Source: Planifilum fulgidum (lineage in GTDB: Bacteria > Bacillota > Bacilli > Thermoactinomycetales > DSM-44946). From it: DNA of 64,000 bases. The position numbers and the translations under genes were made by a program. The DNA lies in NCBI RefSeq assembly GCF_900113175.1, contig NZ_FOOK01000005.1:62001-126000 (forward strand). Reading direction: 5' to 3'. A model generated the notes under the pieces. The model was not told the origin of the DNA and did not search any database. It was given only the letters and a program-made list of their open reading frames with translations. Shown here piece by piece: positions 1 through 64,000 of the stretch (positions are counted from its first letter, which is position 1; every line of letters starts with the position of its first letter).

Positions 1-1
1 G

Positions 2-751
2 GATCTTCGGAGGAATCCCCGGATTGCCGCCGACGAGTACCGCCTCCTGGGCATCCTCCGCTCCGCCGGATTGCCCGTTCCCAAGCCGTATGCCCTGGAC
101 ACCTCCCGCCGCCTGTTTCCCGCGCCCTATCTGGTGATGGAATTCATCGAAGGCGAGGCGGTGGATGATCCGGCGGATCCAAGGACATACCTCCACCAGA
201 CCGCCTGCCATCTGTCCCGGATCCACCGGGTGGACGCTTCCCGGCACGATTTGTCCTTTCTGCCGAAACAGGAGGCGCTGGCCCGCAAAATCCTGGAAAG
301 GCGCCCCGCCTCCCCGAAGGACGCCTGGAACGAGGGGAGGATTCGGAGGGCTCTGGAGCGGGTGTGGCCGTTTCCGCGGTCCAATCCGGATGTCCTGCTG
401 CACGGGGACTTCTGGCCGGGGAATCTCCTGTGGAAGGAGGGGGGGCTGGTGGCCGTCATCGACTGGGAGGATGCGGCCCTGGGGGATCCGCTCGCCGATG
501 TGGCCAATGCACGCCTGGAAATCCTGTGGGCCTTCGGAGCGGAAGCGATGCGGCGGTTCACGGAGGAGTACCGATCCATGATGCCACACGTCGATTTCAC
601 CCATCTTCCCCGTTGGGACCTGTATGCGGCACTGCGGCCGGTATCGACGATTTCCGGATGGGGATTGGGAGATGCCCGGGAAAGCGTCATGCGCAAGCGG
701 CACCGCTTGTTTGTCGCCCAGGCCCTGGAGAAGCTGGGGTTTGAGCCGTGA
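2..751 (+). CDS. Aminoglycoside phosphotransferase/choline kinase-family protein, 5' truncated
   Basis: The C-terminal part of a protein-kinase-like phosphotransferase (APH/choline kinase fold) that transfers the gamma-phosphate of ATP to a small-molecule hydroxyl group; the substrate cannot be read from sequence. The catalytic loop motif LLHGDFWPGNLLW (HGDxxxxN) and the metal-binding VIDWEDAALGDPLADVA motif are both intact. The reading frame is open from the first bases of the window, so the real start and the N-lobe with the ATP-binding region lie upstream. The TTG at 71 could be read as a start but has no ribosome binding site and would remove part of the fold. It converges on the cytochrome oxidase subunit gene. 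Confidence 0.85.
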   Translation, partial: DLRRNPRIAADEYRLLGILRSAGLPVPKPYALDTSRRLFPAPYLVMEFIEGEAVDDPADPRTYLHQTACHLSRIHRVDASRHDLSFLPKQEALARKILERRPASPKDAWNEGRIRRALERVWPFPRSNPDVLLHGDFWPGNLLWKEGGLVAVIDWEDAALGDPLADVANARLEILWAFGAEAMRRFTEEYRSMMPHVDFTHLPRWDLYAALRPVSTISGWGLGDARESVMRKRHRLFVAQALEKLGFEP

Positions 752-794
752 GGCGCCCGGATCCCTGTGACTTAAGAAAGACAACGCCCCGACG

Positions 795-827
795 AAAAAA
801 GGGTGAAGGGAATCCCTCCCTTCACCC
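795..827 (-). terminator. Rho-independent terminator of the minus-strand oxidase subunit gene
   Basis: An 11-bp perfect stem (801-811 with 817-827) and a 5-nt loop. Read on the minus strand it is followed by TTTTTT (complement of 795-800), directly after the stop of the gene at 840. It also separates the convergent phosphotransferase gene. Confidence 0.85.
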
Positions 828-839
828 GTACGCCTTCGC

Positions 840-1154
840 CTACACCCACAGGGTCAGTGCCAGGATGCAGACGATGGCGCCGACGATGCCGCAGATCACG
901 AACAGAACGGGAAAAAAGCTCCCCTTTTGATCCAGGTGCATGAAGGTGAACAGCTGCACCACGACCTGGACGGACGCCAATAGCAACAGGACCGGAATCA
1001 CCACTTCGGCGGCGACGGAGCCGGTGCCGACGAGGATAAAGGCGGCGGCGGTCAGGATCATCATCAAGGCGAAGGCTTTCACATGCTTGCCGGCGCTCTC
1101 CGGCTTTTCCCGCCTTTCGGGTCTGGCCGTCGACGGATCGATTTTCGGTTCCAC
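840..1154 (-). CDS. Cytochrome c oxidase subunit IV family protein (orphan)
   Basis: A 104-residue small membrane protein of the bacterial cytochrome c/quinol oxidase subunit IV (CoxD/CtaF-like) family, an accessory subunit of the heme-copper oxidase in the plasma membrane. A charged N-terminus of about 35 residues is followed by three hydrophobic helices, with the family-typical FTFMHLD stretch after the second. The GTG start is chosen because AAAGGAGG lies seven bases upstream; a longer frame to 1193 would run through this ribosome binding site. It is monocistronic, with its own promoter and terminator, and is not beside genes for the catalytic oxidase subunits, which is unusual. Confidence 0.82.
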   Translation of the reverse strand: MEPKIDPSTARPERREKPESAGKHVKAFALMMILTAAAFILVGTGSVAAEVVIPVLLLLASVQVVVQLFTFMHLDQKGSFFPVLFVICGIVGAIVCILALTLWV

Positions 1155-1213
1155 GACCGAACCTCCTTTTTGAAGGAGAAGGAACTGAAACAATTATCCG
1201 AATGATAATGAAT

Positions 1214-1255
1214 ATTATGACATAAGGATGAATATTTGTCAATTTTGCGACAAAT
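1214..1255 (-). promoter_or_regulatory. Sigma-A promoter with overlapping inverted-repeat operator (Rex-like) for the oxidase subunit gene
   Basis: On the minus strand TTGACA (1237-1242) and CATAAT (1214-1219) are separated by 17 bp. A perfect 7-bp inverted repeat ATTTGTC-N8-GACAAAT (1234-1255) covers the -35 box. The 18-bp core TTGTC-N8-GACAA keeps the outer halves of the Rex operator (TTGTGAAnnnnTTCACAA) but differs at inner positions, so assignment to the NADH-sensing regulator Rex is only an inference. The AT-rich -10 area also looks slightly Fur-box-like. Confidence 0.6.
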
Positions 1256-1394
1256 GAACACGCGGTGAATTTCCGCGGGTACAAGGCAAATGATTCCTTC
1301 CGGTCGATAAGTTTTAATTTTTCGCTTAAAATGGGAGTGACGAATTTTCGGCACAATCCGCCGGCTTTTCGGCGGGATGTCCGGGGGATGATTC

Positions 1395-2795
1395 ATGAAA
1401 CAGACGCAGATTACGGAAGAATTGCTGCAGGAAGTGCTTCGTTCCATCGACGAGGGCATCCATGTGGTGGATGTCCGGGGGATCACCATTTTTTACAACC
1501 ATGTCGCGGCCTCCCTCGACGGGATGGCGGTGGAGGAGGTCTTGGGAACCCATGTGCTGGAGGCGTTTCCCTCGCTCACCAGCAAGACGAGCACGCTGAT
1601 GCAGGTGATCCGGACCGGCAAGCCCCTCTACAACCAGCGGCAGACCTACACCAACCGATACGGCAAAAGGATCGTGACGGTCAATTCCACCGTCCCCCTC
1701 CGGGTGGGCGGCCGGCTGGTGGGAGCGTTGGAAGTGTCCAAGGATGTGACCCGCATCCAGGAGCTGGCGGAGCAGGTGATCGATCTGAGGAAAAGGATCC
1801 GGAAGCCGGTTCGGAAACCGCCGGCGACGGAGCCGCGCCTGTTCCGGTTCGAGCAGATTCTCACGCGGAACCCGGAGATGATGAAGGCCATCGAGCGGGC
1901 GAAGCGGGCCGCCGCCACCCGCTCCCCGGTCCTGGTCGTGGGGGAAACGGGCACGGGAAAGGAACTGATTGTCCAGTCGATTCACAGCGCCTCCCCCCGC
2001 CGCGACCAGCCCTTCATCGCCCAGAACTGCGCGGCGATTCCCTCGTCCCTGCTGGAAGGAATCCTGTTCGGAACGGTGAAGGGCGCCTTCACGGGGGCGG
2101 AGGATCGGCCGGGCCTGTTTGAATTGGCGGATGGGGGCACCCTGTTTCTGGATGAGATCCACGCCATGCCCTCGGACCTGCAGGCGAAATTGCTGCGGGT
2201 GCTGGAAGAAGGGGCGGTCCGGAGGGTGGGGGATGCAAACGCGCGCTGGGTGGACGTGCGCATCCTGTGCGCCACCAATGAGGATCCCGTCCGCAACGTG
2301 AAGGAAGGGCGCCTCCGGAAGGATCTGTTTTACCGCATCCAGGTGGTACGGATCGATCTGCCGCCCCTTCGGGAGAGGCGGGAGGACATTCCCCTTCTCA
2401 CCTCCCATTTCATCCGCGAATACAACGGCAAGCTGGGAAAACGGGTTTTCGGGCTTCGGCCGGAGGTGGAGGAGATGTTCCTGCGCTACGATTGGCCGGG
2501 CAATGTCCGGGAATTGAAGCACGCCATCGAAGGGGCGATGAACATGGCGGAAGGGGAGATGATCGCCCCGGAGGATTTGCCGCCCCATCTCATCCCCGGG
2601 GAAACGGCCGCCCGTCCGGAGCGGGAGGGGCGCCCCCTGCGGGAAGTGTTGGCCGAGGTGGAGGAGCGGATGATCCGGGAAGCGTTGGCCGCCTGCGGGG
2701 GAAATGTGCGGCAGGCGGCCCGCCGATTGGGAATTCCGCGGCAAACGCTGCAGTACAAGCTGCAAAAATGGGGATTGGACCGCCGAGTGAAGTAA
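1395..2795 (+). CDS. Sigma-54-dependent enhancer-binding regulator (PAS-AAA-Fis), probable activator of the lysine degradation operon
   Basis: A 466-residue bacterial enhancer-binding protein of the RocR type. It has an N-terminal PAS sensor domain (about residues 10-115), a central AAA+ ATPase (about 155-380) with Walker A GETGTGKE near 183-190, and the sigma-54 contact loop GAFTGA at 230-235. A C-terminal Fis-type helix-turn-helix ends in GNVRQAARRLGIPRQTLQYK. It hydrolyses ATP to remodel sigma-54 RNA polymerase. The gene stands alone upstream of kdd, and a clear -24/-12 promoter lies between them, so it very likely activates the kdd-kam operon in response to a small molecule bound by PAS (inference; perhaps lysine or a downstream metabolite). 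Its start has no strong ribosome binding site (GGGGGATGATTC). Confidence 0.93.
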   Translation: MKQTQITEELLQEVLRSIDEGIHVVDVRGITIFYNHVAASLDGMAVEEVLGTHVLEAFPSLTSKTSTLMQVIRTGKPLYNQRQTYTNRYGKRIVTVNSTVPLRVGGRLVGALEVSKDVTRIQELAEQVIDLRKRIRKPVRKPPATEPRLFRFEQILTRNPEMMKAIERAKRAAATRSPVLVVGETGTGKELIVQSIHSASPRRDQPFIAQNCAAIPSSLLEGILFGTVKGAFTGAEDRPGLFELADGGTLFLDEIHAMPSDLQAKLLRVLEEGAVRRVGDANARWVDVRILCATNEDPVRNVKEGRLRKDLFYRIQVVRIDLPPLRERREDIPLLTSHFIREYNGKLGKRVFGLRPEVEEMFLRYDWPGNVRELKHAIEGAMNMAEGEMIAPEDLPPHLIPGETAARPEREGRPLREVLAEVEERMIREALAACGGNVRQAARRLGIPRQTLQYKLQKWGLDRRVK

Positions 2796-3036
2796 GATTC
2801 GTGGAGCGCAGTCCCAACGGGGCCTTGGGAGGGGAAGCGCCTTGCCCATCGGCGGCTTGCCGCTTTCTTCCGCCTTTCCTTCCGGCCCGAATGAAGGACG
2901 TTACGTTCCGCCTGGAGGCCGGGGCGCAAGGCGGCCCCTCCGTTTGGCGTTTTCGGGGCTGATCCTTTCTCTTTTTGACGTTCCGGGCGGCGGCCGTGTC
3001 TCAGCTTCCAAATCGGGGGAGATGACATGCAAAGGC

Positions 3037-3066
3037 AAAGATGTGCCGAATATTCGGCACATCTTT
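3037..3066. promoter_or_regulatory. Perfect 30-bp palindrome: enhancer (UAS) for the sigma-54 promoter and/or terminator of the regulator gene
   Basis: Both halves (AAAGATGTGCCGAAT and its exact complement) are symmetric about 3051/3052. The centre is about 87 bp upstream of the transcription start predicted from the sigma-54 promoter, a typical distance for an enhancer-binding protein site. The right half runs into TTTTTGTTTTT, so in RNA it could also form a terminator for the upstream regulator gene, though a zero-loop palindrome is atypical for that. The rest of 2796-3157 shows no gene. Confidence 0.6.
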
Positions 3067-3111
3067 TTGTTTTTCGGGATGAAACGTCCGGCCTGCGCTG
3101 TTTTTTGGCAA

Positions 3112-3130
3112 TTGGCATGTTTCTTGCAAT
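3112..3130 (+). promoter_or_regulatory. Sigma-54 (-24/-12) promoter of the kdd-kam operon
   Basis: The sequence TTGGCATGTTTCTTGCAAT matches the sigma-54 consensus TGGCACG-N4-TTGCW almost perfectly. GG (3114-3115) and GC (3126-3127) have the required 12-bp periodicity. Transcription should begin near 3139, 28 nt before the kdd start. The adjacent enhancer-binding protein with an intact GAFTGA loop supports it. Confidence 0.9.
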
Positions 3131-3166
3131 AGCGAAAGGTGAAGCCGGAAAAGGAGGGTGGCCCGA

Positions 3167-4243
3167 TTGACCGCATGCCAATCGTACCCGAAAGGGCACC
3201 GGTATGGTCTTCACCGGGTGCTGGAGCCAAAGGGGGTGATGCCCCAGCCCGCATGGAAGCTGGATGCCAGGCCGGTCTGCCATGACAACGAGCTTTTGGT
3301 CGAGGTGGACCGCCTCAACATCGATTCCGCCTCCTTCAATCAGCTGAAGGAGGAGGCCGGCGGCGATCCGGAACGGGTGAAGGAACGGATCCTCGGGATC
3401 GTCGCCGAGAGGGGGAAAATGCACAATCCCGTCACCAATTCCGGCGGGATGCTGATCGGCCGGGTTCTCGAGATCGGCCCGTCTTTTCCGGATCAAGGAT
3501 TGAAGCGGGGGGAGAAGATCGCCACGCTGGTCTCCCTCACCTTGACCCCCCTTTCCCTGGAAGCCGTGGAGCGGGTGGATCTGGAGACGGGGCAGGTGGA
3601 GGTGCGGGGCAAGGCGGTGCTCTTCGCCAGCGGTCCCTTCGCCCGCCTTCCCGATGATTTGCCGGAATCCGTCGCCCTGGCCGTGCTCGACGTTTGCGGG
3701 GCCCCGGCGCAGACGGCGCGCCTGGTCCGCCCCGGTCAGCGGGTGGCGGTGCTGGGGGCGGGAGGCAAATCGGGGCTTCTCTGCCTCTGGCACGCCAAAA
3801 AACAGGCGGGCCCCGGCGGCCGGGTGATCGCCCTGGAGGCCGGGGAGGCGGCCTGCGAGGCGATCCGGAACCTGGCCCTCGCCGACGAGGTGATCCGGGC
3901 GGACGCCACGCGGCCCGTCGAGGTGCTGGAAAAGGTGGAACGCGCCACCGGCGGACGGTTGGCGGATGTCACCATCAATTGCGTGAATGTGCCCCATACG
4001 GAGCTGTCCAGCATTCTGTGCACCCGGGACGGCGGGACGGTTTACTTTTTCAGCACGGCCGTCCGCTTCACCGCCGCCGCCCTGGGGGCCGAGGGCGTGG
4101 GGAAGGATGTGCGCATGATGATCGGCAACGGATACGCTCCCGGCCACGCGGCCCTCGCTTTGGAAACCCTCAGGCAGTCCCCCGCCCTGAGGCGGTTGTT
4201 CGAGGAGCGATATGCCCGAGAAGAGAGGCAACCGACGGTTTGA
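3167..4243 (+). CDS. kdd: L-erythro-3,5-diaminohexanoate dehydrogenase
   Basis: A 358-residue NAD(P)-dependent enzyme (EC 1.4.1.11) that oxidatively deaminates 3,5-diaminohexanoate to 5-amino-3-oxohexanoate, the third step of the lysine aminomutase pathway. It has an MDR/zinc-less alcohol-dehydrogenase-like layout, with the dinucleotide-binding segment VAVLGAGGKSGLLCLWHAKK in the second half. The characteristic N-terminal region reads YGLHRVLEPKGVMPQPAWKLD. TTG at 3167 is chosen because AAGGAGG lies nine bases upstream; the in-frame GTG at 3158 overlaps that ribosome binding site. It is the first gene of the sigma-54-controlled operon, directly ahead of kamA. Confidence 0.92.
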   Translation: MTACQSYPKGHRYGLHRVLEPKGVMPQPAWKLDARPVCHDNELLVEVDRLNIDSASFNQLKEEAGGDPERVKERILGIVAERGKMHNPVTNSGGMLIGRVLEIGPSFPDQGLKRGEKIATLVSLTLTPLSLEAVERVDLETGQVEVRGKAVLFASGPFARLPDDLPESVALAVLDVCGAPAQTARLVRPGQRVAVLGAGGKSGLLCLWHAKKQAGPGGRVIALEAGEAACEAIRNLALADEVIRADATRPVEVLEKVERATGGRLADVTINCVNVPHTELSSILCTRDGGTVYFFSTAVRFTAAALGAEGVGKDVRMMIGNGYAPGHAALALETLRQSPALRRLFEERYAREERQPTV

Positions 4244-4324
4244 CGCCCGCATCGGGGCGGATGACGGCCCCGGAAGGGTGACGTCGGCTGCCGCCGATCT
4301 TAATGAAGAAAGGAGCCGCATGCC

Positions 4325-5602
4325 ATGCGCGATTGGCGAGAGATTGAACTGTGGAAGGATGTCACCGAGGAGCAGTGGAATGACTGGCTGTGGCAGTTGA
4401 CCCACACCATCCGCAAATTGGACGATTTGAAGAAGGTGATCAATCTGACGCCGGAAGAGGAGGAGGGCGTGGCGATTTCCAAACAGACGATTCCCCTCAA
4501 CATCACGCCCTACTACGCCCTGCTGATGGATCCCGACGATCCGAGGGACCCCATCCGCATGCAGGCGGTGCCCGTGTCGTCGGAGATCATCCGGACGCCC
4601 TACGACATGGAGGACCCCCTCCTGGAGGACACCGACTCGCCGGTTCCGGGTCTCACCCACCGCTATCCGGACCGGGTGCTGTTTCTGATCACCAACCAGT
4701 GCTCCATGTATTGCCGTTACTGCACCCGGCGCCGCTTCTCCGGCCAGATCGGGATGGGCGTTCCGAAGAAGCAGATGGACGCCTGCATCGAGTACATCCG
4801 CAACACCCCGACGGTGCGCGATGTGCTTCTCTCGGGCGGAGACGGGCTGTTGGTCAACGATCGGATTCTGGAGTATCTGCTGAAGAACCTCCGGGAGATT
4901 CCCCATGTGGAGATCATCCGGATCGGGACCCGGGCCCCGGTGGTCTTCCCCCAACGGATCACGGAGAATCTGTGCAAGATCCTGAAAAAGTACCATCCGA
5001 TCTGGTTGAACACCCATTTCAACCATCCGAAGGAGATCACCCCCGAAGCGAAACGGGCCTGTGAAATGCTGGCGGACGCCGGCGTCCCCCTGGGGAACCA
5101 GTCGGTCATCCTGGCGGGGATCAACGACTGCCCCCATGTGATGAAAAAACTGGTGCACGAACTGGTGAAGATCCGGGTCCGTCCGTATTACATCTATCAG
5201 TGCGATCTGTCCGAGGGGATCGGCCATTTCCGCACCCCGATCTCCAAGGGACTGGAGATCATCGAATACCTGCGGGGGCACACCTCGGGCTACGCGGTGC
5301 CCACCTTCGTGGTGGACGCTCCGGGAGGCGGCGGCAAGATTCCGCTTTCGCCCAACTATATCCTGTCCCAAAGCCCCACCAAGACGGTACTGAGAAACTT
5401 CGAAGGCGTGATCACCTCTTATCCGGAACCGCCCAATTACCGTCCCCATGATCCGGAATCCTGCGAGTACTGCCGGCAGGCCAAAGGGAAGCAGGAGGGG
5501 ATTGCGGCGCTGATGAGCGACGAACGCCTCAACCTGGAACCGAAGCACCTGCTCCGGGAGGGCCGGCGCAGATCCCGCTCCCCCGAACCGACCCAGGCGT
5601 AA
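4325..5602 (+). CDS. kamA: L-lysine 2,3-aminomutase
   Basis: A 425-residue radical-SAM, PLP-dependent enzyme (EC 5.4.3.2) converting L-lysine to L-beta-lysine. The radical-SAM cluster motif CSMYCRYC supplies Cys126, Cys130 and Cys133, which ligate the 4Fe-4S cluster. The PLP-binding lysine in the PGGGGK motif is Lys338, matching Lys337 of the clostridial enzyme. Length and the zinc/C-terminal Cys segment (CEYCRQAKGK) are also typical. The alternative identity, the paralogous glutamate 2,3-aminomutase or EpmB, is unlikely because the gene sits among kdd and kamB-E. ATG follows AAAGGAG. Confidence 0.96.
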   Translation: MRDWREIELWKDVTEEQWNDWLWQLTHTIRKLDDLKKVINLTPEEEEGVAISKQTIPLNITPYYALLMDPDDPRDPIRMQAVPVSSEIIRTPYDMEDPLLEDTDSPVPGLTHRYPDRVLFLITNQCSMYCRYCTRRRFSGQIGMGVPKKQMDACIEYIRNTPTVRDVLLSGGDGLLVNDRILEYLLKNLREIPHVEIIRIGTRAPVVFPQRITENLCKILKKYHPIWLNTHFNHPKEITPEAKRACEMLADAGVPLGNQSVILAGINDCPHVMKKLVHELVKIRVRPYYIYQCDLSEGIGHFRTPISKGLEIIEYLRGHTSGYAVPTFVVDAPGGGGKIPLSPNYILSQSPTKTVLRNFEGVITSYPEPPNYRPHDPESCEYCRQAKGKQEGIAALMSDERLNLEPKHLLREGRRRSRSPEPTQA

Positions 5603-5638
5603 AGGACTGTGCTGCCCGAGACTTGGACGGGAAGGGAG

Positions 5639-6658
5639 ATGAAGAGCCTCGCGATCGTCGGGCTGTCCAAAAACGCGGGCAAAACGACGGTGTTGAATCA
5701 CTTGTCGGGGTGGGCCCTCTCCCGCTCCCTTCCCGCGGGGCTGGTCAGCATCGGGGTGGACGGCGAGGAGCGGGACGCCTGGAGCGGCCGGCCCAAGCCG
5801 CAGGTGCTGATTTCCGGGGGAACGGTGGTGGCGACGGCCGGATCTTGCCTGGATGTGCGGGCCGGCGCCTGGGAGGTGCTGGAGGAGCTGCCGGTCCGCT
5901 CTCTCCTGGGTCAGGTTTTTTTGGCGCGGGCGCTGCGGCCGGGGACGGTGAAGCTGGCGGGCATTTCCTCCGCGAAGGGGATCGATCGGGTATTGGAGGG
6001 TTTCAGACGGCACGGCGTCCGCCTGGCCCTGGTGGATGGAGCCTACGACCGGAAGGCGGCGGCGCATCCGATCCGTTCCGACGGAGTGATTCTGGTGGCC
6101 GGGGCCGGCGCGGGCAGGACCCTGGAAGAGGTGGTGAGGCGGACCGAGGAATGGGTGCGGATCTTCAGCCTTCCGGCCTGCGGCGATCCGCTGCTGGAAA
6201 AGGCGGGAAAAAAGGCTTTGCGCGAGGGGCGTCCGATGGGGGTCGACGGGGAAGGAATCGTGCCCTTTCCCCTTCCGTCCCTCTTGGTCGACCGGGGGAA
6301 GCTGTCGGAGGCGGTGGGGAGCCGGCCGTGGACCGCACTGGCCGTCCCCGGCGCCGTGACCGACCGGACGTTGATGTTGCTCGCCCAGTGCGGGTGTTCC
6401 TTTCCCCTGGTCCTTTCCTCCCCCACCCACGCCTTTTTCTCCCTTCCTTCGCTGCGCGCCTTTCTGCGGGGGGGCGGAGAGGTCCGTTACCTCGAACGTC
6501 CCCGCCTGGTCGGCGTCGCGGTAAATCCCGTCTCCCCGGAAGGGGATGCCTTCGATCCCCGGGAGATGAAGATGCGGATCGCCCGCGCATGCCATCCCGT
6601 GCCGGTGACGGATGTGATCCGGGACGGGATCGATGGGGGGTGGGTTGGTGTTCCTTGA
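5639..6658 (+). CDS. kamB: KamB, lysine 5,6-aminomutase reactivase subunit
   Basis: About 340 residues with a P-loop at the extreme N-terminus (GLSKNAGKTT, residues 8-17) and otherwise no widely recognised domain. Position between kamA and the MutS-like kamC identifies it as KamB, proposed to work with KamC in reactivating the B12-dependent lysine 5,6-aminomutase after cofactor inactivation. ATG at 5639 is preferred because it places the P-loop as in other small NTPases. A GTG at 5609 would add ten residues and neither start has an ideally spaced ribosome binding site. The 3' end overlaps kamC by 26 nt, indicating translational coupling. Confidence 0.82.
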   Translation: MKSLAIVGLSKNAGKTTVLNHLSGWALSRSLPAGLVSIGVDGEERDAWSGRPKPQVLISGGTVVATAGSCLDVRAGAWEVLEELPVRSLLGQVFLARALRPGTVKLAGISSAKGIDRVLEGFRRHGVRLALVDGAYDRKAAAHPIRSDGVILVAGAGAGRTLEEVVRRTEEWVRIFSLPACGDPLLEKAGKKALREGRPMGVDGEGIVPFPLPSLLVDRGKLSEAVGSRPWTALAVPGAVTDRTLMLLAQCGCSFPLVLSSPTHAFFSLPSLRAFLRGGGEVRYLERPRLVGVAVNPVSPEGDAFDPREMKMRIARACHPVPVTDVIRDGIDGGWVGVP

Positions 6659-8315
6659 CGAGCAGACGAAACAACACCTGCTGTGGGCGGATGTCCTCAG
6701 GGGATTTCATCCGCGGACGCCGATGGGGAGGGCGGCCTGGAAGCGGCTTGCCCCTTTCCTCCCCGGCCAGGAGCGGGAGTGGGCGGAAGTTTTGGCGGAA
6801 CAGGAACGGCTCCGGCGGGAGGCGGAAAGGGATCCCGACTGGGGGCGCGGGATCGATGCCTGTCTGTCCCGGGTTCCCGATGTGCTCCCCCTTTTTCCCC
6901 TCCTGCGCGGGAGACAATCCCCGGGCATCTCCGGCTGGTTTCAGCTGAAGGGATTTTTGTGGCAGGTGAAGGCCCTGGGGGAGCGCCTCGCGGAAAAGGG
7001 GCTCCAATCCCTTTTGTCGGATGTGGACCAAGACCTTTGCCAGACCCTTCTTCACCGGCTCAATCCGGATTCTCCCCTCACCCCCTCCTTTTCCCTCGCA
7101 CCCGCCTTCGATGAACGGCTCGGCATTCTCCGCGGGCAGCTGGAACGGCTGGATCGCGAAATCCGGGAGGAGCGGGAGGCGCTGGTCCGGGAAATCGCGG
7201 AGGCATACGGGGTCCGCCCCAACCGGTGGGGGGAATGGGTGGTGGACCGCCGGTCCGATGCCTCCCGCCGGATGGCGGAGGACCGCCGCCTCCTCTTGGT
7301 GCGGGAGAGTGCCTTCGACCGCGTGTTCGTCCCGGCGCTGTCCCCGGAAGGGGAAAGGCGGAAGAAAGAGCGGGCCGAACTGGAAGCCCGGATCGAAGCG
7401 GTGGAGGGGGAGGTGATGCAGAGGCTGGCGGCGGAGTTCGCTCCCCATGTTCCCGCCCTGGAAAGGGCTGCGGAGGCGGTGGCCCGGTTCGATCTGCAGT
7501 GGAGCCGGATGGAGGCCGCCCGAAGATGGGGAGGCTGCCGCCCCCGGTTGTCCAAAGGTTCCATCCGGGTTTCCGGGGGAGTGCATCCGGCGGTGGCCGA
7601 ACGGCTGCGGAAGGAAGGGTGCCGCTTCACACCGGTGGACATCCGGGTGGACAAAGGGGCGACGGTGATCGTCGGTCCCAACATGGGAGGAAAGACGATG
7701 GCCCTTAGAACCCTGGGGCTGATCGTCGCTTTGGCGCAGCACGGATTTTTCGTCCCCGCCGCCCGTTGCGAGATGCCCCTGGTTTCCTTCGTTTCCGGAG
7801 TGATGGGCGACGGCCAGGACGCCAGGGAGGGGCTCAGCACCTTCGGGGCGGAGGTGAAGCGGGTGGCGGAATGGTTCGGGAAAAAAGGGGGGCTTCTCCT
7901 GATCGACGAGATTGGCCGCGGGACCAACCCGGTGGAGGGGGCGGCCCTGTCGGCGGCGGTGACCGCCCGTCTCGCCCGGTCCGACCATTGGGCGGTCCAT
8001 GTCACCCATTACGGGGAAGTGTTGGAGGTGGCGGGGATTCGCAGGTATCGGACGGCCGGGTTGAGGGAGGAGGGGGGAAACCGGGAGGATTGGACGGGGG
8101 ACGACTGGTCTTCCCGGATGGATTTTCGCCTGATCCCCCTGGCCGAGGGGGAGGGAGTTCCCCGCCAGGCGCTTTGGATCGCCGAGGCGATGGGAATGCC
8201 CCGGGAGATCGTGGAGGATGCCCGGCGGCGGATCGCGGGGGAATCGGGGAACGCTGAGGGATCGAGCGATGGAAGGAAGCGGGCGGAAAGACCGAAGGCG
8301 CCGGAAAAGGGGTGA
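6633..8315 (+). CDS. kamC: KamC, MutS-like ATPase of the lysine 5,6-aminomutase reactivase
   Basis: A 560-residue MutS-family ATPase lacking the DNA mismatch-recognition domain and the Smr nuclease domain. The C-terminal ABC-type ATPase carries Walker A VGPNMGGKT (about residues 347-355), a FVSGVMGDGQDA signature region, Walker B LLLIDEIGRGTNP and an H-loop VHVTHYG. The N-terminal half is charged and helical, like the MutS core/clamp. In lysine-fermenting bacteria kamB and kamC are linked to kamDE and are thought to exchange damaged cobalamin; a DNA-repair role is unlikely from context. The ATG lies inside the end of kamB, preceded by GGGA. Confidence 0.88.
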   Translation: MGGGLVFLDEQTKQHLLWADVLRGFHPRTPMGRAAWKRLAPFLPGQEREWAEVLAEQERLRREAERDPDWGRGIDACLSRVPDVLPLFPLLRGRQSPGISGWFQLKGFLWQVKALGERLAEKGLQSLLSDVDQDLCQTLLHRLNPDSPLTPSFSLAPAFDERLGILRGQLERLDREIREEREALVREIAEAYGVRPNRWGEWVVDRRSDASRRMAEDRRLLLVRESAFDRVFVPALSPEGERRKKERAELEARIEAVEGEVMQRLAAEFAPHVPALERAAEAVARFDLQWSRMEAARRWGGCRPRLSKGSIRVSGGVHPAVAERLRKEGCRFTPVDIRVDKGATVIVGPNMGGKTMALRTLGLIVALAQHGFFVPAARCEMPLVSFVSGVMGDGQDAREGLSTFGAEVKRVAEWFGKKGGLLLIDEIGRGTNPVEGAALSAAVTARLARSDHWAVHVTHYGEVLEVAGIRRYRTAGLREEGGNREDWTGDDWSSRMDFRLIPLAEGEGVPRQALWIAEAMGMPREIVEDARRRIAGESGNAEGSSDGRKRAERPKAPEKG

Positions 8316-8405
8316 CGGGCACGCCTCACAAGGGTGCGCACCTTGTCCGACAGAGAAGTTTCAGGGGTTTTTGGAGCGACGATTCATCGCGGGAGGTGGG
8401 AATGC

Positions 8406-10034
8406 GTGGAGGGGAAACTGCGGCTCGATCCCGGGCAGATTGCCCGGGCCCGGCGGGCGGCGGCGGAAATCGCCGCCGATGTGGATCGGTTTATCGCCGA
8501 TCGCACGACGGTCGCCGTGGAGCGAACCGTCCTGCGCCTGATGGGGATTGACGGGGTGGATGCCGAGGGGGTTCCCCTGCCCAATGTTCTGGTGGACCGG
8601 ATCCGGGAGTCGGGGGGAATCGGGATCGGAGCGGCACCCTGGGTGATCAACGCCATGCTTCACACCGGGGCCAGTCCCCAGGAAGTGGCGGAAGGGGTGG
8701 CGGACGGCTCCCTCGACCTGGCCCGCATTCCCTGGGCCGGCCGTGAAGCGATTCGCACCAAGGGGAAGGAATTGGCCGAGGCCGGCCTGGGCCTCATCGA
8801 ACGGAACCGGCGGGAGCGGGAGGAGAGGATTCGCCGGCTGGGCGAGGGAAAACAGCCCTACCTTTATGTGATCGTGGCCACCGGCGACATTTACGAGGAC
8901 GCCGTCCAAGGGAAGGCGGCGGCGCGGCAGGGGGCCGACATCATCGCCGTGATCCGCAGCACGGGGCAAAGCCTGCTCGACTACGTCCCCTACGGGGCGA
9001 CCCGGGAAGGTTACGGCGGGACCTTCGCCACCCAGGAGAATTTCCGGATCATGCGCCGGGCCCTGGATGAAGCCGGCGAAGAGACGGGAAGATATATCCG
9101 CCTCTGCAACTACTGTTCCGGCCTCTGCATGCCGGAGATCGCCGCCATGGGGGCCCTGGAACGGTTGGATGTGATGCTGAACGACGCCCTCTACGGCATT
9201 TTGTTTCGGGACATCAACATGCAGCGGACCCTGATCGACCAGTCCTTTTCCCGGATGATCAACGCCTATGCCGGCATCATCATCAACACCGGGGAGGACA
9301 ACTATCTGACCACCGCCGACGCCGTGGAAGCGGCCCACACGGTGCTGGCTTCCCAGTTCATCAATGAGCAGCTGGCCCTGCTGTCCGGCCTGCCTCCGGA
9401 GCAGATGGGACTGGGGCACGCCTTTGAGATGGACCCGGACCTGGAGGACGGGCTGCTGATGGAGATCGCCCAGGCCCAGCTGGTCCGTCAGATTTTTCCC
9501 GACGCCCCCCTCAAATACATGCCCCCCACCAAGCACATGACCGGAAACATCTTCAAGGGGCATGTCCAGGATGCGATGTTCAACCTGGTCGGCATCCTGA
9601 CGGGACAGGGGATTCAGCTCCTGGGGATGATGACCGAAGCGATGCACACTCCCCATATCCACGACCGGAAGCTGGCCATCGAATCGGCCCAATACATCTT
9701 CAACAATGCCCGCCATTTGGGGGAGGAAGTGCGGTTCCGGCCCGGGGGGCGCATCGAGCGCCGCGCCCGGGAGGTCTTGGACAAAGCCGTCGCCATGCTG
9801 GAGGAAGTCCGGAGGATCGGCCTGTTTCGGGCCATCGAGCGGGGCCTGTTTGCCGACGTGAAGCGGGCCTTCGACGGCGGGCGTGGACTGGAGGGGGTTG
9901 TGGAGAAGGAGGACGGTTACTACAACCCCTTTGAGGAGGCGCTCAGGGAGCGGCTCGGACTTCCCGGAAGGGGGGATGAAGTCGATGGACGTGGATCTCA
10001 CCCGCGTGAAACCCTACGGGGACACGATGAATGA
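8406..10034 (+). CDS. kamD: Lysine 5,6-aminomutase alpha subunit
   Basis: A 542-residue large subunit of adenosylcobalamin- and PLP-dependent D-lysine/L-beta-lysine 5,6-aminomutase (EC 5.4.3.3), which moves the 6-amino group of beta-lysine to C5, giving 3,5-diaminohexanoate. It is recognised by the conserved GIGAAPWVINAMLHTG, VIRSTGQSLLDYVPYG and CNYCSGLCMPEIAAMG stretches of the TIM-barrel. The GTG start is set by GGGAGGTGG eight bases upstream. A longer frame back to 8334 adds 24 residues with no ribosome binding site. It overlaps kamE by 59 nt, so the two subunits are likely translated together. Confidence 0.95.
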   Translation: MEGKLRLDPGQIARARRAAAEIAADVDRFIADRTTVAVERTVLRLMGIDGVDAEGVPLPNVLVDRIRESGGIGIGAAPWVINAMLHTGASPQEVAEGVADGSLDLARIPWAGREAIRTKGKELAEAGLGLIERNRREREERIRRLGEGKQPYLYVIVATGDIYEDAVQGKAAARQGADIIAVIRSTGQSLLDYVPYGATREGYGGTFATQENFRIMRRALDEAGEETGRYIRLCNYCSGLCMPEIAAMGALERLDVMLNDALYGILFRDINMQRTLIDQSFSRMINAYAGIIINTGEDNYLTTADAVEAAHTVLASQFINEQLALLSGLPPEQMGLGHAFEMDPDLEDGLLMEIAQAQLVRQIFPDAPLKYMPPTKHMTGNIFKGHVQDAMFNLVGILTGQGIQLLGMMTEAMHTPHIHDRKLAIESAQYIFNNARHLGEEVRFRPGGRIERRAREVLDKAVAMLEEVRRIGLFRAIERGLFADVKRAFDGGRGLEGVVEKEDGYYNPFEEALRERLGLPGRGDEVDGRGSHPRETLRGHDE

Positions 10035-10746
10035 CGGCATGGTCCAGCTCGGTTTTTCCCTCCCGGTTCCCTGCGGGGAGGAGGCCCGGGAGGCGGCCCG
10101 CCGGCTGGCCGCCAAGATGGGCCTGGAGGAGCCGCAGGTGTATCACATGGCCGATCTGGGCGAGGGGTTCACCTACTTTATCGTTTACGGGAAGTGCATT
10201 CATACCGTGGATTTTACCGCCATCCGCGTGCCCAAGGTGGACGCGCCGACGATGGATTTTTACGAGATCAACCGGTTCATCCGGGAACGGATCGGACGCA
10301 AGGTGGTGGTCTTGGGCGCCTGTACGGGAACCGACGCCCACACGGTGGGCATCGACGCCATTATGAACATGAAGGGGTACAAGGGGGAATACGGACTGGA
10401 GCGGTATCCGGAGATCGAAGCCTTCAACCTGGGGAGCCAGGTGCCCAACGAGGAACTGGTGGCCAAGGCCCTGGAACTGAACGCCGACGCGCTCCTCGTC
10501 TCCCAGGTGGTGACCCAGAAGGGGGTCCACATCACCAATCTGACGGAACTGGTGGAACTCGTGGAGGCCGAGGGGATGCGCGATCGGCTGATCCTGGTGT
10601 GCGGCGGTCCCCGGATCGATCACGAACTGGCCCTGGAGCTGGGTTACGATGCCGGCTTCGGACCCGGCACCCTTCCGCCGGAGGTGGCTTCCTTCATCGT
10701 ACAGGAGCTGGCCCGGCGGCTTGAGCAGGGGCGCATCGGAGCCTGA
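9976..10746 (+). CDS. kamE: Lysine 5,6-aminomutase beta subunit (B12/PLP-binding)
   Basis: A 256-residue small subunit with the Rossmann-like cobalamin domain. The base-off B12 motif DxHxxG is Asp120-Ala-His122-Thr-Val-Gly125. Lys133 in NMKGYKG lies exactly 11 residues further, the spacing between the cobalt-ligating His133 and PLP-binding Lys144 of the clostridial enzyme. ATG at 9976 follows GGAAGGGGGG; ATG at 9985 is an alternative. It is the last gene of the operon and is followed by a strong terminator at 10829. Confidence 0.95.
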   Translation: MKSMDVDLTRVKPYGDTMNDGMVQLGFSLPVPCGEEAREAARRLAAKMGLEEPQVYHMADLGEGFTYFIVYGKCIHTVDFTAIRVPKVDAPTMDFYEINRFIRERIGRKVVVLGACTGTDAHTVGIDAIMNMKGYKGEYGLERYPEIEAFNLGSQVPNEELVAKALELNADALLVSQVVTQKGVHITNLTELVELVEAEGMRDRLILVCGGPRIDHELALELGYDAGFGPGTLPPEVASFIVQELARRLEQGRIGA

Positions 10747-10828
10747 GGCATCAAAGGTTTCCCGGGCGGGAGGCGGAGGAGGTGCCGCTGACCGCGACGG
10801 GGGCGGGAAGCAGACACTCAAGCAAGGA

Positions 10829-10860
10829 AACCGGAGCGGAAATCCGCTCCGGTTTTTTTT
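10829..10860 (+). terminator. Rho-independent terminator of the kdd-kamABCDE operon
   Basis: A near-perfect 12-bp stem (AACCGGAGCGGA and complement) with a minimal AA-centred loop, followed by eight T residues. It ends the lysine operon. The rest of the 10747-11065 gap is AT-rich from about 10935 and holds no supported gene. Confidence 0.92.
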
Positions 10861-11065
10861 CTTTGCTTCCGCGAAAAATCGCGGGTCCCCTCTTGGATGC
10901 AAATCAACCTGGCTCAGGTCACCCGCCCGGTTCGAATATTGAATACTCGCGGCCTTTGTATTACATTACAATCGGACGGTGTTTATTAAATCTACAAGAC
11001 ATATACTTTGATATTCAATATTATACAGATATTTACAAACCTCCAATCTCCTAGAAACTCGGCCG

Positions 11066-13279
11066 ATGGATTGGACACCGCACAAAAAATTTAGGGCTGG
11101 GGCTGGATTCATGGAGCAGACAGTCAACACAACTGTCCGGCTTTCCCGCAAGGAGAAATATCGGAAAAACAGGACCTACCATCCGATCGTTTGGTTTTTG
11201 ATCGTCGGAACCGCCGTAACCCGCGTCGCCTCATTCATGAGCCTTCCGTTTCTGGCCATTCATCTTTCCGACAACCTCCATCTGAATTCCTCCATGATCG
11301 GCATCATCCTCGGCATGAGCGGCTTGACGGGTGCCCTGGGGGGCTTTTTCGGGGGGTACCTGTCGGACCGGTGGGGGCGCAGGCCGATCATGCTGATCGC
11401 CTTTGCGGCTTGGACCGGGGTTTTTTTCGGTTTCTGGCTCGCGGAACAGCCGCTTCACTTTTTGGTTCTGAACGGATTGAACGGCCTTTGCCGCTCGTTT
11501 TTCGAACCGACCTCCCAGGCCTTGATGGCCGATGTGTCGCGCCCCGAACAGCGCCTCCGCATCTTCAATTTGCGTTACGTCGCCATCAATGTGGGCATGG
11601 TGGTCGGCCCGGTGATTGGCTCCTATCTGTATTATCTCGTCGGCACCCAGGTTTTTCTTTACACCGGAACGGTGTATGCGATATACCTGTTCTTCCTTTT
11701 CAGGATCCTGCTCAAATATCGCCGGGATGCGGCCAAGCGCGGCGGCGAGCACATTCTTTTTTCCGAATGTCTGGCGGTGATCCGGCGGGATCAGGCCCTG
11801 GGGTATTTCGTACTGGCCGGGATTCTGTTTTTTACCGTATACGCCCAAATCGATTCTTCCCTGCCGATTTTTCTCGCGCAATTGGGAAAGAGCCAGCTGT
11901 ATCCCGCCCTGCTCGCCATCAATGCGGGAATCGTGGTGCTGTTTCAGTATTTCGTTTCCCGGTGGACCGAAAAAAAGAGCATTCTGACGAGCCTGCTGGT
12001 CGGAAACTCCTTTGTGATATTTGGATTTTTCACCTTCGCGGCCGGTGAGGAACCCTCCGTTTTCATCACGGGAATCATCCTGATCACCTTCGGGGAGATT
12101 CTGATTTTTCCCGTATCCAGCCTGTTTATCGACCGGCTGGCGGACGATCGGCTGCGCGGGACCTATTATGGCGCCAACCAGTTTTCCCAGTTGGGGCTGT
12201 TTCTGGGGCCGCTGATTGGCGGGTGGCTGCTGGAGGTTGTCGGCGGGCGCAATCTGTGGTGGCTGATGGTGCTGGCCACCCTTTACATCACCTGGTTTTA
12301 CGCCCTGGGATACCGGAAGTACGCGCGCAAAAAGGGTTACAACCTGGTGGACGTCATCCGGCGCGTGCTGGTGGATCTGCGCATGATGGCGCTGTTCAAA
12401 GCGCTGGCTAAATCCGTTCCGATCTTGACGCTGATTGTCCTGTCGGTCCTTCTTTCCTATCGATTCTTTGAAGCTCGGCTGGAAGCCCCGCCAAGAACCC
12501 AGACGGTTCAGGTCCAAATCTCTCCGGAAGCCAATCTGTTCGAGATCGGAAAACAATTGGAGAACAAACAGCTGATTCACAATTACATCCTGTTTCCGCT
12601 CTATGCCACGGGTTATTCGCTCTTCAAGCAGGTGTACATACAGCCCGGCGTGTACCAGATTCCGCGGGAGATGGGCCTGGAGGAAATCATGCGCACGCTC
12701 TCCAAAGGCACCTACCAGGTGGTGATTCCGGAGGGGGCCACGGTTTCCGACATCGCGGACATTCTTTCCTATTACGGCGTCCCGAAGGAAGAGTTTTTAC
12801 GGGCCGCCAACAGGAAGGATTATCCCTTCGATTTTGTCCAACAGATTCCGGATCACCGTCCCTACCGCCTGGAAGGGTATCTGCAGCCGGGGAAATATGA
12901 ATTCCGCGTCGACGCATCGGCGAAGGAGATCGTCGAGACCATGCTGTACCGCTTTGACGAGATGCTCGACGAAAAAACCCGAAAAAAATTGGAAAAAGGG
13001 AATCTCAGCATCGACCAGTGGGTGATCGTCTCCTCCCTGATTGAACAGGTGGAGCCCCATCCGTCCAACCGCCCCTATGTGGCCCGTCTCATGTATGATC
13101 GATTGAATCGGGGGCAGAAATTGGGAATCTGGTCGATTCCCCAACCCTATTCGCGGATCAAGCGCTATTACACGTCCTTGTATCCGGGCCTTCCTCCCGG
13201 TCCGATCAACAATCCGGGGAAGGATGCCCTGCAGTCGGCGATCAACCCCGCGGACAGGCAATCTCCCCCGCAGGAATAA
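11066..13279 (+). CDS. Fusion protein: major facilitator transporter plus MltG/YceG-like endolytic transglycosylase domain
   Basis: 737 residues. Residues about 40-420 form a 12-helix MFS transporter with motif A GYLSDRWGRRP after helix 2. A thirteenth helix near 449-468 (PILTLIVLSVLLSY) leads to an extracytoplasmic MltG-like domain, about 475-730. This contains the LysM-like part (VVIPEGATVSDIADIL), the EGYLQPGKYEF segment, the putative catalytic Glu660 in SSLIEQVE, and GLPPGPINNPG at about 708-718. MltG cleaves nascent glycan strands beside the divisome/elongasome. Compared with stand-alone MltG, the QTDPTVIYG-like segment is replaced and the C-terminal YLYFV...H.F tail is missing. ATG at 11111 is an alternative start; neither has a strong ribosome binding site. 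One continuous frame, no stop or frameshift at the junction. Confidence 0.85.
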   Translation: MDWTPHKKFRAGAGFMEQTVNTTVRLSRKEKYRKNRTYHPIVWFLIVGTAVTRVASFMSLPFLAIHLSDNLHLNSSMIGIILGMSGLTGALGGFFGGYLSDRWGRRPIMLIAFAAWTGVFFGFWLAEQPLHFLVLNGLNGLCRSFFEPTSQALMADVSRPEQRLRIFNLRYVAINVGMVVGPVIGSYLYYLVGTQVFLYTGTVYAIYLFFLFRILLKYRRDAAKRGGEHILFSECLAVIRRDQALGYFVLAGILFFTVYAQIDSSLPIFLAQLGKSQLYPALLAINAGIVVLFQYFVSRWTEKKSILTSLLVGNSFVIFGFFTFAAGEEPSVFITGIILITFGEILIFPVSSLFIDRLADDRLRGTYYGANQFSQLGLFLGPLIGGWLLEVVGGRNLWWLMVLATLYITWFYALGYRKYARKKGYNLVDVIRRVLVDLRMMALFKALAKSVPILTLIVLSVLLSYRFFEARLEAPPRTQTVQVQISPEANLFEIGKQLENKQLIHNYILFPLYATGYSLFKQVYIQPGVYQIPREMGLEEIMRTLSKGTYQVVIPEGATVSDIADILSYYGVPKEEFLRAANRKDYPFDFVQQIPDHRPYRLEGYLQPGKYEFRVDASAKEIVETMLYRFDEMLDEKTRKKLEKGNLSIDQWVIVSSLIEQVEPHPSNRPYVARLMYDRLNRGQKLGIWSIPQPYSRIKRYYTSLYPGLPPGPINNPGKDALQSAINPADRQSPPQE

Positions 13280-13316
13280 AGGCCGAGACCCGGAAGGTTC
13301 TCGGCCTTCTTGTTCC
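13279..13316 (+). terminator. Rho-independent terminator after the MFS-MltG fusion gene
   Basis: A ten-bp stem AAGGCCGAGA/TCTCGGCCTT (13279-13288 with 13299-13308), beginning at the stop codon and followed by CTTGTTCC. The T-tract is imperfect. Confidence 0.7.
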
Positions 13317-13466
13317 GGAAGGGAGGAAAAGTTTTACAAATATCGAAATCATTATAATAATCCGTCTAACCCATGGAGGATGGACGGCCGCCCTGAGCAA
13401 AGGGGGTTTGTCCCGCGGAAGGCGTTTGTTTTCCGCAGGAACACCTTTTAAAGGAGCGAGGGTTTC

Positions 13467-15881
13467 GTGAAACGGGAAAAACTGTGGCGACGCATCGGTG
13501 CGTGGACGGTCATCTTCCTGCTGGGATTCGGACTGACCGTTCCGGCCGGAATTGCCGGGAATGTGATCGCTCAGCCGAATCCCGTCTCCACCGGCAGCGG
13601 CGAGGAGCCCTCCGTGGTCCGGGTGGCCGTGGCGGATCGGGCGGACCTGGAACGGCTGATAGCCGGTGGAACCGACGTGACCGAATATGTCCGCCGGACG
13701 CAGGAAGGAATCGAAGTGGACGTGGTGGTGACGCCCAGCCAGTTAAAAAAGCTGGAGAAGCAAGGGGTTCGCGTGGTTGAAACCCTGTATACTCCCTCTG
13801 AATGGCGCGCGCGGGTGAAGGAGAGGGAGGAGGCTCTGGCCGAAAAAAGGGCGGTGACGGCCGCCGCCGACACCGTAAAGATCCTGCGGGCGGATTACTT
13901 TGAGAACGACACGGGCGCCTTCCTCTCGGTGGAGGCCAAGGCCGGTTCCGGAGAGATCCCCGAAGTGATTCTCACCGCCCGGTGGGACAAAGGTCCCGGC
14001 ACCCCGCCCGGTTCCGGTGGAGAGGCGACGATGGAGCGGTTTACCGACGCGGGAGTTTACATGTACCACCGGATGTTGGTGCCGGTCTCCCACCGGCCGT
14101 CGTCCGTGCAGGTGACGAGCAGCCAAGGAGGCGTTGCCGAGGCGAAGGTGAGGGAATGGCCGGGGAAAGGGCCGAAAAAACCCTCTCCCCACTACGTGAA
14201 GGATTTCATCAGCCACTACATGACTCCCACCGAAGCGATGGAGCGGATCGAGCGCCTGGCGCGGGAATATCCGCACTTGGCGGAGATCATCGAATTGCCC
14301 TATAAAACCAACGGATACCGGAGAAAAGCCCAGGCCGTGCTGGGCAGCCGGGATGACAACAAAGTGGTGATCACCTCCCGGGCCTGGGGGCACGAAGGCG
14401 GCAACCGGCTCGCGGTTGAAGCCGTCCATCCCGAAAAGCCCAATCATCCCCTCACCGTCCGGGTGAAGGATGATCTCATCACCGTGGAGCTGGCCACCGA
14501 CGCCTCCGGCTCACCGGTCAGCAGCGCCGCGGAGGTGGCCGCCGCTTTGAATGACCAGGCGGGCCGGTGGGTGACGGCCCACACCTATCGGGGCAATCCG
14601 GGCGGCGGCCGGGTGGAGCCCCAGGAGGCGACGCCCCTGTCGGATCACCTGGAGGCCCCGGACCATGTTTCCCGGGATCCCTTCACCGTCAAGGCGATCC
14701 GCATCGGAAAGCACCGGGACGGTTCCCGGACGGGGGTGCTGGCATACGCCCAGGAGCACGCCCGGGAATGGGTGACGCCCTTGGTGGCGGTGGAGACGGC
14801 GGAGCGAATGCTCCGCAATTACGCCCACGACAAGGAAACGCGGAAGCTGGTCGACAACCTCGATATCTTCATCATCCCCTCCGTCAATCCGGACGGCGCC
14901 CATTACAGTTTCTACGATTACAACATGCAGCGGAAAAACATGGCGAATCATTGCGGTGAAGAGCGGTCCGATCCCGGGTTGCGCAACCAGTGGGGGGTGG
15001 ATGTCAATCGGAATTACGCGGTCGGTTCCTTCTTCGACGGATTTAGCGGCGCCTCCGGTGATTGCCTGAGTCAGGTGTACGCCGGCCCGGGAGAGTTGTC
15101 GGAACCGGAGAGCCGGAACGTGATTGCGCTCGTCGATCGGCATCCGAACATCAAGTTTGCCATGAACATTCACAGCTACGGCGGCTATTTCATGTGGTCC
15201 CCCGGCGCGTACAAGCCGGATGGGCGGGAAACGCTCAAGCGGTCGGACCCGGGAGAAGAGGCCTTCTTCTGGGCTGCTTCGGAGCGCATATTGGCCGCGA
15301 TCCGGGAGCATCGGGGCACGGTGATCCTTCCCGGCCAAACCGGTCCGGTGGTGGATGTTCTCTATTCCGCAGCGGGCAACTCGGCGGACCAGCTGTGGTA
15401 TGAAAAGGGGATCTTCGCCTGGAATTTTGAAGTGGGGGCCGACCGATGGGATCCGGAGGCGAAGCGTTGGCGGTCCGTCGGCTTCCAACCCCCATTTTCC
15501 GAAGGACATGAAGAGGCGATGGAATTCAGCGACGGATTGATCGAACTTTTCCGCGTGGCCCTGGACTACGGAAAGGATAAAAAACCCCCCAAGACCCGGA
15601 CGGTTCCCCGTCCCGGAGTCCATAAGGGGCCGGTCGAAGTCCGTTTTGAATCGAGCGAGCCGGTGACCATCTACTATACGCTGGACGGCAGCCGGCCCAC
15701 CTTCCGATCGGCCAAGCTGAAAGCCGCCGGCTTGCGGGAAGGGGCGGAGACCCTCAGGATCGACAAGACGACCACCATCCGGTGGTTCGCCGTGGACATG
15801 GCCGGAAACATCGAGAATCGCTACGATCCGGACGGCAAAGGGAACAACGACCGGCGGGCCACCTACATCATCCGAAAATAG
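13467..15881 (+). CDS. Secreted M14 zinc metallocarboxypeptidase with C-terminal chitobiase-like domain
   Basis: 804 residues with an N-terminal signal peptide (hydrophobic stretch about 12-33, WTVIFLLGFGLTVPAGIAG). The M14 carboxypeptidase fold starts near residue 250 (YMTPTEAMERIERLA). The first zinc motif HAREW gives His431 and Glu434, the third ligand is His569 in NIHSYGGYF, and the general base is Glu655 in AWNFEVG. About 110 residues rich in beta-type sequence are inserted inside the peptidase domain between HEGGN and the HxxE motif. Residues about 710-795 resemble the chitobiase/beta-hexosaminidase C-terminal domain (IYYTLDGSRPTF). It probably trims C-terminal residues from external peptides. 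GTG start follows AAAGGAG. Its own terminator lies downstream. Confidence 0.9.
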   Translation: MKREKLWRRIGAWTVIFLLGFGLTVPAGIAGNVIAQPNPVSTGSGEEPSVVRVAVADRADLERLIAGGTDVTEYVRRTQEGIEVDVVVTPSQLKKLEKQGVRVVETLYTPSEWRARVKEREEALAEKRAVTAAADTVKILRADYFENDTGAFLSVEAKAGSGEIPEVILTARWDKGPGTPPGSGGEATMERFTDAGVYMYHRMLVPVSHRPSSVQVTSSQGGVAEAKVREWPGKGPKKPSPHYVKDFISHYMTPTEAMERIERLAREYPHLAEIIELPYKTNGYRRKAQAVLGSRDDNKVVITSRAWGHEGGNRLAVEAVHPEKPNHPLTVRVKDDLITVELATDASGSPVSSAAEVAAALNDQAGRWVTAHTYRGNPGGGRVEPQEATPLSDHLEAPDHVSRDPFTVKAIRIGKHRDGSRTGVLAYAQEHAREWVTPLVAVETAERMLRNYAHDKETRKLVDNLDIFIIPSVNPDGAHYSFYDYNMQRKNMANHCGEERSDPGLRNQWGVDVNRNYAVGSFFDGFSGASGDCLSQVYAGPGELSEPESRNVIALVDRHPNIKFAMNIHSYGGYFMWSPGAYKPDGRETLKRSDPGEEAFFWAASERILAAIREHRGTVILPGQTGPVVDVLYSAAGNSADQLWYEKGIFAWNFEVGADRWDPEAKRWRSVGFQPPFSEGHEEAMEFSDGLIELFRVALDYGKDKKPPKTRTVPRPGVHKGPVEVRFESSEPVTIYYTLDGSRPTFRSAKLKAAGLREGAETLRIDKTTTIRWFAVDMAGNIENRYDPDGKGNNDRRATYIIRK

Positions 15882-15887
15882 AGGGAA

Positions 15888-15917
15888 ACGGGGCGGAATC
15901 CATCGATTCCGCCCCGT
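15888..15917. terminator. Bidirectional terminator hairpin between convergent genes
   Basis: A perfect 13-bp stem (15888-15900 with 15905-15917) and CATC loop, seven nt after the carboxypeptidase stop and ten nt after the stop of the minus-strand lipoprotein gene. T-tracts are weak on both strands (TTTCCC on the minus strand). Confidence 0.7.
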
Positions 15918-15926
15918 CGCCTTGAA

Positions 15927-16406
15927 TCAGGGGTTTTCGATCTTTTTCCAGTCGGTGTGGGGATGTTCGTAGCTGAGCCGCTCATAGGTTTCGAAGCTGT
16001 TGTAACCGCCGCGCTTGAGGCTGTAACTCTGCTTGAAGGAGATCACCCGCCACTTTCCGCCCACATTTCTCACTTTCACCATGTAATCCTTTTTGTCCGC
16101 CTCGCGGTAGATCAGGTAGGTTTTCAGCCCGGGCTGGATGTGAGGATCCTGGGGTGATTCGGTGATGAAGATGGCGGAATTGGAAGGGCGGATTTTCCGG
16201 GTTTCCTCCACGCGCCACCTCAGGTCCTCCGCCTTCTTTTGATCCTGCAGCATGGCTGCGGCCCGTTCCAGGTCTCCCTGGACCCAGACGGCCTTGTAAA
16301 ACTGGACCGCGGCCTGCTCCGCGTCGGAGAGGTCATTGGACTTGCATCCCGTCCACAGGAAAACCGCCGTTAAGATCAACCAAACAGCAGACCAAGGATT
16401 CCTCAA
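15927..16406 (-). CDS. Putative lipoprotein, unknown function
   Basis: A 159-residue secreted protein. A hydrophobic leader (SAVWLILTAVFLW) ends in WTGC, an imperfect lipobox whose Cys would be the lipidation site. The mature part is hydrophilic with a snoaL/NTF2-like feel (DAEQAAVQFYKAVWVQGDLERA...), ending in a basic, aromatic tail. No family is assigned. TTG is chosen because AGGTGG is seven bases upstream; the frame stays open further upstream, but without a start signal. Transcribed alone, convergent to the carboxypeptidase and divergent from fadF. Confidence 0.65.
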   Translation of the reverse strand: MRNPWSAVWLILTAVFLWTGCKSNDLSDAEQAAVQFYKAVWVQGDLERAAAMLQDQKKAEDLRWRVEETRKIRPSNSAIFITESPQDPHIQPGLKTYLIYREADKKDYMVKVRNVGGKWRVISFKQSYSLKRGGYNSFETYERLSYEHPHTDWKKIENP

Positions 16407-16639
16407 TATGGACCACCTCGCCAAAAAACTCCCGCACCGGGAAGAGCGACATTCTGTCTCTGTAGTTTGTGGACCCGCACGGATTTTCATGCGCCGGGGC
16501 GCTCGCCGCCGCAGAATCGGACCCATCTGGGGCCGGTCGGGAAATCCCCTTCGAAAGCCTTTTTCTTCCTTCCCCTCGACAAGAATCCGAAATCCGAGTA
16601 CGATGAAAAGGGTTTCATTTCGGAGGAAGAAAAAATGAA

Positions 16640-16667
16640 TGAATGACCACTCATTTTGTGGTATAAT
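16640..16667 (+). promoter_or_regulatory. fadF promoter with FadR-type operator
   Basis: TGAATGA-CCAC-TCATTTT (16640-16657) matches the Bacillus FadR operator TGAATGAnnnnTCATTCA at 12 of 14 defined positions. It immediately precedes an extended -10 TGGTATAAT (TATAAT 16662-16667), so the repressor would cover the -35 region. In B. subtilis FadR controls fadF-acdA-rpoE and is released by long-chain acyl-CoA; the same logic is inferred here. Confidence 0.8.
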
Positions 16668-16828
16668 TTGTTGCAAACGCGACGTTTTTGAAAAAGCAGA
16701 ATGAACCGTCTTCGGGGCAAGGCCCTGCGGAATGTTCGGGATTCCTTTTGAGGAAACCTTGAGAAGGCAGATCCGAAATCTCCTCCGGTCTGTGCGATCC
16801 CGCATAACGCGTGAAAGGAGTGACACCG

Positions 16829-18925
16829 GTGTCTCTCTTGGAAGTGATCAACCTCATCGCATTTCTTCTGATCGCGGGATATGCCGTATATCTGTTCGCT
16901 TACGTGGTGTACAGCCGGTACACCTTTATCCGCCTCGGAAAACCGGCCAATCTGAAAAAGGATCTGAAGAACCGGCTGAACGAGGTGCTTGTGAACGTTT
17001 TCGGCCAGCGCAAACTGCTCAAGGACAAGAAGAGCGGGATCATGCACGTGGTCATGTTTTACGGTTTCATCATCATTCAATTCGGAGCGATCGACCTGTT
17101 TATCAAAGGGTTGGCGCCGGGTTACCACCTGCCGGTTCCGGCTTATCCGGTGTTCACCCTCCTGCAGGAGATCACGGTTTTTGCCGTTTTGCTGGCGGCC
17201 CTGTACGCCTATTACCGGCGGTTTATCGAGAAGCTGCCGCGGCTGAAACGGGGATGGAAAGCGGGACTGGTGATCTGGTTCCTCACCTCGTTGATGCTTT
17301 CCATCCTGCTGTCCGCCGCCTTTGAACAGCTGTGGCTGGGACATGAAGCCTCCTGGGCGACGCCGGTTTCCTCCCTGATCGCGGCGCCCTTTGCTCCCTG
17401 GTTGTCCGAGGAGGCGGCGGGGGTGCTCTTCTATGTGTTCTGGTGGGCCCATGCCCTGATCCTGTTCACCTTCCTGGTGTACGTGCCGCAGTCGAAGCAC
17501 TTCCACCTGATCGTGGCGCCCATCAACACCTTCCTGAAGCGGCAGGGCCCCCCGGCCAAGCCGTCCCTCATCGATTTTGAGGATGAGTCGGCCACCTCTT
17601 ACGGGGCGGGCAAGATCGAGGATTTTGATCAGAAGCAGCTGATCGATCTGTATGCCTGCGTGGAATGCGGACGCTGCACCAGCGTCTGTCCTGCCGCCGG
17701 AACCGGGAAGATGCTGTCGCCGATGGACCTGATCGTGAAGATGCGGGATCACCTGACCGCCAAAGGAGCGGCCATCACTTCCCGTTCGCCCTGGGTGCCC
17801 GCCTTCGCCTTCAGCGGAGCCAACCAGGCCGCCCTGGGAGTGGAAGTGACCCGGGAGGAGGACGGCTCCTACAATTATCCGATCAAACTGGTCGGCGATG
17901 TGATCACCGAAACGGAATTGTGGGCCTGCACCACCTGCCGGAACTGCGAAGAGGCTTGCCCGGTGATGAACGAGCATGTGGAAAAGATCATCGACATGCG
18001 GCGTTACCTGGTTCTGACCGAAGGTGAGATGCCCGCCGAGGCGGCCCGCACCTTCCAGAACATCGAGCGTCAGGGCAACCCCTGGGGAATCAGCAAGAAG
18101 GACCGCTACAATTGGACGGAGGATCTGGATGTTCCCGTTCCGACGGTGAAGGAACAGAAGGATTTCGAATACCTGCTCTGGGTCGGTTCGATGGGCTCCT
18201 ACGACAACCGGAGCCAGAAAGTCACCCGCGCCCTGGTGCGCCTCCTGCACCATGCGGGGGTCAAGTTCGCCACCCTCGGCAAAAAGGAGAAAAACTCCGG
18301 GGACACGGCCCGGCGCATGGGGAACGAGTTCCTGTTCCAGCAATTGGCGATGGACAACATCCAGCAGTTTGAAAAATATAATGTGAAGAAAATCATCACC
18401 CTGGATCCCCACGCCTACAATGTCTTCAAGAACGAATATCCCGACCTGGGATTCGAGGCGGAGGTTTACCACCATACCCAAATTTTGGCGAAGCTGATCC
18501 GGGAGGGGCGGATCCGTCCGACCAAAGAGGTGAAGGAGCGGGTCACCTATCACGATTCCTGCTACCTGGGCCGCTACAACGACGAGTACGATGCGCCCCG
18601 GTTCATTCTGCAGTCGATCCCCGGCATCGAGCTGGTGGAAATGGAGCGCAACCGCGAAAACGCCATGTGCTGCGGCGCCGGTGGCGGCATGATGTGGATG
18701 GAGGAAAGGGAGGGCGTAAGGGTCAACACGGCCCGGACGAAACAGGCTCTTGCCGTCCGTCCCAGCCTGATCGGCAGCGCCTGCCCCTACTGCCTCACCA
18801 TGCTGAGCGACGGCACCAAGGCGATGGAAGTGGAAGACCAGGTCAAGACGATGGATGTGGCCGAGGTGTTGGAGATGGCCGTCGACTTCGACGACCAGGC
18901 GGAACAGGCGGAAGGGGTTCACTGA
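16829..18925 (+). CDS. fadF: FadF-type membrane Fe-S oxidoreductase (heterodisulfide reductase-like)
   Basis: 698 residues. Several N-terminal membrane helices, similar to the nitrate reductase gamma heme b subunit, are followed by a ferredoxin-like domain with two 4Fe-4S motifs (CVECGRCTSVCP and CTTCRNCEEACP). A C-terminal pair of CCG-type cysteine-rich domains (HDSCYLG, MCCGAGGG) completes it. This is the B. subtilis YwjF/FadF architecture, thought to pass electrons from acyl-CoA dehydrogenase/ETF to the quinone pool. GTG at 16829 is chosen because GAAAGGAG ends eight bases upstream; an in-frame GTG at 16811 overlaps that site. A FadR box lies upstream. The acyl-CoA genes that normally follow it are displaced by the sortase island. 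Confidence 0.9.
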   Translation: MSLLEVINLIAFLLIAGYAVYLFAYVVYSRYTFIRLGKPANLKKDLKNRLNEVLVNVFGQRKLLKDKKSGIMHVVMFYGFIIIQFGAIDLFIKGLAPGYHLPVPAYPVFTLLQEITVFAVLLAALYAYYRRFIEKLPRLKRGWKAGLVIWFLTSLMLSILLSAAFEQLWLGHEASWATPVSSLIAAPFAPWLSEEAAGVLFYVFWWAHALILFTFLVYVPQSKHFHLIVAPINTFLKRQGPPAKPSLIDFEDESATSYGAGKIEDFDQKQLIDLYACVECGRCTSVCPAAGTGKMLSPMDLIVKMRDHLTAKGAAITSRSPWVPAFAFSGANQAALGVEVTREEDGSYNYPIKLVGDVITETELWACTTCRNCEEACPVMNEHVEKIIDMRRYLVLTEGEMPAEAARTFQNIERQGNPWGISKKDRYNWTEDLDVPVPTVKEQKDFEYLLWVGSMGSYDNRSQKVTRALVRLLHHAGVKFATLGKKEKNSGDTARRMGNEFLFQQLAMDNIQQFEKYNVKKIITLDPHAYNVFKNEYPDLGFEAEVYHHTQILAKLIREGRIRPTKEVKERVTYHDSCYLGRYNDEYDAPRFILQSIPGIELVEMERNRENAMCCGAGGGMMWMEEREGVRVNTARTKQALAVRPSLIGSACPYCLTMLSDGTKAMEVEDQVKTMDVAEVLEMAVDFDDQAEQAEGVH

Positions 18926-18951
18926 TCCTCCTTTCCGCCCGGCCGCACAAG

Positions 18952-18985
18952 CTCCCCGAAGGCAGAAGCCTCGGGGAGTTTTTTG
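18952..18985 (+). terminator. Rho-independent terminator of fadF
   Basis: CTCCCCGA-a-GGC stem pairing with GCC-TCGGGGAG (18952-18978), followed by TTTTTTT, 26 nt after the fadF stop. Confidence 0.85.
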
Positions 18986-19042
18986 ATTGTGGTTCGCGTT
19001 TGTGCATAACGTTGGGATCTTTTATCCGTTCCGAACATAAAG

Positions 19043-19080
19043 GCGCACGTCCGCCGCGGAGGGGGTGGACGTGCGCTTTT
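19043..19080. terminator. Terminator-like hairpin
   Basis: A ten-bp perfect stem GCGCACGTCC/GGACGTGCGC (19043-19052 with 19067-19076) followed by TTTT on the plus strand and CCTTT on the minus strand. It lies immediately downstream of the possible minus-strand remnant ending at 19080. Confidence 0.55.
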
Positions 19081-19317
19081 CATTGATTTCTATAAACAGC
19101 GCCATCCGCGATCAGCTGCTTTTGCAGCTCCTTTACGTCAATTTCCTTCGGGATGGCATTTTGCGTCAAAGCGAGGGCTGCGGCGGATCCCGGCCAAGAA
19201 GATTTCCCTCGGGATTTCATCTTTTTTTAAGGAAGGGATTCCGTTGCGGGCGCAGTTGAACCGGTACGAACCATCCGGATTGTTCGGGGCGGCTTTGATG
19301 CAGATCACCCGTTTCAT
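19080..19317 (-). pseudogene. Possible small minus-strand gene or frameshifted remnant, unknown
   Basis: An open frame of 59 codons (19317 to 19138, MKRVICIKAAPNNPDGSYRF...) overlaps a second frame that ends KEIDVKELQKQLIADGAVYR and stops at 19080, directly before a terminator-like hairpin. The second frame's helical, protein-like C-terminus next to a hairpin suggests one gene broken by a frameshift near 19140-19210. No convincing ribosome binding site is present and no family is recognised. It may be entirely non-coding. Confidence 0.25.
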
Positions 19318-19344
19318 GATCCGGCCGTTTTCCGGTGAGTGCCG

Positions 19345-19513
19345 ATCCCGAAATAGGGAAAAAGTCATCGAAAACGCCAAGGGCGGCAAACCGCCCGACA
19401 CGGCCACGCCTTACCTTAATTTCGCCTTCCTGGGCGGGCTGATGTTTTGATCGGCTTTGTGCTGCTCAAATTCCGCAAGGTGAAGGCAGATCTCCATTTC
19501 TCGAAGGGGTCAT
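19345..19513 (+). pseudogene. Decayed LPXTG sorting-signal fragment, paralogous to the tail of the adjacent surface protein
   Basis: The plus frame through 19450 reads EKVIENAKGGKPPDTATPY followed by NFAFLGGLMF. After a one-base shift it continues IGFVLLKFRKVKAD. The tail of the LPXTG protein 1.4 kb downstream reads EKIIGGAKGGALPKTGTPY followed by a membrane helix and RRIRR, so the two are alignable (EK.I..AKGG..P.T.TPY). The sorting motif has decayed (PPDTA for LPxTG) and the membrane helix is split by a frameshift. A terminator hairpin follows at 19520. The upstream part of the gene is not recognisable. Confidence 0.55.
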
Positions 19514-19519
19514 CGCACG

Positions 19520-19546
19520 GGAGCGGGCGCCGGTCCGCTCCTTTTT
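19520..19546 (+). terminator. Rho-independent terminator
   Basis: GGAGCGG/CCGCTCC stem (19520-19526 with 19535-19541) followed by TTTTT; it ends the decayed sorting-signal fragment. Between here and 19817 no gene is supported. Confidence 0.75.
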
Positions 19547-19817
19547 CATGGGAATTACGGGGGCGCGTCGTAGCTTAAGTTCGTCCGACATATCCATGCG
19601 GCAATGTTTCCCCGGGACGCATCTTTTCGTGCAGGCGAAAAATTGCGCCCTTTGGGGGAATCCTCCCGGGGAACGGTTGCGCGAAGGAAGGCGGAGGAAT
19701 TATGATGGAAATAGCTTCCCATTCCGCGGATCAAGAGGGGTTTTTCTGGTAGCGCATCTTGAATGGAATTTGAACATTGCCGCGATTTCGCGAACAATCC
19801 ATGGGAGATGAATCGTT

Positions 19818-20915
19818 TTGGTGAATCGACCCTTTTCCGTGTTCATGGTGCTGCTCCTTTTCGCCGCGATTCCGACGGCTTTTGCCGAGGACGGCCGGGG
19901 GACGGAGGTGGAAGACGAGGCAGGCCCTGCGGGAACCGGTGCGGGAAACCTCGGGAACGGGGCGGAGGAAATTCTTGACGACGGCGATTCAGCGGGGTTT
20001 GACGGAGAAATCTTTCCGCCCCGAAACGAAGATGCCGGCGCCGCCGGCGAGGCGAACGGAAATGAAGAGAGCAGGGGCGAGGAAGAACCGGGAGACGGCA
20101 AGGATGACGGAGAGAAAGCCGTTCCCGGGCTGATCGTCAGCGCGGGGATCGGTTACACGATCGTGGACGGGGAACGGGATTACACGGTGAGCATCGATGC
20201 GCTTCTTCCGTATGAAAAGTCAGCCGACGGAAAATTTGAGATTCTTCTGGACGGGCGGAAACCGGTGGAATGGGACTGGGAGGACGGAGCGGGCGGACTG
20301 AACGCTTCGGCGTCCTTTAAGGTGGACAAGCCGGGTACATACGAAGCTTTCGTAAGATTTAAAGGAAATGTGGACGGCAGAGAGGTCGTCCTGGAGGCCG
20401 GGAAAACCGTCCGGTTTCCCGGAAGGAACTATCGCCTCGAAGTCACCTATGACGGAAAGCGGACCTTCGGCGGAAAGCTGTCGGGCGTGAAGGAAGCGAA
20501 GGGGACCTGGTTCATCGGGGTTTATGATCACCGCAGGGAGGACCGGTTGCTGGAGGAACATTGTTCCGATTCCTTCTCCTCCCTTGCGCATGCGCACACT
20601 TTCAAGAAGCTGAAGCCGGGAACCTATGATGTGTTGGTGACCTTTGGCGGCGTGGCTGACGGCATCGAGGTGGGCGCCACCGGCATTCTGAGAGGGGTGG
20701 AGATCAAGGGGGACGGCACCGGCAAGATCCGGGTTTCGGACCAATCCCCCTCAAAGGCGGCCGACGATCCCGGCAAAGGGGAAAAAATCATCGGAGGCGC
20801 CAAGGGAGGCGCGCTGCCGAAGACGGGCACCCCTTATCCCTTCTTCCTTTTGTCGGGGTGGTTGATGCTCTCGGCCGGACTTGTCCTCATGATCCGAAGG
20901 ATTCGGCGAACCTGA
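19818..20915 (+). CDS. LPXTG-anchored cell-surface protein with duplicated beta domain
   Basis: 365 residues. Signal peptide (about 1-24, VFMVLLLFAAIPTAFA), an acidic Gly/Glu/Asp-rich linker to about residue 100, then two related segments ending KPGTYEAFVRF.GNVDG and KPGTYDVLVTFGGVADG (an internal duplication of an Ig-like beta unit). The C-terminal sorting signal is LPKTG near 333-337, a hydrophobic helix and RRIRRT. It should be covalently attached to the wall by the sortase encoded 300 bp downstream. GTG start; the ribosome binding site (GGGAG) is somewhat distant. Binding partner or function unknown. Confidence 0.82.
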   Translation: MVNRPFSVFMVLLLFAAIPTAFAEDGRGTEVEDEAGPAGTGAGNLGNGAEEILDDGDSAGFDGEIFPPRNEDAGAAGEANGNEESRGEEEPGDGKDDGEKAVPGLIVSAGIGYTIVDGERDYTVSIDALLPYEKSADGKFEILLDGRKPVEWDWEDGAGGLNASASFKVDKPGTYEAFVRFKGNVDGREVVLEAGKTVRFPGRNYRLEVTYDGKRTFGGKLSGVKEAKGTWFIGVYDHRREDRLLEEHCSDSFSSLAHAHTFKKLKPGTYDVLVTFGGVADGIEVGATGILRGVEIKGDGTGKIRVSDQSPSKAADDPGKGEKIIGGAKGGALPKTGTPYPFFLLSGWLMLSAGLVLMIRRIRRT

Positions 20916-20929
20916 GTCGGGCGCACTTC

Positions 20930-20965
20930 CTCACCACCTTCTGCGCGGGGTGGGCCCTTTTTTAT
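20930..20965 (+). terminator. Weak terminator after the LPXTG gene
   Basis: CACCACC ... GGGGTGG can pair and GGGCCC precedes TTTTTTATT. The stem is short and imperfect. The remaining bases to 21228 contain no supported gene. Confidence 0.4.
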
Positions 20966-21228
20966 TGGCAGCCGGATGACGCGGCGTTTTGAGATAGGAC
21001 CGGGGTGGAACCGGGCTCCGGAAGGCTCGAAACCGGAGGATTCCGGATGTGCGGGGATTGTCGTCCCCGACGGAAGGGCCGCCTTCGGCGCGGGTTTCCG
21101 GAGAAGGGGCGCCGCTCCGATGCGGGTCCTGCGGACGGTTGCGGAATCCCGCCGGACCCGATATCATGAAAATGGACTGATGTGGCCGTTTTTCAGCGCA
21201 ATTCGCCCACGAGGAGCGGTTTCATCTC

Positions 21229-21906
21229 ATGGGACGGAGACAGGGAAATGCCCACGGGAGGAGGAAAGCGGACGTGGTTGTCCGTTCGGTCGCCATCGCG
21301 CTGATCGTCATCGGGGCTTCCATGCTCCTCTACAACGGGTATCAATGGTGGGATCAGATCCGCGTGGCGGTGCATGATCCGGAACTGGCGATGTCGATCG
21401 CGGACAACTGGGATGACCGGAACTGGCAGAAGCCCCTCAAGCAGGGGGTGGATACCGACTGGAAGCCGGAGATCGGCGAGGAGATCGGCCAGTTGATCAT
21501 CCCCCGGATCGGGGCGATCCTTCCCATCATCGAGGGGACCGACGAGGAGGAGTTGGCCAAGGGGGTCGGCCATTACGTGGGATGGGGAACCGTGCTTCCC
21601 GGGGAGACGGGACATGCGGTCCTCTCCGGACACCGGGACACGGTATTTCGCCGGGCCGGGGAATTGAAGGACGGTGACCGGCTGTACGTGAAGATGAAGG
21701 ACGGGAACGTCTACACCTATCAGATTCGCAAGCGCTGGATCACCCACGCGGAGGACCGGACGGTGATTGTGCCCAAAAAGGAGCCGATTTTGACGCTGAC
21801 CACCTGCTATCCCTTCGATTACGTCGGGAATGCGCCGGACCGTTACATCATCCAGTCCGAACTGATCGAGGTGCGCACACCCGCGGCGAATCAACGTCTC
21901 AAATAG
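21229..21906 (+). CDS. Class D sortase
   Basis: A 225-residue membrane-anchored transpeptidase. A basic N-terminus and one membrane helix (about 14-34, VVVRSVAIALIVIGASMLLY) precede the sortase beta-barrel. The catalytic triad is visible as His135 (VLSGHRD), Cys193 (TLTTCYPF) and Arg205 (APDRYII). The GIPRIG-like PRIGAILPIIEG segment and length fit class D sortases of spore-formers. Its substrate is presumably the LPKTG protein just upstream. Class D enzymes in other bacilli act on aerial or sporulating cells; such a role here is inference. ATG preceded at 12 nt by GAGGAG. Confidence 0.9.
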   Translation: MGRRQGNAHGRRKADVVVRSVAIALIVIGASMLLYNGYQWWDQIRVAVHDPELAMSIADNWDDRNWQKPLKQGVDTDWKPEIGEEIGQLIIPRIGAILPIIEGTDEEELAKGVGHYVGWGTVLPGETGHAVLSGHRDTVFRRAGELKDGDRLYVKMKDGNVYTYQIRKRWITHAEDRTVIVPKKEPILTLTTCYPFDYVGNAPDRYIIQSELIEVRTPAANQRLK

Positions 21907-21922
21907 AAGATGGGATCTTGTG

Positions 21923-21993
21923 ACAGGAGCGGCCCGTCCGCTCCTGTTCGCGTTTCGGAAAAGAAGGCGCCACCTCCGGCGGGGAGTGGCGCC
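21923..21993 (+). terminator. Two consecutive hairpins after the sortase gene
   Basis: ACAGGAGCGG/CCGCTCCTGT (21923-21947) and GGCGCCAC/GTGGCGCC (21966-21993). Both are perfect stems with only weak T-tracts (TTCGCGTTT, GTTTGCCTT). They probably separate the sortase island from the thiolase operon. Confidence 0.5.
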
Positions 21994-22057
21994 GTTTGCC
22001 TTGCAAATGGGATTTCCCGCCTGCCTGCTCCGCGGATGAATGCCAGAAATAACCCGG

Positions 22058-22086
22058 TTGTCAAAAGAATATTCAAAGGATATGCT
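22058..22086 (+). promoter_or_regulatory. Sigma-A promoter of the thiolase-icmF operon
   Basis: TTGTCA (22058-22063), 17-bp spacer, TATGCT (22081-22086), 85 bp before the thiolase start. No FadR-type box is visible at this promoter, unlike the one at fadF. Confidence 0.7.
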
Positions 22087-22118
22087 AAAAGGGAAGCGTT
22101 TTCTTTTTGCACGGAACC

Positions 22119-22132
22119 CGAGCGAGCGCTCG
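22119..22132. promoter_or_regulatory. Candidate TetR-family operator in the thiolase leader
   Basis: CGAGCGAGCGCTCG contains the perfect palindrome CGAGCGCTCG (22123-22132), between the promoter and the ribosome binding site of the thiolase gene. A TetR-family repressor is encoded within the same operon, so autoregulation at this site is an inference. Confidence 0.4.
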
Positions 22133-22170
22133 ATAAGGTTTTCGCGCAACATATACGGAGGTGACAGCCT

Positions 22171-23349
22171 GTGGCGGAAACGGTGGTATTGGGCGGTGCC
22201 CGCACCCCCTTTGGCAAGTTCGGCGGAGCGCTGAAGGATCTGCCCGCCGTGGAGCTGGGCGGGATCGCCATCCGGGAGGCCCTGAACCGGTCGAAAGTCC
22301 CGGACGATCAGGTGGATGAAGTGATCATGGGCATGGTGTTGCAGGGCGGGGCCGGACAGATTCCTTCCCGTCAGGCGGCCCGTCGGGCGGGTCTTCCCTG
22401 GGAAGTGCAGACGGAGACGATCAACAAGGTGTGCGCCTCGGGCCTGAGAAGCGCCACCCTCGCCGATCAGGTGATCCGCGCCGGCGATGCGGACGTGGTG
22501 GTGGCCGGCGGGATGGAGAGCATGAGCAACGCCCCCTATATCGTTCCCGGCGCTCGCTGGGGGCAGCGGATGGGGGACGGGAAGTTCATCGACCTGATGA
22601 TCCACGACGGGTTGTGGTGCGCCTTTGACGGGGTGCACATGGTGGTGCACGGAAGCAATGTGGCGGCCGAGTACGCGGTGAGCCGGGAAGAGCAGGACGA
22701 GTGGGCCCTGCGCAGTCACCGGAGGGCCATCGCCGCCATCGATTCCGGCAAGTTGGCGGAAGAGATCGTCCCGGTGACGGTGAAGTCCCGCAAGAAAGAG
22801 GTGGTGGTGGATCAGGACGAATCCCCCCGCCGGGACACTAGTCTGGAAAAGCTGGCATCCCTTCCCCCGGTTTTCCTGAAGGACGGATCGATTACCGCCG
22901 GCAACGCTCCGGGGGTGAACGACGGGGCGGCGGCCTTGGTGCTCGCCTCCGCCAAGAAAGCGGAAGAGCTGGGCGTAAGGCCGATGGCGCGCATTCTCGG
23001 ACACGCCGCCGTGGGGATGGAGGCCCGCTATTTCCCGATCACTCCGGCCTATGCGGTGAAAAAGCTCCTGAAAAAACACGATCTGACCATCGATGACATC
23101 GATCTGTTCGAAGTGAACGAAGCCTTCGCCGCCGTCACCCTGACCAACGGGAAAATCCTCGGTTGGGACCAAGAGAAAGTAAACGTGAACGGCGGTGCGG
23201 TGGCCCTGGGTCACCCGATCGGAGCCAGCGGCGCCCGCATTTTGCTGACGCTCATCTACGAGCTGCGTCGCCGCGGCGGCGGACTGGGGGTGGCCGCCAT
23301 CTGCAGCGGGGCCGCCCAGGGCGACGCCGTCCTGGTCCGGGTGGATTGA
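22171..23349 (+). CDS. atoB: Acetyl-CoA C-acetyltransferase (thiolase)
   Basis: 392 residues, the typical length of degradative thiolases; interconverts acetoacetyl-CoA and two acetyl-CoA. Catalytic Cys88 lies in INKVCASGL, the NEAFA motif and the histidine in [14 protein letters not shown] follow, and the second cysteine is in [11 protein letters not shown] start with GGAGGTGA upstream. First gene of an operon of short-chain acyl-CoA enzymes. It could process acetoacetyl-CoA derived from fatty acids or from the lysine pathway; a MmgA-like or longer-chain specificity cannot be excluded. Confidence 0.93.
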
Positions 23350-23388
23350 CATTTCCCGGGAAATAAAACATCCGAGGAGGTTGATCCG

Positions 23389-24246
23389 ATGGAGATTCGC
23401 CGATTCAGCGTCATCGGAGCCGGTCAAATGGGAAGCGGCATCGCCCAGGTGGCGGCCCAGGCCGGAATGGAAGTGGTGATGCACGACCTGGAGGAGGAAC
23501 GGGTCCAAAGGGGACTCCGCGGAATCGAGAAAAACCTGAAGCGGTCGGTGGACAAGGGGCGGATCGCGGAGGAGGAAATGACGCAGGTCCTGAACCGGAT
23601 CCGCACGACGACGGATCTGAAGGAGGCGGCCGAACATGCGGACATCGTGGTGGAGGCCGTCGTCGAAAACATGTCCGTGAAGCAGGAGGTGTTCCGGAAA
23701 CTGGACGAATGGTGCCCGGAACACGCCATCCTGGCCAGCAACACCTCTTCCCTTCCGATCACGGAGATCGCCGCCGTGACGAAGCGGCCGGAAAAGGTGA
23801 TCGGGATGCACTTCATGAATCCGGTGCCGGTGATGAAGCTGGTGGAAGTGATCCGGGGCCTGGCCACCGCCGACGAGGTGTATGCGGAGGTGGAGGCCCT
23901 GGCGCGGAGGATGGGCAAGACCCCGGTGGAAGTGAAGGATTTCCCCGGCTTTGTCTCCAACCGGGTCCTGATGCCGATGATCAACGAGGCCATTTATGCG
24001 GTCTATGAGGGGGTAGCCACCCCGGAAGCGGTGGATGAGGTGATGAAGCTGGGGATGAATCATCCGATGGGGCCCCTCACCCTGGCCGATTTCATCGGGT
24101 TGGACACCTGCCTCTACATCATGGAGACCCTGTATGAAGGGTTCGGCGATCCCAAGTACCGGCCCTGTCCCCTTCTCCGCAAATATGTGAAGGCGGGTTG
24201 GTTGGGCCGCAAGACGGGACGCGGATTTTACGTGTACGATTCGTGA
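23389..24246 (+). CDS. hbd: 3-hydroxybutyryl-CoA dehydrogenase
   Basis: 285 residues; NAD(P)-dependent oxidation of 3-hydroxybutyryl-CoA to acetoacetyl-CoA (or the reverse). The N-terminal Rossmann fold has [11 protein letters not shown], the catalytic region contains [12 protein letters not shown] and HFMNPVPVM, and the C-terminal helical domain carries [10 protein letters not shown]. Matches the single-domain Hbd/MmgB form without a fused hydratase. Preceded by CGAGGAGG. Sits directly after the thiolase, the next enzyme in the same pathway. Confidence 0.94.
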
Positions 24247-24305
24247 CCCGTCGCTTGCCCCTTGAAGAGACGGTCAGGCCGGCGGTCGGACGAGGAGGAT
24301 GTTTC

Positions 24306-25451
24306 ATGGAATTCACCTTTACTCACGAGCAGGAAATGATGCGCCGGATGGTCCGGGATTTCGCCCGGGATCGGATCGCCCCGGCCGTCAAGGAGATGGA
24401 TGAAGAGGACAAATTTCCCCGGGCGGTCATCGACGAGATGGCCAAGCTCGGATTGATGGGCATTCCCATTCCGGAAAAGTGGGGCGGAGCGGGAGCCGAT
24501 TTCATCTCCTACATCCTGGCCCTGGAGGAGATTTCCCGCGTCAGCGCCACCGTGGGCGTGATCGTCGCCGTCCACACCTCGGTGGGGACGTTCCCCATCC
24601 TGCGCTACGGGACCGAAGAGCAGAAGAAGAAATACGTCACCCGCCTGGCCCGCGGGGAATATCTGGGCGCCTTCGCCCTGACCGAACCCCACGCAGGCTC
24701 CAACGCGGCGGCGATCCGGACCCGGGCCACGAGGGTCGGGGACAAGTACATTTTGGACGGAAGCAAAATATTCATCACCAACGCGAATGAGGCGGACGTG
24801 TACATCACCTTTGCCGTCACCGATCCGGACAAGGGAACGAAAGGCATCACCGCCTTTATCGTGGAAAAGGACACCCCCGGGTTTTCCGTCGGGAAAAAGG
24901 AGAAAAAGATGGGGCTCGGCGGCTCCAACACCTCCGAGTTGATTTTCGAGCGGGCGGAGGTTCCCGTCGAAAACCGCCTCGGGGAAGAAGGCCAGGGATA
25001 TGAAATCGCCCTGTCCAACCTGGCCGGCGGGCGAATCGGCATCGGGGCCCAGGCCCTCGGCATCGCGGCGGCGGCGCTGGAACAGGCCACGGCCTACGCC
25101 AAGGAACGGGAGCAGTTCGGCAAACCGATCGCCGCGCAGCAGGCGATCCAGTTCAAACTGGCCGACATGGCCACGCGGGTGGAGGCGGCCCGTCTCCTGG
25201 TCTACCGGGCCGCCTGGCTCCGGCAGCAGGGACATCCCTGCAAGAAGGAGGCGGCGATGGCCAAGATGTTTGCCTCCGACACGGCCATGGCCATCGCCAC
25301 CGAAGCGGTCCAGATCTTCGGCGGATACGGATACACCCGGGAATACCCGGTGGAGCGGTTCTTCCGGGATGCCAAGATCACCCAGATCTATGAGGGAACC
25401 AACGAGATCCAGCGGATTGTCATCGCCGGGGAACTGCTGAAGGGGCGGTAA
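24306..25451 (+). CDS. acdA: Acyl-CoA dehydrogenase 1 (short-chain type)
   Basis: A 381-residue flavoprotein that dehydrogenates acyl-CoA to 2-enoyl-CoA, passing electrons to ETF. It has the family motifs [11 protein letters not shown] and [18 protein letters not shown], and the catalytic glutamate in [11 protein letters not shown] typical of short-chain (butyryl-type) enzymes. ATG at 24306 follows CGAGGAGG; upstream in-frame sequence belongs to the hbd-acd junction. Equivalent to AcdA next to fadF in Bacillus. FadF, 5 kb upstream, is its likely electron acceptor via ETF. Confidence 0.93.
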
Positions 25452-25648
25452 GAGAGAATACGGAACCGGTGACCGCCGGTTGCGGGAGTGGAGAGAAACC
25501 GACGGGGAACGGAAGACCATCCCAGGGCCCCGAGGTCCGGGAAAAAGGGAACTCTCCGGATGAAAGAGCGGGGGAGAGGCGGGAATGTGCGCCCGGCTCC
25601 TCCCGGTCCGGGGATTTTGCGCGAAAACCTTTGACGGGAGCGATGGCC

Positions 25649-26791
25649 ATGGAGTTTCGATTGAGCGAAGAACATGAAATGATGCGGAAAATGGTCCGGG
25701 AGTTCGCGGAAAAGGAAGTGGCTCCCACCGCCGCGGAGCGGGACGAGAAGGAGGAATTCGACCGGTCCCTCTTCGACAAGATGGCGGAGCTGGGGCTGAC
25801 GGGAATTCCCTGGCCGGAGGAGGAGGGGGGCGTCGGCGCCGACTATCTGAGCTATGTGATCGCGGTGGAGGAGTTGTCCCGGGTGGATGCTTCCGTCGGC
25901 GTCACCCTGTCCGCCCACATCTCCCTCGCCAGCTGGCCGATTCACAAATTCGGGACGGCGGAGCAGAAACAGCGCTTCCTGCGTCCCCTGGCGGAGGGGA
26001 AAAAATTGGGCGCCTTCGGCCTGACGGAGCCGGGATCCGGCTCGGATGCGGCCGGGATGCGGACCACCGCCGTTCGGGACGGGGATTCCTACGTGCTGAA
26101 CGGGAGCAAAATTTTTATCACCAACGGCGGGGAGGCGGAAATCTACGTCGTCTTCGCCCTCACCGACCCGGAAAAGAAACACCGCGGAATCACCGCCTTC
26201 ATCGTGGAAAAGGGAACGCCGGGATTCTCCTTCGGGAAGAAAGAGCAAAAGCTGGGCATCCGGTCTTCTCCCACGCTGGAAATCCTCTTTGACAACTGCC
26301 GGATTCCCGCCGAAAACCGTTTGGGCGAAGAGGGCGAAGGTTTCAAAATCGCCATGATGACCCTGGACGGCGGGCGGAACGGCATCGCCGCCCAGGCGGT
26401 GGGGATCGCTCAGGGCGCCTTCGATGCGGCCCTCGCCTACGCCAAGGAGCGGGAGCAGTTCGGCAAACCGATCGCCGCACAACAGGCGATCCAGTTCAAA
26501 CTGGCCGACATGGCCACCCGGATTGAAGCGTCCCGCCTGCTCACCTACCAGGCGGCATGGCTGGAAAGCCGGGGGCTTCCCTACGGAAAGGCGTCGGCGA
26601 TGGCGAAGCTGTTCGCCGGGGATACCGCCATGGATGTGACCATCGAGGCGGTGCAGATCTTCGGAGGATACGGTTACACCCGGGAGTATCCGGTGGAGCG
26701 GATGATGCGGGATGCCAAGATCACGCAAATCTACGAAGGCACCAACGAGATTCAGCGGCTGGTGATCGCCCGCCACCTGCTGAAGGATTGA
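25649..26791 (+). CDS. Acyl-CoA dehydrogenase 2
   Basis: A 380-residue second acyl-CoA dehydrogenase, clearly paralogous to the one before it (shared [42 protein letters not shown]). It is divergent in the N-terminal and substrate-binding parts, suggesting a different acyl chain, perhaps branched (inference from the isobutyryl-CoA mutase in the operon). ATG at 25649 is spaced nine bases from GGGAG; an in-frame ATG at 25643 is too close. The 197-bp gap before it contains no gene. Confidence 0.92.
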
Positions 26792-26803
26792 GGGGGTATC
26801 GCC

Positions 26804-27760
26804 TTGGAGGAGCTGGTCAAGGGTGTCCTGCGAAGAGACCGGCGGAGCATCGCCAGGGCCATCACCCTGATCGAGGGGGCTTCCGACGAGTCGGACGCGC
26901 TGGCGGAAGCCCTGTACCCCCATACGGGAAAGGCTTATGTGGTGGGCGTCACCGGGCCGCCGGGGGCCGGAAAAAGCACGCTGCTGAACCGGCTGATCGC
27001 CCACTTGCGGGGCGAGGGACTGACGGTGGGCGTGATCGCCGTCGATCCCACCAGCCCTTTCTCCGGCGGAGCCCTGCTGGGGGACCGGGTGCGGATGACG
27101 GAGCACGCCGTGGATGAGGGCGTCTTCATCCGCAGCATGGGCACCCGCGGCCACCTGGGCGGGCTGGCGGCTGCCACCCAGGACGCGGTGCGGGTGCTGG
27201 ACGCCGCCGGTTATGACATCATCCTGGTGGAGACGGTGGGGGTCGGCCAGACGGAACTGACGATCATGGAGCTGGCGGACACGGTGGTCCTGGTGCTCAC
27301 GCCGGGGGCGGGAGATATCGTGCAGGTGTGGAAAGCGGGAATCATGGAAATCGCCGATCTGTTTCTGGTGAACAAGGCCGACCGGGACGGGGCCCGGAAA
27401 TTGATCGCCGATCTGGAGGAAATGCTGGATCTGGCCGGAAAGATGGCCTGGCGTCCGCCGGTGATTCCCACCGTCGCCACCGAACGGCGGGGAATCGACG
27501 AGCTGTGGCGGCAGCTCCAACGGCACCAAACCCACCTGAAGGAGAGCGGGGAAGGGGCGGCCCGCCGCCTGGGCCACCTGCGCCGGGAGGTGCGGAGGCG
27601 GATGGAACACCGGCTGCGGCAGCGCCTTTCGGAACTGATGGATGAGCCCGCCTTCCGGGAAGATCTGGACCGGCTCCACCGCAGGGAAGAGGTGCCCCAC
27701 CGGCTGGTTCGCAAATGGCTCGCCCGCCTGTTGGCCGGGGAAAGGGGGGGATCGTCGTGA
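26804..27760 (+). CDS. meaB: MeaB-type G-protein chaperone of B12-dependent acyl-CoA mutases
   Basis: A 318-residue GTPase of the MeaB/ArgK family that gates cobalamin loading and protects AdoCbl-dependent acyl-CoA mutases. It has Walker A GPPGAGKST, a [16 protein letters not shown] switch region, VETVGVGQTE (switch/Walker B) and the NKAD base-specificity motif. The TTG start is preceded by GAGGGGG. The downstream mutase IcmF already contains a fused G-domain, so this stand-alone protein may serve that mutase redundantly or another mutase elsewhere. Its stop overlaps the TetR start (GTGA). Confidence 0.92.
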   Translation: MEELVKGVLRRDRRSIARAITLIEGASDESDALAEALYPHTGKAYVVGVTGPPGAGKSTLLNRLIAHLRGEGLTVGVIAVDPTSPFSGGALLGDRVRMTEHAVDEGVFIRSMGTRGHLGGLAAATQDAVRVLDAAGYDIILVETVGVGQTELTIMELADTVVLVLTPGAGDIVQVWKAGIMEIADLFLVNKADRDGARKLIADLEEMLDLAGKMAWRPPVIPTVATERRGIDELWRQLQRHQTHLKESGEGAARRLGHLRREVRRRMEHRLRQRLSELMDEPAFREDLDRLHRREEVPHRLVRKWLARLLAGERGGSS

Positions 27761-28398
27761 ACCAGCGCGGCAAACCGATTCCGTCTCTCATCAAGAATCA
27801 GCGGCTGGTCGAACAGCGGCGGCGGCAGATCGTCCAGGGGGCCGTCGACCTGTTCGTCCGCAAGGGTTTTCACAAGACGACCACCCGGGAAATCGCCCGG
27901 GCCTGCGGTCTCAGCATCGGCACGATGTACGAATATATCCAGACCAAGGAGGATGTCCTCTACCTGGTCTGCGACTATATCCATTCCGAACTGGAGCGGA
28001 GGCTGACCGAGGCCATCCGCGAAGAGGACTCCGGCCGGGAGAGCCTGAAGAAGGCGATCGCCCAGCTGTTCCGCGTCATGGGGGAGATGTCCGATTACGT
28101 CCTTCTGATCTACCAGGAGACCAAGTCGCTCCCGAAGGAGACGATGAAATATGTCCTTAAGAAGGAAGAGGAGATCACCGGCCATTTTGAGCGGATCCTG
28201 GAAAAGGGAATCCGGGACGGCACCCTCTCCCTCTCCCCCTCCTCGGTCAAGCTGATGGCCCACAACATCATGGTGATGGGACAGATGTGGACCTTCCGCC
28301 GCTGGGTCCTGGCCCGGCATTACAGCCTGGAAGAATATACACGGCTCCAGACGGCGCTGTTGCTGCGCGATCTGAGTTTGGACGAAGGAGGCGGATGA
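27757..28398 (+). CDS. TetR/AcrR-family transcriptional regulator
   Basis: 213 residues. An N-terminal TetR helix-turn-helix ([32 protein letters not shown]-type layout, with [17 protein letters not shown]) and a helical ligand-binding C-terminal domain. GTG start overlaps the meaB stop and ATGA at the 3' end overlaps the icmF start, so it is translationally embedded in the operon. Likely senses an acyl-CoA and represses this operon; the palindrome at 22123 is a candidate target (inference). Confidence 0.9.
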
Positions 28399-31300
28399 GT
28401 GTGGAGGCGGAGATCTACCGAACGAAACACACGGTGCGTTTCGTGACCGCCGCCAGCCTGTTTGACGGCCACGACGCGTCGATCAACCTGTTCCGGCGCC
28501 TGCTGCAGGCTTCGGGCGCCGAAGTGATTCACCTGGGACACAACCGCTCCGTGGACGAAATCGTCGAAGCGGCCATCCAGGAAGATGTTCAGGGAATTGC
28601 CGTCTCTTCCTATCAGGGAGGGCACATCGAGTTTTTCAAATATATGATCGACCTGCTCAAGGAGCGGGGAGCGTCCCACATCAAGGTCTTCGGCGGAGGG
28701 GGCGGCGTCATCGTTCCCCGGGAAATCCGCGAGCTGGAGGCCTACGGCGTGGCCAAGATCTTCTCGCCGGAGGACGGGCGGAGGATGGGGCTCCAGGGGA
28801 TGATCAACCACATGCTCCGCGAAACCGATTTCCCCACCGTCAACAAAATCACTTGGGAGGCGGACCGCCTCGCCGAAGGGGATCGCCGCGCCATCGCCCG
28901 GCTGATCACCCTGGCGGAGCGGGCGGCCGGCGGCGATCTGCCGGAAAAGGTGGATATCCTTGGGGCCCTGGAGGAGAAGGCACCGGAACGGGACAAGGTG
29001 CCGGTGCTGGGGATCACCGGAACCGGGGGTGCGGGGAAGAGCTCCCTGACCGATGAACTGGTCCTGCGCTTTCTGGAGGATTTTTCGGACAAAAAAGTGG
29101 CCGTCCTTTCGGTGGACCCCTCCAAGCAGAAGACGGGCGGCGCCCTCCTGGGAGACCGCATCCGGATGAACGCCGTGCATCATCCCCGGGTATACATGCG
29201 CAGTCTGGCCACGCGGCGCACCCGCTCGGAGCTGAGCGCGGGGATTCGAGAAGCCATTTCAATCGTGAAGCGGGCCGGCTACGATTTCATCATCGTGGAG
29301 ACCAGCGGAATCGGTCAGGGGGACGCCGCGATCGTGGAGGTGAGCGACATCTCCCTCTACGTGATGACCGCCGAGTACGGCGCCCCCTCCCAGCTGGAAA
29401 AGATTGAGATGCTGGATTTTGCCGACCTGGTGGCGATCAACAAGTTTGACCGGAAGGGTTCCGAAGACGCGCTGCGGGACGTGCGCAAACAGTACAAGCG
29501 GAACCACCGGCTCTTCGACGTTCCCGATGAGCGGCTGCCGATCTACGGTACGATGGCCAACCGCTTCCACGATCCCGGGGTGAACCGGCTGTACCGGGCG
29601 GTGATCGACAAAATCAATGAAAAGATGGGACTCGGCTGGGTCTCCTCCCTTCCGGAGGAGACGCGTTCCCCGGGCATCCACCACATCATTCCCCCGGAGC
29701 GTTCCAACTATTTGCGGGAAATCGCCCAAACGGTCCGGGAATACCGCCGGGAGGTGGAGGAACAATCCCGGGTGGCCCGTCGGCTGTACCAGCTGAAGGG
29801 TGCCCGCGAATCCCTTGAGGGTTCCGCGCCGCAAGAGGTGATCGATTCGCTGGATCGGGAAATCGAAAGGGAATCGGCGCGGCTTGCCCCCGAAAACAAA
29901 AAGATCCTGGAAGAGTGGCCCGAGCTGAAGAAGCGGTATGCGCAGGATGAGTACGTCTACAAGGTGCGGGACCGGGAAATCCGCATGCCCCTCTTCACCG
30001 AAACCCTGGCCGGCAGCCGGATTCCCAAGGTGGCCCTGCCCCGCTTCGAAGACTGGGGCGACATCCTGCGCTGGTCCCTGCTGGAAAATGTGCCCGGCCG
30101 CTTCCCCTACACCGCCGGGGTGTATCCCCTGAAGCGGACGGATGAGGATCCCAAGCGCCAATTTGCCGGGGAAGGCACGCCGGAGCGGACCAATCGCCGA
30201 TTCCACTATCTGTCCAAAAACGATACCGCCAAGCGTCTGTCCACCGCCTTCGATTCGGTGACTCTCTACGGGGAGGACCCCGATGAGCGGCCCGACATTT
30301 ACGGGAAGGTGGGGGAATCCGGCGTCAGCATCTGCACCCTGGACGACATGAAAAAGTTGTTTGAGGGATTCGATCTGTGCGCCCCGAACACCAGCGTTTC
30401 GATGACCATCAACGGGCCGGCCCCCATCATCCTGGCGATGTATTTCAACACCGCCATCGACCAGCAGGTGGACAAATTCCGGAAGGAACACGGCCGGGAG
30501 CCTCTAGCGGAGGAATACGAGGAGATCAAGGAGCGCACCCTGCGCTCGGTGCGCGGCACGGTTCAGGCGGACATCCTGAAGGAGGACCAGGGGCAGAACA
30601 CCTGCATCTTTTCCACGGAGTTCGCCCTGAAGATGATGGGAGACATCCAGGAATACTTCATCGAGCACGGCATCCGGAATTACTATTCCGTCAGCATTTC
30701 CGGATACCACATCGCCGAGGCCGGGGCCAATCCCATCACCCAATTGGCCTTCACCCTGGCCAATGCCTTCACCTATGTGGAGTACTACCGGAGCCGCGGG
30801 ATGAAGGTGGACGATTTCGCCCCCAACTTTTCCTTCTTCTTCAGCAACGGGATGGATGCCGAGTATGCGGTGATCGGCCGGGTGGCCCGCAGGATCTGGG
30901 CGATCGCGATGAAGCGTCTCTACGGGGCGAACGAGCGGAGCCAGAAGCTGAAGTACCACATCCAGACCTCGGGACGCTCCCTCCACGCCCAGGAGGTGGA
31001 CTTCAACGACATCCGGACCACCCTGCAGGCGCTGATGGCCATCTACGACCAGTGCAATTCCCTGCACACCAACGCCTATGACGAGGCGATCACCACGCCC
31101 ACCGAAGAGTCGGTCCGCCGGGCGATGGCCATTCAGCTGATCATCACCAAGGAGCTGGGACTGGCCAAAAACGAGAACCCGCTGCAGGGATCCTTCATCA
31201 TCGAGGAATTGACCGATCTGGTGGAGGAGGCCGTGCTCCGGGAATTCGAGCGGATCAGCGACCGCGGGGGCGTGCTCGGGGCGATGGAAATGATGTACCA

Positions 31301-31649
31301 GCGGAGCAAGATCCAGGAGGAATCGCTCCTCTACGAGACGAAGAAACATTCCGGAGAGCTGCCGATCATCGGCGTCAACACCTTCCTCAACCCCAATCCG
31401 CCGGAGGATGTGGAGCTGCCCCTCACCCGGGCGACCAAGGAGGAGAAGGATGCGCAGATCCGAAACCTGCGGGCGTTCCAGGAGCGCAACCGGGACAAGG
31501 CGCCGGCGGCCCTGGCCCGGCTGAAGCAGGTGGCCCGGGAGGGGGGCAACCTGTTCGCGGAACTGATGGAAACCGTCAAGGTGGCCAGCCTGGGTCAGAT
31601 CACCTCCGCCCTTTACGAAGTGGGCGGCCGGTACCGGCGAAACATGTGA
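28395..31649 (+). CDS. icmF: Fused isobutyryl-CoA mutase IcmF
   Basis: 1084 residues, the full fused form. The N-terminal cobalamin-binding domain (DGHDASIN, about residues 20-150) is followed by a MeaB-like G-domain with Walker A GTGGAGKS near 215. The C-terminal acyl-CoA mutase TIM barrel spans about 560-1080 and contains [19 protein letters not shown] and [11 protein letters not shown]. It interconverts isobutyryl-CoA and n-butyryl-CoA, and in some homologues isovaleryl/pivalyl-CoA, using AdoCbl and GTP. ATG overlaps the TetR stop and follows GAAGGAGG. Linking branched-chain and straight-chain acyl-CoA fits the dehydrogenases upstream. Confidence 0.95.
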
Positions 31650-31679
31650 TGGACGTCGGACGGACCGGATTCGGCAGGC

Positions 31680-31722
31680 GGCTGAGGCGGCCTCTTGCGG
31701 CGGGGGCTCCTCAGCCCTTTTT
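31680..31722 (+). terminator. Rho-independent terminator of the acyl-CoA operon
   Basis: GGCTGAGG/CCTCAGCC stem (31680-31687 with 31709-31716) with a structured 21-nt loop, followed by CTTTTT. Confidence 0.75.
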
Positions 31723-31810
31723 ATGAAATCCGGTGTCGGCGGCGCCCGAAGCGGCCCGGGAACCCCGGCCAAGCGTTTGTCCGCCCTGGTTTCCGATCGG
31801 GGGAATATGG

Positions 31811-31838
31811 TTGACTTCCCACCTTTTTTGGATAAAAT
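31811..31838 (+). promoter_or_regulatory. Sigma-A promoter of rpoE
   Basis: TTGACT (31811-31816), 16-bp spacer, TAAAAT (31833-31838), 65 bp upstream of the rpoE start. Confidence 0.7.
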
Positions 31839-31902
31839 AGACCTACGTGAAACCGTTTGATCCAGGGTGAACCGGGTCATATAGGAAGGGGATGTGTCCG
31901 GC

Positions 31903-32382
31903 GTGAGCGAAAATCTGGCTGCCCAACTGACCGAAGAGGAATTGCGGGAAATGCCCATGGTGGATCTTGTCCACAAGATCCTGCAGAGCAAGGGAGAGCC
32001 GATGCTCTACCGGGATCTCCTTCAGGAGGTTGCCCGGTTGAAAGGATTTTCCGAAGAGGAAACGATGCGCTATATCGCCCAGCTGTACACGGAGATCAAC
32101 ATCGACGGCCGCTTTGTCTGCGTCGGCAGGAGCCTGTGGGGATTGAAGCATTGGTATCCCACCGAGCAGACCACCGATTCGGCCGTTGCCGGCAATATCA
32201 AAGACGATTTTGACGACGAGGACCTGGACGAGGAATTGTATGAGGAAGAGGAAGAAGCGCTGGATCAGGATGAATACGGGGGAAACGCCTTCGATGACGG
32301 TTTTGACGGGGATGACGTTTTCCCCGACGACGAGGACACCATGGTGAATGCCGACATGGAGGACGAGGAGGACAGTCTCTGA
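31903..32382 (+). CDS. rpoE: DNA-directed RNA polymerase delta subunit
   Basis: A 159-residue protein with an N-terminal HARE-HTH-like domain (about 1-90, MPMVDLVHKILQSKGEPMLYRDLL ... LWGLKHWYP in two pieces) and a long Asp/Glu-rich C-terminal tail. That is the hallmark of the Firmicutes delta factor, which speeds RNA polymerase recycling and lowers non-specific binding. GTG at 31903 is chosen over GTG at 31894, which would sit only two bases from GGAAGGGG. Placement directly before pyrG is conserved in bacilli. Confidence 0.94.
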   Translation: MSENLAAQLTEEELREMPMVDLVHKILQSKGEPMLYRDLLQEVARLKGFSEEETMRYIAQLYTEINIDGRFVCVGRSLWGLKHWYPTEQTTDSAVAGNIKDDFDDEDLDEELYEEEEEALDQDEYGGNAFDDGFDGDDVFPDDEDTMVNADMEDEEDSL

Positions 32383-32416
32383 CACTTTTTGGCGAAGGAG
32401 CGCCTCGACCCCTCCC

Positions 32417-34198
<1,782 letters not shown>

Positions 34199-34293
34199 GA
34201 AGAGGCGAAGAAGGGGCGCCGCGGTCCCGCGCCGATCGGCGCCTTCCGGAGAAGGGGGCTCCCCTTTTTGGGAAGTCCCGCCTTTGGTCCGTT

Positions 34294-34325
34294 CGCCCCG
34301 CGAATCACCGCGGGGCGTTTTTTAT
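34294..34325 (+). terminator. Rho-independent terminator of pyrG
   Basis: CGCCCCGCG/CGCGGGGCG stem (34294-34302 with 34309-34317), loop AATCAC, then TTTTTTATTT. Confidence 0.9.
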
Positions 34326-34353
34326 TTACAAAAAATTCGTATTTCTCCCATGC

Positions 34354-34380
34354 AGGAAAACCTTGGGCAAACTCGAAGTA
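34354..34380 (+). promoter_or_regulatory. Possible sigma-H-type promoter of spo0F
   Basis: AGGAAAA (34354-34360) and CGAAGTA (34374-34380) resemble the sigma-H elements AGGAWWW and GAATW with near-normal spacing, but the -10 has GAAGT instead of GAATT. In B. subtilis spo0F is driven by sigma-H and Spo0A; no unambiguous 0A box is seen. The remainder of the 34199-34543 gap holds only the pyrG terminator. Confidence 0.35.
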
Positions 34381-34543
34381 TACAGATAGAAGGCTAGTTC
34401 GGCCGCTTTTTCTTTTCCGCGCGGACTTGCGCCCGGACGGAAAACGCCCCGTTTCGCCTGGGTATGGCACGGCGCAAGCGGCGGCTCCGGGGAGAGGTCG
34501 ATCGGAGGAATTGGACCTTCTTCTTTTTAAAGGAGGGGTGTAG

Positions 34544-34915
34544 ATGTCGCTGCAGGATAAAAAGGTTCTGGTGGTGGATGACCAGTACGGCATTCGCGTC
34601 CTGCTGAAAGAGGTGTTTTCAAAGGACGGTTTTTGTGTCTACCAGGCGGAAAACGGGCAAGTGGCGCTGGAGATGATCCAAAAGGTCCGTCCGGATCTGA
34701 TCCTGTTGGACATGAAAATGCCGGGAATGGACGGGATCGAGTTTCTTCGCCGGCTTCAGGGCGTCCAGCCGATGCCCAAGGTGATCATGATGACGGCCTA
34801 CGGGGAGCTGGACTTGGTTCAGGAAGCGACGAAACTGGGCGCCTTGGCCCATTTGACCAAGCCCTTTGATATCGTGCAACTGCGCTCGGAAGTGCTCAAG
34901 CAGCTGGTGTCGTAA
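34544..34915 (+). CDS. spo0F: Sporulation phosphorelay response regulator Spo0F
   Basis: A 123-residue single-domain receiver without an output domain. The acidic pair Asp12/Asp13, phosphorylation site Asp56 (LLDMKMPG), Thr84 and Lys106 are all present, each two positions later than in B. subtilis Spo0F. It accepts phosphate from sporulation kinases and passes it to Spo0B in the relay to Spo0A. The neighbourhood pyrG-spo0F-fba is conserved in bacilli, which separates it from ordinary CheY-like proteins. ATG is preceded by AAAGGAGG. It is followed by kal rather than directly by fba. Confidence 0.94.
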
Positions 34916-34950
34916 CACCGGTTTTTTCAGGAGATGGGGAGGGAACGGAA

Positions 34951-35358
34951 TTGACCCGGTTGGAAGCGAAGATCCGCATTCGGCTCAGTCAGTCGGACGC
35001 CCATTACGGCGGCAATCTGGTGGACGGAGCGCGCATTTTGGCCCTGTTCGGCGATGTGGCCACCGAGCTCCTGATCCGTCACGACGGCGATGAGGGGCTT
35101 TTCGTCGCTTATGATTCGGTCGAGTTTTGCGCTCCGGTTTACGCCGGGGATTTTATCGAAGCGGTCGGTTGGCTGGAGAAAGTGGGCAACACGTCCCGGC
35201 GGATGCGCTTTGCCGCCTACAAGGTGATCGAGGCGGGCATCGATCCCAAGGTTCCTTCGGCCGCCCGGGTTCTGGAGGAGCCGATCCTGGTGACCCGGGC
35301 ATCGGGAACCTGCGTCGTGCCCAAGGAACGTCAGCGGCGCTCGGGTGGAGGGGAATGA
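34951..35358 (+). CDS. kal: 3-aminobutyryl-CoA ammonia-lyase
   Basis: A 135-residue hotdog-fold enzyme (EC 4.3.1.14) that eliminates ammonia from L-3-aminobutyryl-CoA to give crotonyl-CoA, the last step of the lysine aminomutase pathway. It is recognised by the conserved [20 protein letters not shown] and LFGDVATEL stretches. TTG start with GGGGAGG about ten bases upstream. It lies between spo0F and kce, 24 kb from the other lysine genes, and its end abuts the kce start (2 nt apart). No separate promoter or sigma-54 site was seen in the 35-nt gap to spo0F, so it may be co-transcribed with spo0F. Confidence 0.9.
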
Positions 35359-35359
35359 G

Positions 35360-36172
35360 ATGGACAAGCTGATCATCACCGCGGCGCTGGTGGGAGCGGA
35401 AGTGACCCGGGAGGACACCCCCCATTTGCCCGTCACTCCGGAGGAGATCGGTCAGGCGGCGGCGGAGGCCCGGGAGGCGGGGGCGTCGATCGCCCACATC
35501 CACGTCCGGGACGCCGACGGAAAGCCCAGTCAGGACCGGGAACTGTACCGCCGGGCGATCGAGGAGATTCGCAAACGGTGTGACATCATCATACAAGTGT
35601 CTACAGGGGGAGCCGTCGGCATGACCGCCGAGGAGCGGCTTCAGCCCGTCGCGTTGCGTCCGGAAATGGCCACCTTGACGACGGGAACGGTCAATTTCGG
35701 GGACGGGGTGTTCCTCAACCCGCCGCGGGAAATTGAACATTTTGCGAAAGTGATGCAGGAATACGGCGTGCGCCCCGAATTCGAAATTTTCGATGTGGGA
35801 ATGATCCGTAACGCCCTGTCTCTGGTGAAAAAGGGGCTGGTGACGGGTCACCTCCATTTCGACTTCGTCATGGGGGTGCCGGGGGGCATTCCGGCCACGG
35901 CGGAGAACCTGCTGCACCTCTTGAGACAACTGCCGGAGGGGGCGACGTGGACGGTGGCCGGCGTCGGGCGGGCGCAGCTGCCCATGGCGGTGTTGGGCAT
36001 CGTCCTGGGCGGGCACGTCCGGGTGGGGCTGGAGGACAACATCTGGTACCGGAAGGGACAGCTGGCCACCAATGCCCAGCTGGTGGCCCGCGTGGTCCGC
36101 ATCGCCCGGGAGATGGACCGGGACATCGCCACCCCCGATGAGGCCCGCCGCCTGTTGGGCCTGAGCGGGTAA
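35360..36172 (+). CDS. kce: 3-keto-5-aminohexanoate cleavage enzyme
   Basis: A 270-residue zinc-dependent BKACE-family TIM barrel (EC 2.3.1.247) that condenses 5-amino-3-oxohexanoate with acetyl-CoA and cleaves it to L-3-aminobutyryl-CoA and acetoacetate. Zinc ligands are visible in HIHVRD near the N-terminus, and the family signatures VQVSTGGAVGM-type and GVGRAQLPMA are present. BKACE paralogs act on other beta-keto acids, but adjacency to kal makes the lysine-pathway assignment strong. ATG at 35360 follows GTGGAGGGG. Confidence 0.91.
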   Translation: MDKLIITAALVGAEVTREDTPHLPVTPEEIGQAAAEAREAGASIAHIHVRDADGKPSQDRELYRRAIEEIRKRCDIIIQVSTGGAVGMTAEERLQPVALRPEMATLTTGTVNFGDGVFLNPPREIEHFAKVMQEYGVRPEFEIFDVGMIRNALSLVKKGLVTGHLHFDFVMGVPGGIPATAENLLHLLRQLPEGATWTVAGVGRAQLPMAVLGIVLGGHVRVGLEDNIWYRKGQLATNAQLVARVVRIAREMDRDIATPDEARRLLGLSG

Positions 36173-36179
36173 CCTGTTA

Positions 36180-36208
36180 TTGGACCTTGTCTGCTCCAGT
36201 GATATAAT
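36180..36208 (+). promoter_or_regulatory. Sigma-A promoter of fba
   Basis: TTGGAC (36180-36185), 17-bp spacer, extended -10 TGATATAAT (TATAAT 36203-36208), starting just after the kce stop. It gives the glycolytic gene expression independent of the lysine genes upstream. Confidence 0.8.
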
Positions 36209-36253
36209 GCAATGGGAAGATCCCGCACACATACCGACAGGGGGGTTTTTTGG

Positions 36254-37108
36254 ATGCCGCTCGTACCGATGTCCCATTTTCTCCCGCGAGCCAAGCAGGA
36301 AGGATATGCCGTCGGTCAGTTCAATATCAACAACCTGGAGTTCACCCAAGCGATCACCGAGGCGGCCAAGGAAGAGCGTTCCCCGCTCATTTTCGGGGCG
36401 AGTGAAGGTGCCATCAAGTACATGGGGCTGAAGAACGTGGTCGCGCTGGCCCGGGCGGCCGCCGAGGAGTCCGGACTGCCCGTGGCGCTTCACCTGGACC
36501 ACGGCAGCAGCTTTGAAATGGTGATGAAGTGCATCCGGGCCGGATTTTCGTCGGTGATGTTCGACGGGTCCCACTATCCCTTTGAGGAGAACCTCCGCCT
36601 GACGAAAAAAGTGGTGGAAGCCGCCCATGCCGTCGGCGTCTCCGTGGAAGGGGAGCTGGGCACCATCGGCGGTGTGGAGGACGATCTGAAGGTGGACGAT
36701 GAGGATGCCCACCTCGCCGATCCGGAGGAGGCGATCCGCTTCTGGGAGGAGACCCGCGTCGATGCCTTGGCCATCGCGGTGGGAACCGCCCACGGCATGT
36801 ACAAGGGCGAACCGAAGATCCGCTTTGACATCATCGAAAAGGTGAGCAAAAATATTGAAGCACCGATCGTTCTTCACGGCGGTTCCGGTGTGCCGGATGA
36901 ATCGATCCGCCGATCGATTTCCCTCGGGGTGGGTAAAATCAATGTGAATACGGAAAATCAGGTGGCCTTCACCCAAAAGGTCCGTGCCCTTCTGGAGGAA
37001 AAGCCGGATCTGATCGACCCCCGGAAATATCTAGGCCCCGCCCGGGAAGCGATCAAAGAGGTGGTCAAGGAGAAAATGCGCCTTTTCGGCAGTTCCGGAA
37101 AGGCTTGA
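36254..37108 (+). CDS. fbaA: Class II fructose-1,6-bisphosphate aldolase
   Basis: A 284-residue zinc-dependent aldolase cleaving fructose-1,6-bisphosphate to glyceraldehyde-3-phosphate and dihydroxyacetone phosphate. Motifs include VALHLDHGSSFE (zinc His and catalytic Asp), VEGELGTIGGVED, GTAHGMYKG, and HGGSGVPDE with a second zinc His. ATG at 36254 lies eight bases after a GGGGGG ribosome binding site. Keeps its conserved place upstream of tal and murA. Confidence 0.96.
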   Translation: MPLVPMSHFLPRAKQEGYAVGQFNINNLEFTQAITEAAKEERSPLIFGASEGAIKYMGLKNVVALARAAAEESGLPVALHLDHGSSFEMVMKCIRAGFSSVMFDGSHYPFEENLRLTKKVVEAAHAVGVSVEGELGTIGGVEDDLKVDDEDAHLADPEEAIRFWEETRVDALAIAVGTAHGMYKGEPKIRFDIIEKVSKNIEAPIVLHGGSGVPDESIRRSISLGVGKINVNTENQVAFTQKVRALLEEKPDLIDPRKYLGPAREAIKEVVKEKMRLFGSSGKA

Positions 37109-37201
37109 GGTGCGCCGCGTGAAAAGGCCTTGGCCCGCCTTTTCGCTCGAAGGCGCAGGAAGTGAATCCATTTCGCCGAACTTGCACAAGGAGGAGTCGC
37201 C

Positions 37202-37861
37202 GTGAAACTCTTCATCGATTCCGCAGATGTAAACGAAATCCGCGAAGCGCAATCCCTGGGGATCCTGTCGGGCGTCACCACCAACCCGACCCTGGTGGCC
37301 AAGACGGGCCGATCCTTCGTCGAGCTGCTCAAGGAGATTCTGGAGATCACCGAAGGGCCCGTCAGCGCCGAGGTGCTCTCCACGGACGCCGACGGCATGG
37401 TGAAGGAGGCGGAGCCCCTGGCCGCCCTGTCCGACCGGGTGACCATCAAGATTCCGATGACCTGGGAGGGGCTGAAGGCGGTTCATCGCCTGTCCCAGAA
37501 AGGCATTCCCACCAACGTCACCCTGGTGTTTTCCCCCAACCAGGCGCTGATGGCGGCCCGGGCGGGGGCGACCTTCGTCAGTCCCTTCGTCGGCCGGCTG
37601 GATGACATCAGCCACGACGGAACCCAGCTGATCCAACAAGTGGCCCACATCTTCTCCCTTCACGGCATCGACACGCAGATCATCGCCGCCAGCATCCGGC
37701 ATCCCGTTCACGTCATCCAGGCGGCGGAAAGCGGCGCCCACATCGCCACGGTTCCCTTCAAGGTGATCAAGCAAATGGTGAACCATCCGCTGACCGACAA
37801 GGGCGTGGAACGGTTTTTGGCCGACTGGGAAAAAGCCCAGCGCGAAGCGGCCCGGGTTTGA
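37202..37861 (+). CDS. tal: Transaldolase, fructose-6-phosphate aldolase-like short form
   Basis: A 219-residue single-domain transaldolase (YwjH type) of the pentose phosphate pathway. The Schiff-base lysine is Lys83 in VTIKIPMT; the N-terminal [13 protein letters not shown] and GVTTNPTL motifs are typical. GTG start with AAGGAGG upstream. The short family also contains fructose-6-phosphate aldolases, but those are rare and the Bacillus orthologue in this position is a transaldolase. Confidence 0.94.
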
Positions 37862-37900
37862 CGCCGGCAATAGGGATTGAGCGAAAGGAAGGGCGTTTTA

Positions 37901-39148
37901 ATGGAAATCTTGAAGATCAAGGGTGGTCGTCCCTTGATCGGATCCATCCCGATCAGCGGAGCCAAAAACAGCGCTCTCGCCCTTCTTCCGGCCACACTGC
38001 TCGCCGAGACCCCTTGCACCATCGAGAATGTGCCGGACATCCGCGATGTGAAGATTTTCGTAAATCTCCTTCGGCAAATGGGCGCCGAAGTCGCGGCGGA
38101 GGGTTCGACCCTCCGCGTGGATGCGACCCGGGTGACCAACCGTCCGATGACCGACAGCGGAGTGCGGAGCCTGCGCGCCTCCTGTTACCTCATGGGGGCC
38201 CTGCTCGGCCGCTTCGGGGAAGCCGTTGTCGGTCTTCCGGGCGGCTGCCACCTCGGACCCCGGCCGATCGACCAGCACATCAAGGGCTTTGAAGCCCTGG
38301 GAGCGACCGTGTCCCAGCGGGACGGGGCGATCCATCTGAAAGCGCCCAGGCTGAAGGGGGCCCGCATCTATTTGGACGTGGTCAGTGTCGGCGCCACGAT
38401 CAACATCATGTTGGCGGCGGTCTTCGCCGAAGGTTTGACCGTGATCGAAAACGCGGCGAAGGAGCCGGAAATCGTCGATGTGGCCACCTTCTTGAATGGA
38501 ATGGGCGCCCGGATCAAAGGGGCGGGCACCGATGTGATCCGCATCCGCGGCACATCCCGTCTGGGCGGATGCCGCCATGCGATCATTCCCGACCGCATCG
38601 AGGCGGGAACCTACATGATCGCCGCCGCCGCGACGGGAGGAGAGGTGCGCCTGGATCAGGTGATTCCCCTCCATCTGGAACCGATCTCCGCCAAGCTGCG
38701 GGAGATGGGGGTTCCCGTGACGGAAGGGGACGAATCGGTCACGGTCAAAGGGACGAAAAACCTTCTCCCCGCGGACATCAAAACCCAGCCGTATCCGGGG
38801 TTCCCCACGGACCTTCAGCCCCCCTTCACCGTCCTCCTGACCCAGGCGGCGGGCACCAGCCTGGTGATTGAAAACGTCTTTGAAGGACGGCTGAGGCACA
38901 CCCTGGAGTTGAACCGAATGGGCGCCCGGATCCGCACCGACGGTCGGATGGCGCTGATCGAGGGAGGCACGCCCCTGAACGGAATTCAGGTGAGGGCGGT
39001 GGACCTCCGGGCGGGGGCCGCCTTGGTGGTGGCCGGGCTGGTTGCGGAAGGAGAGACCGTCATCACCGACATCCATCACATCGACCGCGGATACGAGCAG
39101 ATCGACGGGAAGCTGAGGCGGCTCGGCGCCGACGTGTGGCGGGAATAA
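37901..39148 (+). CDS. murAB: UDP-N-acetylglucosamine 1-carboxyvinyltransferase (second paralogue)
   Basis: 415 residues; transfers enolpyruvate from PEP to UDP-GlcNAc, the first committed step of peptidoglycan synthesis. Lys22-Asn23 in [10 protein letters not shown] and the catalytic, fosfomycin-target Cys116 in [11 protein letters not shown] are intact. Position between tal and glpX matches MurAB (MurZ) of bacilli, the second copy beside the atp-distal murAA. ATG at 37901 follows AAAGGAAGGG. Confidence 0.94.
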
Positions 39149-39340
39149 TCCCTCTTTTCATCCCTCCGCTTCTGTTTAATCCGCCATTCTTTACTCGCCA
39201 CTTCCCCCCGAATTGTTGTAACATATTAAAAGAATGTGCCGTGCTATATTGCGCTCATATCATCATTGATCCTTGTTTGTCCGAGAATTCGCAGATTCTT
39301 TGCGGCTTTCGGATAAGCTGAAGAGCGGAGGGATGACACA

Positions 39341-40306
39341 ATGGACCGGAGTCTGACCATGGAATTGGTGCGGGTGACGGAAGCCGCCGCCGTGTCTTCC
39401 GCCCGATGGATGGGTTTCGGAAAGAAGGACGAGGCGGATCAGGCGGCCACCACCGCAATGCGAAAGGTGTTCGACACCATTCCCATGAAGGGAACCGTGG
39501 TGATCGGCGAAGGGGAGATGGATGAAGCGCCCATGCTGTACATCGGCGAACAGCTGGGCTCGGGGGTCCCGCCCGAGGTGGATGTGGCCGTCGATCCCCT
39601 GGAGGGGACCAACATTGTGGCGAAGGGGCTGTGGAACGCCCTTTCCGTCGTGGCGGTCGCCGACCGGGGCAATCTGTTGCACGCCCCCGACATGTACATG
39701 GAGAAGCTGGCCGTGGGTCCCGGCGCGGCGGGACAGGTGGATCTCAACGCGCCGGTGGAGGACAATCTGAAGTCCGTGGCCCGGGCATTGGGGAAGGATA
39801 TGGATGATTTGGTGGTGGTGATCCTCGACCGCCCGCGCCATGCCGAACTGATCGAGGAAGTGAGGCGATGCGGCGCCCGGATCAAACTGATTCCCGACGG
39901 AGACGTGGCTGCGGCCGTCAACACCGGCTTCCCCGACACGGGCGTGGATGTCCTGTACGGGATCGGCGGAGCACCCGAAGGCGTGTTGGCGGCGGTGGCC
40001 CTGAAATGTCTGGGTGGTGAAATTCAGGGCCGGTTGGTTCCCGAAAACGAGGAGCAGTGGTCCCGCTGCCGCGAGATGGGAATCGATGATCCAAAGAGGG
40101 TGCTGTTCATGGACGACCTCGTCAAGGGGGATGACGCCATCTTCGCCGCCACCGGAGTGACCGACGGAGAACTTCTCCGGGGGGTCCGCTACCGGGGGGA
40201 TCTGGCCACCACCCACTCCCTGGTGATGAGGGCCAAGACGGGAACCGTCCGCTTCATTGAGGGAACTCACCGGCTGAAGAAAAAACCGAACCTGGTTTTG
40301 GAATGA
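39341..40306 (+). CDS. glpX: Class II fructose-1,6-bisphosphatase
   Basis: A 321-residue GlpX-type phosphatase for gluconeogenesis. Metal/phosphate motifs include [11 protein letters not shown] and VDPLEGTN. The N-terminal start [21 protein letters not shown] is characteristic. Starts after GGAGGGATG. The 192-bp gap before it is AT-rich and contains only possible promoter elements, none convincing. Confidence 0.95.
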
Positions 40307-40383
40307 CGGCAAGAATAAGCCTTTGCACATCAGGATATGATGGATGTGAACTGATTCTGCAAGAATAGCGTGGTGAGTCAGCA

Positions 40384-41652
40384 ATGGAGATCACGCTCAG
40401 CGATCTGGAAAACCGCCGTTTAACCGATTTGTACAAGTTGGCGAAGGAATACCAGATTCCCTATTACAGCCAAATGAAAAAGAAGGAATTGATTTTCGCA
40501 ATTCTGAAGGCCCAGGCAGAACGGGACGGTCTCCTCTTCATGGAGGGAGTCCTGGACATTCTGCCCGAGGGCTACGGCTTTTTGCGGCCGATCAACTATC
40601 TTCCCTCCTCGGAGGACATCTACATCTCGGCTTCGCAGATCCGCCGGTTTGACCTGCGCCCCGGCGACCTGGTGTCCGGGAAGGTGCGCCCTCCGAAGGA
40701 GAATGAACGCTACTTCGGCCTGCTCCACGTCGAGGCGGTCAACGGGGAAGACCCCAATCTGGCTGCCGAACGGCTTCACTTTCCCGCCCTCACTCCCTTG
40801 TATCCCCAAAAGAAACTGACCCTGGAAACCACTCCGGACCGGCTCTCCACCCGCATCATGGATCTGATCGCCCCCGTCGGGCTGGGGCAGCGAGGCCTGA
40901 TCGTCGCCCAGCCGAAGGCGGGAAAAACCATGCTGCTGAAGGAGATCGCCAACAGCATCGCCGAAAATTACCCCGAGATCGAGCTGTTTGTCCTCCTGAT
41001 CGATGAGCGTCCGGAAGAAGTGACAGACATGCAGCGCTCGGTCAAGGCGGAAGTGGTCAGTTCCACCTTTGACGAGCTGCCGGAAAACCACATCAAGGTG
41101 GCGGAGCTGGTGTTGGAGAGGGCCCAGCGGTTGGTGGAGCACAAGCGGGACGTGGTGATCCTCCTGGACAGCATCACCCGGCTGGCCCGGGCCTACAACT
41201 TGGTCATGCCTCCGAGCGGCCGGACCCTTTCCGGCGGCATCGATCCCACCGCCTTCCACCGTCCGAAGCGCTTCTTCGGTGCGGCCCGGAACATCGAAGA
41301 GGGAGGCAGCCTCACCATCTTAGCCACGGCGCTGGTGGACACGGGTTCCCGGATGGACGACGTGATCTACGAGGAATTCAAGGGCACCGGGAACCTGGAG
41401 GTGCATCTGGACCGGCGGTTGGCCGAGCGAAGGATCTTCCCGGCCATCGACATCCGCCGTTCGGGAACGCGCCGGGAGGAGTTGCTCCTGTCCAAGGAGG
41501 AATTGGAGAAGCTGTGGATGCTTCGCCGTTCGATGTCGGATTCACCGGAATACACGGAGGCATTTATCAACAAACTGGCCAGCACCAAATCCAACGCGGA
41601 GTTTCTCGCCACCCTCGAAGCCCGTCCCCGGCGCTCCAGCACGGCTTCCTGA
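40384..41652 (+). CDS. rho: Transcription termination factor Rho
   Basis: A 422-residue hexameric RNA-dependent helicase. Rho N-terminal helical domain, cold-shock-like RNA-binding domain ([18 protein letters not shown]), Walker [12 protein letters not shown], Walker [17 protein letters not shown], and the Q/R-loop region with [12 protein letters not shown]. Lacks the long N-terminal insertion seen in actinobacterial Rho. Conserved place downstream of glpX. Confidence 0.97.
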
Positions 41653-41757
41653 TCATTCCGGAATTTGGGGCATAAAACGCCATCCCCCGCATAGAAATGG
41701 GGAGTGGAACGGAAATTCCGTTTCGTTCCGCCATATTTTGCCGTGCGGGGTGGTGAG

Positions 41758-42735
41758 ATGGCAAGCAAGAAGGCGTTGGTCGCGTCGTCCCTGTCGCTGT
41801 GCACCGCTTCCTGGCTGGCGAGCGGTCAGGGACAAGCGGTCCATGCTGCCGACGACATCCAGGGGATGAACCCGTCCGGATGGAAAGATGAGCGGGTGGC
41901 CGAGGCGGTCCTGTATCAGTACTTAAGTCCCATTTCCAGCGTGGCGGAAGGCAATTTGGCGGCCGGAAAAGAGTCCAAACCGCTGACCTACAAGGTGAAG
42001 CGGGGAGACACCCTATACGGAATCGGAAAAAGGTACGGCGTGGACTACCGGAAATTGGCCGCCTACAACCGCATCAAGAATCCGAGACTGCTTCCGGTGG
42101 GCAAGGTGCTGAAGCTCCCCCTGAAGCGGAAATGGGTCCGCGTCAAAGAGGGGGAGACGCTGGAATCCCTCGCCGAGAAGCATAAGACCAGCAAAAAGAT
42201 GCTGATCAAATTGAATCCGGATGTGGCCGCCGCCGGCTCGGTTTACACGGGCCAGGTCATCGCCGTTCCCAGTCCCGTCAAGGTGAAGGTGCCGAAGGCG
42301 GTCGCCCGCCCGGAAAGCAGGTCGAAACCAAAGGCGCGGGTCACTGCGTCGGCGTCCGGTGCGGCATCCTTCAGTTGGCCGGTCTGGGGGCAGATCACCA
42401 GCCGGTACGGGTGGAGAAACGGACGCATGCACAACGGGATCGACATCTGGAACGAGAAGCGGACCAGCAGCGTCATCCGCGCCTCCCTGGGCGGACGGGT
42501 CATCCAGGCCGGGTATTCGAACGGCTACGGCAATCTGGTCGTGGTGGACCACGGAAACGGCTGGGTTACCTATTACGCTCATTTGAGCCGGATCACCGTC
42601 AGCAAAGGGCAGGTGGTGAGCAAGGGGCAATCCCTCGGTTACATGGGCCAAACGGGCAACGCGACGGGGGTTCACCTTCATTTTGAGGTGCGTCGAAATG
42701 GTCGGCCCGTCAACCCGCTTTCCGTGCTTCCCTGA
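41758..42735 (+). CDS. Secreted LysM-M23 peptidoglycan endopeptidase
   Basis: 325 residues. An N-terminal export signal (ALVASSLSLCTASWLASG) is followed by two LysM wall-binding motifs (YKVKRGDTLYGIGKRYGV, about 83-125, and VRVKEGETLESLAEKHK, about 132-178). The C-terminal M23 metalloendopeptidase carries zinc motifs HNGIDIW and HLHFEV. It should cleave peptide cross-links of the cell wall. Whether it acts in growth or spore germination is not evident. ATG at 41758 follows GGGGTGGTGAG. The gene sits between rho and rpmE. Confidence 0.9.
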   Translation: MASKKALVASSLSLCTASWLASGQGQAVHAADDIQGMNPSGWKDERVAEAVLYQYLSPISSVAEGNLAAGKESKPLTYKVKRGDTLYGIGKRYGVDYRKLAAYNRIKNPRLLPVGKVLKLPLKRKWVRVKEGETLESLAEKHKTSKKMLIKLNPDVAAAGSVYTGQVIAVPSPVKVKVPKAVARPESRSKPKARVTASASGAASFSWPVWGQITSRYGWRNGRMHNGIDIWNEKRTSSVIRASLGGRVIQAGYSNGYGNLVVVDHGNGWVTYYAHLSRITVSKGQVVSKGQSLGYMGQTGNATGVHLHFEVRRNGRPVNPLSVLP

Positions 42736-42801
42736 AGGCGGCCGATTTCGGTTCCGGCAGGCGGCAGTTCAAAGTGATTGCGCCGCTTCTCTCCTTTCCG
42801 G

Positions 42802-42830
42802 TTGCGGCGGGATGGTCTTCATGATATAAT
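42802..42830 (+). promoter_or_regulatory. Sigma-A promoter of rpmE
   Basis: TTGCGG (42802-42807), 17-bp spacer, extended -10 TGATATAAT (42825-42830). The 55-nt leader contains a small hairpin TTTCC ... GGAAA overlapping the ribosome binding site, which might modulate translation (speculative). Confidence 0.7.
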
Positions 42831-42889
42831 ACTCTAGCGTGTCATACAGGAGTTATTTCCTTTGAGCTGCTGGAAAGAGGTGAATTGCG

Positions 42890-43090
42890 ATGAAGGCGGC
42901 CATTCATCCGGAATACAAACTGACGACGGTTACCTGCGCCTGCGGGAACACCTTTGAAACGGGATCGACCAAAGAAAACATCCGCGTCGACATTTGCTCC
43001 GCTTGCCATCCCTTCTTCACCGGGGAGCAGAAGACGGTTTACAAGGGCGGACGGGTCGACCGGTTCAAGAAAAAGTACAACTTCAAATGA
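42890..43090 (+). CDS. rpmE: Ribosomal protein L31, zinc-binding form
   Basis: A 66-residue large-subunit protein of type A. The zinc-ribbon cysteines are present (CAC at 16-18, CSAC at 36-39), indicating the zinc-replete paralogue rather than the Cys-less YtiA type. Basic C-terminus [15 protein letters not shown] is typical. ATG is preceded by AGAGGTGA. Confidence 0.96.
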
Positions 43091-43106
43091 ACGGCTGTTT
43101 TCTTGG

Positions 43107-43130
43107 CAAGCCTTAAGGGCTTGTTTTTTT
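43107..43130 (+). terminator. Rho-independent terminator of rpmE
   Basis: CAAGCC/GGCTTG stem (43107-43112 with 43118-43123) followed by seven further T residues. Confidence 0.8.
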
Positions 43131-43219
43131 ATTGCTCGGGAAAAACCATGATTTTCCTGGCGCGCCTGTGCTACAATACCTGCGGGTGCCTTGCCGAGAG
43201 AGAAGGGGGAGGGGATGAG

Positions 43220-43840
43220 ATGGCGCAAGCACCGGTGCAAATCCAGAAACAGGGCTGGATCGAGGTGATCTGCGGCGGCATGTTTTCCGGAAAGAGCGAG
43301 GAACTCATCCGCCGCGTCCGCCGCGCCCGGATCGCCAAGCAGCGGGTGTCCGCATTCAAGCCGGCGATCGACGACCGTTACCACAGCGAAGCGATCGCTT
43401 CCCACAACGGCGAGTTGATGGAGGCAAAGCCCGTCCAGAGGGCCGAGGAGATTTTGGACGCCGTATCGCCCGATTGCCAAGTGGTGGCCATCGATGAGGT
43501 GCAGTTTTTCGATGATGCCATCGTTGATGTTTGTCAGCACCTGGCCGACCGGGGAGTGCGCGTGATCTGCGCCGGATTGGACCAGGATTTCAGGGGCCGC
43601 CCCTTTGGACCGACTCCGGCTTTGCTGGCCGTGGCCGAATTTGTGACCAAGTTGCAGGCCATCTGTGTCCGCTGCGGGGGTCCGGCCAGCCGGACCCAGC
43701 GGATCGTCGACGGCAAACCCGTCAGGGAAGACGATCCGGTGATCCGCGTCGGCGCTTCCGAGCAGTATGAAGCCAGGTGTCGCCACTGTCACGAAGTGAT
43801 CCGGCGGGAAACATTTCCGAGCAGCTTTTCCACCTCCTGA
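43220..43840 (+). CDS. tdk: Thymidine kinase
   Basis: A 206-residue type II thymidine kinase for nucleoside salvage. Walker [23 protein letters not shown], and a zinc-binding lasso domain with two CxxC pairs (CVRCGG, CRHC). ATG at 43220 follows GGGGGAGGGGATG spacing; upstream in-frame sequence belongs to the intergenic region and rpmE terminator. Confidence 0.95.
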
Positions 43841-43869
43841 CGCACACTAGGTGCAGGGAGGTGTTTGCC

Positions 43870-44304
43870 GTGCGGCTCAGGATGTGTCTTTTGGGGCTGT
43901 GCGCCTTGCTTTTTTTCGGAATGGCGGCGTGCCGGCCGGCCGATGAGGGACAGGCCGGGAGAAGTCCGCAGATGACCGCCCACCGTTTCAACCGGAATGA
44001 CGGCTACAACGGGATGACCAATGCCAACCCGAATATGTGGGTGGGCGATTGGTACGCGCCCACCAAGACCGACGACGCCCGCCGGATGAAACGCATCATC
44101 CGCGGGATTCCGGGGGTGCGGAATGCGACGGTGACCTTTGTCGGCGGCCGGGTGTTTTTGGGAATTATTCCGGATTCCTCGATCGGAGCGGACCGTTATC
44201 CCGACCTGGTGCGGGAGGCGCGGGAACGGCTCCGGGCCGCCTTTCCCCGGTATGATTTCACCGTCACCGTCAATCCCCGTTCGCGTTTCCGTTTGCCGAT
44301 GTGA
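43870..44304 (+). CDS. YhcN/YlaJ-like sporulation lipoprotein
   Basis: 144 residues with a lipoprotein signal peptide (CLLGLCALLFFGMAAC, Cys about residue 19-20 as lipidation site). The mature domain resembles the YhcN/YlaJ fold of spore-associated lipoproteins (DDARRMKRIIRGIPGVRNATVTFVG-type layout with a following LGII strand). GTG is preceded by GGGAGGTG; reading further upstream would enter tdk. Function in the spore coat or inner membrane is inferred from family only. Confidence 0.78.
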   Translation: MRLRMCLLGLCALLFFGMAACRPADEGQAGRSPQMTAHRFNRNDGYNGMTNANPNMWVGDWYAPTKTDDARRMKRIIRGIPGVRNATVTFVGGRVFLGIIPDSSIGADRYPDLVREARERLRAAFPRYDFTVTVNPRSRFRLPM

Positions 44305-44318
44305 GGGAAGGGCAATGA

Positions 44319-44345
44319 AAAGGGGGCCGAATCCGGCCCCGATTT
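44319..44345. terminator. Bidirectional terminator between the lipoprotein and CPBP genes
   Basis: GGGGCC/GGCCCC stem (44323-44328 with 44335-44340). On the minus strand it is followed by CTTTTC, on the plus strand by GATTTG. Confidence 0.6.
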
Positions 44346-44370
44346 GCAATCGATCCATTTTCCGGATGTT

Positions 44371-45372
44371 TTAAAAGTCCGGAAACACGTTGGCGAGCAC
44401 ACCCAGGGTGATATTGTAGGTGGCGTGCACCACCATGGCGGTGGACGTGTTGAACCGCATCCGGACCACCCCCAGGGCGAGACCCACCAGGAAGACGATC
44501 AGGGTGGAGAGGCTGAAGCCGTAATTGCTGTGCATCAGGGCGAACAAAAGCGAGGTGAGCAGCAGGCCGAAGCGCGGCTGAAGCGCTCCCCGAAACACGG
44601 TTTCCTCGCCGATGGCAGCGGCGAAGCCCAGGGTGAGGATGCCGGGGATCGTTTTGTACAAAGAGCCGAGCAATTGTTCCGTCAATTTCTCCACGTCCGG
44701 ATCGACCAAGATCCCGAAAAAGGAAGCGATATATTCCAAACCGAGGGCGAGCACCACCAGCACCAGACCAATGCCCATCCCGAGGGCGACTTCCCGAACG
44801 GAAGGCTTGACGATGCCCAGGCGGGCGAGGGATTCACCCATTTTTCGCCGGGAAAGCCATCCCACTCCGATCAGACCGGTCAGCAGCATGGCGATGTCCT
44901 GGGTCCACAAATCGGAAATGGAAACCGGTTCATCCTCTATGGCGGCGATATTCTCCAAACCGATGCCCAGAATCGTCAGCAGTTCAAAAACAATCAGCGT
45001 CGACATGGACAGGGCAACGGTGTGCACCGGGTTTTCCGGATCGATGGGGATGAGTCGGGCGACCTGCCGCCTCATCGAAGGGATGAAAAATAACAGCCCC
45101 ACCAGGGACGGCGCCCACATTGCGATTCCCAGCAAGCCAAAATTGATGTCCGGTTCCATCGTTTTCACAGGCATCAGGGATAGCAAGTTGACGAGCAATC
45201 CGGACAAAATCAAGCCCCCGTGAATCAGTCCGAGCAACAAAAAGCCGGCGACGGCAAATCCCCTTCCCAGCCGGGGGGCCTCGGGATATCTCCTGTCCTC
45301 GGCCATGTTGGCCAGCCACAAAATTAAAAGAAAAGGCAGAAATTGCAGCAGCATCACAATAGTGCTCTCCAT
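44371..45372 (-). CDS. CPBP-family intramembrane metalloprotease
   Basis: A 333-residue polytopic membrane protein with about eight hydrophobic helices and the CPBP (CaaX protease/bacteriocin-processing, ABI) motifs GEETVFRGALQPRFG, FALMHSNYG and VVHATYN that build the glutamate/histidine active site. Substrate unknown. ATG at 45372 is chosen because AAAGGAG lies eight bases upstream, trimming a ten-residue extension. It is transcribed against the surrounding operon and divergently from prfA; inserted relative to Bacillus gene order. Confidence 0.87.
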   Translation of the reverse strand: MESTIVMLLQFLPFLLILWLANMAEDRRYPEAPRLGRGFAVAGFLLLGLIHGGLILSGLLVNLLSLMPVKTMEPDINFGLLGIAMWAPSLVGLLFFIPSMRRQVARLIPIDPENPVHTVALSMSTLIVFELLTILGIGLENIAAIEDEPVSISDLWTQDIAMLLTGLIGVGWLSRRKMGESLARLGIVKPSVREVALGMGIGLVLVVLALGLEYIASFFGILVDPDVEKLTEQLLGSLYKTIPGILTLGFAAAIGEETVFRGALQPRFGLLLTSLLFALMHSNYGFSLSTLIVFLVGLALGVVRMRFNTSTAMVVHATYNITLGVLANVFPDF

Positions 45373-45526
45373 GGATCGTTTCTCCTTTGATTGGATTTGC
45401 ATTGCGGGGAGTTCTCTCTGTCGGGGGACTCCTTATGGTATTATAAATAAATGAATGTCTCCGTGAAAACCGGGATCGGAGATCCCTCGGAAAATCACTG
45501 GCGCATTGCACGGGAGTGACCCTGGT

Positions 45527-46594
45527 GTGTTGGAGCGATTAAAATCGATTTGTCAGCGTTATGAGGAGCTGAGCCGGCTGCTCTGCGATCCCGAAGTGAT
45601 CGGTGATCCCGAGCGGCTTCGCAAGGTTTCCAAGGAGCAGGCGGATTTGGAGGAGATTTACCGGGCCGCCTGCGAATATCAGGGTGTCTTGGATCAGTTG
45701 GCCGAGGCTCGCTCCATGCTGGAAGAAAAACTGGACAGCGAAACGCGCGATTGGATCCGGGATGAGATGGAGGAGCTGTCCGGGCGGAAGAAGCAATTGG
45801 AGGAGCGCATCCGCCTCTTGCTGCTTCCCAAGGACCCCAACGACGAAAAGAACGTGATCGTGGAGATCCGGGCGGCGGCCGGCGGGGAAGAGGCGGCTCT
45901 TTTTGCCGCCGACCTGTTTCGGATGTATACCCGCTACGCCGAAAGGCAAGGTTGGAAAACGGAGATCATGGACGCAAATTCCACGGGTCTGGGCGGTTTC
46001 AAGGAAGTGATTTTTTCCGTTCAGGGGCGGGGAGCCTACAGCCGGCTCAAGTTTGAAAGCGGAGCCCACCGGGTGCAGCGGGTGCCCGCCACCGAATCGG
46101 GCGGACGGATCCACACGTCGACGGCGACGGTGGCCGTGCTTCCCGAAGCGGAAGAGGTGGATGTGGAAATCAACGAGAAGGATCTTCGCATCGACACCTT
46201 CTGCTCCAGCGGCCCGGGCGGACAGAGCGTCAACACCACCAAGTCCGCCGTCCGCATCACCCATCTGCCGACGGGAATCGTCGTCTCCTGTCAGGACGAA
46301 AAATCCCAGATCAAGAACCGGGAAAAGGCGATGCGCGTGCTTCGCGCCCGCCTCTTGGACAAGAAGCGGCGGGAAGAACAGGCCAAGGTGGCGGATGCCC
46401 GCAAGAGTCAGGTGGGGACGGGGGACCGCAGCGAGCGGATCCGAACCTATAATTTTCCCCAAAGCCGGGTGACGGACCATCGCATCGGCCTCACGCTGCA
46501 CAAACTGGATCTGGTGCTGGACGGGGAGCTGGATGAAATCATCGACGCCCTGATTTTGAATGAACAGGCGGAGCTTTTGAAAAAGGCGGAGTAA
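45527..46594 (+). CDS. prfA: Peptide chain release factor 1
   Basis: 355 residues; recognises UAA/UAG and triggers peptide release. The codon-recognition PAT motif ([12 protein letters not shown]) marks RF1, not RF2, and the peptidyl-transferase GGQ motif is in [12 protein letters not shown]. The GTG start is placed by GGGAGTGA; TTG at 45530 is an equally spaced alternative. Linked to prmC, which methylates the GGQ glutamine. Confidence 0.96.
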
Positions 46595-46638
46595 CCTTCG
46601 GCGCCGTACCTGATTCCATCGGGAAATGAGGGAGTCCA

Positions 46639-47532
46639 TTGGAGACCAAGCCGCTGAAGACCGTCGGAGAAGCCTATCGCTGGGCTTTTTCTTTTTTGCA
46701 GAAGCGGGGGTGCGATCAAGCCCTCTTTGAAGCGGAACTTCTCTTGCGCCACCTTTTGGGCAGGGATCGGACCCGTTTTTTTGCCGGAATGGAAGATCCC
46801 TTTCCGGAGGATCGGCTGCCGACATTTCGAAAGTGGCTGAATCGGCGGGCGGCCGGGGAACCGGTCCAGTATATTCTCCGGGAACAGGAGTTTTACGGAA
46901 GGCCCTTCAAGGTGACCCCCGCCGTCTTGATTCCGCGTCCCGAAACGGAGATTTTGGCGGAGAATGTGATGCGCGAAGCGGACCGGATCGGGGGCGGCCG
47001 CCCCCTGTCCGTCTGCGATGTGGGGACGGGCAGCGGCGCCTTGGCCGTCACACTGGCGGCGGAACGCCCCCGATGGGTCGTCTTTGCGACGGACATCTCT
47101 TCCGCGGCGCTGGCGGTGGCCCGGGAGAACGCCCGGCGCAACGGTGTGGAGGAGCGGATCCGCTTTCTCCGGGGAAAGTGGCTGGAGCCCCTTAGGCAGG
47201 GCGGAGACCGGGTCGATGTGGTGGTTTCCAACCCCCCCTACATCCCTTCAAAGGAGATCGCCGCTCTGAAGCGGGAAGTGAGGGATTTCGAGCCGCGGCT
47301 GGCCCTGGATGGGGGCGAAGACGGGCTGGATGCCTACCGACGGATCATCGAACAAATCCCGGATGTGCTCCGCTTGCCCGGCCTGGTCGCCTTTGAGGTG
47401 GGGATGGGGCAAAGCCGGCACGTCGCCGGAATGCTGGAAAGCATGCCGCTATCGGTTTCCGTCTCCATCGTTCCCGATCTGGCGGGAATCGAGCGGGTGG
47501 TTTTGGGGAGGATCGGTCCCCGAGGCCTCTAA
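46639..47532 (+). CDS. prmC: Release factor glutamine N5-methyltransferase
   Basis: A 297-residue SAM-dependent methyltransferase modifying the GGQ glutamine of RF1/RF2. SAM-binding DVGTGSGALAV and the catalytic NPPY motif (VVSNPPYIPS) are present; the N-terminal helical substrate-binding domain precedes. TTG start preceded by GAGGGAG. Conserved pair with prfA. Confidence 0.95.
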   Translation: METKPLKTVGEAYRWAFSFLQKRGCDQALFEAELLLRHLLGRDRTRFFAGMEDPFPEDRLPTFRKWLNRRAAGEPVQYILREQEFYGRPFKVTPAVLIPRPETEILAENVMREADRIGGGRPLSVCDVGTGSGALAVTLAAERPRWVVFATDISSAALAVARENARRNGVEERIRFLRGKWLEPLRQGGDRVDVVVSNPPYIPSKEIAALKREVRDFEPRLALDGGEDGLDAYRRIIEQIPDVLRLPGLVAFEVGMGQSRHVAGMLESMPLSVSVSIVPDLAGIERVVLGRIGPRGL

Positions 47533-47624
47533 ATATTTGATGCGGTGTGATTAAACCTCCGGCGGCCTGTCCATACTGGTGGATGGGATTTCATTTTTTG
47601 GACTGCCGCGAGGAGGTTTGCCCG

Positions 47625-48287
47625 ATGAAGCTTCGAACTTATCTGTTGGTTGTGGCCGCCGCCGTCAGCCTGCTTGGAATCCGTATGATGAGCGCGGACG
47701 ATTTGCCGATCGCCTCCACCGCTCAGGCAACCCCTTCGTCCCCGTCCGTTCAGCTGGAGATTCCCGAGGAGGCGATCCGCCTGCGGATTCTGGCGAACAG
47801 CGATGCTCCCCGGGACCAGTGGCTGAAACGGCAGGTGAGGGACGCCGTCCTGCGGGAGATGGAGAGCTGGGTGCACCAGCCGGAGAACATCGGCGAAGCC
47901 CGCCGCCTGATCAAGAGCCGCTTGCCGCGGTTTCAGGCGATCGCCGAGGAAACCGTGCGCCGAAACGGCTTTGATGATCCCGTCAGGGTGGATTACGGCA
48001 AGGTGCCCTTTCCGACCAAATTGTACGGGAACCGGGTGTATCCCGCCGGCGAGTACGAGGCCCTCCGAATCGTGATCGGGCGGGGGGAGGGAGGAAACTG
48101 GTGGTGCGTGCTGTTTCCCCCTCTCTGCTTCATCGACATGGAGAGCGGCGACGCCCTTTCCGCCCGGGAAGGAGGCAGGATGACCGCCAGCGCCTACACG
48201 GCGCCTTCCGCTCCGGCGGAAAAGCCCCTGGAAGTGAGATTTTTCCTCCTGGATACCCTGGAGAAAGTGTTTGCCGGATGGAAGTGA
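47625..48287 (+). CDS. spoIIR: Stage II sporulation protein R
   Basis: A 220-residue exported signalling protein made in the forespore that activates SpoIIGA to process pro-sigma-E in the mother cell. N-terminal signal segment TYLLVVAAAVSLLGI, followed by the conserved IPEEAIRLRILANSDAPRDQWLK and WWCVLFPPLCFID signatures. ATG at 47625 follows GAGGAGG. Expected to be under sigma-F, but no clear sigma-F promoter could be identified upstream. Confidence 0.94.
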   Translation: MKLRTYLLVVAAAVSLLGIRMMSADDLPIASTAQATPSSPSVQLEIPEEAIRLRILANSDAPRDQWLKRQVRDAVLREMESWVHQPENIGEARRLIKSRLPRFQAIAEETVRRNGFDDPVRVDYGKVPFPTKLYGNRVYPAGEYEALRIVIGRGEGGNWWCVLFPPLCFIDMESGDALSAREGGRMTASAYTAPSAPAEKPLEVRFFLLDTLEKVFAGWK

Positions 48288-48328
48288 GCCCCTCCGCCCC
48301 CTCCCGTTTGGCCAAGGGACAAGCCTGT

Positions 48329-48362
48329 GCCCCTCCGCCCCCGCGGACCGGAGGGGCCTTTT
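48329..48362 (+). terminator. Rho-independent terminator of spoIIR
   Basis: GCCCCTCCG/CGGAGGGGC stem (48329-48337 with 48349-48357) followed by CTTTT. Confidence 0.8.
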
Positions 48363-48477
48363 AGCTGCCGGGGCCGCCCGACGTGCAAAGGGGAAAAAGG
48401 CCTGCGGTTTTCGATCCAAAACGTGATAGAATGGTCTTCGGTGACCTTCGGGGGAAAGGAGAAGGTTTGGAAAGGAA

Positions 48478-48828
48478 ATGAGCGGAGAGAAAACAGTGAA
48501 GCCGCCCAGTCCGGGCCGTGCCTGGGCGTACGTGTTGATCGGCGGGGCGCTGGAAATCGTTTGGGCGTCGGGCTTCAAGTACGATGAGGTGCCGGACCTC
48601 CTCGTCATTATTTCCCTTTTGGTCAGCTTCGATTTGATCATCCGGGCCGCCAGGGTTCTCCCGGTCGGAACCACCTACGCCGTTTTCACCGCGATCGGCA
48701 CCGTCGGCACGGTGGTGGTCGAGGCGGTCGCCGAAGGGCGGATCGGGCCGCTGAAAGTGATCCTGCTCCTCCTTCTGCTTCTGTGCATCGTGGGTTTGAA
48801 GGTGACCGAAGGGGAGGGGGGACGCTGA
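48478..48828 (+). CDS. Small multidrug resistance (SMR) family protein, subunit 1
   Basis: A 116-residue four-helix SMR transporter. The essential membrane glutamate is in GGALEIVWASGFK (helix 1), and the TTYAVFTAIGTVGTVVVE segment is typical of helix 3. Translationally coupled (TGATG overlap) to a second SMR protein, as in the heteromeric pairs YkkCD, YvdSR and EbrAB. Substrate may be lipophilic cations or guanidinium; sequence alone does not decide. Confidence 0.88.
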   Translation: MSGEKTVKPPSPGRAWAYVLIGGALEIVWASGFKYDEVPDLLVIISLLVSFDLIIRAARVLPVGTTYAVFTAIGTVGTVVVEAVAEGRIGPLKVILLLLLLLCIVGLKVTEGEGGR

Positions 48829-49142
48829 TGGACTGGTTGCTGCTGGTGATGGCCGGCCTGTTTGAGGTGGTCGGCGTGATCGGCCTCAAGCGGGTGTCCG
48901 AGCGGAACAATTGGACGAACAACATCCTCATGATCGGAGGATTTCTCGTCAGCTTCCGATTGCTACTGCAGGCGATGGAAACCATCTCCCTTTCCACCGC
49001 CTACGCGGTGTGGACGGGGATCGGAACCGTGGGCGGAGCGGTGGTGGGCATGATCTTTTTCAAGGAATCAAAGAAGCCCCTCCGCCTTCTGTGCATTCTG
49101 GGGATCGTCGTTTGCGTGGCTGCCCTGAGGTTTGTGGAATAG
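48828..49142 (+). CDS. Small multidrug resistance (SMR) family protein, subunit 2
   Basis: A 104-residue SMR protein with four helices and the conserved glutamate in AGLFEVVGVIGLK. Contains STAYAVWTGIGTVGGAVVGM, the helix-3 signature. ATG overlaps the stop of the first SMR gene, so the two probably assemble as an antiparallel heterodimer. GGGGAGGGGGG provides the ribosome binding site. Confidence 0.9.
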   Translation: MDWLLLVMAGLFEVVGVIGLKRVSERNNWTNNILMIGGFLVSFRLLLQAMETISLSTAYAVWTGIGTVGGAVVGMIFFKESKKPLRLLCILGIVVCVAALRFVE

Positions 49143-49186
49143 CCGACGCGCCCAAAGGGCGGTGCTCCGCGGATCCGGGCCGTTCA

Positions 49187-49225
49187 CCCGTTCGGCTGGC
49201 TCGCTCGGCTGAGCGGGCTTTTTTT
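49187..49225 (+). terminator. Rho-independent terminator of the SMR pair
   Basis: A ten-bp stem CCCGTTCGGC/GCTGAGCGGG (two G-U pairs) at 49187-49217, followed by CTTTTTTT. Confidence 0.8.
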
Positions 49226-49306
49226 CAAAAAAATGAGTTCCGCGGTTCTGTCCAGCCCCTCTGCCTCATATCATAAAGGGACAAAGCCGAAAAGGGGGCG
49301 TGTCCC

Positions 49307-49837
49307 ATGTTTGTGATCCGGACGGCCTCAAGCGGGGATGTTCCCGCCATTTTGCGGCTGCTTCAGGAAGCGGGCCTGCGGGGAGAGGGCGTGGACAAGC
49401 ATCCGGACAGCTTTTGGGTGTTGGAGGAGATCGGAAACCCTCCCCGCATCGCGGGAACCCTCGGGATGGAGGTTTACGGGCGGACGGGGCTCCTCCGCTC
49501 CTTCGTCGTGGAGCGGGAGCGATGGAATCCGCAAGTGGGCGTCCGATTTTTCCTCCTGGCCCTGTCCGCCGCCCGGGAAAGGGGAATCGACGAACTGTAT
49601 CTGGCCGCCCCGGGTTTTCTTCCCTTTTTTGAGGCGATCGGATTTACGGAGGTGGAGGAGGGCCAATTGCCCGAACCGATCCGCGAATTCAGCCATCTGA
49701 GGCGGGCGGCGGGGAGCGGAGAGGCGAGACTGATGCGGTGCCGCCTGCATCGGGTGTTCGACGCGAGGGAAGAGGCGCCCTCCCTTCGGCGAAACCCTGA
49801 GGGCAGGGGCAATTCCGCCGGCGGATGCGGACAGTGA
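49307..49837 (+). CDS. GNAT-family N-acetyltransferase, YwlB-like
   Basis: A 176-residue GNAT acetyltransferase with the N-terminal IRTASSGDVPAILRLL start, LGMEVYGRTGLLRSFVVE beta strands and the LYLAAPGFLPFFEAIGFTEV C-terminal half. The Gln/Arg-rich acetyl-CoA loop is weak. Position between spoIIR and sua5 corresponds to B. subtilis ywlB; the acetylated substrate is not known. The last 40 residues are low-complexity and may vary. Confidence 0.8.
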   Translation: MFVIRTASSGDVPAILRLLQEAGLRGEGVDKHPDSFWVLEEIGNPPRIAGTLGMEVYGRTGLLRSFVVERERWNPQVGVRFFLLALSAARERGIDELYLAAPGFLPFFEAIGFTEVEEGQLPEPIREFSHLRRAAGSGEARLMRCRLHRVFDAREEAPSLRRNPEGRGNSAGGCGQ

Positions 49838-49959
49838 GCTCCGGCCGGCTTTCTTTTGTCCCGAAAGCGAAGGGCGGCGGGCGGGAAATGGGAAAGCCCC
49901 GGGTCCCGCCGCTTCCTGTGGTATGATAAAGGGAAAAGATTTCGGGCAGGTGAGGACAA

Positions 49960-51033
49960 GTGGGCAAGACGGCGCTTCGGTGGCGAATCGGGCAACCTGC
50001 CGATGCGGAGGAGCTGAGGAAACATCCGGCGATCCGGGAAGCGGCCCGCATGCTCCGGGAGGGGAAGCTGGTGGCCTTTCCGACGGAAACGGTCTACGGT
50101 TTGGGCGCCGATGCCCGGTCGGAGGAGGCCGTCTCCAGAATCTTTGCCGCGAAGGGGAGGCCCGGGGACAATCCCCTCATCGTACATATCGGCCATCTCT
50201 GTCAATTGCGGGATTTGGTCGCGGAGCTCCCGCCGAAGGGGGAGTTGCTGGTCCGCCGCTTTTGGCCTGGACCGCTCACGCTGGTTCTTCCCCACAGGGG
50301 GACAGTGGTCCGGAAGGTGACCGCCGGACTGGAAACGGTGGGAGTGCGGATGCCCTCTCATCCGGTGGCGCTGGCGTTGCTTCAGGAAAGCGGCGTGCCG
50401 GTGGCCGCGCCCAGCGCCAACCGGTCGGGGCGTCCCAGCCCGACGGAGGCGGATCACGTTTGGGAGGATCTGGGGGAGGCAATCGACGGCCTTCTGGATG
50501 CGGGACCCACCGGAGTGGGCCTGGAATCCACGGTGGTGGACGTCACCGGCTCCGTCCCCCTGCTGCTGCGACCGGGGGGCGTCACCCTGGAGGAACTGCG
50601 GGAGGCGGTGGGAGAGGTGCGGGTGGATCCGGGACTGGAAGGCGATGACCATCCGCCCCGCTCGCCGGGAATGAAATACCGTCACTACGCCCCCGAAGGA
50701 GAGATGTGGCTGGTGGAGGGAAGCGGGGAAACGCTGGTCCGCCGCATCCGGGAATTGGCGGAGGATGCCCGGAGGGCCGGCCGGCGGGTGGGCATTCTCA
50801 CCACCGAGGAAAACCTTTCCCGTTATCGGGCCGACCGGGTGGTGGCCCTGGGCCGAAGATCCGATCCGGAAAGCGTCGCCCGCAACCTGTACCGGGCGCT
50901 CCGGGAAATGGACCGGGCGGGGGTGGACTACATCCTGGCGGAAACCTTTCCTGCGGAAGGAATTTTCCGTTCGGTGATGAACCGCCTCCACAAGGCGGCC
51001 GGCGGACGGGTCATCCGCGCCGAAGGTCCGTGA
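49960..51033 (+). CDS. sua5: Threonylcarbamoyl-AMP synthase (Sua5)
   Basis: A 357-residue enzyme making threonylcarbamoyl-AMP from threonine, bicarbonate and ATP for the t6A modification of tRNA. The YrdC domain (about 20-215) contains FPTETVYGLGADA, the KGRPGDNPLIVHI loop and PSANRSGRPSPT. A C-terminal Sua5 domain begins after the SPGMKYRHYAPEG linker, so it is the long Sua5 form rather than TsaC. GTG start. Confidence 0.95.
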   Translation: MGKTALRWRIGQPADAEELRKHPAIREAARMLREGKLVAFPTETVYGLGADARSEEAVSRIFAAKGRPGDNPLIVHIGHLCQLRDLVAELPPKGELLVRRFWPGPLTLVLPHRGTVVRKVTAGLETVGVRMPSHPVALALLQESGVPVAAPSANRSGRPSPTEADHVWEDLGEAIDGLLDAGPTGVGLESTVVDVTGSVPLLLRPGGVTLEELREAVGEVRVDPGLEGDDHPPRSPGMKYRHYAPEGEMWLVEGSGETLVRRIRELAEDARRAGRRVGILTTEENLSRYRADRVVALGRRSDPESVARNLYRALREMDRAGVDYILAETFPAEGIFRSVMNRLHKAAGGRVIRAEGP

Positions 51034-51336
51034 TTTCCTCGCACGGGGTCATCCCCGCGGGCGGGGCTCCATGACGTGCCGGTCCGTTTTTTTGAGGATT
51101 GGAAGGAGAGAAGGCCGATGAGGCGGCCGGCCTTCCGGGGACGACAAAAGGGGAGGGCCGGTGACCGGTGCGGCCGCCGCGCGAAAAAGCGCCCCCGGGA
51201 GATGGGGGCCAAGGCGAAGCGGTTTTCCAGCGGATTTTTTTCACGACGGCCGGGAGGGGTCTTTTCCGGGCGGCCAAAAGGGGCCGCGGCTGGATGTCGG
51301 TTTCAGTTCCGTTTCGGGAGGAGGGGGGCGAAGGGC

Positions 51337-51372
51337 CCGCGCCCATTGGGGGGCGCGGTTCTTTTTTTTTCC
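51337..51372 (+). terminator. Strong rho-independent terminator upstream of mntP
   Basis: CCGCGCCC/GGGCGCGG stem (51337-51344 with 51351-51358) followed by TTCTTTTTTTTTCC, 48 nt before mntP. It may terminate sua5 or act as an attenuator for mntP. The remainder of 51034-51419 is GC-rich with a T-run at about 51233-51241 and no convincing gene. Confidence 0.75.
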
Positions 51373-51419
51373 TTCGGAGCATATCCATATGCAGACAAGC
51401 CGGATGAGGGGGAAGGGTC

Positions 51420-51980
51420 ATGGAGTTCACGTTGCCCCAGTGGGGACAGTTGATCACCTTAATCATGATGGCCTTCGCGCTCGGCATGGACGCCTTCTCC
51501 CTCGGGATCGGCCTGGGAATGAAAGGAATGGTGACGCAACAGTTGTTCGCGATGAGCGGCGCGATCGGCATCATGCACGTCCTGATGCCCTTGGCGGGCA
51601 TGACCCTCGGGAGGAATATGAACGGCTTGGTCGGAGATGTGGCGGTATGGGTCGGCGGGGGTTTGTTATGTTTCCTGGGTGGGAATATGTTGTGGAGCAG
51701 CCTGCGGGAAGCAGGCGCGTCGACCGATTCCGTCACCAGCCTGTGGGGGATGCTTGTTTCCTCCTTCAGCGTCAGTTTGGATTCCCTGTCGGCGGGATTT
51801 TCCCTCGGCATGTTGTCCACGGACACTCCCCTGGCTTTGGGGTTGATGGGTTTCTTCGGCGGGATGATGGGAGGGTTGGGCATGGTGCTGGGGAAGTTCC
51901 TGGGGAGCTGGGCGGGCAACTACGGCGAGGCGTTGGGCGGATTGATCCTGATGCTTTTGGGCTTCAAATTCCTGCTGTGA
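51420..51980 (+). CDS. mntP: Manganese efflux pump MntP
   Basis: A 186-residue six-helix membrane protein exporting Mn2+. Both repeats carry the acidic helix motif: GMDAFSLGIGLG and SLDSLSAGFSLG. ATG follows GGGGGAAGGG. Position (ywlD locus) matches B. subtilis. A manganese riboswitch was looked for upstream but not convincingly found. Confidence 0.93.
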   Translation: MEFTLPQWGQLITLIMMAFALGMDAFSLGIGLGMKGMVTQQLFAMSGAIGIMHVLMPLAGMTLGRNMNGLVGDVAVWVGGGLLCFLGGNMLWSSLREAGASTDSVTSLWGMLVSSFSVSLDSLSAGFSLGMLSTDTPLALGLMGFFGGMMGGLGMVLGKFLGSWAGNYGEALGGLILMLLGFKFLL

Positions 51981-51990
51981 GGTCCTGCCG

Positions 51991-52710
51991 ATGAGTGAAG
52001 CGATCGCATACAGCACCCTTTCCGGCATGTCCACCCTGCTCGGGGCCCTCGTTGTGCTGAGGTTCGGTTCCCTGTCCCAGCGGGGGCTCTCCTTTTCCCT
52101 GGGGATGTCGGTGGGCGTCATGCTGACCGTCTCCCTGGGGAGCCTCCTTTCCACCGCTGTCCGCTACGGGAGTTGGGCCCACGTGATGTTGGGCATGTCC
52201 GCCGCCCTGTTGTTGATGATCCTCCTGCACCGCTTCGAAGGGAGGAATGGGGGCGGCGGAAAGCGCTCCACCTTTGCCCGGCTGGGTTTTCTCATGGTTT
52301 TGGCGATGGCGGCCCACAACGCGCCGGAGGGAGTGGCCATCGGCATCGGCTTTCACACCGAGCACCGGCTGGGAATTCTCCTGGCCCTGTCGATGGCGGT
52401 GCACAACGTGCCCGAGGGAATCGGAATGGCAGCTCCGCTGAAGGTTTCCGGCCACTCGCCCCTTCGCATTCTCCTTACGGCCGCCGCCACGGGAGGAATG
52501 CTTCCCCTGGGCGCCTGGATCGGCGAAGCGTTTTTGGCGGATCGGCCCGATGTGGTGTCCGCCGGACTGGTGTTCGCCATCACGACGATCCTGTGGGTGG
52601 CCACCCAGGAAGTGGGTCCCAGGGCATGGGAAATGGACCGGCGCGCGGCTTCCGCCGGGGCGATATTGGGGGTGCTTTTCATGTATATCATCGAAAGAAT
52701 TCACGGATAA
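51991..52710 (+). CDS. ZIP-family metal transporter
   Basis: A 239-residue polytopic membrane protein with eight predicted helices and both ZIP histidine motifs, HNAPEGVAIG in helix 4 and HNVPEGIGMA in helix 5, which form the binuclear metal site. A charged loop (HRFEGRNGGGGKRS) sits between helices 3 and 4. Probably imports or exchanges Zn2+/Mn2+/Fe2+. Ten nt after mntP, so likely co-transcribed: an efflux pump with an uptake-type carrier. Confidence 0.88.
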   Translation: MSEAIAYSTLSGMSTLLGALVVLRFGSLSQRGLSFSLGMSVGVMLTVSLGSLLSTAVRYGSWAHVMLGMSAALLLMILLHRFEGRNGGGGKRSTFARLGFLMVLAMAAHNAPEGVAIGIGFHTEHRLGILLALSMAVHNVPEGIGMAAPLKVSGHSPLRILLTAAATGGMLPLGAWIGEAFLADRPDVVSAGLVFAITTILWVATQEVGPRAWEMDRRAASAGAILGVLFMYIIERIHG

Positions 52711-52738
52711 TGGAGGAGCAAAGGGGGAGATGGACCCG

Positions 52739-53389
52739 GTGAAAAACGTTCTGCTGGTCTGTACCGGCAACACCTGCCGCAGCCCGATGGCCGAAGCGAT
52801 TCTGGCGCGCCTGGCGGGGGAGGAGGGGCTGAAGGTGTCCGTCCGTTCCGCGGGGCTGTTCGCGATGGATGGCGCGGAAGCCTCGGAAAACACCCGCCGG
52901 GTGCTCGGAGAACGGGGAATCCGTTTTTCCCACCGCGCCCGGTCGATCCGTCCGGAACTGATCGATTGGGCCGACCTCATTTTGACGATGACGCTGGACC
53001 ACAAACGCCGCCTCATCTCGATGAATCCCGAGAGCGTCGGAAAGGTGTTCACCCTGAAGGAATATGCGCTGACCGACGGTGAAACGAGGGAGCGGATCAG
53101 GCGGTTGGAACAGATGACCGCGGAGCTGGAGACGCGCAGGGCCTTGGGCTCCGGAAAGGGGAAATCTTCCGATGCGGGGGATGCGATCCGTTCCCTGGAG
53201 GAGTCGATCCGCCGGGAGCGGGAAGCCCTCGAGAAGGAAGGCGTCCCGCTGGAGGATCTGGATATTCCGGATCCCTTCGGCGGGGATCTGGAAACCTACC
53301 GCCGCTGTGCCGATCGGTTGGAGGAGCTGCTGCGCCGGATTGTCGAGCGTTGGCGGCGGGAAGAGGAAACGCGGAAGGATGGGCATTGA
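52739..53389 (+). CDS. ywlE: Low-molecular-weight protein arginine phosphatase YwlE-like, with an insertion
   Basis: A 216-residue LMW-PTP-fold phosphatase; YwlE removes phosphate from arginine residues marked by McsB. P-loop CTGNTCRS gives nucleophile Cys8 and Cys13, and the general acid is Asp178 in DIPDPFGG. Thr in the loop (GNT) fits arginine rather than tyrosine specificity. Between residues about 111 and 172 there is an extra charged, coiled-coil-like segment of about 60 residues absent from the roughly 150-residue B. subtilis protein. GTG at 52739 is spaced nine bases from GGGGGAG; ATG at 52730 is an alternative. Confidence 0.88.
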   Translation: MKNVLLVCTGNTCRSPMAEAILARLAGEEGLKVSVRSAGLFAMDGAEASENTRRVLGERGIRFSHRARSIRPELIDWADLILTMTLDHKRRLISMNPESVGKVFTLKEYALTDGETRERIRRLEQMTAELETRRALGSGKGKSSDAGDAIRSLEESIRREREALEKEGVPLEDLDIPDPFGGDLETYRRCADRLEELLRRIVERWRREEETRKDGH

Positions 53390-53417
53390 AGGTTTTTGCG
53401 GCCTGTGATCCCGTCGT

Positions 53418-53446
53418 TTGACATCCCTCCCCGGCTGGGGTATCCT
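53418..53446 (+). promoter_or_regulatory. Sigma-A promoter of rpiB-ywlG-glyA
   Basis: TTGACA (53418-53423), 17-bp spacer, TATCCT (53441-53446). The 140-nt leader contains a strong GC hairpin with a TTCG-type loop near 53490-53512 but no T-tract. Confidence 0.7.
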
Positions 53447-53586
53447 AGGTGCGAACACGGAGCGGCCGCGCCGCTGCGCGTGCAGGGGATGCCCGCCGCC
53501 GCTTCGGCGGCGCTTGCCGTCTTTGCGGAAGTTTCCCCCGGAGAGGGGGCTCCGTTATTTTGGATCGGTTTCAGGGGGGCTGAGGG

Positions 53587-54036
53587 ATGCGCGTCATCAT
53601 CGGATCGGACCACGGCGGGTTTCATCTGAAGCAGGAAATCCGGAACCTGTTGGAGGAAATGGGCATCGCCTACGAGGATGTGGGCTGTGACTGCCCCGAG
53701 TCGGTGGATTATCCCGATTATGCCCTTCCCGTCGCGGAGCGGGTGGCGAAGGGAGAGTTTGACCGGGGCATCCTCGTCTGCGGGACCGGCATCGGGATGT
53801 CCATAGCCGCCAACAAGGTGAAGGGGATTCGCTGCGCCGTGGTGAGCGACGAGTTTTCGGCGCGGATGAGCCGGGAACACAACGATGCCAATGTGTTGGC
53901 CCTGGGTGAGCGCGTCGTCGGGCCGGGACTGGCCCGGGAGATCGTCCGGGTCTGGCTGACGACGGATTTCGCCGGCGGCCGCCACGGTCGGCGGGTGGCC
54001 AAAATCGGGGCGATTGAGGACGGGGATCGGGAATGA
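53587..54036 (+). CDS. rpiB: Ribose-5-phosphate isomerase B
   Basis: A 149-residue RpiB/LacAB-family isomerase converting ribulose-5-phosphate and ribose-5-phosphate. SDHGGFHLKQ at the N-terminus, catalytic Cys in ILVCGTGIGMSIAANK, and EHNDANVLALGERV are diagnostic. ATG overlaps nothing upstream; its stop overlaps the ywlG start (ATGA). Confidence 0.94.
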   Translation: MRVIIGSDHGGFHLKQEIRNLLEEMGIAYEDVGCDCPESVDYPDYALPVAERVAKGEFDRGILVCGTGIGMSIAANKVKGIRCAVVSDEFSARMSREHNDANVLALGERVVGPGLAREIVRVWLTTDFAGGRHGRRVAKIGAIEDGDRE

Positions 54037-54605
54037 CCGTGGATCTTGACGCCCTCCGGAGGGACGTAATCCGGGTGGTCGAGGATCTCCTGGCGGAGAT
54101 GCCGCTTTCCGACCGTCATCTGCTGGTGGTCGGCGTGAGCACCAGCGAGGTGATCGGGAAGCGGATCGGTACGTCGGGCAGCGATGAAGTGGCCGAGGCC
54201 ATCTACGACGGGCTTGCCCGCGCGCGGGAAAAACGGGGGTTTCACCTCGCCTTTCAATGTTGCGAACACTTGAACCGCGCCCTGGTGGTGTCCCGCGCTG
54301 CCCTCGAGCGGTTCGGCCTGGAGGAAGTGTCGGCGATTCCGATTCCGAAGGCCGGAGGGGCGATGGCCGCCCACGCCTATCGGCGGATGGACGATCCGGT
54401 CCTGGTGGAGCGGGTGGTCGCCGACGCGGGGATCGATATCGGCGACACCCTGATCGGAATGCACCTTCGGCCGGTGGCCGTCCCCGTTCGCCCTTCAATC
54501 CGCCAAATCGGACAGGCCCACGTGACGATGGCCAAGACGCGCCCCAAACTGATCGGCGGTGCCCGGGCGGTTTACACCCCCGAGGACGCGGAAGCCTGCA
54601 GGTGA
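54033..54605 (+). CDS. ywlG: YwlG family protein (TIGR01440/DUF436)
   Basis: A 190-residue conserved protein of unknown biochemical function, found in Firmicutes between rpiB and glyA. Contains LLVVGVSTSEVIGKRIGTSGS and FQCCEHLNRALV (a Cys-Cys-Glu-His cluster that could bind metal) and a conserved AHVTMAKTRPKLIGGARA end. No transmembrane segment. Overlaps rpiB by four nt. Confidence 0.9.
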   Translation: MTVDLDALRRDVIRVVEDLLAEMPLSDRHLLVVGVSTSEVIGKRIGTSGSDEVAEAIYDGLARAREKRGFHLAFQCCEHLNRALVVSRAALERFGLEEVSAIPIPKAGGAMAAHAYRRMDDPVLVERVVADAGIDIGDTLIGMHLRPVAVPVRPSIRQIGQAHVTMAKTRPKLIGGARAVYTPEDAEACR

Positions 54606-54674
54606 TGGCCGGGCGGATGACTGCCCCGTCCGGACGGCGTGCCCATTTGATCCAGCGCAAAGGAGGCGAAGCGG

Positions 54675-55928
54675 TTGGAACACTTGCGTAAAACGGATCC
54701 CGAAACGGCTCGGGCCATTGCGGACGAATTGAACCGGCAGAAGCGGAAAATCGAGTTGATCGCCTCGGAAAACTTCGTGAGCCGGGCGGTGTTGGAAGCC
54801 CTGGGAACCGTCCTGACCAACAAGTACGCGGAGGGTTATCCCGGCAGGAGATACTACGGCGGCTGCGAGTATGTCGATCGGGTGGAGGAGTTGGCCAGGG
54901 AGCGCGCCAAAAAGCTGTTCGGGGCGGAACACGCCAACGTCCAGCCCCATTCCGGCGCCCAGGCCAACATGGGAGTTTATTTTGCCGTGCTGGAGCCGGG
55001 GGACACCGTATTGGGCATGAATCTGGCCCATGGCGGACACCTGACCCATGGAAGCCCGGTCAACTTTTCCGGAACCCTTTACAAATTCGTCTCGTACGGG
55101 GTGGATGAAAAGACCCACCGCATCGATTACGACGAGGTTCGCCGCCTGGCCCTGGAACATCGCCCCAAGCTGTTGGTGGCCGGTGCCAGCGCTTATCCGC
55201 GGGTGATCGATTTCGCCCGGTTGAGGGAGATCGCCGACGAGGCGGGCTGCCTGTTGATGGTGGATATGGCCCACATCGCCGGGCTGGTGGCCGCCGGATA
55301 TCACCCCAATCCGGTGCCCTATGCGGACTTTGTGACCACCACCACCCACAAGACCCTGCGCGGCCCCCGGGGCGGCATGATCCTGTGCAAGGAGAAATAT
55401 GCCAAGAAAATCGACAAGGCGATCTTCCCCGGCATCCAGGGAGGGCCCCTGATGCACGTCATCGCGGCCAAGGCGGTGGCCCTGGCGGAGGCCCTGACGG
55501 AGGATTTCAAGGAGTATTCGCGCCGGGTGGTGGAAAATGCCGCCCGCCTGGCCGAAGCCCTGTCGGAGAGAGGGTTTAACCTGATTTCCGGCGGCACGGA
55601 CAACCATCTGATTCTGATCGATGTCCGCAACCTGAATCTGACCGGCAAGGAGGCGGAGCGCCTTCTGGACGAGGTGGGGATCACCGTCAACAAGAACGCC
55701 ATCCCCTTCGACCCGGAAAGTCCCTTCATCACCAGCGGCATCCGGATCGGCACCCCGGCGGTCACCACCCGGGGCATGGGCCCCGAGGCGATGGAGGAGA
55801 TCGCCGACATCATGGCCCTCACGCTGAAAAACCCGGGGGACGACGGCGTGCGGGAGGAAGCCCGCCGCCGCGTCGCCGCGTTGACCGAGCGATATCCTCT
55901 GTATGCGGATATGACCCTGGATGCGTGA
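54675..55928 (+). CDS. glyA: Serine hydroxymethyltransferase
   Basis: A 417-residue PLP enzyme interconverting serine and glycine with tetrahydrofolate. PLP lysine Lys226 in [15 protein letters not shown]-terminal [18 protein letters not shown] signature. TTG start with AAAGGAGG nine bases upstream. Confidence 0.97.
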
Positions 55929-56059
55929 GGAGCCCGGCCGCAAGGGAGGGTGAAGGCGCATGCCGCCGAAGGCCCGTTCCGGGGGAAGCGGCGCATAAGC
56001 CGCCCGGCCGCGCACCCGGCCGTCGCGAAGGGGTCGGAACCGGAGTGAGAATGCGACGT

Positions 56060-56084
56060 CCCGCCGCCGTTGCGGCGGGGTTTT
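56060..56084 (+). terminator. Rho-independent terminator of the rpiB-ywlG-glyA transcript
   Basis: CCCGCCGC/GCGGCGGG stem with CGTT loop (56060-56079), followed by GTTTTCTCTT. The rest of 55929-56240 holds no gene. Confidence 0.85.
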
Positions 56085-56240
56085 CTCTTCCTTCCGCCCG
56101 CCAGGCATGCTTCTGCAACCCGTCTCATATGCTAAAAGCGGGAGCGGCGGATCCGGCGGGCTTCCCTTTTCTGGAATCGCATAGACATCCGGGCTCAGGA
56201 ACAGTACAATGTTCTTCGGAACAGGAAGGGAGGACATGCC

Positions 56241-56870
56241 ATGGGGAACGTGTACGTTTTTGACCATCCCCTGATCCAGCACAAGCTGACCCATATTCGC
56301 GACAAGCGGACCGGCACCAAAGAGTTCCGGGAATTGGTGGAGGAAGTGGCCGCCCTGATGGCTTACGAGATCACCAGGGACATGCCCCTGCGGGAAGTGA
56401 CGGTGGAGACCCCGGTGGCTCCCGCCCGGTGCAAAGTGCTGGCGGGGAAGAAGCTGGGGCTGGTTCCCATCCTGCGGGCGGGGTTGGGGATGGTGGACGG
56501 CATTCTCCGGCTGATCCCGGCGGCCAAGGTGGGCCACATCGGCCTGTACCGGGATCCGGAGACGCTGGAGCCCGTCAAGTACTACGCCAAGATGCCCTCG
56601 GACATCGAGGAGCGGGATTTGATCGTCATCGATCCGATGTTGGCCACGGGAGGATCCGCCGCGGCTGCCATCCAGATGATCAAGGAGATGGGGGGCCGGA
56701 GCATCAAGCTGATGTGTCTCATCGCCGCCCCCGAAGGGATCCGAAGAGTTCACGGGGAGCACGATGATGTGGACATCTATGCGGCCGCCGTGGATGAGGG
56801 ACTCAATGAAAAAAGTTACATCGTGCCGGGATTGGGGGACGCCGGCGACCGGTTGTTCGGAACCCGTTGA
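56241..56870 (+). CDS. upp: Uracil phosphoribosyltransferase
   Basis: A 209-residue salvage enzyme making UMP from uracil and PRPP. PRPP-binding loop [13 protein letters not shown] and the C-terminal uracil-binding [15 protein letters not shown] follows AGGGAGG. Conserved position before the atp operon. Confidence 0.96.
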
Positions 56871-56943
56871 ACAAAAATTGTCCCATTTTCAACAGGTACG
56901 GATCAAATGCTACAAAATGTTCAAGAATAAACTTGTAACAAAG

Positions 56944-56973
56944 TTGACATTCTCAAGGGCGCTTTTGTAGTAT
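56944..56973 (+). promoter_or_regulatory. Sigma-A promoter of the atp operon
   Basis: TTGACA (56944-56949), 18-bp spacer, TAGTAT (56968-56973), in an AT-rich stretch (56870-56990) unlike the surrounding GC-rich DNA. Confidence 0.75.
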
Positions 56974-57032
56974 GATAAGCAGGTATCAAAGCCGGTAAGC
57001 CGCGATGCATGGCCCCCTCGGTGGAGGTCCGC

Positions 57033-57257
57033 ATGAAAAGAAACCATCCCGAAAGCCCCTGGAAATATATCGGCCTCATCGGTTCGATCGGCTTGGAACT
57101 GTTCTTCTTGATCATTGCCGGAGCCTACGTGGGGCGGAAGCTGGACGAACACTTTCACACGGAACCGTTATTTCTTGCCGTCGGCATTTTCGGCGGGTTG
57201 GCCGGCGGGATCGTCAGCGCGGCTTTCACGATCCGACAGTTGATGAAAAAGCTCTGA
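57033..57257 (+). CDS. atpZ: AtpZ/AtpI-family small membrane protein
   Basis: A 74-residue two-helix protein (WKYIGLIGSIGLELFFLIIAG and LFLAVGIFGGLAGGIVSAAF segments) of the F0F1-ATPase-associated AtpZ/AtpI family, reported to help Mg2+/Ca2+ supply or c-ring assembly. ATG at 57033 is preferred because GGAGG is five bases upstream; an upstream ATG at 57009 has no ribosome binding site. First gene of the atp operon. Confidence 0.85.
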   Translation: MKRNHPESPWKYIGLIGSIGLELFFLIIAGAYVGRKLDEHFHTEPLFLAVGIFGGLAGGIVSAAFTIRQLMKKL

Positions 57258-57321
57258 TTTGGATCCCCGCCTTGTCAACCTCCCTGGTTTCCCACTCGTC
57301 CGCCGTGAGGAGGGTGTTCCG

Positions 57322-57732
57322 CTGAACCAGTATATCGATGCCCAGTTGCGGAAGCGCATTCGCACGATCACCTTGTGGGTGGGTTTTTTGTTGTTCACCC
57401 TCCTGATCCTTTGGCTCCTGCTTCCTTACAAACCCTTGATTGCCGGGATCTTCGCCGGAGGACTGGTGAGCCTTCACCACGTGATTCATATCGCCCACCG
57501 GCTCAAAAGGGCGGGGGAAATGGTTTTGGCCGGAGCCACCCCCCGCGGGACGGGGATGGTATACCGCATCCTCTCATTGATGGTTCCTCTGCTCATCGCC
57601 TTGCGTCATCCCGAGTGGATCCATCCCTGGTCCATCTTTTTGGGACTTCCCATCGGATACGCGGTTGCGATCGCGGTGGAGATTTTCCAGCTCAGGGCTG
57701 ATAGGAAAGGGGGGAAAGCCGATTGGAACTGA
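57322..57732 (+). CDS. atpI: ATP synthase subunit I (AtpI), probable CUG start
   Basis: A 136-residue four-helix membrane protein of the AtpI/UncI family assisting c-ring assembly. The segment NQYIDAQLRKRIRTITLWVG precedes the first helix. The best-spaced ribosome binding site AGGAGGG (57308-57314) is followed seven bases later by CTG, not ATG/GTG/TTG. The nearest conventional in-frame start, TTG at 57259, has no ribosome binding site and directly follows the atpZ stop. Initiation at CTG is therefore inferred but not certain. The 3' end overlaps atpB by 10 nt. Confidence 0.8.
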   Translation: MNQYIDAQLRKRIRTITLWVGFLLFTLLILWLLLPYKPLIAGIFAGGLVSLHHVIHIAHRLKRAGEMVLAGATPRGTGMVYRILSLMVPLLIALRHPEWIHPWSIFLGLPIGYAVAIAVEIFQLRADRKGGKADWN

Positions 57733-58457
57733 CGCCCAAGGTGCAGTTTCTGGGTTTGACCTTCGATGTCACCGTCATGATCGGGACCCTGTTTTCCGCC
57801 TTGGTTGTGTTTCTCGTCTCGCTCTGGGCCACTCGAAAACTTCAGATGCGTCCCCATGCATGGCAAAACGCCATGGAGATGTTGGTCGATTTTTGCAGGG
57901 GGATCACCCGGATGGCCTTTGACGACAAGACGGCGGAACGGTACCTGGCCATGACCATCACCCTGTTCCTTTTCATTTTTGTCGCCAATGAACTGGGCGT
58001 GATGTTGATGGTCGTCGCGGATGTGCATCATCCGATTCCCTGGCTGGGTCTGACCGAAGAGACCTTGAAGGAGGCGCACGCCGTATCCTGGTTCCGGTCC
58101 CCGACCGCCGACCTGAACGTGACCCTGGCGATGGCGGTGGCGGTCGCCCTGTACGGGCACTATGCGGGCATCCGGAACAGCCTGAGAAATTATGTGGGAC
58201 ACTACATGAGCCCGCTGCTTCCCATTCATCTCATCGAGGAGTTTTCCAAGCCCCTCACTCACGCCATGCGTCTTTGGGCGAACATTTTCGCCGGGGAGAT
58301 TCTCATCACCGTCATGCTGACCATGGGGTCCCCCTGGATCACCGGCGCACCGCTTCTGGTATGGATGGGGTTCTCCCTGTTCGTCGGCGTGATTCAGGCA
58401 TACATCTTTACGGTGTTGGCCAACGTCTACATCTCTCAGAAAATCACTGCTCATTGA
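57723..58457 (+). CDS. atpB: ATP synthase F0 subunit a
   Basis: A 244-residue membrane subunit forming the proton half-channels. The essential arginine lies in HAMRLWANIFAGE (helix 4); FLFIFVANELG and the C-terminal IQAYIFTVLANVYIS are typical. TTG start preceded by AAAGGGGGG. Confidence 0.96.
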   Translation: MELTPKVQFLGLTFDVTVMIGTLFSALVVFLVSLWATRKLQMRPHAWQNAMEMLVDFCRGITRMAFDDKTAERYLAMTITLFLFIFVANELGVMLMVVADVHHPIPWLGLTEETLKEAHAVSWFRSPTADLNVTLAMAVAVALYGHYAGIRNSLRNYVGHYMSPLLPIHLIEEFSKPLTHAMRLWANIFAGEILITVMLTMGSPWITGAPLLVWMGFSLFVGVIQAYIFTVLANVYISQKITAH

Positions 58458-58484
58458 CGATCAACTTTTAAGGAGGACGAAGAA

Positions 58485-58709
58485 ATGGAACTCAATTTTC
58501 TCTCTGCTGCAATTATGGTGGGTCTGGCCGCTTTCGCCGCGGCCATCGGGAACAGCATGCTGTTCAGCAAATACGTTGAAGGGGTTGCCCGGCAACCGGA
58601 GGTTCGCGGCACTCTCTTCGGTCAAGTGATGATCCTCTTCGGTTTGATCGAAGCCCTTCCCATTATTGCGGTGGGGTTGGGGATCCTGGTGTTCTTCGGT
58701 TTCTTCTGA
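58485..58709 (+). CDS. atpE: ATP synthase F0 subunit c, with alanine-rich helix 1
   Basis: A 74-residue hairpin subunit of the rotor ring. The proton-carrying carboxylate is Glu56 in LIEALPII and the polar loop ARQPE is intact. In helix 1 the glycines of the usual GxGxxGxG packing motif are replaced: GLAAFAAAIGNS where the thermophilic Bacillus PS3 protein has GLGALGAGIGNG. Alanine at these positions is a feature of alkaliphile c-subunits with enlarged rings. ATG follows AAGGAGGA. Confidence 0.95.
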   Translation: MELNFLSAAIMVGLAAFAAAIGNSMLFSKYVEGVARQPEVRGTLFGQVMILFGLIEALPIIAVGLGILVFFGFF

Positions 58710-58728
58710 TAATGACCCGGTTCGGATT

Positions 58729-58752
58729 GGCGGGGAGCGCGCTGTCCCCGCC
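58729..58752 (+). promoter_or_regulatory. Intercistronic hairpin between atpE and atpF
   Basis: GGCGGGG/CCCCGCC stem (58729-58735 with 58746-58752) without a T-tract. It may stabilise the 3' end of the atpE segment or reduce read-through, helping the high c-subunit stoichiometry (inference). Confidence 0.4.
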
Positions 58753-58797
58753 ATCTGTTCACTTTGCCTCATCCGTCCGTGAAGGGAGTGAGTCGCG

Positions 58798-59279
58798 TTG
58801 GAATTCCACTTGGGAACCATGCTGTTCCAGGTCGTGGTGCTGATCATTCTGATTGCTCTGATGGCCCGGTTCGTCGTGCGGCCCTTGCTCGCGATGATGA
58901 AGGAGCGGCAGGATTACATTGACCAACAGATCACCGCGGCCGAGAAGAACCGCAAGGAAGCGGAAGAGCTGGCCAAACAGCAGCAGGAAGCCTTGAAACA
59001 GGCCCGCCAGGAGGCGAAGGAGCTTCTCGAACGGGCCAAGGCCCAGAAGGAGCGGGAAGCGGAGGAGATCATCCGCCAGGCCCAGGAGCGGGCGGAACGG
59101 ATGATCAACGAAGCGACGGCGCAGATTGCCCGGGAGAAGGAGAAGGCCTTGGCCGAACTGCGTGACGAAGTGGGCCGGCTGTCCGTGCTTCTCGCGGCCA
59201 AGGTGTTGGAGAAGGAGCTGGACGCCGAAGAGCAGTCCAAGCTGGTCGGCCGTTATCTTGAACAGGTAGGCGAGCTGCA

Positions 59280-59283
<4 letters not shown>
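58798..59283 (+). CDS. atpF: ATP synthase F0 subunit b
   Basis: A 161-residue peripheral stalk subunit: one N-terminal membrane helix (MLFQVVVLIILIALMARFVV) and a long charged coiled coil. TTG start with AAGGGAGTGAG upstream. The stop overlaps atpH (ATGA). Confidence 0.95.
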
Positions 59284-61383
<2,100 letters not shown>

Positions 61384-61444
61384 AGGTGTTTCATCCTGCC
61401 GCATCCGGGGAAGAGCCCGTCTGCGGCGGAAGGAAAGGCGGTGA

Positions 61445-62314
61445 ATGAGCGTGGGCCAAAATCTGCGGGACATCAAGCGGCGCATCCGTTCCTTTCAGAA
61501 TACGAGGCAGATCACCAAGGCGATGGAGATGGTGGCGGCGGCCAAACTGCGCCGGGCCCAGGAACGGGCCGAGGCCGCCCGCCCCTACGCCGAAAAGATG
61601 CGGGAAGTGATCGTGTCCATCGCCGCCAGCACCCGGGGGATTCGCCATCCGATGCTGGAGACCCGGCCGGTTCGGAAAACCGGTTACCTGGTGATTACCG
61701 CCGACCGGGGGCTGGCCGGCAGCTACAACTCCAACCTGTTGCGGACGTTGACCAAAACCCTCAGGGAGCGGCACCAAAACAGCGATGAGTACGTGATTTT
61801 CGCCGTCGGCCGGAAAGGCCGGGATTTCCTGAAGAAGCGAGGGTATCCGGTGATCGATGAGATCACCGGTCTGGCCGATTCCCCGCAGTTTCTCGACATC
61901 AAGCCGATCGCCTCGCGGGCCGTCCGTTTTTACGCCGAGGAAAAGGTGGACCAGCTGTTTCTGGTGTACAACGAATTCATCAACCCCGTGACCCAGCGGC
62001 CGGTGGAGAAACAGCTGCTCCCGCTGGCCTCCTTCGACGCGGAGGAAGGAGCCAAAACCTTGTACGAATACGAACCGTCCGCGGAAGAGGTGCTGGGGGA
62101 ACTGCTGCCCCGCTATGCGGAAACCCTGATCTACAGCGCCCTTTTGGAGGCGAAGGCGGGAGAGTTCGGCGCGCGGATGGCGGCGATGGGAAATGCCACG
62201 GACAATGCGACGGAGCTGATCCAACAGTTCACCCTGCAGTACAACCGGGTCCGGCAAGCGTCAATCACCCAGGAAATCAACGAGATCGTCGCCGGCGCCA
62301 ACGCGCTGAGCTGA
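61445..62314 (+). CDS. atpG: ATP synthase F1 subunit gamma
   Basis: A 289-residue central shaft. N-terminal DIKRRIRSFQNTRQITKAMEM-type and C-terminal ARQASITQEINEIVAGA-like coiled-coil segments match the family. Normal length, without the extra insertion of redox-regulated gammas. Confidence 0.96.
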   Translation: MSVGQNLRDIKRRIRSFQNTRQITKAMEMVAAAKLRRAQERAEAARPYAEKMREVIVSIAASTRGIRHPMLETRPVRKTGYLVITADRGLAGSYNSNLLRTLTKTLRERHQNSDEYVIFAVGRKGRDFLKKRGYPVIDEITGLADSPQFLDIKPIASRAVRFYAEEKVDQLFLVYNEFINPVTQRPVEKQLLPLASFDAEEGAKTLYEYEPSAEEVLGELLPRYAETLIYSALLEAKAGEFGARMAAMGNATDNATELIQQFTLQYNRVRQASITQEINEIVAGANALS

Positions 62315-62360
62315 TGAACGGGGCATCCCGGAGAGCGGAACGAGCGAAGGAGGCCCCTGT

Positions 62361-62426
62361 TTGAAGCGGAATCATCGCATTTCGTCCATGGCCAAGTCCG
62401 GCTACTATCGGGTGAGGTTTGAATAG
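62361..62426 (+). CDS. Candidate 21-codon micro-ORF between atpG and atpD
   Basis: TTG preceded at seven bases by a perfect AAGGAGG (62347-62353) opens a frame of 21 codons, ending 12 nt before atpD. The predicted peptide is very basic (MKRNHRISSMAKSGYYRVRF). It could encode a small protein or act as a leader influencing atpD translation; no homologue is known to me, so it may be chance. Confidence 0.3.
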   Translation: MKRNHRISSMAKSGYYRVRFE

Positions 62427-63854
<1,428 letters not shown>

Positions 63855-63869
63855 AGGAGAGGACGTCCC

Positions 63870-64000
63870 TTGAGTACGATACGCTTGGACATCGTGACGC
63901 CGGAACGGAAGGTTTTCTCCGACGATGTGGAGATGGTGATCACCCGGGCGGCGGAAGGGGAGATCGGGATCTTGCCTCGTCACGCCCCCTTTGTCAGCCC
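63870..64000 (+). CDS. atpC: ATP synthase F1 subunit epsilon, 3' truncated by the window
   Basis: The first 43 codons only. TTG start 11 bases after AAAGGAGAGG; the sequence (IRLDIVTPERKVFSDDVEMV) and PRHAPFV are typical of the N-terminal beta-sandwich of epsilon. The rest lies beyond 64000. Confidence 0.93.
   Translation, partial: MSTIRLDIVTPERKVFSDDVEMVITRAAEGEIGILPRHAPFVS

Follow-up and report, generated by a model that had tools for sequence, protein, structure and literature searches.

What might a protein do that joins an MFS transporter and an MltG-type lytic transglycosylase domain in one chain? Such a gene lies in the window analyzed here, the whole stretch of 64,000 nucleotides taken from a Planifilum fulgidum contig, where an earlier note made from the letters alone had drawn attention to it. 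We examined the architecture of the protein, its distribution and descent, and the state of its presumed active site, and we weighed the possible functions against these data.

Protein architecture and the transporter half

The frame comprises 737 codons counted from its first ATG and has no internal stop, as the earlier note had stated (Table 1). Translation probably begins at the ATG at 11111 (MEQT..., 722 aa), since the orthologue in genome G002 begins there and since the first 30 residues of the structural model are of very low confidence. The domain search that the note had proposed matched both halves, namely, Pfam MFS_1 at residues 46 to 374 (E = 1.9e-51) and Pfam YceG at residues 483 to 730 (E = 5.6e-45; 154.4 bits versus a curated cutoff of 32.4). 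The YceG profile was covered at positions 1 to 246 of 275, the final 29 being missing. The NCBIfam MltG profile TIGR00247 matched residues 456 to 730 (E = 3.6e-22) with 78.9 bits, under its curated cutoff of 103.4. In the full-length AlphaFold model (pTM 0.54), the 12 MFS helices are followed by a linker helix (residues 427 to 437), a long 13th helix (residues 441 to 472), and then the MltG domain. The 12 MFS helices, motif A, and linker helix described in the note are present, and the alignments confirmed the retained LysM-like part, Glu660, and GLPPGPINNPG. The alignments and a retention table also confirmed that the C-terminal tail and the Q-x-D segment (QTDPTVIYG) are lacking.

By standard topology, MFS helix 12 ends on the inner side of the membrane. 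With helix 13 crossing the membrane, the MltG half would sit outside the cytoplasm, as known for stand-alone MltG. The linker and helix-13 region has homologous counterparts, by alignment, in clade members without the MltG half.

Table 1. Features of the fusion gene and its flanks (positions in the window)
Feature	Position	Strand	Basis or remark
Terminator-like hairpin with T-run, strong, closing the upstream transcription unit	10824..10859	+	Consensus match only
Sigma-70-like promoter candidate, weak	10996..11024	+	
MFS-MltG fusion gene	11066..13279	+	Open frame; Pfam MFS_1 and YceG; orthologues in 9 other genomes
MFS half, 12 helices, DHA1 multidrug-exporter type, motifs A and C (residues 40-423)	11183..12334	+	
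Linker helix and 13th helix, presumably transmembrane (residues 427-472)	12344..12481	+	Model, alignment
LysM-like part of the MltG half, putative peptidoglycan binder (residues 478-557)	12497..12736	+	Alignments, fold match
YceG catalytic-type subdomain, truncated: no Q-x-D-A-T strand or C-terminal strands (residues 600-728)	12863..13249	+	
Glu660 codon GAA	13043..13045	+	Matches catalytic E218 of E. coli MltG and E242 of B. subtilis MltG; present in 9/9 fusions
GLPPGPINNPG motif	13187..13219	+	Conserved with stand-alone MltG
Hairpin, candidate terminator, right after the stop codon	13279..13308	+	-21.3 kcal/mol, z -2.95

Terminator-like hairpins flank the gene on both sides, suggesting that a single-gene transcription unit is plausible. 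The note had called the gene monocistronic with its own terminator; the hairpins speak for this but fall short of proof, the T-rich tail of the downstream one being only modest. The promoter candidate is graded weak because its region holds two matches against 1.6 expected by chance.

The MFS half contains motif A (GYLSDRWGR) and an antiporter-type motif C (VGPVIG). Its sequence matches in the PDB were NorA and LmrP and its top Foldseek match was LmrP (TM(target) 0.85), so that both sequence and fold are nearest to the multidrug exporters of the LmrP, NorA, and MdtH type. No named exporter subfamily (MdtH or YdeE) was reached, the best NCBIfam hits scoring far under their equivalog cutoffs (101.8 bits versus 582 and 99.3 versus 469). 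With the DHA1 exporters (LmrP, NorA, MdtH, YdeE, and MdfA) the protein thus shares 12 helices, motifs A and C, and its best sequence and fold matches, whereas it adds a linker, a 13th helix, and a presumably extracytoplasmic domain of about 260 residues.

In the usual AmpG recycling route, the product is used by AnmK, the anhydro-MurNAc kinase. This enzyme is absent from all ten full-fusion genomes, which disfavors a recycling scheme in which the domain would cut 1,6-anhydro-muropeptides and the MFS half would import them. In addition, AmpG was not among the best 25 NCBI families matching the fusion protein, and the catalytic groove is eroded, as described below. We consider such recycling highly improbable, even though AmpG is an importer supplied by lytic transglycosylases (PMC8820737). 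That Gram-negative route resembles the fusion in linking a carrier functionally to glycan cleavage but does so through separate proteins, and it had been overlooked in the claim that no system couples the two (PMC8820737). A further suggestion, that transport of a wall precursor or muropeptide is tied to cutting, stood in part: the likeness of the MFS half to multidrug exporters and the lack of the kinase alongside full fusions weaken muropeptide uptake, while export coupled to cutting may still apply.

The MFS half might instead carry a wall-related lipid or precursor, as a flippase or in uptake, with the MltG domain sensing or gripping the nascent strand at that site, comparable to LplT/Aas. 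Lipids are flipped by MFS proteins such as LplT, LplT-Aas fusions in a single ORF exist in some bacteria (PMC11416262), and MltG works on membrane-anchored nascent strands (PMC8820737). Nevertheless, the closeness to multidrug exporters in sequence and fold, the antiporter motif C, and the wide occurrence in the class of MFS relatives without an MltG domain make this reading quite improbable. Among fusions of MFS proteins with envelope enzymes, LplT-Aas is the nearest precedent, since it likewise holds both in one frame, but its Aas part is cytoplasmic, is a lipid acyltransferase, and is not homologous to MltG.

Distribution and origin of the fusion

Full fusions were found in 10 of the 42 genomes of the order (G000, G001, G002, G004, G005, G006, G010, G011, G012, and G027), so that the search in related genomes suggested by the earlier note was positive. 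In G010 the fusion is split across two contig ends, and in G002 it is on the same contig as L003. A pattern search of genome contigs with patterns from close relatives had the G002 MAG as its sole find. The fusion was seen unbroken in other genomes as well, among them G005, which consists of a single contig, and a sequencing or assembly artifact was thereby ruled out. Beyond the order, neither the class sample (399 genomes) nor the phylum sample (398 genomes) yielded a fusion at a threshold of 1e-75; there, the MFS half alone matched. Independent fusions elsewhere in Bacillota were also considered; there were none among the YceG matches listed for 299 genomes, the frames of which measured 336 to 430 aa, although divergent ones may escape such a search.

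A stand-alone mltG gene, which the note had wanted sought, is present in the same genome (G000:C1:146112-147002). The other full-fusion genomes also have one, except for the 67%-complete G002, in which only the fusion was found, and replacement of the stand-alone enzyme by the fusion was thereby ruled out. Many genomes of the order harbor two separate mltG genes in tandem (L044, L045, L047, L048, L050 to L053, and L055), and the duplication is old, as the two copies form distinct tree branches in one family. Open frames of 747 to 780 aa at tandem mltG loci, taken as candidate di-MltG proteins, were rejected because the fetched loci showed separate ORFs. One tandem copy in G021 (L068, 45-1097) lacks the catalytic Glu (SLVVKEG, not SLIEREG) and is a probable inactive MltG paralogue. 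Weak YceG matches (E of about 1e-5 to 1e-7) limited to the first 64 to 79 profile positions were seen in G017 (C1:805107, 3084089, and 3463794) and G018 (C8:124825-125316), the LysM-like match in G018 occurring twice in succession in one frame; reuse of the LysM-like part in these other proteins is possible.

The genome also encodes a stand-alone MFS paralogue with 49% identity to the MFS half. For the stand-alone MFS paralogue L007/L008, dS between G000 and G001 is 0.08, against 0.4 to 0.6 for the fusion and mltG, which may reflect recent transfer, gene conversion, or strong codon bias.

Phylogenies of the two halves supported a single origin. In the MFS tree, the fusions, a partial form, and forms ending shortly after helix 13 (TM13-only) make up one clade (100/100 support) outside the stand-alone MFS paralogues, and in the MltG tree the fused domains constitute one branch (100/100) apart from every stand-alone MltG included. 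The six TM13-only forms nest inside the fusion clade, and a constraint uniting the full fusions as a single clade was rejected (p-AU 4.5e-5); topology and test together ruled out that the TM13-only forms are ancestors predating the fusion. The partial form, G026:C35 (L018), lies at a locus syntenic with that of the G027 fusion and retains nothing of the MltG half but its LysM-like part. G026 carries both derived forms, its TM13-only gene being on C25 (L080). A tblastn search downstream of the truncated genes turned up no trace of the missing catalytic part. Every member of the clade has kept the MFS half, which is the constant part of the protein. The fusion has a single origin, in an ancestor belonging to the order. 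Given the nested short forms and the rejected constraint, the data are most simply explained if the MltG half was joined on once, was later lost entirely in one lineage, and was separately truncated in G026:C35. In the literature searched, no report was found that connects MltG or YceG to a fusion with an MFS protein; both halves belong to known families, and their combination in a single chain, which forms a clade of its own with secondary losses, appears to be undescribed.

Fold and active site of the MltG half

The MltG half was modeled with a pLDDT of 93.7, and its significant Foldseek matches were all MltG structures (E = 1.2e-15 to 4iiw, the Listeria MltG Lmo1499). Structural alignment gave a Z score of 22.0 to 4iiw (rmsd 11.6, 252 aligned) and of 18.2 to 2r1f (rmsd 3.4, 182 aligned). 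In the structure check proposed in the note, the fold proved to be kept, but the cleft looks incomplete, the alignments showing groove elements to be lost. In the model, there are no strands after residue 614.

Column-by-column comparison showed that Glu660, Ser657, L-P-P-x-P, N-P-G, and the LEGY..P..Y stretch are kept in all nine fusions compared. All nine have lost the residues at Glu+2 and Glu+8, where the stand-alone enzymes have Glu, as well as the YNRL Asn, the Asp and Ala of the QxDAT strand (Q-V-D-A-T), the second Tyr of YNTY, and the C-terminal tail with its strands. Overall, 18 of the 54 positions of the catalytic part that are conserved in stand-alone copies are lost in every one of these fusions. 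Of the 41 polar positions in this part, only three are invariant, Glu660 among them. The G011 fusion (L015) has lost even more of the cleft than the others. Compared with stand-alone MltG/YceG (E. coli, B. subtilis, and Listeria Lmo1499), the fusion thus shares the membrane helix, the LysM-like part, the catalytic-type fold, the Glu, and GLPPGP but has 12 preceding MFS helices, forms a branch of its own, and is devoid of the groove elements listed. In the crystal structure of M. abscessus MltG, the putative groove consists of the catalytic Glu together with Phe332, Tyr392, Phe393, Val394, and Phe404 (PMC11533991). Judged by position rather than by alignment to that structure, the equivalents of Tyr392, Phe393, Val394, and Phe404 would fall in the tail missing here. 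The loss of the QxDAT strand, Glu+2, Glu+8, the Asn, and the C-terminal strands makes efficient glycan cutting unlikely, and the fused domain probably has little or no catalytic activity.

Lytic transglycosylases can manage with one acidic residue. The domain could accordingly be a divergent but true cutter, in which Glu660 has kept its glycan-cleaving activity, perhaps on another or a shorter substrate, in mechanical or spatial coupling to export, for example, by clearing the wall at the exit or by releasing a strand or the exported compound. The invariance of Glu660, Ser657, LPP.P, and NPG among the fusions, the intact fold, and a dN/dS of 0.06 to 0.11 for the catalytic part within the genus are in line with this reading. 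Set against it are the groove elements gone from every fusion, the further reduced cleft of the G011 protein, the catalytic part being the most relaxed, and the tolerated loss of the domain in one lineage, and we regard it as rather unlikely. A related reading, one machine in which a reshaped one-Glu domain holds or cleaves the nascent strand where the exporter opens, coupling export with wall opening, we likewise deem unlikely.

Both halves of the fusion are under purifying selection, with a dN/dS of about 0.1: within the genus, the values are 0.08 to 0.10 for the fused MltG half, 0.09 to 0.13 for the MFS half, and 0.10 for stand-alone MltG, while the MltG half in the G005/G006 pair gave 0.17. 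Between genera, identity of the fused domain is 46% in the LysM-like part, 50% in the middle part, and 44% in the catalytic part, versus 57, 54, and 64%, respectively, for stand-alone MltG of the same genera, and in the tree the fused domains are 1.3 to 4.2 times further apart than the stand-alone copies. Taken together, these values suggest that the MltG half is constrained, yet that the constraint on its cutting part is relaxed, the catalytic part having eroded most. The fast evolution of the fused domains and the two independent truncations in other genera would also fit a neutral accident, a fusion made once whose MltG half has no role and is drifting toward loss. However, the dN/dS near 0.1, the 81 to 93% identity within the genus of the window, the uninterrupted frames in nine genomes, and the high-confidence fold render this decidedly improbable.

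A proposed docking module on an exporter

We favor the reading that the protein is a DHA1-type exporter bearing an MltG-derived domain that docks it to the wall or to PBPs and is not an efficient cutter, a proposal that in our estimation is as apt to be right as wrong. In a single event in an ancestor belonging to the order, an exporter of this type would have captured a duplicated MltG gene at its C terminus. Transport, probably proton-driven export of amphiphilic compounds, would fall to the MFS half, while helix 13 would thread the chain through the membrane, placing the MltG-derived domain outside, facing the wall. With its MltG fold, its putatively peptidoglycan-binding LysM-like part, and its catalytic Glu retained but its substrate groove apparently gone, the domain most likely holds the exporter beside nascent glycan strands or PBPs.

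Three observations lead us to favor docking: the constancy of the MFS half, the binding of MltG proteins to nascent strands and PBPs (PMC8135044), and the finding that in E. faecalis growth is supported by the LysM part of MltG, not by catalysis (PMC12288455). In particular, B. subtilis MltG binds PBP1 and PBP2B, and inactive E. coli MltG still reduces PBP transpeptidation (PMC8135044). That the fold, the LysM-like part, and the Glu are kept while the substrate groove is not argues for docking rather than cutting, and the stand-alone mltG gene covers the enzymatic job. Conversely, a pure dock needs no Glu, whereas Glu660 is invariant in nine fusions, with Ser657, LPP.P, and NPG kept as well. 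We also counted the gene neighborhood against docking. Within the genus, the fusion gene has a lysine 5,6-aminomutase-like pair on one side and an M14-type carboxypeptidase on the other (named by inspecting translations), but a mechanical comparison across genera, with ORFs picked by length, found no conserved operon partner, so that no pathway is pointed to. Of the two roles offered in the earlier note, an inactive MltG platform serving as a scaffold fits better: although the catalytic Glu is kept in 9/9 fusions, the remainder of the family-invariant active-site environment is gone from every one.

Automatic annotation from one half alone would conceal the fusion. If docking is true, the protein would be a way for a bacterium to pin an efflux pump onto its growing wall. 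Should the domain have retained cutting activity, the protein would be a transporter that carries its own wall cutter, of which we know no other case. Either way, the fusion clade offers a natural experiment that asks what in MltG remains important once the groove is gone, a question raised by the finding in Enterococcus that the LysM part is critical (PMC12288455).

Follow-up and report, generated by a model that had tools for sequence, protein, structure and literature searches.

In Planifilum fulgidum, three gene remnants meet in a short stretch of DNA upstream of a surface-protein gene. At first sight the stretch looks like a single decayed gene; it is very probably a deletion scar in the interval between fadF and a sortase gene; the homologies of the pieces, their order, the gaps between them and their reading frames can all be followed in alignments to a genome of the same genus. 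An earlier note on this DNA had recognized the fossil of a second LPXTG-type surface protein whose tail aligns with that of its live neighbour, and the tail is indeed there. The open frame upstream of it does not derive from a surface protein; it belongs to the start of an MFS transporter gene. The features of the interval are listed in Table 1.

Table 1. Features of the fadF-sortase interval, in positions of the window.
Feature	Position	Strand	Evidence
fadF-like Fe-S oxidoreductase, intact left anchor	16811-18925	+	Pfam CCG and Fer4; 16000-19190 matches G002 at 91.6%
Terminator-like stem between fadF and FAD-oxidoreductase remnant	19039-19080	+	G002 has similar sequence at this place
3' end of PF12831-type FAD oxidoreductase gene	19080-19190	-	Single-base gap in alignment to the 3' end of the G002 gene
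5' end of MFS transporter gene, cut near residue 53 of the G002 protein	19198-19331	+	84.6% DNA identity to L031 10362-10220
Tail of lost LPXTG-type surface-protein gene, with sorting signal and split membrane helix	19332-19475	+	Alignments to L031; shuffle test
Degenerate sorting motif PPDTA	19391-19405	+	LPETA in one G002 gene, LPETS in the other
Terminator-like stem with T run	19519-19542	+	Resembles sequence upstream of both G002 surface-protein genes
Live LPXTG-type surface protein, 365 aa, LPKTG	19818-20915	+	Gram_pos_anchor 6e-5
Sortase, intact right anchor	21229-21906	+	Pfam Sortase PF04203 1.5e-31; 92% to G002

Genomes compared

The window is the whole stretch of 64,000 nucleotides that was analysed, corresponding to positions 62001-126000 of contig C5 in its own genome, G000. 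The genus is represented by two further genomes, G002 (100% complete, 70 contigs) and G001, a 67% complete draft in 430 contigs. The G002 copy of the fadF-sortase interval lies on one contig (locus L031, minus strand).

Two joints between fadF and the sortase

The order of the interval in G002 is fadF, a convergent FAD oxidoreductase gene (PF12831, 2.9e-104), a glyoxalase-like gene (PF00903, 1.8e-12), an MFS transporter gene (PF07690, 2.3e-46), two tandem surface-protein genes and the sortase gene. The longer frame of the first surface-protein gene (gene 1) matched no Pfam family at E 0.01. Window positions 16000-19190 align with L031 15786-12589, and the MFS segment follows with the coordinates given in Table 1. 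Positions 19332-19464 then align with 7803-7669 (74.8% identity) or, alternatively, 19331-19475 with 6548-6402 (72.1%), and 21244-24500 align with 6230-2971 (89.4%). G002 DNA that has no counterpart in the window amounts to 2.2 kb at the first joint (19190/19198) and to 2.4 kb at the second (19331/19332), or 3.7 kb should the tail derive from gene 2. A strong match to one parent breaks off at each joint where the match to the other sets in, and alignments beyond these points are gapped and patchy; the breakpoints are located only to within a few bases.

The FAD oxidoreductase remnant ends in ...SAAALALTQNAIPKEIDVKELQKQLIADGAVYRN in the window (last residues and stop read by eye), as compared with ...TAAALALTQNTIPKEIDVKELQKQLIADGAVL in G002. 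Window 19199-19330 matches residues 7-53 of the G002 MFS protein, itself an MFS_1 protein by Pfam, at 68% identity (tblastn, E 9e-13). The MFS remnant and the surface-protein tail lie in the same reading frame, a 68-aa frame with a TTG start (19244-19450) that stays open across the second joint; presumably they share it by chance.

The ancestor of the genus would have carried fadF, the convergent FAD oxidoreductase gene, the glyoxalase-like gene, the MFS transporter gene, at least one surface-protein gene and the sortase gene. In the lineage of the window, one deletion would have joined the 3' end of the FAD oxidoreductase gene to the start of the MFS gene, and another would have brought this start up against the tail of a surface-protein gene. 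The stub would further have lost the leucine of its motif and gained a frameshift in its helix. Most of the loss thus described would have come about by large deletion, which would also have removed the MFS, glyoxalase-like and FAD oxidoreductase genes. The order of these events, and their direction as loss in the window and not gain in G002, are what we infer from the alignments; partial genes flank both sides of each joint, which argues for loss rather than for the gain of whole genes. Possibly the joints in the window, or the frameshifts in G002 described below, are assembly errors.

Gene order outside the genus was searched by tblastn in 53 sortase loci with flanks of up to 10 kb, some shorter (one of them, L049, is of this genus). 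The sortase matched in these loci, and no match to fadF, the MFS transporter, the FAD oxidoreductase, the glyoxalase, a thiolase or the live surface protein was found at E 1e-6 and above 28% identity.

The surface-protein tail

Window 19340-19475 was aligned locally, as DNA, to four surface-protein genes, with scores of 254 (live gene), 351 and 326 (the two genes of G002) and 248 (G001 gene). Among 500 dinucleotide shuffles the highest scores were 146, 146, 140 and 145, respectively, so that no shuffle attained the real score in any of the four comparisons. The fossil is short, and tblastn with the live protein alone gives only a weak match (residues 322-356 to window 19358-19462, 48.6% over 35 residues, E 0.003), as might be expected of a chance similarity. 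That explanation is rejected by the shuffles, and the position and the neighbours of the tail agree with them; we consider it next to impossible. At the DNA level 19379-19486 also matches three genomes from other families of the order (70-71%, E 8e-6 to 2e-4). A Pfam search of the 68-aa frame returned no family at E up to 0.1, and plasmid records searched with region 19000-20000 gave no match. A search of the genus with PF00746 at a lax limit of E 1 yielded 26 rows, 13 of them over the cut-off, and the remnant is absent from them; at this limit the family also matches in 13 of 14 control genomes, and is over the cut-off in 2.

The split and frameshifted helix described in the earlier note was confirmed. 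EKVIENAKGGKPPDTATPY lies in the ORF at 19244-19450, whereas a different frame encodes LIGFVLLKFRKVK, the latter half of the helix. The motif frame meets a stop at 19450 and the remaining helix lies in the other frame, so that helix and basic tail are not in frame with the motif. Two losses from the motif itself had been proposed, of the leucine and of the final glycine. The former stands, as a change of Leu to Pro, and it is the only departure of the remnant from the motif. The latter is no sign of decay because 13 of 16 tails in the genus end in Ala (11) or Ser (2); only 3, that of the live protein among them, end in Gly. These counts come from a motif scan of 17 of the 20 loci of the PF00746 genus search (L119, L122 and L130, all below the cut-off, were omitted). 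A tail was found in 15 of the 17 (none in L126 and L129), which makes 16 tails with repeats counted once, including those of two broken genes (G002 gene 1 and one on contig C25 of G000). A terminal alanine is thus normal for the genus, and caution is called for before reading it as decay.

Whatever the frame, nearly the entire surface-protein gene is gone. The motif is PPDTA and not LPXT(G/A/S), and what lies upstream of it is the start of an MFS transporter gene and not a surface-protein domain; a fossil of a whole gene was rejected on this last ground. The same MFS sequence suggests that the remnant has no signal peptide. Having no surface-protein domain, a degenerate motif and a broken frame, the remnant is taken to be neither expressed nor functional, and its homology to the LPXTG family, above chance in both shuffles and alignments, is that of a pseudogene.

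The terminator behind the tail

The fossil had been credited with a terminator of its own. Similar terminators precede both G002 surface-protein genes, however, and the one behind the tail is therefore not the fossil's alone. It is 90% identical over 42 bases to that after the G002 MFS gene and 88% identical over 33 bases to that after G002 surface-protein gene 1, and it seems to be part of a unit repeated upstream of these genes. Region 18800-22200 holds 12 terminator-like sites, where shuffled sequence has 4.0 (sd 2.3).

On one side of the tail is the start of the MFS gene and on the other the terminator most like that after the G002 MFS gene, as would be the case had the tail been pasted into the MFS gene by recombination and not left behind by a deletion running into a surface-protein gene. 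We regard this as quite improbable, since like sequence lies upstream of both G002 surface-protein genes and a deletion gives the same picture in one event.

Origin of the tail and of the live gene

A distance of 0.34 kb separates the end of the remnant from the live gene downstream, and the tails of the two align, as would be expected if the stub had arisen by recent tandem duplication of the live gene and had then decayed chiefly through point mutations. This reading, essentially that of the earlier note, is unlikely. Upstream of the tail the sequence is that of an MFS transporter and not of a surface protein, and the tail is nominally nearer to the G002 genes than to the live tail, a difference that is not significant and is weak evidence. 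Matching sites number 92/126 for G002 gene 1, 89/126 for gene 2, 81/123 for the live tail and 77/126 for the G001 gene. In paired counts, gene 1 leads the live tail by 22 to 13 (p 0.18), gene 2 leads it by 19 to 14 (p 0.49) and gene 1 leads gene 2 by 19 to 16 (p 0.74); over the G001 gene, gene 1 leads by 29 to 14 (p 0.03) and gene 2 by 22 to 10 (p 0.05). Six such comparisons were made for the fossil and all p values are uncorrected. Of the proposed duplicate there remains a decayed second surface-protein gene, which gene order in the two same-genus genomes bears out; descent as a copy of the live gene is not supported, the tail being no nearer to that gene than to those of G002.

Within a deletion scar, the place of the live gene can be accounted for by a third ancestral copy or, if there were only two, by a mosaic origin of the live gene. 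Residues 128-357 of the live protein are 66% identical to G002 gene 1. A rather doubtful version, which we nevertheless keep in view, starts from an ancestor with just two surface-protein genes. The stub would be the first of these, and the live gene would occupy the position of the second, gene conversion having replaced its body with sequence from the first. In favour of this version, the tail of G002 gene 1, the spacer and the start of gene 2 match window 19332-19898 in roughly collinear order, and the ends of the live gene are nominally nearer to gene 2 (48/57 vs 44/57 in the first 57 bases, and 58/87 vs 47/84 in the last 87). However, of 25 windows running from the terminator through the live gene, 20 are more identical to gene 1 than to gene 2, the terminator itself among them (19506-19565, 43/60 to gene 1 vs 29/47 to gene 2), and a third copy would explain this without conversion. 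Over its whole tail the live gene sides with neither G002 gene (19 to 21, p 0.87).

The intact live protein is the likely substrate of the adjacent sortase, which we take to be a putative class D enzyme; the pairing is one that we infer. The spacer between the two genes (20916-21136) shows no sign of a further surface-protein remnant: in four comparisons, with the live gene and with pieces from G002 and G001, local scores stayed below the best of 100 shuffles.

Broken-looking genes elsewhere in the genus

In G001, fadF is followed by the end of the FAD oxidoreductase gene fused to the end of the glyoxalase gene, and by an MFS gene that stays open to the end of contig C248. The end of contig C201 repeats 36 bases of the C248 end (compared by eye), and C201 goes on with the end of the MFS gene, one surface-protein gene (LPETS), a GntR-like regulator and a sugar-kinase-like gene. 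Locus L049, which agrees with contig C269 of G001 in length and in its match to the window and is taken for that contig, carries a permease-like gene, a 6-phosphogluconate-dehydrogenase-like gene and the sortase, and C201 and C269 presumably adjoin. The regulator, kinase, permease and dehydrogenase were named by eye and not by family search. A gluconate-like block thus seemingly lies between the surface-protein gene and the sortase in G001 (L032, L049); none is found there in the window or in G002.

More of the FAD oxidoreductase gene is kept in the window than in G001, and G001 keeps parts of the glyoxalase and MFS genes that are missing from the window. Since each keeps parts that the other lacks, neither joint derives from the other; the losses were separate and the genes predate both. 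G002 itself has the FAD oxidoreductase gene (L031 11267-12700) and surface-protein gene 1 (7642-8788) each split over two frames, which may reflect decay or sequencing error. Broken-looking genes are therefore found in this interval in all three genomes of the genus.

The genome of the window, which has two sortase matches, contains at least two broken-looking surface-protein genes, damaged by different means. On contig C25 (L033 5200-5748) a second surface-protein tail, with LPKTA, is found in a frame of only 61 aa that starts directly behind the end of a transposase (DDE_3, 2.9e-14), inside which the contig ends; its counterpart on G002 contig C16 has a frame of 169 aa. The turnover of sortase substrates suggested earlier is supported by the gene order in the two same-genus genomes, by the broken-looking genes in each of the three genomes and by the transposase abutting a truncated surface-protein gene. 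More tentatively, the fadF-sortase interval might be a cassette prone to deletion and frameshift, whose surface-protein genes and adjoining genes would break repeatedly and in each species separately, with substrates turning over far faster than the sortase; we find this conceivable but would not yet lean towards it.

Elsewhere in the window, a 737-aa frame (11066-13279, plus strand) encodes a fusion of an MFS transporter (PF07690, 1.9e-51) with a YceG-like domain (PF02618, 5.6e-45). Near end-to-end matches to both parts were found in at least 7 of 26 genomes (G000, G001, G002, G012, G019, G021 and G023), those in G001 and G002 having 2 and 1 internal stops, respectively. From these matches, the fusion looks conserved.

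Comparison with known systems

Like LPXTG cell-wall-anchored proteins, the remnant has a sorting motif and a hydrophobic helix tail, homologous to those of members in the same genus. It differs in being a tail only, in reading PPDTA, in having its helix in two frames and in lacking a Pfam match. The literature search found no paper on sortase together with Planifilum. In Bacillus anthracis, LPNTA substrates of a class D sortase (SrtC) are described (PMC3208642, PMC4498605), and the final Ala of that motif is shared by 11 of the 16 genus tails; the live protein of the window differs in having LPKTG, and the remnant in having Pro for Leu. The sortase D of C. perfringens favours LPQTGS (PMC4498605), so class D enzymes vary among themselves. 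The same paper places the sortase D gene of C. perfringens in one operon with a hypothetical anchor protein. The window and 4 of 8 further loci of the order likewise have a surface-protein gene immediately upstream of the sortase; these eight loci, L004-L011, span about 3-4 kb each, and a sortase farther away would be missed in them. The window differs in that one of its substrate genes is a remnant. As in other bacterial pseudogenes that arose by deletion, partial genes of several families are joined at two breakpoints, with no difference in kind; the scar is otherwise ordinary genome erosion, and it documents the loss of a likely sortase substrate beside a sortase that was retained.
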